Shown here: in pieces, positions 1 to 36,104 of the stretch
Numbering within the stretch: the first letter of the stretch is position 1
How the letters are laid out: every line of letters starts with the position of its first letter
Source of the DNA: Actinomycetota bacterium
GTDB taxonomy: Bacteria > Actinomycetota > CADDZG01 > WHSQ01
Assembly: GCA_030446465.1 (NCBI GenBank)
Contig: JAUJNI010000002.1
Location: 845,069-881,172, forward strand
Reading direction: 5' to 3'
Length of the DNA: 36,104 nucleotides
The notes under the pieces: generated by a model
Database searches by the model: none
Told to the model about the DNA's origin: nothing
What the model saw: the letters and a program-made list of their open reading frames with translations, nothing else
Translations under genes and position numbers: made by a program

Positions 1-133
1 CGCTCATCCCGTGGCAGCCAAGTGCAAAGAAGGTCTTGAGATCGGCCTGGACGCCGGCCCCCCCGCTTGAATCCGAGCCCGCGATCGTGAGGGCTCGCGG
101 CAGACCGGTTACCGGTTGCGCAGGTGTTGCCAT
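1..133 (-). CDS. thiD: Phosphomethylpyrimidine kinase ThiD, N-terminal part (cut by window edge)
   Basis: Reading leftward from an ATG at 133, the translation begins [19 protein letters not shown] and continues with [16 protein letters not shown], the conserved N-terminus of HMP/HMP-P kinase (ThiD). This enzyme phosphorylates hydroxymethylpyrimidine (phosphate) in cytoplasmic thiamine biosynthesis. A GGAGG Shine-Dalgarno 8 nt before the ATG fixes the start. The first 25 nt overlap the end of thiL, which suggests translational coupling. Only about 44 codons are present and the rest lies outside the window. A fusion such as ThiDE cannot be excluded. Confidence 0.88.
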
Positions 134-1239
134 CCTTGCTGCCTCCATGTCGTGAGATCGTCCCGACCGATCAGCCTCCCCGATTCCACGGTCGCGCCGA
201 TGCGAGTTACGGCTGTCCCAAGCTCCGCAAGACCGGCCTTCACGTCGTCGAAAAGCCGTGGCTGAATCGTAAAGAGGAGCTCGAAGTCCTCTCCGCCCGT
301 AATGGCAGCCGTAAGGGGGTCGATCGCGTCGGGCGCTTGCCCCTCGAGCCACAAGAGGTTTGGATCGACCGGAATCGCCTCCGCTTCGATCCTGCAGCCG
401 ACCGAGCTCGAGGCGGTGAGATGGCCGAGGTCGACGGCAAGGCCATCGGAGAGGTCGATCATCGCGGTTACTCCCGCATCGACAAGAGCGGCGGCCTCTT
501 GGACCCGAGCCGTGGGCCTTAGCTGACGTGCGATCAGTGCCCGGGCGGCCGGCTCATCTTGGGGAATTGCCTGCTCCAGAACCACCAAACCACCGGCTGC
601 ACCTCCCAAAGAACCCGTCACACAGACCGCCTCACCGGGGCGTGCGCCCGAGCGCAGGACGGGGGCGTTACCGACCGGAGCCCCGAGCAGAGACAGCGAG
701 ACAACGATCTCCCGCCCCTCACTGATGTCACCTCCCACTAGATCGATCCCCCACCGCTCTGCCCCGGCCGCCATCCCGGTCATGACGTCATCGACGAACG
801 ACACCTTGGTTGTCGCCGGCAGGCAGAGGGTCGCTACCGCGTGGGCCGGCCTGCCGCCCATGGCGGCGATGTCCGAGGCGTTGACCGCAACTACCTTCCA
901 GCCGACGTCTTCTCCCGAGCAATAGGCGAGCCTGAAGTCCACGTCTTGGACCATCGCGTCGGTCGTGAGCAACAGCCGGTCGGACGGCGCAGGAAAGAAG
1001 GCGGCGTCGTCCCCGGACCACACCTCGTTGGCGGGTGCCCGTGGCAGGCGCCCACAGATGTGCTCGAGCAGCGCCAGCTCCCCGAGCTCCCCTACGGTCG
1101 TGGCGTCTACGGGGATCCCCGGTGCATCAATCGGCCGCAGGGCCAGCCTTGACGACTTCGGGCGGAACCGAGTCCTTGAAGGTCTCGAAGTTAGCGGCAA
1201 ACATGCGTGCGAGATCGCGTGCCTGCTCCTCGTATGCAT
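109..1239 (-). CDS. thiL: Thiamine-monophosphate kinase ThiL
   Basis: ThiL phosphorylates thiamine monophosphate to the cofactor thiamine pyrophosphate in the cytoplasm. The translation has the PurM-like ThiL hallmarks: GDDAA (residues 76-80 of the longest frame), [11 protein letters not shown] (92-102), [10 protein letters not shown] (120-129), a later GGDISEG, and GEDFELLF near the C-terminus. The family-conserved part begins at [14 protein letters not shown], about residue 48. The ATG at 1239 would put 113 nt inside pckA and add an arginine-rich N-terminus not seen in ThiL. No ATG, GTG or TTG lies in frame between codon 14 (TTG at 1200) and the conserved part, so the true start is uncertain; it could be one of these or a rare codon such as ATT at about 1131. 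The gene sits between pckA and thiD on the same strand. Confidence 0.9.
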
Positions 1240-2701
1240 CCGCGTCCGGCCACGTCGACTGAGGATCCAGGATGCCGTCGGGCACTCCCTCGCAGGAGAC
1301 GGGGACGTCCAGGTTGAATATTGGATGACGCCTGGTCTCGACTTCGTCGAGCGCTCCGGAGGTAGCCGCCCTCACGAGCCCGCGGGTGACGTCGAGGTCC
1401 ATGCGCCTGCCCACTCCGTAAGCACCCCCAGTCCAGCCGGTGTTGACCAGGAACACTCTCGCTTTGTGCCTAGCGATGCGCTCGCCCAGCATCCGCGCGT
1501 AGGTTCCGGGGTTCAAGGGAAGAAACGGCGCCCCGAAGCACGTGGAGAAAGTCGCCTCCGGTTCCGTGCCCAGGCCTGCTTCCGTCCCCGCCAGCTTCGA
1601 CGTGAAGCCCGAAAGGAAGTGATACATCGCCCCCTCCGGCGACAGCCGAGAGAGCGGCGGGAGCACACCAAAAGCATCGGCCGTGAGAAAGAGGATGGTG
1701 TCGGCGTGTCCGGCGCGGCCCGCGGGAATGAAGCCCGGGATGAAGTCGAGGGGGTAAGCGGCCCGGGTGTTCTCGGTCAGGGTGGCGTCTTCGAAGTCGA
1801 CGATGCGCGTCACTGGATCCATGACCACGTTCTCGACCACCGACGCGAAGCGGATGGCCCTCCAGATCTGTGGTTCCTTCTCTTCTGAGAGATTTATGCA
1901 CTTCGCGTAGCAGCCACCTTCGAAATTGAAGATCCCGCTGTCCGACCACCCGTGCTCATCGTCGCCGATCAGTCGTCGCTCCGGGTCTGCAGAAAGGGTC
2001 GTTTTGCCGGTTCCCGAGAGCCCGAAGAACAAAGCCACATCACCACCCGCCCCCACGTTTGCCGAGCAGTGCATCGGAAGAACGCCCTGGAGAGGAAGCA
2101 AGTAGTTCGCCGACGTGAACATCGACTTCTTGATCTCACCCGCGTAATGCGTGCCGCACACGAGCACCTGCTTGCGCTCGAGGTCGATCCCAATGAAGGC
2201 GTCCGAATTGGTCTCGTCTCGAGCCGGAACAGCCTCGAAAGTCGGAGCCGACACCACTACGAAGTCCGGCTCCAAGTTGTCCATCTCTTCGGGTGTCGGA
2301 CGACGAAACAGTTGTCGCGCGAACAACGCATGCCACGCGAGCTCACTCACCACGCGCAGCTTGATCCTGTGATTGGGATCCGCTCCGACGTACCCGTCGA
2401 CCAAGAACAGCTCCCGCTCCTCCAAGTGATCCCGTACGCGGTCGAGCAACGCGTCGAACACCCGCGGCTCGACTGGTTGATTGGTTTGTCCCCAGTGAAT
2501 CCGTTTTGCAGAGTCCCCGTGACTTACGAAGAAGCGGTCGTTTGGCGAACGTCCCGTCCGCCTCCCGGTGTTCGTAACGACCGCTCCGTCATGGCTCAGA
2601 AGCGCCTCTCCGCGCGCGATGGCGAGCTCTATGAGCGCGGAAGGACTCGGATTCAAGTGCACTTTCTTTGAACTCTTCATCCCGGCCATGGCCTGCGCCA
2701 C
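1127..2701 (-). CDS. pckA: Phosphoenolpyruvate carboxykinase (ATP)
   Basis: This cytoplasmic enzyme converts oxaloacetate plus ATP to phosphoenolpyruvate, the first committed step of gluconeogenesis. The 524-residue length fits the ATP-dependent family. Visible motifs are the kinase-1a P-loop GLSGTGKTT (residues 227-235), the metal-binding GDDEHGW (246-252), EGGCYAK (261-267), and the oxaloacetate-side segments RSPNDRF and FTSANYLLPLQG. The start is a GTG preceded at about 6-7 nt by GGAGGAGA. A second in-frame ATG at codon 8 could also serve. The stop lies just before, or inside, the start of thiL. The divergent gene at 2826 leaves roughly 120 bp for both promoters. Confidence 0.96.
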   Translation of the reverse strand: MAQAMAGMKSSKKVHLNPSPSALIELAIARGEALLSHDGAVVTNTGRRTGRSPNDRFFVSHGDSAKRIHWGQTNQPVEPRVFDALLDRVRDHLEERELFLVDGYVGADPNHRIKLRVVSELAWHALFARQLFRRPTPEEMDNLEPDFVVVSAPTFEAVPARDETNSDAFIGIDLERKQVLVCGTHYAGEIKKSMFTSANYLLPLQGVLPMHCSANVGAGGDVALFFGLSGTGKTTLSADPERRLIGDDEHGWSDSGIFNFEGGCYAKCINLSEEKEPQIWRAIRFASVVENVVMDPVTRIVDFEDATLTENTRAAYPLDFIPGFIPAGRAGHADTILFLTADAFGVLPPLSRLSPEGAMYHFLSGFTSKLAGTEAGLGTEPEATFSTCFGAPFLPLNPGTYARMLGERIARHKARVFLVNTGWTGGAYGVGRRMDLDVTRGLVRAATSGALDEVETRRHPIFNLDVPVSCEGVPDGILDPQSTWPDADAYEEQARDLARMFAANFETFKDSVPPEVVKAGPAAD

Positions 2702-2825
2702 CGCTGCTCTCCTCCAGCTCGCGTGAGCGAGCAGCCTACCCTCGCGTGATGGCCCCTGATAGACTGCGGCCTCCTTTCGAGTAGGAAACCAACCGGTCGG
2801 AGTGGCCAGCTAAGGAGGCGCAACG

Positions 2826-3065
2826 GTGGCTGAGGTCCAGGCGTACATCCTCATTCAGACCGAAGTAGGCAAGGCTGCGCAGGTAGCCAAAGAGGTCAAC
2901 GACATCGATGGAGTCGATGCCGCGGAGGACGTCACCGGACCCTATGACGTGATCGTGCGCGCAAGCGCGGGCAACGTCGACGACCTCGGCAAGCTGGTCG
3001 TTGCAAGAATCCAGGCAGTGGAGGGCATCACGCGCACGTTGACGTGCCCAGTGGTTCACCTCTGA
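2826..3065 (+). CDS. Stand-alone Lrp/AsnC ligand-binding (RAM) domain protein
   Basis: The 79-residue product matches only the effector-binding half of Lrp/AsnC regulators. It has an alpha/beta ferredoxin-like fold pattern beginning VQAYILIQTEVGKAAQVAKEV, with the GPYDVIV segment at about residues 38-44. There is no helix-turn-helix, so it probably does not bind DNA alone; such proteins are thought to sense amino acids or modulate partners. The start is GTG with AAGGAGG 7 nt upstream. Its 3' end overlaps the PLP enzyme gene by 22 nt, which suggests co-expression and perhaps a link to sulfur amino acid metabolism. The ligand cannot be told from sequence. Confidence 0.88.
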   Translation: MAEVQAYILIQTEVGKAAQVAKEVNDIDGVDAAEDVTGPYDVIVRASAGNVDDLGKLVVARIQAVEGITRTLTCPVVHL

Positions 3066-4273
3066 GCTCCCCCAACTCCAAAGACGCCCCCCGCCGCGGA
3101 CTCGCCACCCGCGCGGTCCATCCCCCTGAGCTTCAGCCCCAAGGAGGCCGGCCGACGGCCCCCCTACTGGATCTGTCGTCCACCTATTCCTTCGAGGACG
3201 CAGAGGAGTTTGCGCGCGCGTCGCAAGCGAAAGTCGGCGAAGGATACGTCTACGCCCGTTGGGCCAACACCACGGTCGATCTCTTCGAAGCAGCGGTCGC
3301 CGATCTCGAAGGCACGGAGGAGGCAGAGGCATTCTCGAGCGGCATGGCCGCGATCGCGTGTGTTTGTCTCGCCCTGTGTGATGCGGGTGATCGGATCGTT
3401 GCAGCGCGCCAGCTCTACGGAACGACCTTCGCGCTCCTTTCGCAGCGCCTTCCCCGCTACGGCATAGAGACGACCTTCTGCGAGCTCGACGATTACGACT
3501 CCATCGCAGCGGCACTGCCGGGGTCGAAGTTGCTCTACTGCGAGACCATCGGGAATCCGCGCATCCAGGTGGCCGACCTCAAACAGCTAGCGGCCCTGGC
3601 AGCCGAAGCGGACGTGCCGCTCGTGGTCGACAACACCTTTGCCAGCCCGGTGCTGTGCAGACCGGCTGAGCTCGGTGCGCAGGTCGTGTTGCACTCCGCG
3701 ACCAAGTTCCTCGGTGGCCACCATGACCTTCTCGGGGGCATCGTGTGCGGCGACTCGGCGTCTGTGGATCGAGTCCGCGCGGTAGCGAGAGACGTCGGCC
3801 CGACGCTCGCTCCCTTCAACGCATGGCTCGCTCTGCGCGGGTTGGCGACGCTTCACCTGAGGGTGATTCGGTCGTCGGAATCGGCGTTGGTTATCGCTCG
3901 AGCACTGCACGATCACCCTGCGGTAGATGCGGTCCATTACCCGGCCCTCCCGTCCGATGTCCACAGGTCGCTCGCGGAGAAGCAGCTGTCCGGCATGGGC
4001 GGAGGCACGCTCGGCTTCGAGGTCGCCGGAGGCAAACAGAGGGCCACGAGGTTCCAAGAGGGCCTGAAGCTCGTGCAGCCTGCTGCATCCCTTGGCGGGT
4101 CACACACCTTGCTGGTTCACTCCGCGAGCGTCACGCACACGCAGCTCTCCGCGCAGGAATTGAAGGAGGTCGGTATCTCACAGGGGTTCTACCGGCTGTC
4201 GGTCGGTCTCGAGGATCCGGGCGACATCTTGTCCGATCTCACCGCCGCGCTCGACGCAACCGCCGACCTCTAG
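3044..4273 (+). CDS. Cys/Met metabolism PLP-dependent enzyme (cystathionine gamma-synthase/lyase family)
   Basis: This is a fold-type I PLP enzyme of the trans-sulfuration family (409 residues). The Schiff-base lysine is in HSATKFLGGHH (Lys221). DNTFASP (Asp196) would contact the pyridine nitrogen, YARWANTT (70-77) corresponds to the family YxRxxNPT motif, and LYGTT (124-128) carries the ring-stacking tyrosine. Possible activities are cystathionine gamma-synthase, cystathionine gamma-lyase, O-acetylhomoserine sulfhydrylase or methionine gamma-lyase; the sequence alone does not decide. The GTG start lies 22 nt inside the preceding AsnC-domain gene, so translation is probably coupled. Its TAG stop shares a CTAG with the stop of the convergent gpsA gene. 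Confidence 0.9.
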   Translation: MPSGSPLSSPNSKDAPRRGLATRAVHPPELQPQGGRPTAPLLDLSSTYSFEDAEEFARASQAKVGEGYVYARWANTTVDLFEAAVADLEGTEEAEAFSSGMAAIACVCLALCDAGDRIVAARQLYGTTFALLSQRLPRYGIETTFCELDDYDSIAAALPGSKLLYCETIGNPRIQVADLKQLAALAAEADVPLVVDNTFASPVLCRPAELGAQVVLHSATKFLGGHHDLLGGIVCGDSASVDRVRAVARDVGPTLAPFNAWLALRGLATLHLRVIRSSESALVIARALHDHPAVDAVHYPALPSDVHRSLAEKQLSGMGGGTLGFEVAGGKQRATRFQEGLKLVQPAASLGGSHTLLVHSASVTHTQLSAQELKEVGISQGFYRLSVGLEDPGDILSDLTAALDATADL

Positions 4274-5322
4274 GAGCTGTTTCCCTCGGGCAGGTGCATG
4301 AGGTACTCCTCGACCCCGGCGAACTCCTGTTGGATCCCCTGGGTCAAGAGTTCCTGAACGACGTCCTCGACCTTGTGTCCCTCGTGGCAGATCTTGACCA
4401 TGGCGTGGGTGATCGGCATCCAGACACCGGCTTCCTGACCGAGCTCGAAGATCGGCTTACAGCTCTTCACGCCCTCGGCGACCATGTGCATCGAACCGAG
4501 GATGTCCTCGATGCTCTCGCCCCGCCCGAGCCTGATGCCCACCGAGTGGTTGCGCGACTGCCTGCTGGCACATGTTGCGATGAGATCCCCGACCCCGGCA
4601 AGCCCCAGGAAGGTGAGGGGATGAGCACCCCAGCGAACTGAGAAACGAGCCATCTCGGCGAGCCCGCGGGTCATGACCGTTGCCTTGGCGTTGTCGCCGA
4701 ACCCCAGACCGTCCGCGATGCCCGACGCGATCGCGAGCACGTTCTTGAAGGCGCCGCCGATCTCACAGCCGACGACGTCGCTGTTCGTGTAGCAGCGAAA
4801 GGTGTCCGCATGAAAGGTCTCTTGAAGTCGCCTCGAGGTCGAGTGGTCTTTGCACGCGATCGTCGATGCGGCTGGATAGCCCTGAACGATCTCCTTGGCC
4901 AGGTTGGGGCCCGTCAACACCGCGATCCGCGAATCGTCGATCCCGTCGATCTCATCGGCGAATACTTCGGACATCCGCTTCTTGGTAGCGACCTCTAGGC
5001 CCTTGGTGAGGCTGACAAAGCACGCGGTGGGGGCTGCCACCGAAGACACTTCTCGAAGGACATCCCGAAAACCGTGGGACGGTACGGCCATCACGACCGT
5101 CTCGGCTCGGTCCAGAGCCTCCTCGAGATCGCTGGTGGCCAGCAGGTCCTCTGGAAGCGCGATGTCGGGGAGGTACTCGGGGTTCTCGTGGTACAGGTTG
5201 ATGGTCTCGGCAAGCTCGGCGCGCCGCGCCCACAGGATCGTCTGGTCGCGATTCTTGTTGGTTACGAGGGCCGCAACCGCCGTCCCCCACGACCCCGCGC
5301 CGACGAACGCGATCTTGCTCAC
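4270..5322 (-). CDS. gpsA: NAD(P)-dependent glycerol-3-phosphate dehydrogenase
   Basis: GpsA reduces dihydroxyacetone phosphate to sn-glycerol 3-phosphate for phospholipid synthesis. From the chosen GTG at 5322 the protein is 350 residues. It opens VSKIAFVGAGSWGTAVA, the Rossmann GxGxxG dinucleotide site at residues 8-13. It also shows VMAVPSHGFRDVL, LTGPNLAKEI, the catalytic-lysine region IGGAFKNVLAIASG, and TFLGLAGVGDLIATC. The open frame extends 76 codons further upstream, but that part runs through plsC and is not GpsA-like. GTG overlaps the plsC stop as GTGA, with GAAGAGG upstream. The plsC-gpsA pair supplies glycerol 3-phosphate and acylates its product. Confidence 0.96.
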   Translation of the reverse strand: MSKIAFVGAGSWGTAVAALVTNKNRDQTILWARRAELAETINLYHENPEYLPDIALPEDLLATSDLEEALDRAETVVMAVPSHGFRDVLREVSSVAAPTACFVSLTKGLEVATKKRMSEVFADEIDGIDDSRIAVLTGPNLAKEIVQGYPAASTIACKDHSTSRRLQETFHADTFRCYTNSDVVGCEIGGAFKNVLAIASGIADGLGFGDNAKATVMTRGLAEMARFSVRWGAHPLTFLGLAGVGDLIATCASRQSRNHSVGIRLGRGESIEDILGSMHMVAEGVKSCKPIFELGQEAGVWMPITHAMVKICHEGHKVEDVVQELLTQGIQQEFAGVEEYLMHLPEGNSS

Positions 5323-6002
5323 GCGGCAGACCTCTTCAACGGGCGCCTTCGATCCGGCACCGCGGGCATGAGCCCCGCAACCAGAAGAGAGATCCGCTCC
5401 ACGATCTGGTACGACGCTTGCTGCCAGTCCTGCGGTGAGCCTGTCTTCGTCGACAGCATCACCGGCTCGCCGACTCGCACGAGGACCTCCTGTCGAGGCG
5501 GCCACCAGTGTCTCGCATAGTCCTTCGGCCACAGGTTCTGAGTCCCCCACAACGCCGCCGGGATTAGGGGGGCGCCGGAAGCAAGCGCAAGCCGAGCGGC
5601 ACCGGTCCTTCCTGCCATCGGCTTCAGCTCAGGGTCCGTGGTGATGGTCCCCTCAGGGAAGACCACGACGACCTGGGCATCCCCGAGCACCTTCATGGCT
5701 TGGTCGAGGGCCACGGGGGCCGCGCGACTGCCGCGCCGTACTTCTATCTGCTTGGCCCCTTTGAGGATCCAAGCTATCCGCTTGTCCTGGAACAACTCAG
5801 ACTTCGCCAGAAAGCGCACGCGGCGCCCCGCAAGGTCGACGACGTAGGCCGCGACGAAGGGGTCCAGATAAGAGATGTGGTTGAACGCGATGATCCCGGG
5901 GCCTCTGCGTGGGATGTTGTGAAGGCCCTCGACGGACACGCGCAGCCACGAGGCTACAAGCGGCTTGATGATCGCCTTCGCCAGCAAGTAGATCGGCTCC
6001 AT
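5319..6002 (-). CDS. plsC: 1-acyl-sn-glycerol-3-phosphate acyltransferase (PlsC family)
   Basis: This membrane-associated acyltransferase transfers an acyl chain to lysophosphatidic acid to give phosphatidic acid. The 227-residue protein has the catalytic NHxxxxD motif as NHISYLD (residues 41-47) and the glycerol-phosphate-binding FPEGT (115-119). Both have the expected spacing. The N-terminal segment MEPIYLLAKAIIKPLVASWL may associate with the membrane. The ATG is at 6002, and the stop overlaps the gpsA start by 4 nt. The two genes form an operon with linked roles in phospholipid synthesis. Specificity for lysophosphatidate rather than another acceptor is assumed from the family and from gpsA. 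Confidence 0.9.
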   Translation of the reverse strand: MEPIYLLAKAIIKPLVASWLRVSVEGLHNIPRRGPGIIAFNHISYLDPFVAAYVVDLAGRRVRFLAKSELFQDKRIAWILKGAKQIEVRRGSRAAPVALDQAMKVLGDAQVVVVFPEGTITTDPELKPMAGRTGAARLALASGAPLIPAALWGTQNLWPKDYARHWWPPRQEVLVRVGEPVMLSTKTGSPQDWQQASYQIVERISLLVAGLMPAVPDRRRPLKRSAA

Positions 6003-6052
6003 GCGGCCCTAGCTCCTCCGATCATCGTGCCTGTCCTCCTGACCACCGAACC

Positions 6053-7864
6053 TTAGCTCGCAAGCTGCCGGCGGCGGGCTTCGTTCGTCCAGCTGTGGTA
6101 GAGCTTGCCGTACACGCTGTCCCGGTCGCGTACGAGCTCCGGGTGAGGCCCTCGTTGCACGACTCGGCCCTGGTCAAACACGAGCACCTCGTCGGCCGTT
6201 TCCGCGGTGGAAAGCCGGTGGGCGATCGCGACGGTCGTGCGACCCCGAGTGAGTCCCTCCAGTGCCCGCTGCAGGCGCACTTCGGTCGCGGGGTCGACCG
6301 CCGAGGTCGCCTCGTCGAGAAGCAGAAGGTCCGGGTTGGCGACGTAGGCGCGCGCCAGGGCGACCAGCTGACGCTCACCGACCGAGAGCATCTCGCCCCG
6401 CTCCCCCACCCTCGTGTCGAGCTCTTGGGGCAGAGCCTCGAGCCACTCGGCAAGCCCCAGCTCGGAGAAGGCGAGCTTGACGTCATGGCGCGACATCTCC
6501 GAACACCCGCGCCGAACGTTGGACAGCACCGAGTCATCGAACAAGAAGCCGTCCTGGGGCACCATCACGATGCGGCGCCTCAGCTTGTCGAAGCCAACCT
6601 GGTCAAGCGGAACTCCGTTTACGAGGACCCGTCCCTCGATCGGATCCATGAGGCGGGTGAGCAGCTTGGCAAAGGTAGTCTTGCCAGAGCCCGTCTCCCC
6701 GACTATTGCGACGCGGGACTGGGCCCTGATCTCTTGGTGGATGCCACGCAGGACCCAGCCTCCGGTCGGATACTTGAAGCTCACGTTCTCGAACCGCACC
6801 GCGATGGGCCCCTTGGGAATGTCCACGCCGGCGCCTTCCCCGGCGGTGGGGTCGGCGACGTCGGGAACCGTGTCGAGGACGCCGAGAATCTTGCGCCAGC
6901 CAGAGATTGCGTTCTGGGCCTGGTCGAGCACCTCCGTCAGGATCTGCACGGGCGCGACGAACAGGCTGACCAGGAACAAGAAGGCAACCAGGCGTCCCGC
7001 CGTCATCCCTCCGCCGAGACCCATTTCAATCCCGACGACCACGACCGCAGCCGTGGCGAGGGCCGAGAACAGGCCCCCCGTCGAGAACATCAACGCCGCG
7101 GTCCTGCCCGCCTTGTAGCCGGCGGAGGCGTAGTTCTCGACCGTGTCCCGGACGCGCCGGTTGGCGCGCTGCTCGATGCCGTAGGCCCTGATCACCGGAG
7201 CCCCCATGACGGTCTCGCTGACGGCAGTGAGCATCTCCCCGACCCGCTCGCGGACCACGTCGTAGAGCGCGCTTAAGCGCGCCTGGAAGCGGCGGAGGAT
7301 GTACACAAGCGGGGCGAAGGACAACAGCACCACGAGGGTGAGCTCCCAGCTGTAGATGAACATGACGACGGTGGCCACGAGTAGCTGGCCCGACATGACG
7401 ATGAGACCGATGCCGCTCCACTCCATGAACTGGCTGATGGTGTCGACATCAGCGGTCACTCGTGCGACGAACGCCCCTCGGTGCTCGGTTGCGTGGTGGA
7501 GCATCGAAAGGTCGTGGATGTGCCTGAAGGCCCTGACCCTGAGATTGCTCAACGCGGTCTCGGTCGCGCGGAACAGCCTTCGCTGCATCAGGAAGGCAGC
7601 CGCGGCGGTGACGACGATGGCCGCGAGCGCCATCAAGCCGAGCTGCACCACACGACCCGGATAGGGACCGCCCGGAGCCAGCAGAGCCCGGTCGATCGTC
7701 AGCTGCACCGCTATGGGGACCACCACCGCCCCCGCGGTCGACAGCACTGCGAGCAACAGGGTCAGGCCAAGGCCGTGCCTGAACTCGGGGCTCAGCTGCA
7801 GCCCCCGCACGAGCGTGCGCCAGGCCCCCTCTGGTTCGGCCGACAGAAGTCGCTGGTCGCTCAT
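6053..7864 (-). CDS. ABC half-exporter (TMD-NBD), partner 1: canonical Walker B/H-loop, altered signature
   Basis: This is a type IV ABC exporter half with about six membrane segments in residues 30-315 and a C-terminal ATPase domain. Walker A is GETGSGKTT (389-397), Walker B is LLLLDE (513-518) with the catalytic Glu, and the switch His is H549 in AIAHRLST. The signature motif is LSVGE (493-497) instead of LSGGQ. The start ATG overlaps the stop of the upstream half-transporter as ATGA (7861-7864), so the two are co-translated and likely form a heterodimer. Substrate is unknown; relatives export drugs or lipids. Together with its partner the pair resembles asymmetric exporters such as TM287/288 or BmrCD. 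Confidence 0.92.
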   Translation of the reverse strand: MSDQRLLSAEPEGAWRTLVRGLQLSPEFRHGLGLTLLLAVLSTAGAVVVPIAVQLTIDRALLAPGGPYPGRVVQLGLMALAAIVVTAAAAFLMQRRLFRATETALSNLRVRAFRHIHDLSMLHHATEHRGAFVARVTADVDTISQFMEWSGIGLIVMSGQLLVATVVMFIYSWELTLVVLLSFAPLVYILRRFQARLSALYDVVRERVGEMLTAVSETVMGAPVIRAYGIEQRANRRVRDTVENYASAGYKAGRTAALMFSTGGLFSALATAAVVVVGIEMGLGGGMTAGRLVAFLFLVSLFVAPVQILTEVLDQAQNAISGWRKILGVLDTVPDVADPTAGEGAGVDIPKGPIAVRFENVSFKYPTGGWVLRGIHQEIRAQSRVAIVGETGSGKTTFAKLLTRLMDPIEGRVLVNGVPLDQVGFDKLRRRIVMVPQDGFLFDDSVLSNVRRGCSEMSRHDVKLAFSELGLAEWLEALPQELDTRVGERGEMLSVGERQLVALARAYVANPDLLLLDEATSAVDPATEVRLQRALEGLTRGRTTVAIAHRLSTAETADEVLVFDQGRVVQRGPHPELVRDRDSVYGKLYHSWTNEARRRQLAS

Positions 7865-9648
7865 GCCTGGCTGGGCTCTCTAGCGGAACCGTCGGGGTCG
7901 TAGGCGCTGATGAGCTTCACGTAGGCGTCGTTCTCGGCAACCAGTTGATGGTGGGGGCCGCGCGCCGCGATCGTGCCGCGCTGCAGGAAGACCACCTCGT
8001 CTGCAAGCGCGATGGTTGCCCGCCTGTAGGCGATCACCACGACGGTGAAAGGAAGCTCGGCCTCTTTGAGGCCTCGCAGGATGTCCTGCTCCACCGTCGG
8101 GTCCACGCTCGAGGTCGCATCGTCCATCACCAGTAGCCGCGGCCTCTTCACGAGGGCGCGCGCCAGGGCTACCCGTTGCCTCTGGCCCCCGGACAACGTG
8201 GTCCCTCGTTCCCCCACGATGGTGTCGTAGCCCTGCGGCAGCGCGCTGATGAAGCGGTGGGCCTGGGCCAGCTTGGCAGCGGCCTCGACCTCTTCGTCGG
8301 TGTAGTCGTCCCCGAGCGTGATGTTGCCTCGCACTGTGTCGTCGAACAAAAAGGACTCCTGGAAAACGAGGGCAGCACTCGAGGGGATCACTCCTTGCTT
8401 GAGCTCGCGCAGGTCTTGGTCATCGAGCTTCACCGCGCCGACGTGCGGATCGGCGAGTCGCAGCAGCAAGTTGGCGATGGTGGACTTGCCCGAGCCGGTC
8501 GGCCCCACTACGGCGATCGTGCGACCCGGAGTGACGTGGACGTCGACGCCCTTCAGCACCTCGCCGTCCTCGTACCCAAACACCACGCCGTCGACGCCGA
8601 CCTCTGCCGACGCGCCGTCGCCGCTCAACCCACTGGTTCCGTAGGGCAGCCGGTCGGACGCGTCCAGCACCCTCTTGACGCGTTCCCATCCAACGACGGC
8701 CCTGGGCATGTCACCGAGGATCCATCCGACGGCCCGTACGGGGAAGGAAAGCTGTGTGAAGAGATAGCTGAACTGGACCAGCTCACCTGTGGTCAGGTCC
8801 CCGCTGCCTATCCTGGCGGTCCCGGCGAGAAGGACGGCCAGCACTGCGATGTTAGGCAGCGCCTCGAGCAGCGGATCGAACACGGCACGGATCGTCCCCA
8901 GGTGAATGAGCTCGTCCCGAAGCCGGTGCGACTTGTCCCGGAACCTGGCCGTTTCCTCGCTCTCCAAACCGAGCGTCTTGATCACGAGGGCGCCGTCAAA
9001 GCTCTCGTGTGCCACACCTGAGACCTCCGCCCGATACTCCTGCGCTCTCGTCGCAACCGCGTTGGCCCTCTGGTTGTAGAAGTGGCTAAGCATCACCAAC
9101 ACGGGGATCATGAACCCGCCGATGGCGGTAAGGACAGGGTCGGTTGCGATCAGCAGTCCCAACGAGATGACGACCATGAACATCACTCCGCACGCCAGTG
9201 GAAGCGGGGCGATTATCCAGAAGGTTCCCTCCACATCCGAGTTGGCGTTGCTGAGAAGCTCACCCGTCGGATGCCTGCGGTGCCACTCCATCGAGAGCCG
9301 CTGATACTGCTCGGTCACTTCCTTGCGGAAATGGGCCTGGAGCCGGTATTGCATTGCAAAGGCGCCGGCGCGCCGGAATATGACGCCGGTCCCCTTGAGC
9401 AACGCGACCCCGAGGATTGCGCTGACTGCAAGGACCAAGGTCCCCGTGGTCGTCGAGCCGCGCGCGAATGCGGGCACGATGACCTCATCGGTCACGCGCC
9501 CGAGCACGACCGCCTCGGCGACGGTCATGGACGCATAAAGCGCGGCGCCAAGCAGCCCCACTGCGAATGGCTTCGGCTGAAGACGTATCGACATCTTGAG
9601 GATGCCGAATCCGCGCCGGATGACACGGCGATCGGATGTCGTTGACAC
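7861..9648 (-). CDS. ABC half-exporter (TMD-NBD), partner 2: degenerate catalytic residues
   Basis: The 595-residue half-exporter has membrane segments in residues 28-310 and a nucleotide-binding domain. Walker A is GPTGSGKST (382-390) and the signature is an intact LSGGQ (485-489). Walker B reads LLVMDD (505-510), with Asp510 where the catalytic Glu normally sits, and the switch histidine is replaced by Tyr541 (IAYRRAT). Its own Walker A/B with the altered signature of partner 1 would form a non-hydrolysing site. The other composite site, with partner 1 Walker motifs and this LSGGQ, would be active. It is the first gene of the pair and its stop overlaps the next start. Substrate cannot be inferred. 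Confidence 0.92.
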   Translation of the reverse strand: MSTTSDRRVIRRGFGILKMSIRLQPKPFAVGLLGAALYASMTVAEAVVLGRVTDEVIVPAFARGSTTTGTLVLAVSAILGVALLKGTGVIFRRAGAFAMQYRLQAHFRKEVTEQYQRLSMEWHRRHPTGELLSNANSDVEGTFWIIAPLPLACGVMFMVVISLGLLIATDPVLTAIGGFMIPVLVMLSHFYNQRANAVATRAQEYRAEVSGVAHESFDGALVIKTLGLESEETARFRDKSHRLRDELIHLGTIRAVFDPLLEALPNIAVLAVLLAGTARIGSGDLTTGELVQFSYLFTQLSFPVRAVGWILGDMPRAVVGWERVKRVLDASDRLPYGTSGLSGDGASAEVGVDGVVFGYEDGEVLKGVDVHVTPGRTIAVVGPTGSGKSTIANLLLRLADPHVGAVKLDDQDLRELKQGVIPSSAALVFQESFLFDDTVRGNITLGDDYTDEEVEAAAKLAQAHRFISALPQGYDTIVGERGTTLSGGQRQRVALARALVKRPRLLVMDDATSSVDPTVEQDILRGLKEAELPFTVVVIAYRRATIALADEVVFLQRGTIAARGPHHQLVAENDAYVKLISAYDPDGSAREPSQA

Positions 9649-9742
9649 GAACTCTCGATGCTAAAGGACGAAGGCCCCTCGTCGAACCGTTCTTTTCCCC
9701 TCTCACGCGGCCACTATCGCCGTCAGGGGGGAATTGAGCGGT

Positions 9743-10894
9743 TTACGGGGCGGAGTTTGCTTCTGCGCGCGCCGCCGCGAGGGCCTGCTCGCTCACCCAC
9801 CGCGCGTTCGCGTGGGGATCGAAGGGGTCGATGCGCTCACGCTGCTTGCGTGCGAGGCGGTCCATCACTCCGAGCGCGCCCGGCTCCTCTTCGGCTGGGC
9901 GCAGCTCGAGCACTCCGGCGGCGGTGGCTCGGTTAAGGAAATCCTCGCCCGTGGCGGAGCGCACCAGGATCATCGTCCAGCCCTCCATGCCGAGGCCCCC
10001 GCACGAGATGTCCGCATGCTCGGCTGCAAAGTCGGGGCAGTGGTGGCACCACTCGTTCGCATAGGGACGGGCGTCCTTCAGTGGGATGACCACGTCCTCC
10101 CCGCTCTTGAGAGTCACGATGACCTTGCCCTTGACGTTGACCTTGGTGATCTCGTGCAGAGGGATGCCCATCTCCTGCTCGACTTTTCCGATCATGAAGG
10201 CGTCGTAGTCGAACGTCTCGCAGCACATAAGCCCGATCACGAGCTTGACCGGGCGGACCCAGCGCTTGATGCCCTCGGCCGCGAGTTGGCGAACCGCGGT
10301 CGACTCACACGACACGCCCACCAAGGCAACGTTCTTGCACTTCGCCTCGGCCGCCTTTTTCAGCCCAAGCGGAGTCGAGCAGTAGGTGTAGCGGGAGCCG
10401 GCGGTGGCGAGCAGCTCCTCTGAGCTGCGCACCAGCTTCGGCTCGTCGAGCCACGGCACCTGCTCAGAGGGCGCGGCCACCAGCGCCCCGTCGAGCTCGC
10501 CCTGGTCGAGTGCCCAGGCGAGCAGGGCGGTCACGGCCCCCCCATCCTGTCCCCGCGCCAGAATTCGGGGGTCGGTGGCTCGAGCAAGCGTCTTGGAGCG
10601 GTAGGCGCCCTCTGCCTGGTCGTCGGTCCGGCGGGCCCCCCACACGGCCGGCTCGATGACGTCGAGGGCCGGGCCGAGGCGCAGGCAGGCCATGGCGCAC
10701 AGCGAGCAGCCCTCCTCTCCATGAACGCAGTTGTCGAAGGGCGAGTTGCCGTCGTTCTGCAGGGGGTCGAAGTCGCGTAGCTCGAGGACCTTGTGGGGGC
10801 ACGCCACGATGCACGCCGAGCAACCGCAGCAGATCTCTGTAGCGACGATCTCCGCGTAGAGATGCTTCCAGTGCTTGCGCTCGGCCTGTACCAT
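9743..10894 (-). CDS. FrhB-like coenzyme F420 hydrogenase/dehydrogenase beta-subunit family protein
   Basis: The 383-residue protein carries a ferredoxin-like 4Fe-4S segment near the N-terminus (CCGCSACIVACP at about 22-33, then GCSLCAMAC). These are followed by FrhB-type domains with GGAVTALLAWAL, VALVGVSCEST, VIGLMCCETFDYD and the later cysteine cluster WCHHCPDFAAEHADIS. Members of this family bind FAD and iron-sulfur clusters and exchange electrons between F420 and other carriers. The divergent gene is cofC, which makes the F420 side chain, so an F420-linked oxidoreductase role is likely. No hydrogenase or FpoF partner subunits are present, so the electron partner is unknown. The start ATG is at 10894. 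Confidence 0.88.
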   Translation of the reverse strand: MVQAERKHWKHLYAEIVATEICCGCSACIVACPHKVLELRDFDPLQNDGNSPFDNCVHGEEGCSLCAMACLRLGPALDVIEPAVWGARRTDDQAEGAYRSKTLARATDPRILARGQDGGAVTALLAWALDQGELDGALVAAPSEQVPWLDEPKLVRSSEELLATAGSRYTYCSTPLGLKKAAEAKCKNVALVGVSCESTAVRQLAAEGIKRWVRPVKLVIGLMCCETFDYDAFMIGKVEQEMGIPLHEITKVNVKGKVIVTLKSGEDVVIPLKDARPYANEWCHHCPDFAAEHADISCGGLGMEGWTMILVRSATGEDFLNRATAAGVLELRPAEEEPGALGVMDRLARKQRERIDPFDPHANARWVSEQALAAARAEANSAP

Positions 10895-10998
10895 CTTGGC
10901 TCCCCGACTGTGCAGCTAAAGAGTGGTCTCCGCCCTGCGCGACCTTAGCGTGCGCTCGGCGTAAGCCGCGCGCAAGGAGTCACCACTACAGTGCACGC

Positions 10999-11640
10999 AT
11001 GGATGCGGGACTTCTGCCGGTGAAACGCCTGGAGCGCGCCAAGCAACGACTGGCCCCCCACTTCGACGACGCCGCCAGGGTGCAGCTCGCCCGCGCGCTC
11101 GTCGAGGATGCATTGGATCTCTGTGGGTCGGCCGACTGGCTGAGCTGGTGGGTCCTCACCGACGATCCCGAGGTCGAGGACCTCACTCGCGCCCGGGGCT
11201 TCGGCACTCTCGAGGACAAGGGGGACGGCCTCAACCCCGCGATGACCAGCGCCATGGAGGCCCTTACGAACAGGGGCGCTGACTCGGTCACGGTCATCCC
11301 CGTCGACGTGCCGCTCGCCTATCGCGATGACCTAAGAGACCTCTCGGACACCGGCGCGACCTCCGACATCGTGGTGGTTCCCTCGGAGGGCGACGGGGGA
11401 ACCAACGGGCTCTATCTGGCCCCCCCTGACCTCATCGACCCCAGGTTCGGGCCCGGGAGCCTGAAGGCGCACGTCGACTCCGCCGCGGAGCGGGGCCTCA
11501 GATGCTCGATCTTGAATCTGCCCAGGATGGCCCTCGATATCGACACGCTCGAGGACGTCGACGCCTACCTCAGTCGTCCCGCCCACGGCCACAGCCGCAC
11601 GAGGAAAACCCTGGAGAAGCTCCGAGCGAACAACCTCTAG
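10999..11640 (+). CDS. cofC: 2-phospho-L-lactate / phosphoenolpyruvate guanylyltransferase (CofC/FbiD)
   Basis: CofC/FbiD activates phospholactate or phosphoenolpyruvate with GTP in the first step of F420 side-chain assembly. The 213-residue product has the nucleotidyltransferase pattern: LLPVKRLERAKQRLAP (residues 5-20), with the GTP-binding lysine-arginine stretch, then VLTDDPEV, VTVIPVDVPL, DIVVVPSEGDGGTNGLYL (the GGTN motif) and ALDIDTLEDVDAYL near the end. In actinobacteria phosphoenolpyruvate is the known substrate for FbiD. The gene is divergent from the FrhB-like gene with about 100 bp between them, room for both promoters. Other F420 genes (cofD, cofE, fbiC) are not in the window. 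Confidence 0.92.
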   Translation: MDAGLLPVKRLERAKQRLAPHFDDAARVQLARALVEDALDLCGSADWLSWWVLTDDPEVEDLTRARGFGTLEDKGDGLNPAMTSAMEALTNRGADSVTVIPVDVPLAYRDDLRDLSDTGATSDIVVVPSEGDGGTNGLYLAPPDLIDPRFGPGSLKAHVDSAAERGLRCSILNLPRMALDIDTLEDVDAYLSRPAHGHSRTRKTLEKLRANNL

Positions 11641-11650
11641 TCAACAGGGG

Positions 11651-11680
11651 TTGACACCTGTCGGGGCGTCAATGTATGTT
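11651..11680 (+). promoter_or_regulatory. Consensus-like promoter for the HTH/Clp-N genes, probably leaderless
   Basis: TTGACA (11651-11656) and TATGTT (11675-11680) are separated by 18 bp. The -10 box ends 6 nt before the GTG at 11687, so transcription would begin at or very near the start codon. The motif GTTGAC occurs at 11650-11655 and again at 11678-11683. The first copy also forms an inverted repeat with GTCAAC (11640-11645, 4-bp spacer), which is a candidate operator overlapping the cofC stop. Confidence 0.6.
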
Positions 11681-11686
11681 GACCCT

Positions 11687-11917
11687 GTGAGAGAGACGAC
11701 GAAGCTCGCAAACCAAGCGAGCAGCAAGGACCCGGCCGTCGGCTTGCGCGCCGTCGCGTCCCTTCGACTCCTCGTCGAGCAGTTGCAGGACCTCCAGGTC
11801 GACAACGCCCGCGAGCAGGGCTGGTCGTGGCAACAGATCGCTAGTTCACTGGGTGTCAGCAAGCAAGCGGTTCACAGAAAGTATTCCAGTCGCCGATTCC
11901 TCTCGGGCAGGGGGTGA
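11687..11917 (+). CDS. Small helix-turn-helix protein upstream of a Clp N-domain gene
   Basis: From the GTG at 11687 the product is 76 residues. The C-terminal half reads GWSWQQIASSLGVSKQAVHRKY, a clear helix-turn-helix of the kind found in small sigma-like or Trp-repressor-like DNA-binding proteins. The N-terminal half (LRAVASLRLLVEQLQDLQVDNARE) is helical. GTG is preferred over upstream starts because a strong promoter covers them. The stop overlaps the possible GTG start of the next gene (GTGA) and lies just before its ATG, so the two form an operon. A regulator/Clp-N pair suggests protein quality control, but the target is unknown. Confidence 0.8.
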   Translation: MRETTKLANQASSKDPAVGLRAVASLRLLVEQLQDLQVDNAREQGWSWQQIASSLGVSKQAVHRKYSSRRFLSGRG

Positions 11918-11919
11918 CG

Positions 11920-12525
11920 ATGTTCGAACGTTTCACGGGCGAGGCACGACGTATCGTCGAGCTCGCCCAGGACGAGTCCGCCGCGCTGAAGCACAACTAC
12001 ATCGGAACCGAGCACATCTTGCTCGGCGTGCTGGCCGAGGGACGCGGGCCAGGGGCGCGGGCCCTCGCCGGGCTTGGTCTCGATCGAGAGTCGGCCCGCG
12101 CGGCGGTCACCAGGTTGCTCGGCAATGGCATGCCATCGCAGCCCGACGCTGAGGCCCTTGGAACCATCGGCATTGACTTGACCGAGGTTCGCAAGAAGGT
12201 GGAGCAGGCCTTCGGCCCCGGAGCGCTGGAACGACCCGTGACCACAAGGAGGCGATCACGAGGCCGTGGCCGGCGGGCCTGCCGCGAGCCCGGCCGGCCA
12301 GGGTTCAGACCCTTCACGCCGCGGGCCAAGAAAGTGCTCGAGTTGGCCCTAAAGGAGGCGCTCAGCCTGAATCACCGTCACATCAATGGAGGACATGTGG
12401 TGCTCGGGATCCTGGCGGAGGGTCAGGGCGTGGCGGTGCGGCTGTCACAGGAGACCGGCATCGACACCACGGCGGCCAGGATGAAGGTGCTCGAGGAGCT
12501 CAATCGGGTCGCCTCCGACTCCTGA
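11920..12525 (+). CDS. Stand-alone Clp N-terminal (Clp_N) domain protein, two repeats, no ATPase
   Basis: The start MFERFTGEARRIVELAQDE and the following NYIGTEHILLGVLAEG match the substrate/adaptor-binding N-domain of ClpC. A second, similar repeat begins FTPRAKKVLELALKEAL and contains NHRHINGGHVVLGILAEG in the last 60 residues. An arginine-rich linker (TTRRRSRGRGRR) separates them. No AAA+ module with Walker motifs follows, so the 201-residue protein cannot unfold substrates by itself. It might sequester substrates or adaptors, or act as a regulator of a ClpC elsewhere. The ATG at 11920 is chosen because it yields the canonical MFERFT start; a GTG two codons upstream is possible. It follows the HTH gene without a gap. 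Confidence 0.87.
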   Translation: MFERFTGEARRIVELAQDESAALKHNYIGTEHILLGVLAEGRGPGARALAGLGLDRESARAAVTRLLGNGMPSQPDAEALGTIGIDLTEVRKKVEQAFGPGALERPVTTRRRSRGRGRRACREPGRPGFRPFTPRAKKVLELALKEALSLNHRHINGGHVVLGILAEGQGVAVRLSQETGIDTTAARMKVLEELNRVASDS

Positions 12526-12540
12526 GCGAAGCGCTCGCTG

Positions 12541-12924
12541 TCAGGCCCTTGGCTCAGAGGCGGCCTCCTCGGCTCTCTTGATGGCGGTGGTCTCTGCCCG
12601 ACCCGCCAGCTCATCCAGCTTCGCCGGGGTCGGAATGCGCACCGTCTCGGGCCCCCCCTGGAGCAGCAGCGCCGCGCCGAGGGCGCCGGCGCCCAACAAA
12701 GCCAAGACGATGGTCTGGGTCGCCGACGGCTTTCGGGGCGCGCCGAGGTCATCGGACCTCGTTCCCGCCTCGTAGCCGCTCGACCGGCCCCACGAGTAAC
12801 CGGCGAAGAGCAACAACCCCGCGGCGATGGCGACGAGCAGTAGCTGGGTGAAGCGAATGGCCCTGCGCTGGCGCCTCAACCCCAGGGGGCCCCGGTAGCT
12901 GCCGCCTCCCATCTGCCGCTTCAT
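12541..12924 (-). CDS. Small predicted membrane protein
   Basis: The 127-residue product has two hydrophobic stretches, FTQLLLVAIAAGLLLFAGYSW and TIVLALLGAGALGAALLLQG. A basic N-terminus precedes them and a charged C-terminal tail (AKLDELAGRAETTAIKRAEEAA) follows. No family was recognised. ATG at 12924 is preferred because AAGGTGGG precedes it; a GTG three codons upstream also fits. It is convergent with the Clp-N gene (15 bp between stops) and divergent from the YihY gene. Confidence 0.65.
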   Translation of the reverse strand: MKRQMGGGSYRGPLGLRRQRRAIRFTQLLLVAIAAGLLLFAGYSWGRSSGYEAGTRSDDLGAPRKPSATQTIVLALLGAGALGAALLLQGGPETVRIPTPAKLDELAGRAETTAIKRAEEAASEPRA

Positions 12925-13040
12925 GACCCCCACCTTATGAGATGGGATGACCCCGGGCCCCGCGTTAGCCGGTTATGAAGAGGGTCCGTGGGGAATGAAC
13001 CCCGGCACGATAACGTCGTCCCTGGCCCCACACCGGGAGG

Positions 13041-14087
13041 ATGCTAGACGTGTCGTTCGTCATCAAGCTGCTGTCACGCCTATTCACGGGGGTAATCGTG
13101 TTCCGAGCACTTAAAAACAGAAACCCGAACGGAGGCGCGGCCTCCTCGACGGGCAGGTCATCGTCCACAACTGCAAGCTCCTCGGGAGCCGATGCGACCG
13201 CGGACTCGGAACGGCCCATCGAGTCGCAGAAAGGGGGCCGGGGGGCGCCTGACTCCCCTCTCGACCTCAAGCCCATGGACTGGAAGTCGACGCTCAAGCG
13301 GACCCTCAAGGAGATCAAGGAGGATCGCGTCACGCTCACCGCGGCCGGGATGGCCTACTACGCGTTTCTCGCGGTCTTCCCCGCGATCATTGCCGGGATT
13401 GGCATCCTGGGCCTGGTCGGGGCGAGCAAGTCGACGATCAACGACATCACCGGCAGCATCACCGAGACCTTTCCCCCAGCAATTAGAGACGTGTTCGTTG
13501 AACCGATCAAGGGCGCCACCAACGCGTCGCAGGGCGCCGCGACCATCGCCGCCATCGTGGGGATCCTGGTCGCCCTGTTCAGCGCATCATCGGCCTTCGT
13601 AGCTCTTCAGTCGGGGCTGAACATCGCCTACGACGTGCCCGAGGACCGTAAGTTCATCGGTAAGCGGGCGGTCGCGCTCGCACTCATCATCGCGACACTG
13701 CTGCTCGGCGGTGTTCCCTCGCCGTTCTTTACCTTCGGCGACCAGTGGTACTTCACGGCGCTGGGCTGGGTCCTCACGATCGTCGCAGTTGTGGTGCTGT
13801 TCTCGATCTTCTACTTCCTCGGTCCCAAGAGGGAGCATCCCAAGTGGACCTGGGTGACGCCGGGGGGAATCGTCGGCGTGGTGCTGTGGCTCGCGGCCTC
13901 GGCCGCCTTCTTCTGGTACGTGACCAGCGGACTGAGTGCAGGGTACGGAAAGACCTACGGAACGTTCGCGTCCGTGGTCCTGCTCATCCTGTGGTTCTTC
14001 CTGAGCTCGCTTGCGATTCTCATTGGAGGCGAACTCAACGCGGAACTCGAGCGTCAGGCCGAGGCCCGCACCCGGGGCCGCTCCTGA
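13041..14087 (+). CDS. YihY/BrkB family inner-membrane protein
   Basis: Residues from about 80 onward match the YihY/BrkB family. WKSTLKRTLKEIKEDRVTLTAAGMAYYAFLAVFPAI is the typical first helix, followed by about five more membrane helices and the family-typical GKTYGTFASVVLLILWFFLSSLAILIGGELNAELE. The molecular role of the family is not established. The N-terminal about 75 residues are low-complexity and Ser/Gly-rich (SSTGRSSSTTASSSG), probably a cytoplasmic extension. ATG 13041 lies immediately after GGGAGG; a GTG at 13050 has better spacing and may be the real start. A strong palindromic terminator follows at 14143. Confidence 0.88.
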   Translation: MLDVSFVIKLLSRLFTGVIVFRALKNRNPNGGAASSTGRSSSTTASSSGADATADSERPIESQKGGRGAPDSPLDLKPMDWKSTLKRTLKEIKEDRVTLTAAGMAYYAFLAVFPAIIAGIGILGLVGASKSTINDITGSITETFPPAIRDVFVEPIKGATNASQGAATIAAIVGILVALFSASSAFVALQSGLNIAYDVPEDRKFIGKRAVALALIIATLLLGGVPSPFFTFGDQWYFTALGWVLTIVAVVVLFSIFYFLGPKREHPKWTWVTPGGIVGVVLWLAASAAFFWYVTSGLSAGYGKTYGTFASVVLLILWFFLSSLAILIGGELNAELERQAEARTRGRS

Positions 14088-14142
14088 CCCGCTCGTCCAT
14101 CGGACGTCAGCGCACCGAAGCGGTAGGCAAACGTCCATCAGA

Positions 14143-14179
14143 CAACAAGGGGCCCCGGCGAAGCCGGGGCCCCTTGTTG
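14143..14179. terminator. Bidirectional intrinsic terminator
   Basis: A perfect 17-bp inverted repeat (14143-14159 and 14163-14179) flanks a 3-nt GAA loop. The core is GC-only (GGGGCCCCGGC) and the flanks are AACAA/TTGTT. It lies between the convergent YihY and HU genes, so it can stop transcription from both sides. Confidence 0.85.
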
Positions 14180-14189
14180 CAATCCAGTG

Positions 14190-14474
14190 TTAGCTGCGCT
14201 TGCCGGACACCGTCTTCTTGAAGGCGGCGCCTGCCTTGAACACAGGAACCTTTGAGGCCTTTACCTTGATGCTCTCGCCGGTGCGAGGGTTACGGGCCGT
14301 GCGGGCGCCTCGTTGACGGCGCTCGAAGGTCCCGAAGCCAGGAAGGCTGACCTTCTCGCCCTTCTTGACGTTCTTCTGAACCTGGTTGATGAGCTCGTCG
14401 ACGACGTTGCCGACGACCTTCTTGCTCTGGCCGGTTCCCTTGACAACCGCACCAATCAATTCGGTCTTGTTCAA
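14190..14474 (-). CDS. HU-family nucleoid DNA-binding protein
   Basis: The 94-residue product begins LNKTELIGAVVKGTGQSKK and has the HU/IHF signature GFGTFERRQRGARTARNPRTGE, the DNA-gripping beta arm. It ends with VPVFKAGAAFKKTVSGKRS. HU is a small dimeric protein that bends and compacts DNA. The start is TTG at 14474, preceded by AGGAGGAGA at 4 nt. The longer frame to 14540 adds residues not found in HU. The gene is probably monocistronic, ending at the shared terminator. Confidence 0.94.
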   Translation of the reverse strand: MNKTELIGAVVKGTGQSKKVVGNVVDELINQVQKNVKKGEKVSLPGFGTFERRQRGARTARNPRTGESIKVKASKVPVFKAGAAFKKTVSGKRS

Positions 14475-14571
14475 GCCATCTCCTCCTCTGAAGCCGAACA
14501 CCATTGACGCGCTAAGCCTATAAGTCAGGCCGTTTCCCAATACGGCAATGGAGCCGAAAAAACGTTGCTAT

Positions 14572-15006
14572 CTAAGGGTTCTGGCTCCGTACGTCGCCTC
14601 CAACCGGCTCGGCTCGCGCTACGACGGCAACCGGGAGACCGCGGATTCCAACCAGGGACAAGAAGCTCGTGGACGCCTCGTCCCGAAGGTTGACCTGCAC
14701 TGCCGAGGCGTCGGCTATGACTGAGACTTGTCCGTCGATCCCCCGACGCTGCAACAGCTCTAGCGCAGCCCGGCGTGCAGCATCAGGGTCGAGAACGATG
14801 CGCCTGCCTCCGCTCGAGTAGTAGGAGCTCGAGTCGAGCCCTCCAGAGCCTGCCAGAGCGGAGGCATCCGCTGCATTCTGAAGTGTTCTTCTGAGCAGAA
14901 AAGCTCGGGTCCCATCGACTGCCAGCCCAGCGACCGCAAACGTGACAACGGCAAGCCCCAGCGCCAACAGGGTTACCTGCCCAACTTCGGAGCGTATGCC
15001 CCTCAC
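14572..15006 (-). CDS. TadG-like pseudopilin/pilus assembly protein
   Basis: The N-terminal region GQVTLLALGLAVVTFAVAGLAVDGTRAFLLRRTLQNAADASALAG is the TadG/TadE-like pattern: a single membrane helix, then the conserved LQNAADAxALAG. Such proteins are minor components of Tad/Flp pili, exported across the membrane. At 144 residues it is short for TadG, which usually carries a large extracellular domain. The GTG start overlaps the stop of the upstream TadE-like gene as GTGA, so it is the last gene of the Tad operon. Confidence 0.8.
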   Translation of the reverse strand: MRGIRSEVGQVTLLALGLAVVTFAVAGLAVDGTRAFLLRRTLQNAADASALAGSGGLDSSSYYSSGGRRIVLDPDAARRAALELLQRRGIDGQVSVIADASAVQVNLRDEASTSFLSLVGIRGLPVAVVARAEPVGGDVRSQNP

Positions 15007-15428
15007 TCATCGCTCCTGAAAGGATCGATGGGTGCAACGTGCTCTGCGTTGACTGCGATTGAAGGCCCCGAAAGCCTTCCGATAAGCGGAGCTTGCGCCA
15101 CCAGGACTCGATAGGAGACGCGCACCTCAATGACACCGCCCCGCGTCAAGCCAGAGGGTGCAGCCCATTCCAATTCCGCTTGGGTCGGATCCAGCCCGTG
15201 GTCGACAAAGGCTCTAGCCACCGCATCCTCCACCGCACGGTCCGCGGTGGTGAGATCAACGGACCGAGCTGCATCGAAGCCCGCTTCTCTCACGGCGGCA
15301 GTCGTTGCGAGTGCGCCGCGATGAAGGTCGGCGAGCACCGACAGGCCCCACATCAATGGAACAAGAAGAAAGAGCCCGAGTACAACGGATTCGAGGACGG
15401 TCTGTCCGGACTCATTTCGATGTATCAG
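15003..15428 (-). CDS. TadE-like pilus protein, probable CTG start
   Basis: The first ATG in frame (15356) would remove the membrane helix. The frame continues upstream to a CTG at 15428 and reads RNESGQTVLESVVLGLFLLVPLMWGLSVLADLHRGALATTAA, a typical TadE N-terminus with a Glu near the start of the helix. No ATG, GTG or TTG occurs there except a TTG just before that ATG. The CTG overlaps the upstream TGA stop as CTGA, with GGTGAGG 4 nt before it, which supports a coupled CTG start giving 141 residues. The product is a single-pass minor pilin-like protein. A sequence error hiding another start cannot be excluded. Confidence 0.7.
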   Translation of the reverse strand: MIHRNESGQTVLESVVLGLFLLVPLMWGLSVLADLHRGALATTAAVREAGFDAARSVDLTTADRAVEDAVARAFVDHGLDPTQAELEWAAPSGLTRGGVIEVRVSYRVLVAQAPLIGRLSGPSIAVNAEHVAPIDPFRSDE

Positions 15429-15841
15429 GGAACCTCACCGGGCCTTACGGCGCTCGCAACGACATCTACGGGAAGCGGAAGTGGGAAAGGCCCCGGGACA
15501 TTAAGGCGCCCGGTCAAGCGAACCCGGAGAAGCTCGTTGTTGCCGACTTGCTCTGTCGCTACAGCTATCCGCAGATCATCGATGAGGCGCCCCGCGGCCC
15601 TTTGGACGGTCCGCTCGGCGATCACAGCTCCCTCAGTGGCATCCCGACCGAGCTCGATGGCGGCCCTAGCCCCCTCATGCGCAGACGAGATGGCAACATT
15701 TCTTCCATATAGAGCCAAGGCGACTTGGACCACTCCCAGGGTTAGGAGTAAGAGGAAGACGATGGCGAAGACCGCCTCGAGCGGAGCAGCTCCCCGATCG
15801 CACCGAACCCGGGAGTGAGTCAACAACCCAGGCCGCTGCAC
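15425..15841 (-). CDS. TadE-like pilus assembly protein
   Basis: The sequence CDRGAAPLEAVFAIVFLLLLTLGVVQVALALYGRNVAISSAHEGARAA is the TadE-like motif: a Glu at the start of a single membrane helix, followed by the conserved EGARAA region. Products of this kind are pseudopilins of the Tad/Flp system. The longest frame starts at GTG 15841, 22 nt inside the pilin gene. A TTG at 15823 that overlaps the pilin stop (TTGA) is an equally good start. The stop is coupled to the next TadE-like gene. Confidence 0.82.
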   Translation of the reverse strand: MQRPGLLTHSRVRCDRGAAPLEAVFAIVFLLLLTLGVVQVALALYGRNVAISSAHEGARAAIELGRDATEGAVIAERTVQRAAGRLIDDLRIAVATEQVGNNELLRVRLTGRLNVPGPFPLPLPVDVVASAVRPGEVP

Positions 15842-16008
15842 ACCGAGTTGAGCGCACTAGAGACGATCGAGACCAACCGGTCGCGAGCCACGCCCCAAAT
15901 AGCAATGACGAGGGCACTCGTCATCAACACGATAAGAACCCACCCTGGGACATCGCCCTTTTCATCGCTGAGCTTTGCGGACAACCAGGCGTAAAGAAAG
16001 GTACTCAT
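15820..16008 (-). CDS. Candidate Flp-type pilin
   Basis: The 62-residue product has a short charged leader (WLSAKLSDEKGD) followed by one hydrophobic helix (VPGWVLIVLMTSALVIAIWGV) and a small tail, the size and layout of Flp pilins. It sits between tadC and tadE-like genes, where the pilin is usually encoded. The strongest ribosome site of the operon (AAGGAGG, 4 nt from the ATG) precedes it, in line with high expression. The Glu at position 5 after the expected Gly cleavage site is absent, so processing by a standard prepilin peptidase is uncertain. It may be a divergent pilin or a small accessory protein. Confidence 0.65.
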   Translation of the reverse strand: MSTFLYAWLSAKLSDEKGDVPGWVLIVLMTSALVIAIWGVARDRLVSIVSSALNSVCSGLGC

Positions 16009-16020
16009 CTGACCTCCTTC

Positions 16021-16929
16021 TCACGGCACCAATAAGTCGAGCGATGCAAGTCCAGGTAGAAGGGCAAAAACCACGACCACGGGCATGATGAGAAAGACCA
16101 CCGGCACCAGCATCAGGACCTCACGTCTACCACCGAGCTCGATCAGGTAGCGCTTCCGAGCCTCTCGACCGTCATCGGCTTGCGCTCGCAAGACATCTGC
16201 GAGAGGCGAACCGCGTTCAATGCCGGTAACAAGGGCATCGACGAAGCGCGCAATCCCTTGCACCGGCACTCTGCGCTTTAGTTCCTCGAGCGACTCGACC
16301 GTGGGGGCCCCGGCCCTGATGTCCGCCACCACCGCTCGGAACTCGTCACCGATCCCAGACTCGAGGATGCCTGAAACTCGCGCAAGCGCGGCAGGTACCG
16401 ATTCGCCCGCCATTATGGAAAGGGTTATGAGGTCAATGGCTGTGGGCAATTCCTCTTGAAGCCTCGCCCGGCGGGCAGCTACTTGCTTTCCAAGCCACCA
16501 GTCACGGGCCAAAAAGCCAGCGGCAAAGGCGATCACGGTAAGAAACGGCAAGGCGCGTACATCGACGTCAAAGCCCGCCGATGCGCCGGCCGTCATCAGC
16601 GCCCATGAACCGACCATAGAGGTCACCGCCCAAACGACCTGGTCGAGGCGGTAGGCGGCAGGGCCCATGGTCTCTCCGGCTGCTCTCAGGCGCTCACCCA
16701 GGTATCGATCCCCGGACATACCGAGCCGGCTCGTTCGACGTTCGAGCCAATGCTCGGCCGTGCGCCACCTAGAGGTCCCGGGGCTCACGAGCAATCTGCT
16801 CCGCTTGCTCTGCAGTCCGCTCAAGTACGGCTCGACGCGTGCACTCATCCGTCCGGCTCGGACGGCGGGGATACCGAAGAATGCGACGAGCAAGCCCGTT
16901 GCTGCTAGGAGGGGCGCCAGCGTTGTCAT
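16021..16929 (-). CDS. tadC: Tad pilus inner-membrane platform protein TadC (T2SSF domain)
   Basis: The 302-residue protein has a type II secretion F domain: LQEELPTAIDLITLSIMAGESVPAALARV, with the family PxAIDLL-type helix and AGxS segment. A C-terminal hydrophobic helix VLMLVPVVFLIMPVVVVFALLPG follows, and N-terminal and central membrane helices are visible. TadB and TadC form the platform that works with the TadA ATPase. The ATG overlaps the tadB stop by 1 nt (TAATG). Its stop is 12 nt before the candidate pilin gene. Confidence 0.9.
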   Translation of the reverse strand: MTTLAPLLAATGLLVAFFGIPAVRAGRMSARVEPYLSGLQSKRSRLLVSPGTSRWRTAEHWLERRTSRLGMSGDRYLGERLRAAGETMGPAAYRLDQVVWAVTSMVGSWALMTAGASAGFDVDVRALPFLTVIAFAAGFLARDWWLGKQVAARRARLQEELPTAIDLITLSIMAGESVPAALARVSGILESGIGDEFRAVVADIRAGAPTVESLEELKRRVPVQGIARFVDALVTGIERGSPLADVLRAQADDGREARKRYLIELGGRREVLMLVPVVFLIMPVVVVFALLPGLASLDLLVP

Positions 16930-17777
16930 TAGTGCAACCGCCTCTGCTCAGGGAGGCGAGCAGCTCGCAACATGAGCCGATATCCCGCGATCGTCGCGAC
17001 GGCGCCGACCACTATGACTCCTATTCCGCTCGAGGAGCTGTAGGCGGCGGAAGCCTCCGGCTTGGTCGACATCATCAAGAGGACGAGCCAGGGCGCGGCA
17101 GCGGCGACGCGCGCTGCCGTAACCGTCCACGACCAGCGAGCCTCGATCTCCTTACGTGTGCGCAGGTCTTCGGCCACAAAGTCACCAACAGTCCTGAGTA
17201 CGCGCACCAGATCGGTACCACCAACCTGATGCGCGAGCGTCAGGGCGGCTATAACGTGATCGGCCACAGGGTCGGACAAACTTTCCCGTAGACGCTCTAA
17301 CCCTGCCTGGAAACTGCCGGTCGCTCGGTATGACGATGCGAATGACTTGAAGCTGGGCCGGAGGTCTTCCGGCCCCCGCTCCGCCAACGCAGAGCAAGCC
17401 TCGGGAAGCGAGATCCCCGCGCGCACTCCGGACACGAGCACCGCGATGGCATCCGGCCAGGCCTCGCGAAAGCGACGACGCCTTCTGTTGCGGCGCGACC
17501 GCAGCACGGTGAAGGGAAGCACTGCTGCCCCAAGAAAGAAGGGGGCGCTGACTACCAAGGAAGACGTAACGCCGGTCACCAGTATCCCCGTAGCGACCGC
17601 GGCCGCGCCTGATGCAACTACCAGGCGCCCTCCCGTCATTTTTGGGGATCCAGACTCAACAGCTAGCTGATCCAAGCGGCGAAGCAACGACCGTGACCGG
17701 GGCTCGGAGGATCCCGTCAACCCCTCATACAACAGCAGAAGACCAAGGGCTCCGAGGGTCGATACGAAGACGGTCAT
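16929..17777 (-). CDS. tadB: Tad pilus inner-membrane platform protein TadB (T2SSF domain)
   Basis: From the ATG at 17777 the protein begins MTVFVSTLGALGLLLLYEGL (first membrane helix). The central T2SSF domain reads RFREAWPDAIAVLVSGVRAGISLPEACSALAERGP, followed later by SDPVADHVIAALTLAHQVGGTDLVRVLRTVGDFV. The C-terminus is a membrane hairpin. The ATG overlaps the tadA stop (ATGA, 17774-17777), which rules out the 24-codon upstream extension. It forms the membrane platform with TadC. Confidence 0.9.
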   Translation of the reverse strand: MTVFVSTLGALGLLLLYEGLTGSSEPRSRSLLRRLDQLAVESGSPKMTGGRLVVASGAAAVATGILVTGVTSSLVVSAPFFLGAAVLPFTVLRSRRNRRRRRFREAWPDAIAVLVSGVRAGISLPEACSALAERGPEDLRPSFKSFASSYRATGSFQAGLERLRESLSDPVADHVIAALTLAHQVGGTDLVRVLRTVGDFVAEDLRTRKEIEARWSWTVTAARVAAAAPWLVLLMMSTKPEASAAYSSSSGIGVIVVGAVATIAGYRLMLRAARLPEQRRLH

Positions 17778-18994
17778 GGAATCAGCTCGTTCAGGGCGAT
17801 GCCGGCAGCTCGAAATCGCTCGGCGTAGGGAGGGTGCTGTCCCGACCACCTAAGGACCTCTCCATGCCGCTCCCACAGAGAAACCGTCTCGATGCGACTA
17901 CCTTCCACCCGTCCCGTGAGGCCGCGAATCTCCGACACCACCCGGCCTCGCTGATCCTGCGTCAGGTGAACAATCAGGTGTATAGATGACGCCACGGTCG
18001 GCACGACGAAATCGTGAGTCACGTTCTTCCCGGCGAGCAGAGGAAGCGTGCAAAGCTTGGCGACCGCTTCTAGGGCACTATTGGCGTGGATGGAGGTCAT
18101 CCCCGGCAATCCAGAGTTGAGCGCGACCAGTAGATCAAACGCCTCATGTTGACGGACCTCTCCCACGATCATGCGGTCGGGCCGCATGCGAAGGGCCTCG
18201 ACGATCAGACGTCGGAGGTCGATCTCGCCTCTTCCCTCCAAGTTGACCTGTCTTGTTTGCAGCGAGACCACGTCCGGTAGGGGTACTTGCAGCTCGAAAA
18301 CCTCCTCGCACGTGATCACTCGCTCTCGGGCGGGAATTGCAGCCGCAAGGCAATTCAGCATGGTTGTCTTGCCGGTCTGTGTGCCTCCGGCGACGACGAT
18401 GTTCAGGCCGGCTCGCACTGCTGCTTCAAGGAAGCGTGCAGTGGCGTGGTCGAGGGATCCAAGTCGCACGAGCTCGTCAAGTCCATGTGCCCGAAGAATG
18501 AACTTCCTGATGTTGACCGCCCAGTGATGCCGAGTGATATCCGGGATTGCAACGTGAAGTCGTGATCCATCGGCGAGCATCGCGTCAACGAAGGGGGTCG
18601 AAAGGTCCAAGCGCCGGCCACTGGTTCGCAGCATCCGCTCGACCAGATCCCGAATCTCGTCGGAGCTCAATACCACGTTGGTTAGAACATGGCGCCCTTC
18701 ACGAGCGCAAAAGACCTTCCCCGGCGCATTGATCCAAATCTCCTCGACATGGGGGTCATCCATGAGGGGCTGCAGTCGGCCGAACCCGGCGATCCGATCA
18801 ACAAGCGCCTTACGTAACGCCCGTCGGTCCTCGATGCGTGGTAGGTCGGTCGTCTGCATGCGGCGCTCATAGTCGACGAGCACCTCCTCGATCAGTCGTT
18901 CGACACCCGAGTGACCGGTCCGGGAAGGATCAACGCCGCGCTGGCGGACCAACTCCTTGACCTCATCCTCGATGATGCTAAGTGGGCGCATCAC
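17774..18994 (-). CDS. tadA: Tad pilus assembly ATPase TadA/CpaF
   Basis: This is a VirB11-like secretion ATPase (406 residues) that powers Tad/Flp pilus assembly at the cytoplasmic face. Visible features are IAGFGRLQPLMDDPHVEEIWIN (residues 68-89), the Walker A AGGTQTGKTT (202-211), the Asp box VITCEEVFELQ, and the Walker B/His-box region RPDRMIVGEVRQHEAFDLLVALNSGLPGMTSIHANS. Walker A has Gln-Thr where GSGKT is usual, which still keeps the GK[T/S] core. Both ends overlap neighbours by 4 nt (tadZ-like and tadB). Confidence 0.93.
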   Translation of the reverse strand: MMRPLSIIEDEVKELVRQRGVDPSRTGHSGVERLIEEVLVDYERRMQTTDLPRIEDRRALRKALVDRIAGFGRLQPLMDDPHVEEIWINAPGKVFCAREGRHVLTNVVLSSDEIRDLVERMLRTSGRRLDLSTPFVDAMLADGSRLHVAIPDITRHHWAVNIRKFILRAHGLDELVRLGSLDHATARFLEAAVRAGLNIVVAGGTQTGKTTMLNCLAAAIPARERVITCEEVFELQVPLPDVVSLQTRQVNLEGRGEIDLRRLIVEALRMRPDRMIVGEVRQHEAFDLLVALNSGLPGMTSIHANSALEAVAKLCTLPLLAGKNVTHDFVVPTVASSIHLIVHLTQDQRGRVVSEIRGLTGRVEGSRIETVSLWERHGEVLRWSGQHPPYAERFRAAGIALNELIP

Positions 18995-20208
18995 ATCGAT
19001 CTCGTTCCCGCAAGCCGCGACAGAAGCCCAACGGTCTTGACGCGACCACCGATGAATGCCGCTACGTCGCGAACGACCGCCCTCACATCCGAGTTAGGAC
19101 GCTCTTCGACGAGCGAGCAGCCATTGTGAACAGCTCTTGCAAACTCCTGTGGTCTATCGGGCACCGCTGCAATAGGTCGCCGACCGAGGTGTCTGTAAAG
19201 GATGTCGGTTACCTCCCGCCGCTCGGATGGACGGACGCGATTGAGGACAATGGACACAGCTTCGGGATCAGCGAGCTCAACTACGTCTCCAAAAGACCAG
19301 ATGAAGTTCTTGATACCGATCGGATCGGCTCGGCATAGGGCGATGACCCTGTCCGCCGCCGTCAAGGTAGCCCTCGCCATACGGTTGCGACCACCTCCTG
19401 ACGGTGCATAAGGGGAGCTGTCTGCCTCTATGCAGAAGCCGACGTCACAGACGGTGTAGGCGAAAGAAGCGCGACAGAAGCTCAGCAGCTCTCGCCACCC
19501 GAGGTCAGAGATCTCTGCCCACAGGTCGGAGCGCGGCAGCCCCGGCAGGACGATTGGTCCATTCGGTGATGCCCGTCTGAGATTGCCGAGGAACTCCTCT
19601 TTCTCGAGCGAGTCCCTGGCCGCGAGCGTTGAGGCCCACAATACGGTTGGCAACTCCTCGACAATGCCCAGCAACTGAAGAACATCCCCCCCATAGGAAT
19701 CGCCGTCCACCAGAAGCACCTCAGCTCCGCCCCCGGCGAGCTCTACTGCAAGCTCGACAGAGATGGTCGTCCGGCCGGGGGATCCTTTGGGACCCCAGAC
19801 CGCAATGAGCTTGCCGTCCGCCTGGCGGCTTGCTACAGATGCAGCGGTCGCGGCACTTGGCTGCACGGTAGCCCGGCACGCTTCTAAGACCACATGAGCC
19901 GAGACGCCGGCCTCGAGAACTCTGCCTCCTAAGCGCTCCAGCCGCTCGTCCTCGAGGGCATTGTCGGCGAGACCGACTAGACGTATCCCCTTCGCCGCCG
20001 CCTCCTCGGCCGTTTGCCTGTCGAGCCAGCCGGGGGCTCCTATAGATACGATGGCGTCGAGGTTCCCACCGCGAACCGCCGCCAGAACCTCCACCCTGTC
20101 AACGCACCTGAAGACGAGGTCTACGTCGTCCATCGCGCTGAGCTGCGTCGCGAGCGCCGCCTCTCTCTCGGGATCGCCCGCAAGCGTGACCAGCCGAATC
20201 CGCATCAC
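18991..20208 (-). CDS. CpaE/TadZ-like ParA-family localisation ATPase
   Basis: The protein (405 residues) has an N-terminal receiver-like region (about 1-110) and a ParA/MinD-like domain starting KLIAVWGPKGSPGRTTISVELA (deviant Walker A at 141-148), then VLLVDGDSYGGDV. CpaE/TadZ proteins place the Tad machine at a cell site. The first lysine of the deviant Walker A (KG) is kept, but the core reads PGRTT instead of VGKTT, so the catalytic lysine is Arg here. It may bind nucleotide without efficient hydrolysis, as reported for some TadZ. It overlaps the cpaB-like and tadA genes by 4 nt each. Confidence 0.86.
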   Translation of the reverse strand: MMRIRLVTLAGDPEREAALATQLSAMDDVDLVFRCVDRVEVLAAVRGGNLDAIVSIGAPGWLDRQTAEEAAAKGIRLVGLADNALEDERLERLGGRVLEAGVSAHVVLEACRATVQPSAATAASVASRQADGKLIAVWGPKGSPGRTTISVELAVELAGGGAEVLLVDGDSYGGDVLQLLGIVEELPTVLWASTLAARDSLEKEEFLGNLRRASPNGPIVLPGLPRSDLWAEISDLGWRELLSFCRASFAYTVCDVGFCIEADSSPYAPSGGGRNRMARATLTAADRVIALCRADPIGIKNFIWSFGDVVELADPEAVSIVLNRVRPSERREVTDILYRHLGRRPIAAVPDRPQEFARAVHNGCSLVEERPNSDVRAVVRDVAAFIGGRVKTVGLLSRLAGTRSM

Positions 20209-20912
20209 GGGAAGTCACCGGCCCGCACGGTTACGTCCGACCCTTCATTCGCATCTGCGTCGACGCGGACGATGTCAAGATCGGCACTTCGAATCGCGAA
20301 GGCGAGTCGAGCTGCTTCCTCCGGAGTAACGGACACGGTCACACCCACGGCCGCCTCTTCCTCAACGACCAGACCGCCCGATTTCACTATGTCGAGTACC
20401 GAGACTGCCCTCACGAGCAGGAGCGTCCTCGCCCGAGCATCCCCCGCATCAAAAGTTCCAAAGACGTCAATCCGATCACCCGGCCGGAGTGCGCCACCCA
20501 CGGCATGCTCTGGGGCCACGGGGATTGTCATCGAGCGGCCGGCCCCCGCCAGCGCCTCATCGGCGACCGAACCGCTGGAAACAAGCTCGCCCTGCATCAC
20601 GGGACGCGTGAGCACCGCACCCTCGAGGTCAGTGGACGCCATCAGGTAGTGGTCCATTAGCTCCGGCGGAAGGTGTACGGCTTTGGCGACCAAGTCGCCG
20701 GACTCCAGCTCCTGATCCTGAGGGAGATCGCGTGCCGCGGTCCACACGTCAACCGTGCTCTGCGCGTCCTTCAACACCCGCTGTCCCGCTAACAGTGCGG
20801 CGCAAAACAGCAGCAGGCCCAACGCTGTGCGCAGGTTCGCCCAGGAGGGACGACTGACGCGAGCCGCACGTCCAACCTCCGCCACTGTCACCGGTCCACT
20901 CCTCCAGAGCAA
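20205..20912 (-). CDS. CpaB/RcpC-like SAF-domain pilus assembly protein
   Basis: The 235-residue protein has one N-terminal membrane helix (LGLLLFCAALLAGQRV, about 31-46). A SAF-like domain follows (VWTAARDLPQDQELESGDLVAKAVHLPPELM), with GAVLTRPVMQGELVSSG, and then an RcpC/CpaB C-terminal domain with RSMTIPVAPEHAVGGALRPGDRIDVFGTF. CpaB acts in the periplasm/cell wall during Tad pilus assembly. It is the first gene of the minus-strand Tad operon, divergent from the BldC-like gene over 59 bp, so the operon promoter must lie there. Confidence 0.86.
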   Translation of the reverse strand: MLWRSGPVTVAEVGRAARVSRPSWANLRTALGLLLFCAALLAGQRVLKDAQSTVDVWTAARDLPQDQELESGDLVAKAVHLPPELMDHYLMASTDLEGAVLTRPVMQGELVSSGSVADEALAGAGRSMTIPVAPEHAVGGALRPGDRIDVFGTFDAGDARARTLLLVRAVSVLDIVKSGGLVVEEEAAVGVTVSVTPEEAARLAFAIRSADLDIVRVDADANEGSDVTVRAGDFP

Positions 20913-20971
20913 AGGCGTGCAAATGAAGCCAAAGCCATGGAGCCGACACTAGTGAGAGTTATCCTGGCACC

Positions 20972-21238
20972 ATGTCTCCGACCGTGGAGGAACCCGAGGA
21001 CCGGCGCAGGACTCCGGGGATCGAGCCCCGCCTGCTCACGCTCGAGGACGTAGCCACCTATCTCAACGTGCGAGTCGCCCAGGTCTACGCGCTGGTTCGA
21101 TCCGGGGACCTGCCCGCCCTCAAGATCGGAGGTCGGGGGGTTTGGCGGGTGGACCGGACGCAACTCGACGCCTACATCGACAAGCTTCATGAGGACGCAG
21201 AAGCAAGGGCTAAAGCTCACCGGCTGAATCCCCGCTAA
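20972..21238 (+). CDS. BldC-like MerR-type helix-turn-helix regulator
   Basis: The 88-residue product has the excisionase/BldC pattern: LLTLEDVATYLNVRVAQVYALVRSGDLPALKIGGRGVWRVDRTQLDAYID. This is a winged MerR-like helix-turn-helix without an effector domain. In Streptomyces BldC controls development by cooperative binding to promoter repeats. The gene is divergent from the Tad operon, so it may regulate it. A possible -10 box TATCCT (20960-20965) lies 6 nt before the ATG, again a leaderless arrangement. Its last 29 nt overlap the convergent gene at 21210. Confidence 0.85.
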   Translation: MSPTVEEPEDRRRTPGIEPRLLTLEDVATYLNVRVAQVYALVRSGDLPALKIGGRGVWRVDRTQLDAYIDKLHEDAEARAKAHRLNPR

Positions 21239-21719
21239 TCAGTCGAACTTGCCTCACTCCGCCGCGGCCGACGACGAAGCGCCCGGCCGGGGCATCGAGG
21301 ACCAGATGGTCCGGCGTCGCGTGGACCAAAACACCGTTATAGGAACGGCCATCTGCCTCCACCGCAACGCTAGCGCCGGCTCGAGCCCATGTCCTCATCA
21401 CGGTTAGCAAGGATGTTGCTGCCTCGCGGGGAGGCCTGTAATCACCGCCCGTGACGAAGGTTGCGTACGCCGAGGCAACCAGCCTCGGAGGGTCTCCCGC
21501 GATGACGTAGTCGGCCCCAACTATGGAGACCGGTATCGCTGCTCCGTCTTCTAAGAGAAGGCGAAGAGGTCCACCGCGAAGAAGTACTTCTTGCAACGGC
21601 TGGTCCTGCCCCAAGCTGAACGCCAGGTCGGTTGCGGCCTCTTCCTCCTCGCGATTGACGGCCGCCTCGAAGGTCACCTCGAGAGAGGAGAGCAACCTGT
21701 CAAGTTGAGGGTCCGCCAT
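21210..21719 (-). CDS. Unknown protein, 169 residues
   Basis: No family was recognised. The first third is acidic and helical (DRLLSSLEVTFEAAVNREEEEAATDLAF). The remainder is rich in short beta-strands, with an ending such as NGVLVHATPDHLVLDAPAGRFVVGRGGVRQVRLISGD that resembles a small SH3/Sm-like barrel; this is an impression only. There is no signal peptide or membrane helix. It is convergent with the BldC-like gene and overlaps it by 29 nt, and is divergent from the LysM gene. Codon and base use match the neighbours, so it is likely a real gene. Confidence 0.7.
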   Translation of the reverse strand: MADPQLDRLLSSLEVTFEAAVNREEEEAATDLAFSLGQDQPLQEVLLRGGPLRLLLEDGAAIPVSIVGADYVIAGDPPRLVASAYATFVTGGDYRPPREAATSLLTVMRTWARAGASVAVEADGRSYNGVLVHATPDHLVLDAPAGRFVVGRGGVRQVRLISGDSAGEL

Positions 21720-21790
21720 CCCTTGCCCCCGCTAGTTCGACGCCCGCCGCGACACTGCCACATTTCTTGAAGCAAGTCAAAAGCAGGCTA

Positions 21791-21819
21791 TTGACATGCG
21801 CACGCGCTTCTTATATCTA
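21791..21819 (+). promoter_or_regulatory. Consensus-like promoter for the LysM gene
   Basis: TTGACA (21791-21796) and TATCTA (21814-21819) are spaced by 17 bp in an AT-rich stretch of an otherwise GC-rich region. Transcription would start near 21826, leaving a leader of about 15 nt before the ATG at 21841. Confidence 0.6.
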
Positions 21820-21840
21820 TATCACGGCAAATGAACGTAA

Positions 21841-22590
21841 ATGGACTCAACGGGAGGCTTTGTGGAGACCGAAGTTGGGGGGTCGTGGGCCGTTGTCGGG
21901 CCGGCCGCACAAATCACCCTGCTCATATCCCTTGCATATCTGGTCGCGAGGGGCCTGAGATACCTCGGTGGCGAAGCGATACGCCGGGGGTGGCGGCCAG
22001 CGTCCCTTCACCGGCTTGCACTTCTCGGCTTCGCCATCGCGTGGGCCTGGGCGCCGGCCACCCGGGCGGTAGGTCAAACGCCTGCGATCTCAGAGCAATC
22101 TGATTCGCCTAAGCCGCCTTGGTCGGGATCGGGTGGGTCCCCCCCTCCTCTCCCACACGTCCCGACCAAGGGCCCGTCATCCCGCGGGGACGGTCCGGTG
22201 GTGCATCCGGCCATCCACGCCCGGCGTCAGACATCCAACACCACGTCTGCGCTGTTCCCGCGGGCGGGAAGGAAATCGGTGCACGGCGAGCGGCTCTCGA
22301 GGTCGGGACCGGCGGGAAACGATCCGGCGGAGGAGCGTTCCGAGCCGACCTCGCCGCTGGAGCGGCACCCCGAAGATCCGGCCTCTTGTTGCTCCCCCCG
22401 CCGCTACGTCGTGCGCTCGGGGGACACCCTGTGGGACATAGCAGCAGAGGTCCTGCGCACAGACAACCCTCGTCGCATCGCTCGTTACTGGCCACGCATT
22501 CACCGTGCGAACCGAGCTCTAATCGGCTCCAATCCACATCTCATTCGACCCGGCCAGGTTCTCGAGTTGCCAGAGCAAGCGGATAAGTGA
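21841..22590 (+). CDS. Membrane-anchored LysM-domain protein
   Basis: The N-terminal part has a hydrophobic segment (AAQITLLISLAYLVARGL, about 22-39) and a second (LALLGFAIAWAWAPATRA, about 59-76). A long Pro/Ser/Gly-rich low-complexity linker follows. The C-terminus is a LysM domain: YVVRSGDTLWDIAAEVL with the later NPHLIRPGQVLELP. LysM binds peptidoglycan, so the protein likely tethers the membrane to the cell wall. ATG 21841 is used; a GTG at 21862 with GGGAGG 4 nt upstream is an alternative. The gene lies beside the Tad operon and upstream of another anchored protein gene. Confidence 0.82.
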   Translation: MDSTGGFVETEVGGSWAVVGPAAQITLLISLAYLVARGLRYLGGEAIRRGWRPASLHRLALLGFAIAWAWAPATRAVGQTPAISEQSDSPKPPWSGSGGSPPPLPHVPTKGPSSRGDGPVVHPAIHARRQTSNTTSALFPRAGRKSVHGERLSRSGPAGNDPAEERSEPTSPLERHPEDPASCCSPRRYVVRSGDTLWDIAAEVLRTDNPRRIARYWPRIHRANRALIGSNPHLIRPGQVLELPEQADK

Positions 22591-22665
22591 ACGGTTTCCT
22601 GCGGGTTGCCACTCGGAACGGCCCCGGGAGCGCGGCCCAGAGCCACCAGGTGGCGACCCTGCAGG

Positions 22666-23187
22666 ATGTCTAGAAGAACGAGGAGCCTCGTCCTCATTGC
22701 CACGATGATCTTTACAGTCGGAGTTGTCGGCTTCAGGCTCTTGCCCGGAGCCACCGGATCCGGTGACATCGGTCTGGAAGGGGAACCCCCACTCGCCAAT
22801 GCCGATCTAGCCACGGAGTCGCGATCAACTCCGGGGTTAGCACCAACGGTCGAGTCAGACGGGCCCGGGGAAGGTCAGCCCTTAGCGAGCGAGGTGAGCA
22901 CCCTGAGGACCTATGCCGTCGCGTCCCCGGAGTTGGAGGGATTGCCGCCCGACCCCCAACCGGGGACAGAGCTGGAGCTGTGGGTGGCGTGGGAGCCTCC
23001 CATAACCAAGGGGATCCGCTTCCAAAAGCTTCTACCGAGCGTGACCATCCAGCGCGTGCTCCCGGGGCTCACGCCCGAAGAGCCCAGTACGGTGCTGCTG
23101 GGGATCAAGCCGTCCGAGGTCAGCGACCTGCTATATGGCGACCGGTTTGGGTCGCTCAGCGTCGTGATGCTGCCGGCGCCTCCCTGA
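22666..23187 (+). CDS. Unknown membrane-anchored protein, possibly CpaB/RcpC-related
   Basis: From the ATG at 22666 the product is 173 residues. It begins MSRRTRSLVLIATMIFTVGVVGFRLL (basic residues plus one hydrophobic helix), followed by an acidic, disordered stretch. A structured C-terminal part reads TELELWVAWEPPITKGIRFQKLLPSVTIQRVL and EEPSTVLLGIKPSEVSDLLYGDRFGSLSVVML. That end resembles the last domain of CpaB/RcpC, in which a substrate-like repeat is followed by PxEAxxL, but this is a weak impression. A TTG at 22606 gives a longer frame without a better ribosome site. It follows the LysM gene by 75 bp and may be co-transcribed. Confidence 0.7.
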   Translation: MSRRTRSLVLIATMIFTVGVVGFRLLPGATGSGDIGLEGEPPLANADLATESRSTPGLAPTVESDGPGEGQPLASEVSTLRTYAVASPELEGLPPDPQPGTELELWVAWEPPITKGIRFQKLLPSVTIQRVLPGLTPEEPSTVLLGIKPSEVSDLLYGDRFGSLSVVMLPAPP

Positions 23188-23199
23188 GGCGGGCCGCAC

Positions 23200-23679
23200 C
23201 TAGAGACTGTCGCCCAGCTGGCCGCGGACCGCTCCGGCCGGGAACTCCTGGTTGTGGATGTTGACGTAGTAGTTCTCGGGGTTCTTCTGGATGTCTTTGA
23301 TCAGCTTCTTGGAGACACCCTCGACGCAGCCGCTGACGCTTTCGCCCGAGGGCGAGGAGAACAGGGTCACGACGACGGGACCGGCCACTCCCTTGGGGGC
23401 CTCGTGGATGTGGCCGGCAAGCAGCGGTGTGGCGACGTTGGAAGTCGTGATGCTGAAGCAGATGGTTCCGGTCTTGCGGTTGAGCTCGAGGGCCGCGGTG
23501 CCGCTTCCGTCGGGGTCGCCGCACTTCTGGGTGGGGCTGCAAACTTCCTCGGCGCCGCTCAGTGTGGTGGCAAGGGTCTCGACCTGGGGCCGGGCGACGG
23601 CCGCCGTCGCGGACATGGCCGCAGCAATGAGTCCCACCAGGGCCACCGCTAGGACGTTTCTCAGACTTGATTTCCGCAT
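23200..23679 (-). CDS. Secreted CHRD-domain protein
   Basis: The 159-residue product has a signal peptide (MRKSSLRNVLAVALVGLIAAAMSATAAVA, with cleavage likely after AVA). A CHRD (chordin-type) domain follows: TTLSGAEEVCSPTQKCGDPDGSGTAALELN, then LAGHIHEAPKGVAGPVVVTLF, and finally ENYYVNIHNQEFPAGAVRGQL. CHRD domains are extracellular; their bacterial role is unclear. GAGGAGA 5 nt before the ATG fixes the start. The frame stays open upstream through the hydantoinase region, but that extension is antisense-like and not part of this protein. Confidence 0.9.
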   Translation of the reverse strand: MRKSSLRNVLAVALVGLIAAAMSATAAVARPQVETLATTLSGAEEVCSPTQKCGDPDGSGTAALELNRKTGTICFSITTSNVATPLLAGHIHEAPKGVAGPVVVTLFSSPSGESVSGCVEGVSKKLIKDIQKNPENYYVNIHNQEFPAGAVRGQLGDSL

Positions 23680-23786
23680 AACCGTCTCCTCTTCCCCGTC
23701 ACCTCGAACGCCCAATGCGTACCACTGAGTTCGAAGGGCGTGCCGGGAACGGATTGTCCGGCGCACTCCTTGCTCAGGAGTCGCGG

Positions 23787-25319
23787 TCACTCCGGCCCCC
23801 AGCCGCCGCCCCCCGGCGTGACGATCGTGACCTCGTCTTCCGCGTTCAGCTCGAGATCGACCTTGGCCGGGACCTCTGCGCCGTTCACCCGGTTGGCGCC
23901 GGGGTCCCCTGCTTGGCCTCCGCGCAAGCCCTGGGGGCCGCGCCGCCTGCGGTCGGTCAGCAGCGACAGGGTCGCGTCCTGCAGGACCCGCACCGATCGC
24001 TCGATGCCGTCGCCGCCCCTGTGCTTGCCGGCCCCACCCGAGCCCCGAGCCAGCTGCTGGCGCTCGACCCTCAGAGGGAACTCGAGCTCGAGCGCCTCGA
24101 CCGGCGTGTTGAGGGTGTTGCTCATCCCCACGTGCACGCCGGAGGGGCCGTCGCCCGCGCTGCTCGCCCCCTGGCCCCCGCCGATGGTCTCGTAGTAGGT
24201 CCATCCGGCCCCGCCCATGACGACGTTGTTCATGGTGCCCTGGCCCTGCGCCGGCAGGTCGACCGCCTGGGCAAGTGCCATCAGCACCGTATCGGCGATG
24301 CGCTGGCTGGTCTCGACGTTGCCTGCGACGACGGCCGAGGGCGGGCGCGCGTTCACGAGGCTTTTCTGCGGGGCCTCGATCCGAAGCGGCGCATAGGCGC
24401 CGAGGTTGGTCGGGACGTCGTCCGGGAGCAGCACCCGCAGCGCGAAGTAACAGGCGGAGCGAGTGACGGCCAGGGGGCAGTTGACGTTTCCGGGCACCGC
24501 CGGCGAGGTGCCGGCGAAGTCGAAAGTCATGTGGTCGCCCGCGATCGTCACTGCCACGCTGATGGGGATGTCGTCTTCGGTGACGCCGTCTCCCTCCATG
24601 AAGTCGGTCGCCGGGTAGACGCCCTCCTCGATTGCCCCGATGACCGCCCGGCTCCTTCGCTCGGCGTAGGCAATGACCTCGTCGAAGGCGGCGCGCACCG
24701 TCTCGAGCGAGCGCTTCGCCACGAGCTCGCGCAGACGCCGCTCCCCCACCGAGTTCGCCGCCATCTGCGCCCTGAGGTCCCCCCGCCGCAGGTCGGGCGT
24801 CCTGACGTTGGCGAGGATCAGGGACAGGACCTCTTGCAGCTCCCGGCCCCCTTGCACCAGCCTTACCGGAGGGATGATGAGTCCTTCCTGGAACACCTCC
24901 CGGGAATCGCTCGGCATCGACCCGGGACGCATTCCACCCACGTCGGAGTGGTGCGCCCTCGTGACCGCGTAGGCGATGACCTCGCCCTCCTCGGTCGAGC
25001 ACGGCGACACGAGCGTGATGTCCGGCAGGTGGGTCCCACCCGAATAGGGGTCGTTCACGACAAAGACGTCTCCGGGCCGCGGCTCCTGTTGCATCACCGC
25101 GGCAACCGCCTCTGGCATCGCGCCGAGGTGAACCGGGATGTGCTCCGCCTGAGCCACCAGCCGCCCCGCCGCATCGAACAGCGCCGCAGAGCAGTCCCTG
25201 CGCTCTTTGATGTTGGAGGAATAGGAGCTGCGGATGAGCACCGCGCCCATCTCCTCGGCGATGCCGGCGAGCGCGGCGGACAGGACCGAGAGGGTGATGG
25301 GGTCGAGAGCAAGCGTCAT
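23787..25319 (-). CDS. hyuB: Hydantoinase/oxoprolinase subunit B family protein
   Basis: The protein (510 residues) starts MTLALDPITLSVLSAALAGIAEEMGAVLIRSSYSSNIKERRDCSAALFD, the typical HyuB N-terminus. It continues with the family motifs PGDVFVVNDPYSGGTHLPDI and AVTRAHHSDVGGMRPGSMPSDS, and the later CPLAVTRSACYFALRVL. It ends with a metal-rich Gly region, VTIVTPGGGGWGPE. With HyuA it would hydrolyse hydantoin, 5-oxoproline or a related cyclic amide or ketone substrate using ATP. The ATG at 25319 overlaps the hyuA stop by 4 nt, so the 16-codon upstream extension is not used. Confidence 0.93.
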   Translation of the reverse strand: MTLALDPITLSVLSAALAGIAEEMGAVLIRSSYSSNIKERRDCSAALFDAAGRLVAQAEHIPVHLGAMPEAVAAVMQQEPRPGDVFVVNDPYSGGTHLPDITLVSPCSTEEGEVIAYAVTRAHHSDVGGMRPGSMPSDSREVFQEGLIIPPVRLVQGGRELQEVLSLILANVRTPDLRRGDLRAQMAANSVGERRLRELVAKRSLETVRAAFDEVIAYAERRSRAVIGAIEEGVYPATDFMEGDGVTEDDIPISVAVTIAGDHMTFDFAGTSPAVPGNVNCPLAVTRSACYFALRVLLPDDVPTNLGAYAPLRIEAPQKSLVNARPPSAVVAGNVETSQRIADTVLMALAQAVDLPAQGQGTMNNVVMGGAGWTYYETIGGGQGASSAGDGPSGVHVGMSNTLNTPVEALELEFPLRVERQQLARGSGGAGKHRGGDGIERSVRVLQDATLSLLTDRRRRGPQGLRGGQAGDPGANRVNGAEVPAKVDLELNAEDEVTIVTPGGGGWGPE

Positions 25320-27277
25320 CGGCGGCGAAGGACCAGGGTCCCGTGGTCGTCTATGCGCCCGCCCCACGAAGGGTGGATGACGGCCGTCGACTCCTGCATC
25401 TCGAGGATCGCGGGCCCGGTCACCTCGTCGCCGGGGGCCATGGCGTCCCGGGCCAGAACGCGCGCCTCGGTCCAGTCGCCGCCGAAGCGAGCCGAGCGGG
25501 CGGTTGCGGTCCGTTTCTGGGCGGGGGCCGGACCGGCCATCTCGAGGGGCGGCGTCGGGACGGTGGCGATCACGCGCAGGGCGACCAGCTCGACTGCCTC
25601 GTTCGCCATCGAGTATCCGTAGCGCCGTTCATGGGCGTCGTGAAAGCCGGGAGCCAGCTCCTCCACAGGCCCCGCATCGATGGTCAGCTCGAACGACTGG
25701 CCCCTGTAGCGGAGATCCGCCCTGCGACGGAACTCGGGATCGGGGAGGTCGGCCGCCGCCGATGCCTCCATCGCCTCGAAGGCGGCCTCCAGCCAGCTCG
25801 GCGTCAGCGATTCCACTTCGGCGAGCAGCGGGCTCACGTAGTCGCGCCTGATGTCCGCTATCGCAAGCCCGAGCGCGCTCAGCACGCCGCCCGCCTCGGG
25901 GACCAGGACGGCCTCCATGTCGAGCTCCTCGGCGAGGGCGCAGGCGTGAAGCGGCCCCGCGCCGCCGAACGCCACCAGACCGAAGGAGCGCGGGTCGAGG
26001 CCCCGCTCGACGCTGATGATCCGCAGGGCCCTGGCCATCTCGGCGTTGGCAACGTCGACGATGCCCTGCGCCGCCTCGACAGGATCCAGGCCGAGGTGCG
26101 CGGCGAGCTCGCCGATCGCCTCGTGCGCCGCCGAGCGGTCCAGCTTGATGTCACCTCCCAGCGTGGCGCCGTCCTTCAGATACCCGAGCACGAGGTTCGC
26201 GTCCGTCACGGTGGGATCCTTGCCTCCCTTTCCGTAGGAGGCGGGGCCGGGGTCGGCGCCGGCGGACCGGGGGCCGACGTGCAAGGCGTTGCCCTCGTCG
26301 ACCCAGGCGATGGAGCCTCCCCCGGCTCCGACCGTGTGGACGTCGGCCATGGGCAGCTTGATGGGGACCCCCGCGATGGTCGCCTCGGTCGTCGTGCCCG
26401 GTTCGCCGGCCATGATCGGCGCCACGTCGGTGCTGGTGCCTCCCATGTCGAAGCTCAGCACGTCGGAGAAACTGCTTCGACGCGCTATCTCGGCGGCCCC
26501 CACGACCCCTGCGGCAGGCCCGGACAGCACGAAGGAAGCCGCCCGACCCGCGGCCGTGGCCACGTCCACCACTCCCCCGGAGGACTGCATCATCAACGGA
26601 GCAGGCACGCCTCGCTCCTCACAGCGTCGCACCAGCCGCCTCAGGTACCCGCCGAGCTTGGGACCCAGATACGCGTCCGCCGCGGTGGTCGAGAAGCGCT
26701 CGTACTCGCGGAACTCCGGCAGCACCCCGGATGAGAGCGATACGTGTGCCGCGGGCAGGGCGTGTCTAAGCGCGGCGCCGACCTGCGCCTCGTGCTCCGG
26801 ATGCAGGTACGAGAACAGCAGGCACACCGCTACGGCCTCCACGTCCGCAGCTGCGACCGCCTCCACCGCGGCCTTCAGGCTGTTGTCATCGAGCGGCGTG
26901 AGCTCCCCCTCAGGGACCATGCGCTCGAGGACGGTGAAACGAAGCTCCCTCGGCACCAGCGGCGGCGGCCGGTTGCGGGTGAGGTCGTACAGCGACTGTC
27001 GATTCTGGCGTCCGATCTCCAGGACATCCCGAAAGCCTTCGGTGGTGACGAGTGCCGTTCGTGCGCCCTTGCGCTCGAGCAGCGCGTTGGTTGCAACCGT
27101 GGAGCCGTGCGCCACAGTGGCGCCCTTGACAGGGCCGATGCCGGCCGCCTCCAGCGCGGCGATCACACCCTCGGATTGGTCTGCAGTGGTCGGCACCTTG
27201 GCGGTGACGATCCGGCCGTCGACAAGGGCGACGAGATCCGTAAAGGTGCCGCCGACATCAACGCCTATACGAAGCAC
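25316..27277 (-). CDS. hyuA: Hydantoinase/oxoprolinase subunit A family protein
   Basis: The 653-residue protein has the HyuA layout. An N-terminal actin-like ATPase domain begins LRIGVDVGGTFTDLVALVDGR, with KVPTTADQSEGVIAALEAAG and VAHGSTVATNALLERKGARTALVTTEGFRDVLEIGRQ. The central part has SFDMGGTSTDVAPI and GAGGGSIAWVD, and the C-terminal part includes FGGAGPLHACALAEEL. It starts with GTG. It is coupled to hyuB by an ATGA overlap. The pair is the complete ATP-dependent ring-opening enzyme, and the substrate (hydantoin, 5-oxoproline or N-methylhydantoin) cannot be fixed from sequence. Confidence 0.93.
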   Translation of the reverse strand: MLRIGVDVGGTFTDLVALVDGRIVTAKVPTTADQSEGVIAALEAAGIGPVKGATVAHGSTVATNALLERKGARTALVTTEGFRDVLEIGRQNRQSLYDLTRNRPPPLVPRELRFTVLERMVPEGELTPLDDNSLKAAVEAVAAADVEAVAVCLLFSYLHPEHEAQVGAALRHALPAAHVSLSSGVLPEFREYERFSTTAADAYLGPKLGGYLRRLVRRCEERGVPAPLMMQSSGGVVDVATAAGRAASFVLSGPAAGVVGAAEIARRSSFSDVLSFDMGGTSTDVAPIMAGEPGTTTEATIAGVPIKLPMADVHTVGAGGGSIAWVDEGNALHVGPRSAGADPGPASYGKGGKDPTVTDANLVLGYLKDGATLGGDIKLDRSAAHEAIGELAAHLGLDPVEAAQGIVDVANAEMARALRIISVERGLDPRSFGLVAFGGAGPLHACALAEELDMEAVLVPEAGGVLSALGLAIADIRRDYVSPLLAEVESLTPSWLEAAFEAMEASAAADLPDPEFRRRADLRYRGQSFELTIDAGPVEELAPGFHDAHERRYGYSMANEAVELVALRVIATVPTPPLEMAGPAPAQKRTATARSARFGGDWTEARVLARDAMAPGDEVTGPAILEMQESTAVIHPSWGGRIDDHGTLVLRRR

Positions 27278-27454
27278 ACAGCCGTCTCGCGAGCAAAGAG
27301 GACCGCGCTCCCGTACTGGGGGTCACTCGATGGCGCAGATCGAACTTCCGAAGTCCTCATCACTGGGTCTCACCCTAGCGGCGCGAGGCCCGGCATCCCG
27401 GCGGCGATACGCAGCGGCCAGCGGCAAGCGCACGAGCCAACCATCCGGCTTTGC

Positions 27455-29527
27455 TCATTGCGGCAGCTCTCGGGTCGAGGACCTGTCGCTCGCGATCTCT
27501 ATCGCGGCGGTGTGAACGTTGGTCTTTCCCTTTTGCCGAGAGAGCAGCCGGTGCTCCGCCTGGTCCCCTTCCAACCGGAGCAGGCCGATGTTGTTCTCAC
27601 CCACCAGCATCGAGGAGTCGGGACCCTCTACCCGGACATAGCTCCGCTCCTCTCGGTATCGAGGAGGCTCGCTGATCTTGAGCTGGTCGAGGAGCTTCGG
27701 GTTAAGGAAGATCGGGGAGTCATCGTTCCACTCGTCCATGTTGGGCACGCGGAACATGAGCCTCTTCCTCAGCACCGGGGAGCAATCCGTGTCGGGTGGC
27801 TCATCCCACCCCACTCGCTCGTGCTCCTTGCTGACTATGCGGCCAAAGAGCGTGAGTGCGTGCTTGCTGAGGCCGCCGCTGTGCTTCTGGGCACTGCTGA
27901 CGAATTGCGCGGCCATCAAGACCTTGTCGCCGATCGTGAACGACGCGCGAGCGTTGAGACCGTAGTGGATGTCGCCGGAAAGAAAGATCCCGAAGGACAG
28001 CCCGAGCTCCTCGATTAACAGATGCATGAAGTCGAGGTGCCCCCTGAGGTTCGAATGCCATGCCTCGAAGTCGATCTCGTAGGGGCCCACCTTGTCTACG
28101 AGATATTTCTGTCGCCGCTCCTGCACCTCGAGTCCGAAGACCGGTACGGCCGACACGAGGATCAGCCTCCGGCCCGGAACGTGGCCGCCCTCCTTGGCCA
28201 GTGCAGCCACACGGGCGCGTCCGGTCGGGCCGAGCAAGCGCGCAGCCCCCTCAGGGCTGTCGAAGCTTCGTTGCGTGCGAGTGTCGAGGACGATCACCGG
28301 AGGGTCGGTGGGCGCCCGGAAGCTCCAGTGGTCGAACGACCACAAACGCGCCTCGAAGGGGTCGTCTCGTTGCGCTTCCCGAGCGATGTAGGCGGCGACG
28401 TCTCTCTTGAAGGATTCGTCGTATACGTCCGGGTCGTTGCCCCATCCCTGGAAGGCCCAAAAGGACGCCAGAGCGTTGCTGATAATCCGCCGGCCGGTCG
28501 GACTTGCTTGAACGCTTTCACGCCACTTCTGGGTGAGGTTCCAGTCGTCGGTCACGTCATGGTCGTCGAAGATCATGTAGGTCGGCACGTTGGCAAGCAC
28601 CCGCCGCACTGCGGGCAGGGCGGCCCTCGCGCGCTCGAGATGACCAAGCTCGTGGCCGTACTTGGAGCGCAGCCGGGCAGTCGACGTCCTCGAACCCTCA
28701 CCCCGTACCGCCTCCTGCGCGGGTGGGAAGTGCGAGGGCCAATTAAGCGAGTTCCATGCCATGAGATACATGGCGGCGAACTCGCCAAAGCTCATCAAGT
28801 GGTTCTCGGCCTTGGCCGAGGTGAACTTCCCCTTGTCCTTCACGGTCGCCGCCCGTCCGTAGATGGGGATCTCGGACAACGGTGGCGTGCCGGGAACGGA
28901 GTGCTCGTCTTGGGGACCAACTAGCTCCCTGGCGACGTCGGTCACATGACGAATAAGGGGGCCGGCGACTTCGTCTGCATAGACCTGATCTCCGGTGAGA
29001 AACAGCGCGCTCGGACGCTCGCCCGGATCAAGAGCCGTCTTAGCAATCTGCTCGTCCGCCGAGAGCATGGCGTCCTCGCCCCGTCCGTGCAGCAGGCGGC
29101 AGGAACCGTGCATCACATTCAACGCAGGAAGACTGCTCCGGATAAAAAAGGTCGGCAACGGCAGCCGCCCGTAGGTGATGCGCTGAGCACCCTTGAGCAG
29201 GCCCAGCTCGGCGAGCCCGCTACCTCGGCCTGTTTCGCCCTCTTTGGTTAGTCGGAGGTCGTAAGCGAGAAGCTCGTCGACGGGGAACTGGTCTTCGTTC
29301 GGGTGCGCCTGGATGAGGTGGACGAAGAGCCTCTTCGCGAGCTGGATCGATTCGGCGTCGCCTGAGCCGACCCGCCGCAACTCGGACCCGTCGAACCGGT
29401 AGACCTCTCCGGTGACGCGTGCCGACTCACTGGTGGCGAGCCAGATACAGACCCTGTCGCGTTCCACTCTGCGAACGATGGGCCCGGCCAGCAACATGTT
29501 CAGTGAGATGCGAGGCTTTGGGCTCAT
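27455..29527 (-). CDS. PhoD-like metallophosphatase/phosphodiesterase
   Basis: The 690-residue protein has a beta-rich N-terminal domain followed by a PhoD-type catalytic domain. Metal and active-site motifs include MHGSCR (139-144), ALFLTGDQVYADE (174-186), TYMIFDDHDVTDDWN (about 323-337) and, later, FLSGDIHYGL. PhoD-type enzymes use Fe/Ca to cleave phosphomono- or diesters. No Tat or Sec signal is visible in the N-terminus (MSPKPRISLNMLLAG), so it may be cytoplasmic or exported in an unrecognised way. About 180 bp without a gene separate it from hyuA, and 360 bp precede it. Confidence 0.85.
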   Translation of the reverse strand: MSPKPRISLNMLLAGPIVRRVERDRVCIWLATSESARVTGEVYRFDGSELRRVGSGDAESIQLAKRLFVHLIQAHPNEDQFPVDELLAYDLRLTKEGETGRGSGLAELGLLKGAQRITYGRLPLPTFFIRSSLPALNVMHGSCRLLHGRGEDAMLSADEQIAKTALDPGERPSALFLTGDQVYADEVAGPLIRHVTDVARELVGPQDEHSVPGTPPLSEIPIYGRAATVKDKGKFTSAKAENHLMSFGEFAAMYLMAWNSLNWPSHFPPAQEAVRGEGSRTSTARLRSKYGHELGHLERARAALPAVRRVLANVPTYMIFDDHDVTDDWNLTQKWRESVQASPTGRRIISNALASFWAFQGWGNDPDVYDESFKRDVAAYIAREAQRDDPFEARLWSFDHWSFRAPTDPPVIVLDTRTQRSFDSPEGAARLLGPTGRARVAALAKEGGHVPGRRLILVSAVPVFGLEVQERRQKYLVDKVGPYEIDFEAWHSNLRGHLDFMHLLIEELGLSFGIFLSGDIHYGLNARASFTIGDKVLMAAQFVSSAQKHSGGLSKHALTLFGRIVSKEHERVGWDEPPDTDCSPVLRKRLMFRVPNMDEWNDDSPIFLNPKLLDQLKISEPPRYREERSYVRVEGPDSSMLVGENNIGLLRLEGDQAEHRLLSRQKGKTNVHTAAIEIASDRSSTRELPQ

Positions 29528-29887
29528 CCTCAGCCGACCCCGCGACCGCGCCGCGCGCGCGCTCGGCCCTTCGTTCCGACGACAACCTCGCTATGCGAGG
29601 ACGATGCCGGTAAGAAAACGGAAGCTGCTCGGCGCCTTTTCAAGGGACGAACTCTATAGGCGGATGCCCGCCACTTAGCAAGCGAGCATGTCTGAGCCTA
29701 GCCGCCCCTACGAATCGGGGAGGTGGACGGAGAGCTTCTCCGCAGGCTCGATGGATCCTGAGTCGTCCCAGCCGACCCGCCGCGAGTCCGATCCCTCAAT
29801 CTCTAGAGGGGTGGGAGAAGTGCAAGCGCATGCAACGCCGAACTATCCCTAGGAAATCGAGAAGCAAGGACACCACGCTTTGCTGGG
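29528..29887. other. Intergenic region between the homing endonuclease and PhoD-like genes
   Basis: No gene, tRNA, 5S or 23S sequence, intron core or insertion sequence is recognised in these 360 bp. The part next to the endonuclease stop has lower GC than the flanks. The promoter of the minus-strand PhoD-like gene should lie here but is not clear. Confidence 0.5.
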
Positions 29888-30415
29888 TCAACTGCCTACT
29901 TGAAGCGCGAACTCTTGATGCGATGCAGTGGCAACGTAAAAACGCCAGTAGTCGGGATCAATAGCAACGCTGGGATTATGGATCCTGCCGCATCCAATCC
30001 CGAGCCGTCTTAGAAAGAACGCTACATCTTCGAGGTCCGCGCGATCCTTTTGTACAAATTGAACGTAAAAACGGGCCTCTGCCCGCCGCGGCACGCCGCC
30101 TTCCGCATCGAAATAGCCTGGTACGAACGCCCTCACTGCGTCCAGGTCAGCCAGAATCGGCGGTTGGGGCAGGTGCGATGTTTCAAGAACCCATAAGGTC
30201 CTGTTCTTGCCCTCCCGATATATCCAGCTTCTCGCTCCTAGTCGACTCACCATCAGCTGCAGCGTGGATAACCAACATAGGTTCGCCTGGCAGAAACGGA
30301 ACGTGTTATGGATTCTGCTGAGTGTGCCGTCTCGGCTGGCGCCAGCGAGGTATGCCTCCAGACTCGCCTGATCTGTGGCGTTTACCTCTTCGATGACGAC
30401 AGATTCGTCGCTCAT
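29888..30415 (-). CDS. LAGLIDADG homing endonuclease, free-standing downstream of 16S rRNA
   Basis: From the ATG at 30415 the product is 175 residues with two LAGLIDADG-type motifs, AYLAGASRDGTL (21-32) and AFVPGYFDAEGGV (96-108). Each has an acidic residue at the metal-binding end (Asp29, and Asp103/Glu105). Two motifs in one chain mean a monomeric enzyme with two half-domains; at about 175 residues it is compact. Between them lie RFCQANLCWLSTLQLMVSRLGARSW and the strand/helix FYVQFVQKDRADLEDVAFFLRRLGIG, typical of the fold. Such enzymes cut at an intron-less allele to promote intron homing. It lies 54 nt downstream of the 16S trailer stem and 171 nt from the nearest intron, not inside it. 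No Shine-Dalgarno is visible, and the local GC is lower than in neighbours. Confidence 0.85.
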   Translation of the reverse strand: MSDESVVIEEVNATDQASLEAYLAGASRDGTLSRIHNTFRFCQANLCWLSTLQLMVSRLGARSWIYREGKNRTLWVLETSHLPQPPILADLDAVRAFVPGYFDAEGGVPRRAEARFYVQFVQKDRADLEDVAFFLRRLGIGCGRIHNPSVAIDPDYWRFYVATASHQEFALQVGS

Positions 30416-30469
30416 CACACACGATAACGAGGGCCTGCGACAGAAAAGGGTGGCCCGATGGGGCCGCCG

Positions 30470-30500
30470 CGCTCTTTGAGCGCTGAACAGTGTGCCTGCC
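30470..30500 (-). repeat. 16S trailer arm of the rRNA processing stem
   Basis: On the rRNA strand this 31-nt sequence pairs with the leader arm at 32849-32879, with 29 of 31 positions complementary and two central mismatches. The pairing encloses the whole 16S gene, including both introns, as expected for the RNase III processing stem. It ends 40 nt beyond the mature 3' end. Confidence 0.85.
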
Positions 30501-30536
30501 GTAAAGACCAGTGCCTTCAACTAGGAGCTGATAACT

Positions 30537-30586
<50 letters not shown>

Positions 30587-30928
30587 CGTGTGACTCCCCC
30601 TGTCGCCAAGGGGCACGGACTATATCTTCATCCTGGTCTCGATCACGAGTGGCGACGCTTCCTCTCTTGTCGAGTTTCTCAAGCGTCGTTTCCAGGAGCT
30701 CGGCGTGTAGTCTCTGAGGGGTCAACCTCACCAAGTGAGAATCCGGTGAAGCGACTTCCCTGCTGATTGTCCGCACCGGATGCATTTTCACCGCCGTCTT
30801 TCCGCACAAAGCTCCGCTATACGCGTGCTGTTGCGTAAAGAACGATCGGTAGCACCGGATACACGGGGTTTCCAGCAAACAGCCGAGTTTTTCACTCGCC
30901 GTTACCGGCGAGGGTCGCAACGTTGCTT
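30587..30928 (-). ncRNA. Group I self-splicing intron in 16S rRNA after E. coli position 1498 (S1498)
   Basis: The 5' exon ends GUCGU (to U1498) and the 3' exon begins AACAAGG (A1499). The intron ends in G, as group I introns do. P1: exon GUCGU pairs with intron nt 11-15 GCGAC, with the U-G wobble at the splice site. P10: intron GUU (nt 8-10) pairs with exon AAC. Core elements are a Q-like AATCAGCAGGGAAG, R-like CAGAGACTACACG (30704-30716) and S AAGATATAGTCC (30617-30628), which pair as P7 (GACTA/TAGTC). A P2 hairpin (CTCGCCG-GTAA-CGGCGAG) and a 3' hairpin (CCCC/GGGG) are also visible. No credible ORF lies inside. Confidence 0.93.
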
Positions 30929-31018
30929 ACGACTTCACCCCAATCGCAGATCCCACCTTCGACGGCTCCCTCCCAAAAGGGTTGGGCCACCGGCTTCGGG
31001 TGTTACCTACTTTCGTGG

Positions 31019-31062
<44 letters not shown>

Positions 31063-31313
31063 ACGTTGCTGATCCGCGATTACTAGCGACTCCGACTTCA
31101 TGGGGTCGAGTTGCAGACCCCAATCCGAACTGAGACCGGCTTTTTGGGATTCGCTCCACCTTGCGGTTTCGCAGCCCTTTGTACCGGCCATTGTAGCATG
31201 CGTGAAGCCCTGGACATAAGGGGCATGATGACTTGACGTCATCCCCACCTTCCTCCGAGTTGACCCCGGCAGTCTCCTACGAGTCCCCGGCATTACCCGC
31301 TGGCAACATAGGA

Positions 31314-31379
<66 letters not shown>

Positions 31380-31441
31380 CCACCTATCGCAGGCCCCGAA
31401 GGACACCGTATCTCTACGGCTTTTCCTGCGTAGTTCAACCC

Positions 31442-31484
<43 letters not shown>

Positions 31485-31485
31485 G

Positions 31486-31549
<64 letters not shown>

Positions 31550-31642
31550 GGTGCTTAATGCGTTAGCTTCGGCACGGAGCGGGTTGAAGGCCGCCCCACA
31601 CCTAGCACCCAACGTTTACGGCTGGGACTACCAGGGTATCTA

Positions 31643-31910
31643 CACGTCTGTTACTTTCCCTCGCTGCAATCGCAGCAAAGTACCGACCAAGTTCCCTTGG
31701 CGGGCCCCCATTTCTGAGAGCCTCTCGTTGTTACCAACGAGGTCGGACTGTGTCATCACCCTCGTGCCGCAACACGAGGGGCCGGCGTGCAGTCTCTACG
31801 GGGTCAAAGATCACCACGATCTCGACTTCCCTCGGCGTTATCCCCAGAGGGACGTTCGCCGATACAGCCAGTTTAGGCATCAGGGTTACCCCTGAAGAGG
31901 ACCGATACCA
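31643..31910 (-). ncRNA. Group I self-splicing intron in 16S rRNA after E. coli position 788 (S788)
   Basis: The 5' exon ends ...CAGGAU (U788) and the 3' exon resumes UAGAUACCC (U789). The intron ends in G. P1: exon AGGAU pairs with intron nt 9-13 GUCCU, with a U-G wobble at the splice site. P10: intron GGUAUC (nt 2-7) pairs perfectly with exon GAUACC (791-796). R-like GTAGAGACTGCACGC (31785-31799) and S-like GATGACACAGTCC (31745-31757) pair as P7 (GACTG/CAGTC). P8 is an 8-bp hairpin (CCCTCGTG/CACGAGGG). P2 (CAGGG-GTAA-CCCTG) and a P9 hairpin (CTCGTTG-GTAA-CAACGAG) are clear. There is no ORF inside. Confidence 0.95.
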
Positions 31911-32157
31911 ATCCTGTTTGCTCCCCCAGCTTTCGCGCCTCAGCGTCAGGTAAGGCCCAGAGAACCGCCTTCGCCACCGGTGTTCCTCCTGATATCTGCG
32001 CATTTCACCGCTACACCAGGAATTCCGTTCTCCCCTACCTACCTCCAGCTATCCCGTATCGAATGGCCTCTCAGAGTTGAGCTCCGAGCTTTCACACCCG
32101 ACGTGGATAGCCGCCTACGCGCGCTTTACGCCCAATAAATCCGGACAACGCTCGCCC

Positions 32158-32190
<33 letters not shown>

Positions 32191-32322
32191 GGCCGGGGCT
32201 TCTTCTGCGGGTACCGTCACCGTGAGGCTTCGTCCCCGCTGAAAGAGGTTTACAACTCGAAAGCCGTCATCCCTCACGCGGCGTCGCTGCGTCAGGCTTT
32301 CGCCCATTGCGCAAGATTCCCT

Positions 32323-32373
<51 letters not shown>

Positions 32374-32551
32374 GCCACGCTCTCACGCCAGCTACCCGTC
32401 ATCGCCTTGGTAGGCCATTACCCCACCAACAAGCTGATAGGCCGCGGGCCGATCCCAGACCGAAAAACTTTGCCCTGCATGGCATGCGAAACGCAGGGGT
32501 CATCCGGTATTAGCAACGGTTTCCCGTTGTTATCCCGGAGTCCGGGGCACG

Positions 32552-32582
<31 letters not shown>

Positions 32583-32848
32583 TTCAGGCAGAGTGGTTAC
32601 CCACTCTGCTTTCGTCGCTCGACTTGCATGTATTAAGCACGCCGCCAGCGTTCGTCCTGAGCCAGGATCAAACTCTCCGTAGAGATTTCAATCCTTCAAC
32701 GAACGCTAACGAATCGAAGATTCGAAAGCGCTTGTGTCGGATTTATTCATAAGTACTGCCTGTCAAAGGGTTGCTCGGACACAGAGGTCCGTCTCATCTC
32801 TTTGACGAGGTCGCACTGGTCTCCGATCCACCTCTTAAGAGGCTTCTC

Positions 32849-32879
32849 GGCAGGCACACTGTTCAGTTCTCAAAGAGCG
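32849..32879 (-). promoter_or_regulatory. 16S leader processing arm containing boxA
   Basis: Read on the rRNA strand, this segment starts CGCTCTTTGAGAACTGAACA. It resembles the conserved actinobacterial pre-16S element with a boxA-like GCTCTTTGA, the Nus antitermination site. It pairs with the trailer arm at 30470-30500. Position 166 nt before the 16S 5' end agrees with this role. Confidence 0.8.
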
Positions 32880-32896
32880 ACTTTCCGGCCCCCGGG

Positions 32897-32926
32897 CAAA
32901 CAAAAACGCCGGTGGGTCACCGGCGT
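32897..32926 (-). terminator. Intrinsic terminator-like hairpin in the 16S leader
   Basis: On the rRNA strand a 9-bp stem (ACGCCGGTG/CACCGGCGT) with an ACC loop is followed by TTTTTGTTT, the form of a Rho-independent terminator. It lies upstream of boxA and the 16S gene but downstream of the likely promoter, so 16S transcription must read through it. It could also end tyrS transcripts. Confidence 0.7.
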
Positions 32927-33031
32927 CACCACAACCTGAGGTTCTCACTTCAGGGCGATATAGGCGACTCCGGCTCTCATGCGCCAAGACCTGCGGCGCT
33001 CCGACATTTCAAGCCCTTCGGGCCGTGGGAC

Positions 33032-33061
33032 AACATACCAGTCAACAGGCTTCTTGGTCAA
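33032..33061 (-). promoter_or_regulatory. Likely 16S rRNA promoter
   Basis: On the minus strand TTGACC (33061-33056) and TATGTT (33037-33032) are separated by 18 bp. A second GTTGAC lies between them. It sits about 75 bp after the tyrS stop and 350 bp before the 16S gene. A weaker alternative (TTGGCG-19 bp-TATATC) lies further downstream. Confidence 0.55.
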
Positions 33062-33138
33062 CCTATTCCACGGTGCATGGCCTGGGGAATGACAATTTTT
33101 CGCGCCTACGAAGCTTCTTCGAGCGAGGAGGTCTTTTG

Positions 33139-34350
33139 CTATATCAGACGGACGAAACGTCTCTTTCCCACCTGCACCACGGACCCCCTCAGACGCTCGA
33201 CCTGCACCTGCTCATCCACCACGGTCTCGCCGTCGACTCGGACGCCCCCCTGGGCGATCAGCCTTCTTGCCTCCCCGCGGCTGGAGGCGAGCCCCAGATC
33301 CGACAGCACACCCGGGAGGTAGACGCTCGACCCGTCGACCGCCCCCGCGGGAAGGGTTGCCTCGGCCATCTCCTCCGGGGCTTGATGCTCCTTGAACTGG
33401 CGGTCGAAGGCGGCCTCGGCCTCCCCCGCCGCGTCGGTCCCGTGATAGAGGCCGACGACGGCACGGGCCATCGCCCGCTTGGCCCTTCCTGCCCGCGGCC
33501 CCCCGATACGGGAGGCCTCCTCCAGCTCGGCCACTCCCTCGTTGTCGAGATCGGTGGCCAGGGCGGCGTAGCGTCCGATGAGGCCGTCCGGAACGCTCAT
33601 GAGCTTGCCGAACATCTCTGTGGGCCGGTCCCGGATGCTCACATAGTTGCCGAGGGACTGAGACATCTTCTGCACTCCGTCGAGGCCCTCCAGCAGCGGC
33701 ATGGTCAGGGCGATCTGGGGACGCTGCCCGTGCGCCTGCTGCAGATCCCGGCCGACCAAAAGGTTGAACAGCTGGTCGTTGCCGCCAAGCTCCACGTCGG
33801 CCTTGACCGCGACCGAGTCGTAGGCCTGGCACAAGGGGTAGAGGAACTCGATCAGTGAGATCGGCCGCTGCTCTTTGAAGCGGGCGGCGAAGTCGTTGCG
33901 CTCGAGCATTTGGGCGACGGTGAAGTGGGACGTGAGGCCCAATATGTCTTCCAAGTCGAGGGGTTCGAGCCATTCGGAGTTGTAGCGGACCTCCAGGTGA
34001 TCCTCACGAAGGATGTCGAGCAGCATGGTCACGCAGGCCTCGGCGTTGGCGCGCACGACCTCAGGGCTCAGGCGAGGCCTGGTGATCGACCTCCCGGAGG
34101 GATCGCCGATGCGAGCGGTGAAATCCCCCACGATCAAGACCGCGGTGTGGCCCTCGTCCTGAAACTGCCTGAGCTTTCGAAGGGGCACCGCCCATCCAAG
34201 CGTCACGTCGTGTGCGGTGGGATCGAGACCGAGCTTCACTCGCAGCGGACGGCCCTCCCTCAGGCGCTCGAGCAAGTCGTCTTCGGGAACGACGTGCTCG
34301 GCGTTCCGAATAAGCCTTCTGAATTGCTGCTCGAGAGCGTCGACCGTCAT
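33139..34350 (-). CDS. tyrS: Tyrosyl-tRNA synthetase
   Basis: TyrRS attaches tyrosine to tRNA-Tyr in the cytoplasm. The 403-residue protein has a class I Rossmann domain with the HIGH-like motif in LDPTAHDVTLG (about 42-52), VLIVGDFTARIGDPSGRS, the tyrosine-pocket YPLCQAYDSVAVKADVELGGNDQLFN, and the KMSKS-like KMSQS (228-232). A C-terminal S4 RNA-binding domain (from about 345) includes ASSRGEARRLIAQGGVRVDGE. The pattern fits the TyrS type 2 (TyrZ-like) group. The ATG is at 34350, divergent from the PBP gene over 70 bp. The 16S rRNA promoter lies directly downstream. Confidence 0.96.
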   Translation of the reverse strand: MTVDALEQQFRRLIRNAEHVVPEDDLLERLREGRPLRVKLGLDPTAHDVTLGWAVPLRKLRQFQDEGHTAVLIVGDFTARIGDPSGRSITRPRLSPEVVRANAEACVTMLLDILREDHLEVRYNSEWLEPLDLEDILGLTSHFTVAQMLERNDFAARFKEQRPISLIEFLYPLCQAYDSVAVKADVELGGNDQLFNLLVGRDLQQAHGQRPQIALTMPLLEGLDGVQKMSQSLGNYVSIRDRPTEMFGKLMSVPDGLIGRYAALATDLDNEGVAELEEASRIGGPRAGRAKRAMARAVVGLYHGTDAAGEAEAAFDRQFKEHQAPEEMAEATLPAGAVDGSSVYLPGVLSDLGLASSRGEARRLIAQGGVRVDGETVVDEQVQVERLRGSVVQVGKRRFVRLI

Positions 34351-34420
34351 TGGGCCGGATGCTAGTCCAGTTGAAAGGTTCGCCCTGTAGGCGCCGGTCC
34401 GTAGCTATGCTGAGCATCTG

Positions 34421-36104
34421 ATGGTAACCAGCTCGCGCACCCTTACGGTTGTCCTTGCGGCACTCTCGCTGCTTGCCGCCTCGTGCGGCGAGTTCACGCG
34501 GGATCTTCCCGAGCTCCGCAGGGCGGACCTCAGGTTCCATCCGCCGCAATCGTCCAAGATCTATGCCTTCGACGGGACGCTCATCACAACGCTCCACGGC
34601 GAGCAGAACCGCACGATCATCCCCCTGCAGAAGGTCCCGCGTCACCTGCGTCACGCGGTCATCGCGATTGAGGATCAGCGTTTCTACGACCACGGAGGAG
34701 TAGACCTCAAGGCCATCGTCCGAGCGGCGCTTACCAACGCCTCGAGCGGACGTATCGAGGAGGGTGGCTCCACCATCACGCAGCAGTACGTGAAGAACGT
34801 GATCATCTCTCCCGGCCAGAGCGCAGAGAGGACTCTGACCAGAAAAGTCCAGGAAGCCGCGTTGGCGCGCCAGATCGAGACGCGCCTCTCGAAGAGCAAG
34901 ATCCTCGAGCGCTACCTCAACACGATCTACTTCGGTGAGACTGCCTACGGGATCCAAGCCGCGTCAAAGACCTACTTCGGCAAGCCGGCGGGAAGCCTGG
35001 ATCTGGCCGAAGGCGCCCTTCTGGCGGGTCTCATCAAGGCCCCCGGCGACTACAACCCCTTCAAGCACCCAAAGGCCGCGAAGAAGCGGCGCAATGTCGT
35101 CCTCAAGAAGATGGCCGATCTCGGCTACGTGGCCAAGAAGCGCGCCGCTAGGAACCGTGCGAAGGGGTTAGGCCTGCAGGCCCTCGTGGACACGGACCGG
35201 TATGCCGCTCCGTACTTCGTGGACTACGTCCAGAAGCTCGTCACCTACGACCCGCGCTTCGAGGTGCTGGGGACAACGCCGAGGCAGCGAGCCAGGCGGC
35301 TGTTCCAAGGGGGGCTGCGCATCTACACCACGGTCAACCTCGGCATGCAGCGGGCGGCCGAGGAAGCGGTCGACGGGGTGCTTCCCTACGAGACCGACCC
35401 GCACGGCTCTCTGGTCGCCGTCGACCCCAACAACGGTTACATCAGGGCCATGGTGGGGGGCCGCGACTACTTCGCCAAGGGCAAGGACAGCTTCGCCAAG
35501 CTGAACCTGGCAATCCTGGCCGAGCCAGGCGTCGGCCTTGCCACCAAGAAGACAGACGGCGTCGCCGCAGGAACCGGCCGGCAGGCGGGCTCCGCGTTCA
35601 AGCCATTCGCCCTTGCCGCCGCTGTGGAGCAAGGCATTCCCCTGTCCAAGCGTTACGAGGCAGGGTCTAAGATGACGTTTCCGAACGCCAACAACGGCGA
35701 GCCCTGGGTTGTCAACAACTACGAGGGCGGCGACTTCGGCAAGAACCTCTCGCTGCTCGAGGCAACGGTCAACAGCGTGAACGTCGTGTACGCCCAGCTG
35801 ATCCTCGAGATCGGGGCCGAGTCGGTAGTCGAGGCCGCCCGCGACATGGGCATTCGCACAAACCTCCAAGCGGTCAACGCCGCGGTTCTGGGGGCCAACG
35901 CAGTCAACCCGCTCGGCATGGCGTCTGCCTACGGCACCTTCGCAACGAACGGAATGCATCACCCACCGGTCGCCATCACGAAGATCGTGGACCCGAGCAA
36001 GCACGAGGTGATCTACGAGGACGAGTCGGAGTCCATCCAGGCGATCGGACCCGGCGCCGCCTACATCGTGACCACCGCCCTCCAGCAGGTGGTGCAGCGC
36101 GGCA
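34421..36104 (+). CDS. Class A penicillin-binding protein (transglycosylase/transpeptidase), 3' end outside the window
   Basis: Translating from ATG 34421 gives at least 561 residues without a stop. The glycosyltransferase 51 domain has AIEDQRFYDHGG (catalytic Glu84), GGSTITQQYVKN and ILERYLNTIYFGETAYGI. The transpeptidase domain shows GRQAGSAFKPF with the SxxK active site (Ser391, Lys394) and the SxN motif SVN (from about residue 452); the KTG motif would lie beyond the window. The protein polymerises and cross-links peptidoglycan outside the membrane. The N-terminus is short (LTVVLAALSLLAASCGEF) with Cys22 in a lipobox-like position rather than a long cytoplasmic tail plus transmembrane helix. 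It is divergent from tyrS. Confidence 0.93.
   Translation, partial: MVTSSRTLTVVLAALSLLAASCGEFTRDLPELRRADLRFHPPQSSKIYAFDGTLITTLHGEQNRTIIPLQKVPRHLRHAVIAIEDQRFYDHGGVDLKAIVRAALTNASSGRIEEGGSTITQQYVKNVIISPGQSAERTLTRKVQEAALARQIETRLSKSKILERYLNTIYFGETAYGIQAASKTYFGKPAGSLDLAEGALLAGLIKAPGDYNPFKHPKAAKKRRNVVLKKMADLGYVAKKRAARNRAKGLGLQALVDTDRYAAPYFVDYVQKLVTYDPRFEVLGTTPRQRARRLFQGGLRIYTTVNLGMQRAAEEAVDGVLPYETDPHGSLVAVDPNNGYIRAMVGGRDYFAKGKDSFAKLNLAILAEPGVGLATKKTDGVAAGTGRQAGSAFKPFALAAAVEQGIPLSKRYEAGSKMTFPNANNGEPWVVNNYEGGDFGKNLSLLEATVNSVNVVYAQLILEIGAESVVEAARDMGIRTNLQAVNAAVLGANAVNPLGMASAYGTFATNGMHHPPVAITKIVDPSKHEVIYEDESESIQAIGPGAAYIVTTALQQVVQRG

Follow-up and report, generated by a model that had tools for sequence, protein, structure and literature searches.

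Group I introns inserted at position 1498 of the 16S rRNA gene (S1498, also termed 16IS10) and carrying LAGLIDADG_3 or LAGLIDADG_2 genes have been described in CPR bacteria (Tsurumaki 2024, PMC11270868). I-ShaI, a dimeric LAGLIDADG_1 enzyme of a CPR 23S rRNA intron, cleaves its insertion site (PMC11270868). Collaborative or trans homing has been described in phages, where the psbA intron has F-CphI as its neighbor (PMC6083498; reviewed in PMC3984707); mobE is a further phage case (PMID 19773422, cited therein).

In the window, by which we mean the whole 36,104-nucleotide stretch of DNA analyzed, an ORF-less intron and a nearby free-standing homing endonuclease gene (HEG) occur together, as in collaborative homing (Table 1). 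A sequence-only reading had placed this gene on the same strand as 16S, just past the processing stem and outside both introns, and had reported that neither intron carries an ORF. The exact ORF, from ATG to TGA, was confirmed at that place, starting 128 nt past the 16S anti-Shine-Dalgarno motif and beyond the processing stem, and no homing endonuclease ORF was found within S788 or S1498 of the window. Both introns exceeded the Rfam gathering score, with S1498 reaching 66.1 bits against RF00028. At the S1498 junctions, the 5′ exon ends in GUCGU1498, the IGS is GCGAC with a U·G at the 5′ splice site, and the last intron base is G, followed by AACAAGG of the 3′ exon. Searching the genome of the window with a 16S query gave a single copy. 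The same genome also holds a LAGLIDADG_1 gene inside its 23S gene (G000:C6:643300-643713, L074); this lies about 230 kb from the 16S gene, and this 23S and the 16S are therefore unlinked. The S1498 and S788 introns interrupt the sites of two widely used primers, 1492R and 806R (window positions 30580-30592 and about 31625-31645, respectively), and organisms of this kind may thus escape 16S surveys.

Table 1. Features of the 16S rRNA locus and its downstream flank, in window coordinates
Feature	Positions	Strand	Basis
Free-standing LAGLIDADG homing endonuclease gene, 175 aa	29888..30415	(-)	ORF, Pfam, alignment, predicted fold
Promoter-like CTGTC-N11-TTATCGT, ending 5 nt ahead of ATG	30421..30443	(-)	sequence
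Terminator-like hairpin (GGCGGCCCCATCGGGCCACC) and CTTTTC tract, separating 16S from endonuclease gene	30440..30468	(-)	sequence
16S processing stem, 3′ strand; pairs with about 32850-32880	30470..30500	(-)	sequence
16S rRNA gene with its two group I introns	30541..32683, 3′ end approximate	(-)	sequence, Rfam
S1498 group I intron, ORF-less, 342 nt	30587..30928	(-)	Rfam and junctions read from sequence
P8 of S1498 intron, folded hairpin domain, gene-less	30630..30697	(-)	comparison with relatives
S788 group I intron, ORF-less, 268 nt	31643..31910	(-)	Rfam and junctions read from sequence

The translated gene matched Pfam LAGLIDADG_3 (PF14528) with E = 1.5e-12 and a score of 48.1 bits (cut-off, 22.5), which shows that it is no chance ORF. 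Both motifs of a double-LAGLIDADG protein, YLAGASRDG (D29) and GYFDAEGG (E105), were found with their catalytic acids. The structure prediction that the sequence-only reading had proposed as a check gave a confident AlphaFold model (pLDDT 88.9), and its best fold matches in the PDB were I-DmoI structures, with a TM of about 0.63; a profile search of PDB sequences with the window protein found no relative. By its motifs, acids, and predicted fold, the product is a double-motif LAGLIDADG monomer with putative endonuclease activity. The lower GC content noted for this gene in the sequence-only reading was also borne out, at 55.3% compared with 64.2% for the whole window and with a GC3 of 0.59 compared with 0.79–0.84 in two neighboring genes, and no Shine-Dalgarno was visible ahead of its ATG.

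Among GTDB contigs, we found six Patescibacteria relatives of the window endonuclease, and those in the window's own phylum, presumably Actinomycetota, came from G002, G016, G018, and G339. All nine intron-resident homologs (the six from Patescibacteria and those of G339, G018, and G016) occupy the P8 loop of an S1498 intron, a count in which the G339 gene is full, the G018 gene is cut at a contig end, and the G016 gene is an internally deleted remnant. The window enzyme shared 41–50% amino acid identity with the full-length intron-resident genes, all of them from S1498. The spacing between the two conserved S1498 core elements was 550–566 nt with a gene and 261 nt in the G016 remnant, and it was 72–90 nt in the window, G002, and G003, where P8 is empty. 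S1498 introns were sought by splice-site pattern, which also returned chance matches (e.g., G082), and only sequence-checked introns were counted. The intron-resident proteins share a conserved SWHPRK tail that continues into the ribozyme core, and the window protein stops (..VGS) just ahead of this tail. The alignments indicate that the window gene is homologous to the S1498 intron HEGs but lies outside the P8 location typical of them. An action on the 788 site had been considered as well, but in two relatives, G018 and G019, the gene within the S788 intron is of the LAGLIDADG_2 type, and S788 was rejected as the cognate intron. Judged by these family assignments, the cognate intron of the window endonuclease is S1498, because all intron-resident relatives reside there and the S788 HEGs are of the LAGLIDADG_2 type. 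Of the explanations offered in the sequence-only reading, departure of the endonuclease from its intron is the favored one, as the intron-resident homologs are confined to S1498 and the free form occurs only in the window and G002. Searches for relatives of the window endonuclease by tblastn in phages and plasmids and in two viral-contig scans were all empty, leaving a phage origin of the gene without support.

G016 has two 16S copies (L026 and L065), one with the S1498 intron holding the deleted endonuclease and the other intron-less, partial, and located at a contig end; the deleted gene together with an intron-less copy is as expected without an active enzyme. The 16S gene of G018 (L027) carries inserts at S788 (LAGLIDADG_2 gene), near position 1064, and at S1498 (LAGLIDADG_3 gene). 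In G007 (L030, about 1690-2110), an ORF-less insert near 16S positions 1396-1400 looked group-II-like by eye, and no Rfam family matched it above the gathering score; the beginning of an S1498 intron was also present at the contig end of this genome.

We then compared the region downstream of 16S, hereafter the slot, among relatives. G002, which belongs to another genus of the same family, has the gene downstream of 16S (interrupted by the contig end) and an S1498 intron with an empty P8, as in the window, and the two enzymes cluster together in the tree (support 92/94). In G003, of the same family, the S1498 intron (54.5 bits) is empty as well, but the slot gene (L062, G003:C199, about 505-993) is an unrelated LAGLIDADG_1 (Pfam E = 1.2e-10). 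This enzyme could belong to another site, since the middle part of the G003 16S gene is missing from the assembly. It showed about 30% identity to all LAGLIDADG_1 genes of 23S introns and joined the gene of a 16S intron at about position 1400 (L041) solely via two long branches. It was the only free LAGLIDADG_1 among matches with placeable flanks; the other placeable matches in the sampled phylum were all in rRNA, nearly all in 23S. An assembly artifact was rejected, given that the window contig spans 1.05 Mb and that G002 shows the arrangement again, as does G003 with a different enzyme.

Slot genes were present in three of 13 downstream regions checked, namely those of the window, G002, and G003. 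The sequence-only reading had suggested looking for relatives that have the endonuclease without introns; no slot gene was found at any of six S1498-intronless loci (G001, G005, G006, G009, G021, and the second G016 copy). Nor was a slot gene seen beside introns holding a gene or remnant (G339 and the first G016 copy) or beside the HEG-less S1498 introns of another family (G032, L128; G071, L127). Genomes of the G032/G071 family yielded no LAGLIDADG_3 relative at any location, indicating that the intron persists there without one, a point against the reading that we prefer below. In a Fisher test, slot genes at 3 of 5 loci versus 0 of 6 intronless loci gave p = 0.06, and p = 0.035 versus all others. 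The co-occurrence of slot gene and S1498 intron is consistent with trans homing but not conclusive, because few loci were sampled and all three positives come from one family. It could also reflect a protein kept in trans for folding or splicing the S1498 (or S788) intron and not for DNA cutting. Some LAGLIDADG proteins are known as maturases, and gene and intron occur together in the window and G002. We nevertheless consider such a role very improbable: both catalytic acids are retained, the introns of G071 and G032 occupy the same site with no such gene, and in G003 the enzyme is an unrelated one.

The spacer between 16S and the gene bears on how the gene may be expressed. The sequence-only reading had considered a primary transcript shared with 16S probable; this found no support, as a GC-rich, terminator-like hairpin with a T-run lies downstream of the processing stem and upstream of the endonuclease ATG. 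A comparable hairpin follows 16S in G002, G005, and G006 and is also visible in the G003 sequence. Because this hairpin stands between 16S and the gene, co-transcription is unlikely and the slot gene probably lies outside the normal 16S transcript, with read-through from 16S as a possible route into it. Upstream of all three slot genes (window, G002, and G003), we found the element CTGTC-N11-YTAKNGT, with identical internal spacing and 5–7 nt before the ATG. The CTGTC-N11-YTA element was not seen in the after-16S regions of four gene-less relatives (G001, G005, G006, and G009). We infer that it may be a promoter giving a leaderless mRNA, which, if real, would account for the missing Shine-Dalgarno.

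Two unrelated HEGs in one slot (window and G002 versus G003), as if the slot itself were the target, together with gene-less relatives that also lack the element, would suit an independent selfish gene that cuts and spreads into the intergenic slot by intronless homing, with the adjacent intron incidental. We regard this explanation as quite improbable, in that the closest relatives of the window gene are all S1498-intron genes and slot genes were seen only where an S1498 intron is present.

We next examined divergence and constraint. The window and G002 enzymes were 48% identical and their introns 84% identical, whereas intron-resident pairs showed 46–65% identity between enzymes and 58–75% between cores. 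By this comparison, the free gene is diverging faster relative to its intron than the intron-resident genes are. The contrast between 48% and 84%, which may reflect rapid change, relaxed constraint, or separate acquisition, speaks against the reading that we prefer, a relocated gene that acts in trans. It would fit a stranded relic, dislodged from its intron, without a homing role, and decaying by drift; the lower GC content, the decaying copy in G016, and the HEG-less introns of G071 and G032 without any gene point the same way. Yet the 175-aa frame is open with both catalytic acids, the predicted fold is confident, and the promoter-like element is common to three slot genes. Moreover, the identity between the window and G002 by codon position (0.53/0.61/0.32) shows divergence biased to third positions, which indicates constraint at the protein level. 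A relic therefore seems unlikely to us. The S1498 intron RNA itself seems to be maintained, because the window and G002 differ in the stem of the P8 hairpin by changes that compensate each other.

Capture of a free-standing endonuclease by an intron is the textbook direction, and collaborative homing has been put forward, on the basis of gene pairs in phages, as a stage in which introns acquire endonucleases. At this locus, the N-terminus of the window protein suggests the opposite direction, from intron to flank. Its EVxA resembles ELLA of same-phylum intron-resident genes, at equal distance to the motif, and this ELLA is translated from a strand of the ribozyme P8. The nine residues before the first motif, compared with the intron-resident segment, gave a sum of matches of 14 (p = 4e-5 for composition-random sequences), although the segment was picked after viewing the alignment and this value is only a guide; among protein windows, 2 of 167 and 1 of 78 did equally well. 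A free-standing ancestral form, captured later by an intron elsewhere, would concern origin only and is compatible with trans homing. A free clade standing as sister to all intron-resident genes is compatible with the tree, which is unrooted, and such a direction has been described for phage systems (PMC3984707). We judge this origin unlikely, since the N-terminus looks like a leftover of the intron and intron-resident forms are widespread, occurring in several lineages of Patescibacteria and in three families within the window's phylum, with the free form in one family.

Overall, we think it reasonably probable that the gene is an S1498 intron HEG that moved from P8 to the downstream flank of 16S and acts there in trans (collaborative) homing. 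Its lineage and relocation are well supported by the comparisons above; direction, expression, cleavage at 1498, co-conversion, and present mobility are what we infer from them. The location of relatives in S1498 introns and the co-occurrence point to the S1498 insertion site as the probable target. The enzyme would be expressed from its own, probably leaderless, transcript and would recognize and cut intact 16S around U1498/A1499 in intron-less DNA. Repair from the donor would then copy the ORF-less S1498 intron into the cut 16S, and the adjacent endonuclease gene could be co-converted along with it, because it begins less than 200 bp from the cut site. The host would be immune to its own enzyme, because the only detected 16S copy carries the intron at the target. 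More tentatively, the downstream-16S flank in this family might be an exchangeable endonuclease slot with a common promoter, formed by an endonuclease leaving its intron and moving ORF-less 16S introns in trans. If true, collaborative homing would here be cellular and rRNA-based and would have arisen by endonuclease exit, the reverse of the usual account.

The sequence-only reading had called the arrangement the best candidate in the window for an undescribed mobile system. This stands in part: the pairing of a 1498 intron with a HEG (PMC11270868) and collaborative homing in phages (PMC3984707) are both described, but a search of open-access papers gave no account of a bacterial chromosome in which an rRNA-intron endonuclease stands free beside its emptied intron. 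The CPR S1498 introns, of which we found six loci, share with the window the insertion site, the intron core, and a homologous LAGLIDADG_3. Their gene lies inside the intron (in P8 in the loci read), whereas the window gene has a start and stop of its own and lies outside 16S, in a host genome placed in another phylum. I-DmoI, from an archaeal 23S rRNA intron, is likewise a double-LAGLIDADG monomer of similar size and similar fold, but shares only about 16% identity with the window protein and belongs to another intron type and site. I-ShaI is also of the rRNA-intron LAGLIDADG kind; as a single-motif homodimer of another Pfam family, encoded inside its intron, it is a nearer parallel of the G003 slot gene. 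The phage systems of F-CphI and mobE resemble the window in that a free-standing endonuclease is thought to act on the target of an enzyme-less neighboring element. Unlike them, the window system is in a bacterial chromosome and on 16S rRNA, where the 1498 region is among the most conserved stretches of bacterial DNA and would thus offer such an enzyme a wide range of possible target genomes. The phage enzymes come from an unrelated family, whereas the window enzyme is homologous to the resident gene of the same intron. Homologous enzymes inside and outside one rRNA intron, together with remnant and empty stages, thus occur within one bacterial lineage, which makes the direction and rules of exchange testable in a single set of genomes.

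Follow-up and report, generated by a model that had tools for sequence, protein, structure and literature searches.

The 16S rRNA gene of an uncultured Actinomycetota lineage is interrupted between E. coli positions 1498 and 1499 by a group I intron (S1498) that is structurally intact, complete and ORF-less, and a free-standing gene for a LAGLIDADG homing endonuclease lies shortly beyond the end of the same 16S gene. Judging from sequence, the intron is probably self-splicing, with its mobility perhaps supplied by the linked endonuclease, which makes the locus a good candidate for collaborative homing. To our knowledge collaborative homing is known from phages only. A stronger claim, which we put forward tentatively and consider somewhat likelier to fail than to hold, is that this would be the first pair of its kind in a cellular rRNA gene, with the linked endonuclease mobilizing an ORF-less S1498 intron from outside the mature rRNA.

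Position and structure of the S1498 intron

The intron occupies positions 30587-30928 on the minus strand of the window, by which we mean the whole stretch of 36,104 nucleotides that was analyzed. A preliminary description of this DNA had placed a 342-nt group I intron between U1498 and A1499, and its coordinates proved to be exact. The junction of the 16S exons falls at E. coli 1498/1499, both by blastn and by the AAGTCGT landmark, and the Rfam model RF00028 matches the insertion with 66.1 bits (E 8.5e-15). The P1, P10, R and S elements that had been named were all found as well. P1 (30914-30933) is made of the exon sequence GUCGU (30929-30933) and the guide GCGAC (30914-30918) and has the U-G pair at the 5' splice site, while the P10 guide GUU (30919-30921) pairs with AAC in the 3' exon (30584-30586). 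The R element (30708-30714) is the 5' strand of P7 with the guanosine-binding G-C pair, and its partner, the S element with the 3' strand of P7, is at 30617-30624. P9.0 (30588-30616) consists of GUG (30614-30616) paired with CAC (30588-30590) and encloses P9, and the terminal G of the intron is at 30587. All of these elements read on the minus strand. In the predicted fold P2, P3, P4, P6, P8 and P9 are visible by eye. The set of features by which a group I intron is recognized (the P3-P8 core, P7 with its guanosine-binding pair, the U-G pair of P1, and P9.0 with a terminal G) is present in full.

The fold of the single sequence has a z-score of -3.81, and none of 100 shuffles folded as well. 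An alignment of six S1498 homologues with their exons holds 67 pairs, and 99.5% of the cells are paired. Changes on both sides were seen in 25 of the 67 pairs against a shuffle mean of 7.3, a number that was reached in none of 500 shuffles. The pairs altered in this way include all seven of P2, a single pair of P7 (alignment columns 239 and 327, changed in locus L033), three of the five in P8, four of the seven in P9 and all three in P9.0. Given that every pair of P9.0 changes on both sides, the 3' splice site is supported. P1 is unchanged across the aligned homologues, with all exon letters present in five of the six, and as both P1 and P10 are invariant no covariation signal comes from either. 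We also looked at a 33-aa frame in the L8 loop of this intron, which had no Pfam match at E-values up to 1, and we rejected it as the relic of an endonuclease.

The free-standing endonuclease gene

The endonuclease gene, which was absent from the preliminary description, is at 29888-30415 on the minus strand, the same strand as the 16S gene. Between the 3' splice site and its start there are 171 nt, and the stretch from the 5' splice site of the intron through the stop codon of the gene measures 1,041 bp. The 175-aa product matches LAGLIDADG_3 (PF14528) with an E-value of 1.5e-12 and has 52% identity to the enzyme of the Chloroflexi S1498 intron L048 and 52-56% identity to that of genome G339. 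Both LAGLIDADG motifs and the acidic residues are invariant in the five aligned proteins, the window endonuclease included, and these together with the predicted fold are what is found in LAGLIDADG endonucleases. The fold comes from AlphaFold2 with a 5-sequence alignment, where five models ranged in pLDDT from 64.4 to 82.5 and the best one (82.5) was used. Its closest structural match is I-DmoI (TM ~0.6-0.66, best E 2.2e-6), which we take to be an archaeal LAGLIDADG endonuclease from a 23S rRNA intron; the two share 16-19% identity and belong to different rRNA sites.

In four pairwise comparisons, which are not branch-specific and in which pS is saturated, pN was 0.32-0.41 against a pS of 0.83-0.88. 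The protein stops ~20 residues before its intron-borne relatives, which share SWHP near their C-termini, and with such a short C-terminus the free-standing endonuclease could be decaying. An open LAGLIDADG_3 gene sits in the L8 loop of the S1498 introns of L048, L049, L080 and G339; the S1498 intron of G016 has a broken endonuclease, and G018 has the start of one followed by the end of the contig. Homologues of the window endonuclease were found in 6 of 396 Actinomycetota genomes including its own, of which the G006 match is weak and lies within a 1,357-aa frame. The endonuclease tree has no starred branch and does not tell whether the endonuclease moved out of the intron or into it.

A terminator-like hairpin (30452-30465, minus strand) is located between the 16S and the endonuclease gene, though the call is weak with 2 found in the region against 0.9 expected in shuffles. 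Hairpins that look alike by eye and lead into T runs also come after the 16S genes of G002, G003 and G005. A sigma-70 scan for a promoter of the endonuclease gene found none, and we count this against collaborative homing, as we do the hairpin that separates the gene from the 16S.

Linkage of endonuclease genes to ORF-less introns

The surroundings of other 16S genes were compared by a uniform six-frame scan with LAGLIDADG_3 and LAGLIDADG_1 profiles, in which at most 1500 nt past each of 18 16S ends were covered. This took the place of an earlier motif scan, which had missed the genes of G002 and G003. A downstream endonuclease gene was seen at three of the 18 ends, namely in the window genome, in G002 (398 nt available) and in G003. 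Because the window and G003 proteins contributed to the profiles, matches to these two were bound to occur, and G002 is the independent case. G002 has the same order of intron and endonuclease gene, with 50% identity over 78 aa up to the point where the contig ends within the gene. The gene directly downstream of the 16S in G003 (L033:505-993) is a LAGLIDADG_1 gene and not of the window's family.

All three cases are among the seven loci with an ORF-less S1498 intron, an association that was spotted post hoc in a small sample. At the remaining ORF-less loci (G032, G071 and the CPR loci L043 and L081) the profile scan found no downstream endonuclease in the sequence covered, which was 1500 nt at most. 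Nor did it find one at the five S1498 introns that carry an endonuclease or its relic (G016, G339, L048, L049, L080), at the four empty 1498 sites (G001, G005, G006 and the second copy of G016) or at the two unscorable loci, these being G009, which is probably intron-bearing with just three intron-like nt seen, and G021, which is cut at the junction.

Relationships and distribution of the S1498 introns

The same 16S gene has a second group I intron, S788, of 268 nt (31643-31910, minus strand; RF00028 50.2 bits), which has a short P5. The preliminary description had suggested that the two introns are not duplicates, and this agrees with a core identity of 54% and with a test of the two as a sister pair (p-AU 0.0012), on which we rejected a local duplication of S788 as the source of S1498. 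Each of the two window introns has 81% core identity to the intron at the same site in G002. The S788 core groups with the S1498 introns of CPR and Chloroflexi, away from the S1498 intron of its own gene. Two S1498 introns with a short P5, those of Chloroflexi L048 and CPR L080, fall on one side of a branch (99/99) together with three S788 rows and an intron from a CPR 23S gene, although the shared absence of P5 columns could also produce this grouping. The endonuclease of L049, a long-P5 CPR intron, has 53% identity to that of L048 and 46% to that of L080. As the enzymes of the two short-P5 introns thus resemble that of a long-P5 intron, the ribozyme and the endonuclease may have separate histories. 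A single clade of 11 S1498 rows, L081 excluded, is not rejected (p-AU 0.097), yet it is absent from the recovered tree. This tree holds 31 of 39 rows, themselves chosen from 74 matches, and its LSU labels are approximate. The rows dropped were five unplaced introns without rRNA flanks, L1931h_G047, S1081_G018 and CPR L081, the last with a P7-P3 extension and a place far from the other rows in a FastTree tree. The L081 S1498 intron is 252 nt long and by eye of another structural type, with the extension between P7 and P3, so different ribozymes may have occupied S1498.

Matches to RF00028 were found in 22 of 61 genomes including the host's own, and above the cut-off in 13. Genomes with S1498 introns were also counted by an exact site pattern, with the seed genomes included. 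This gave 5 of the 24 genomes of the host class (own included), to which G003 is added as a further member with its intron on a broken contig, and 7 of the 396 in the phylum Actinomycetota, or at least nine once G003 and G339 are added. The pattern was present in 3 of 286 genomes in the phylum of a Moranbacteria MAG and in 1 of 201 in the phylum of a Chloroflexi MAG. All of these are lower bounds, as the pattern missed both the G339 intron, which was found through its endonuclease, and the broken contig of G003. Among contig records there were 12 pattern matches, five outside 16S and seven in 16S at 1498 (four Actinomycetota, as judged from title or kinship, two CPR and one Chloroflexi), with one of the seven, L047, cut off ~19 nt into the intron. 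The insertion between 1498 and 1499 was confirmed also in L040-L043, L048 and L049.

On the 16S tree the intron-bearing and empty genomes of the host family are intermixed, a pattern that suggests more than one gain or loss. A second 16S locus in G016 (L058/L097, C17) has an empty 1498 site and 89% identity over 221 nt to the intron-bearing copy, and it may be contamination or one of two divergent operons. In the 16S of G018 there is a group I-like insertion near E. coli 1081-1083 (L036:868-1118; 27.9 bits with R1).

Proposed collaborative homing and its alternatives

The preliminary description had considered 1498 a possible new insertion site, which we reject given two published reports. Nawrocki, Jones and Eddy (2018) list three group I introns of archaea at SSU/1498, the sole previously unobserved position among their introns, and a 2024 survey of the CPR in J Bacteriol describes 16S insertions at 1498 that encode LAGLIDADG proteins (PMC6125680; PMC11270868). 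It had named S1498 being a common bacterial site already as grounds for refuting its proposal; this largely holds in that the site is known from bacteria, but in the genomes sampled here it is not common. The archaeal introns were assigned to IB4 and the Nanohaloarchaeota copy spans 293 nt, so that their lengths reach down to the size of an intron without an ORF (PMC6125680). They share the site and the group I class with the window intron; they differ in having archaeal hosts instead of an Actinomycetota host, and IB4 is assigned to the archaeal copies only. The CPR survey lists proteins of the LAGLIDADG_2 family at 1498 and of the LAGLIDADG_3 family at site 16IS10, which we infer to be 1498 (PMC11270868). 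The CPR insertions share the site with the window intron, and the CPR loci L043, L049 and L080 resemble it. The survey's hosts are CPR with endonucleases inside the insertions, whereas the window has an Actinomycetota host and a gene outside the rRNA (PMC11270868). In our search of the open-access literature we came across no paper that deals with S1498 in Actinomycetota or with an endonuclease encoded separately next to the rRNA gene of a cellular organism. With the site already known, the intron alone is a modest extension of its range from CPR and archaea to Actinomycetota, and the endonuclease gene adjoining the 16S is the more interesting part.

Collaborative homing has been described for F-CphI with the psbA intron of cyanophage S-PM2 and for T3/T7-like phages and ICP1 (PMC6083498; PMC10448857). 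The phage systems are like the window locus in that a conserved gene is interrupted by an intron and the endonuclease is encoded separately alongside, but they involve protein-coding genes and enzymes with an Endo VII motif or of the T5orf172 type, in contrast to a cellular 16S gene and a LAGLIDADG enzyme. Additionally, the target of F-CphI is proven (PMC6083498), whereas that of the window endonuclease would follow from its homology to the enzymes of S1498 introns.

In the mechanism that we propose, the intron would self-splice from the pre-16S RNA by the two-step guanosine reaction and restore the 1498/1499 junction. The downstream endonuclease would cleave 16S alleles that lack the intron, at 1498 or close to it, and the repair would then copy the intron and the endonuclease gene together. 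Since the intron occupies the target of the endonuclease, it would protect its own genome from cleavage. The arrangement expected of such a pair, an ORF-less intron with an adjacent free-standing endonuclease gene, is what the window locus has. If the proposal is true, the relatives in which the intron at this site still contains an enzyme of this family would help to show both states of a transition, the origin of which is unexplained in phages. With this family both inside the intron (G339, CPR, Chloroflexi) and in an outside gene (window genome, G002), the question becomes testable.

Several observations count against collaborative homing: the C-terminal shortening of the endonuclease, the different LAGLIDADG family of the neighbor in G003, and the lack of a neighbor at four of the seven ORF-less S1498 introns and also at G009. 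The first three would also suit an ordinary ageing S1498 intron, which self-splices and has lost its endonuclease, with the downstream gene being a relic or an independently mobile endonuclease near the 16S. We give this explanation a chance not far short of even. It is helped by the mixture of intron-bearing and empty genomes in the family and by the endonuclease relic in the G016 intron, but an ageing intron does not readily account for 175 open codons with pN well below pS and the catalytic residues kept, or for homologous genes in the same place beside the same intron in two genera.

Other explanations bear on the intron itself. Related introns and endonucleases in CPR and Chloroflexi MAGs could point to a recent horizontal gain of the S1498 intron of CPR, as opposed to a lineage long resident in actinobacteria. 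We consider this unlikely as the nearest cores to that of the window intron are the S1498 cores of the six other Actinomycetota compared (72-81% identity), while four CPR copies have 54-64% and the Chloroflexi copy has 61%, though the intron tree is too weak for dating any transfer. It is less probable still that the intron is not spliced at all and that the 16S rRNA either tolerates it or is fragmented, as with intervening sequences whose excision is not followed by ligation. Everett et al. in 1999 reportedly described an unspliced group I intron in a bacterial 23S rRNA, which we count in favor of this explanation; however, here P1, P10, P7, P9.0 and the terminal G are intact, the structure covaries, and the insertion is in the sole detected 16S gene at 5 nt from A1493, which we take to be a decoding base.

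The host genome and its rRNA genes

The host genome measures 2.76 Mb in 6 contigs and is 95.7% complete. A single match was obtained for the 16S and likewise for the 23S, and the two genes, which share a 1.05-Mb contig (C6), are unlinked at ~230 kb apart. The 16S exons are all on the minus strand, at 31911-32683 (E. coli 1-788), 30929-31642 (E. coli 789-1498, by blastn) and 30543-30586 (E. coli 1499-1542), the last with 44 nt that carry the anti-Shine-Dalgarno sequence. The minus-strand ORFs on either side, at 27455-29527 and 33139-34350, presumably encode a PhoD-type phosphatase and a tyrosyl-tRNA synthetase, as named by eye. The S1498 insertion lies within what we take to be the usual 1492R primer site. 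PCR surveys may overlook bacteria with rRNA introns, as the CPR survey warns (PMC11270868).

The 23S gene of the host (L008, C6:641041-646186) has five further group I introns, at sites read by eye as L1923, L1931, L2500, L2593 and L2604, so that the rRNA genes of this genome hold seven altogether. Two of the 23S exons between introns measure just ~8 and ~11 nt, and a LAGLIDADG_1 ORF sits in the first of the five 23S introns.
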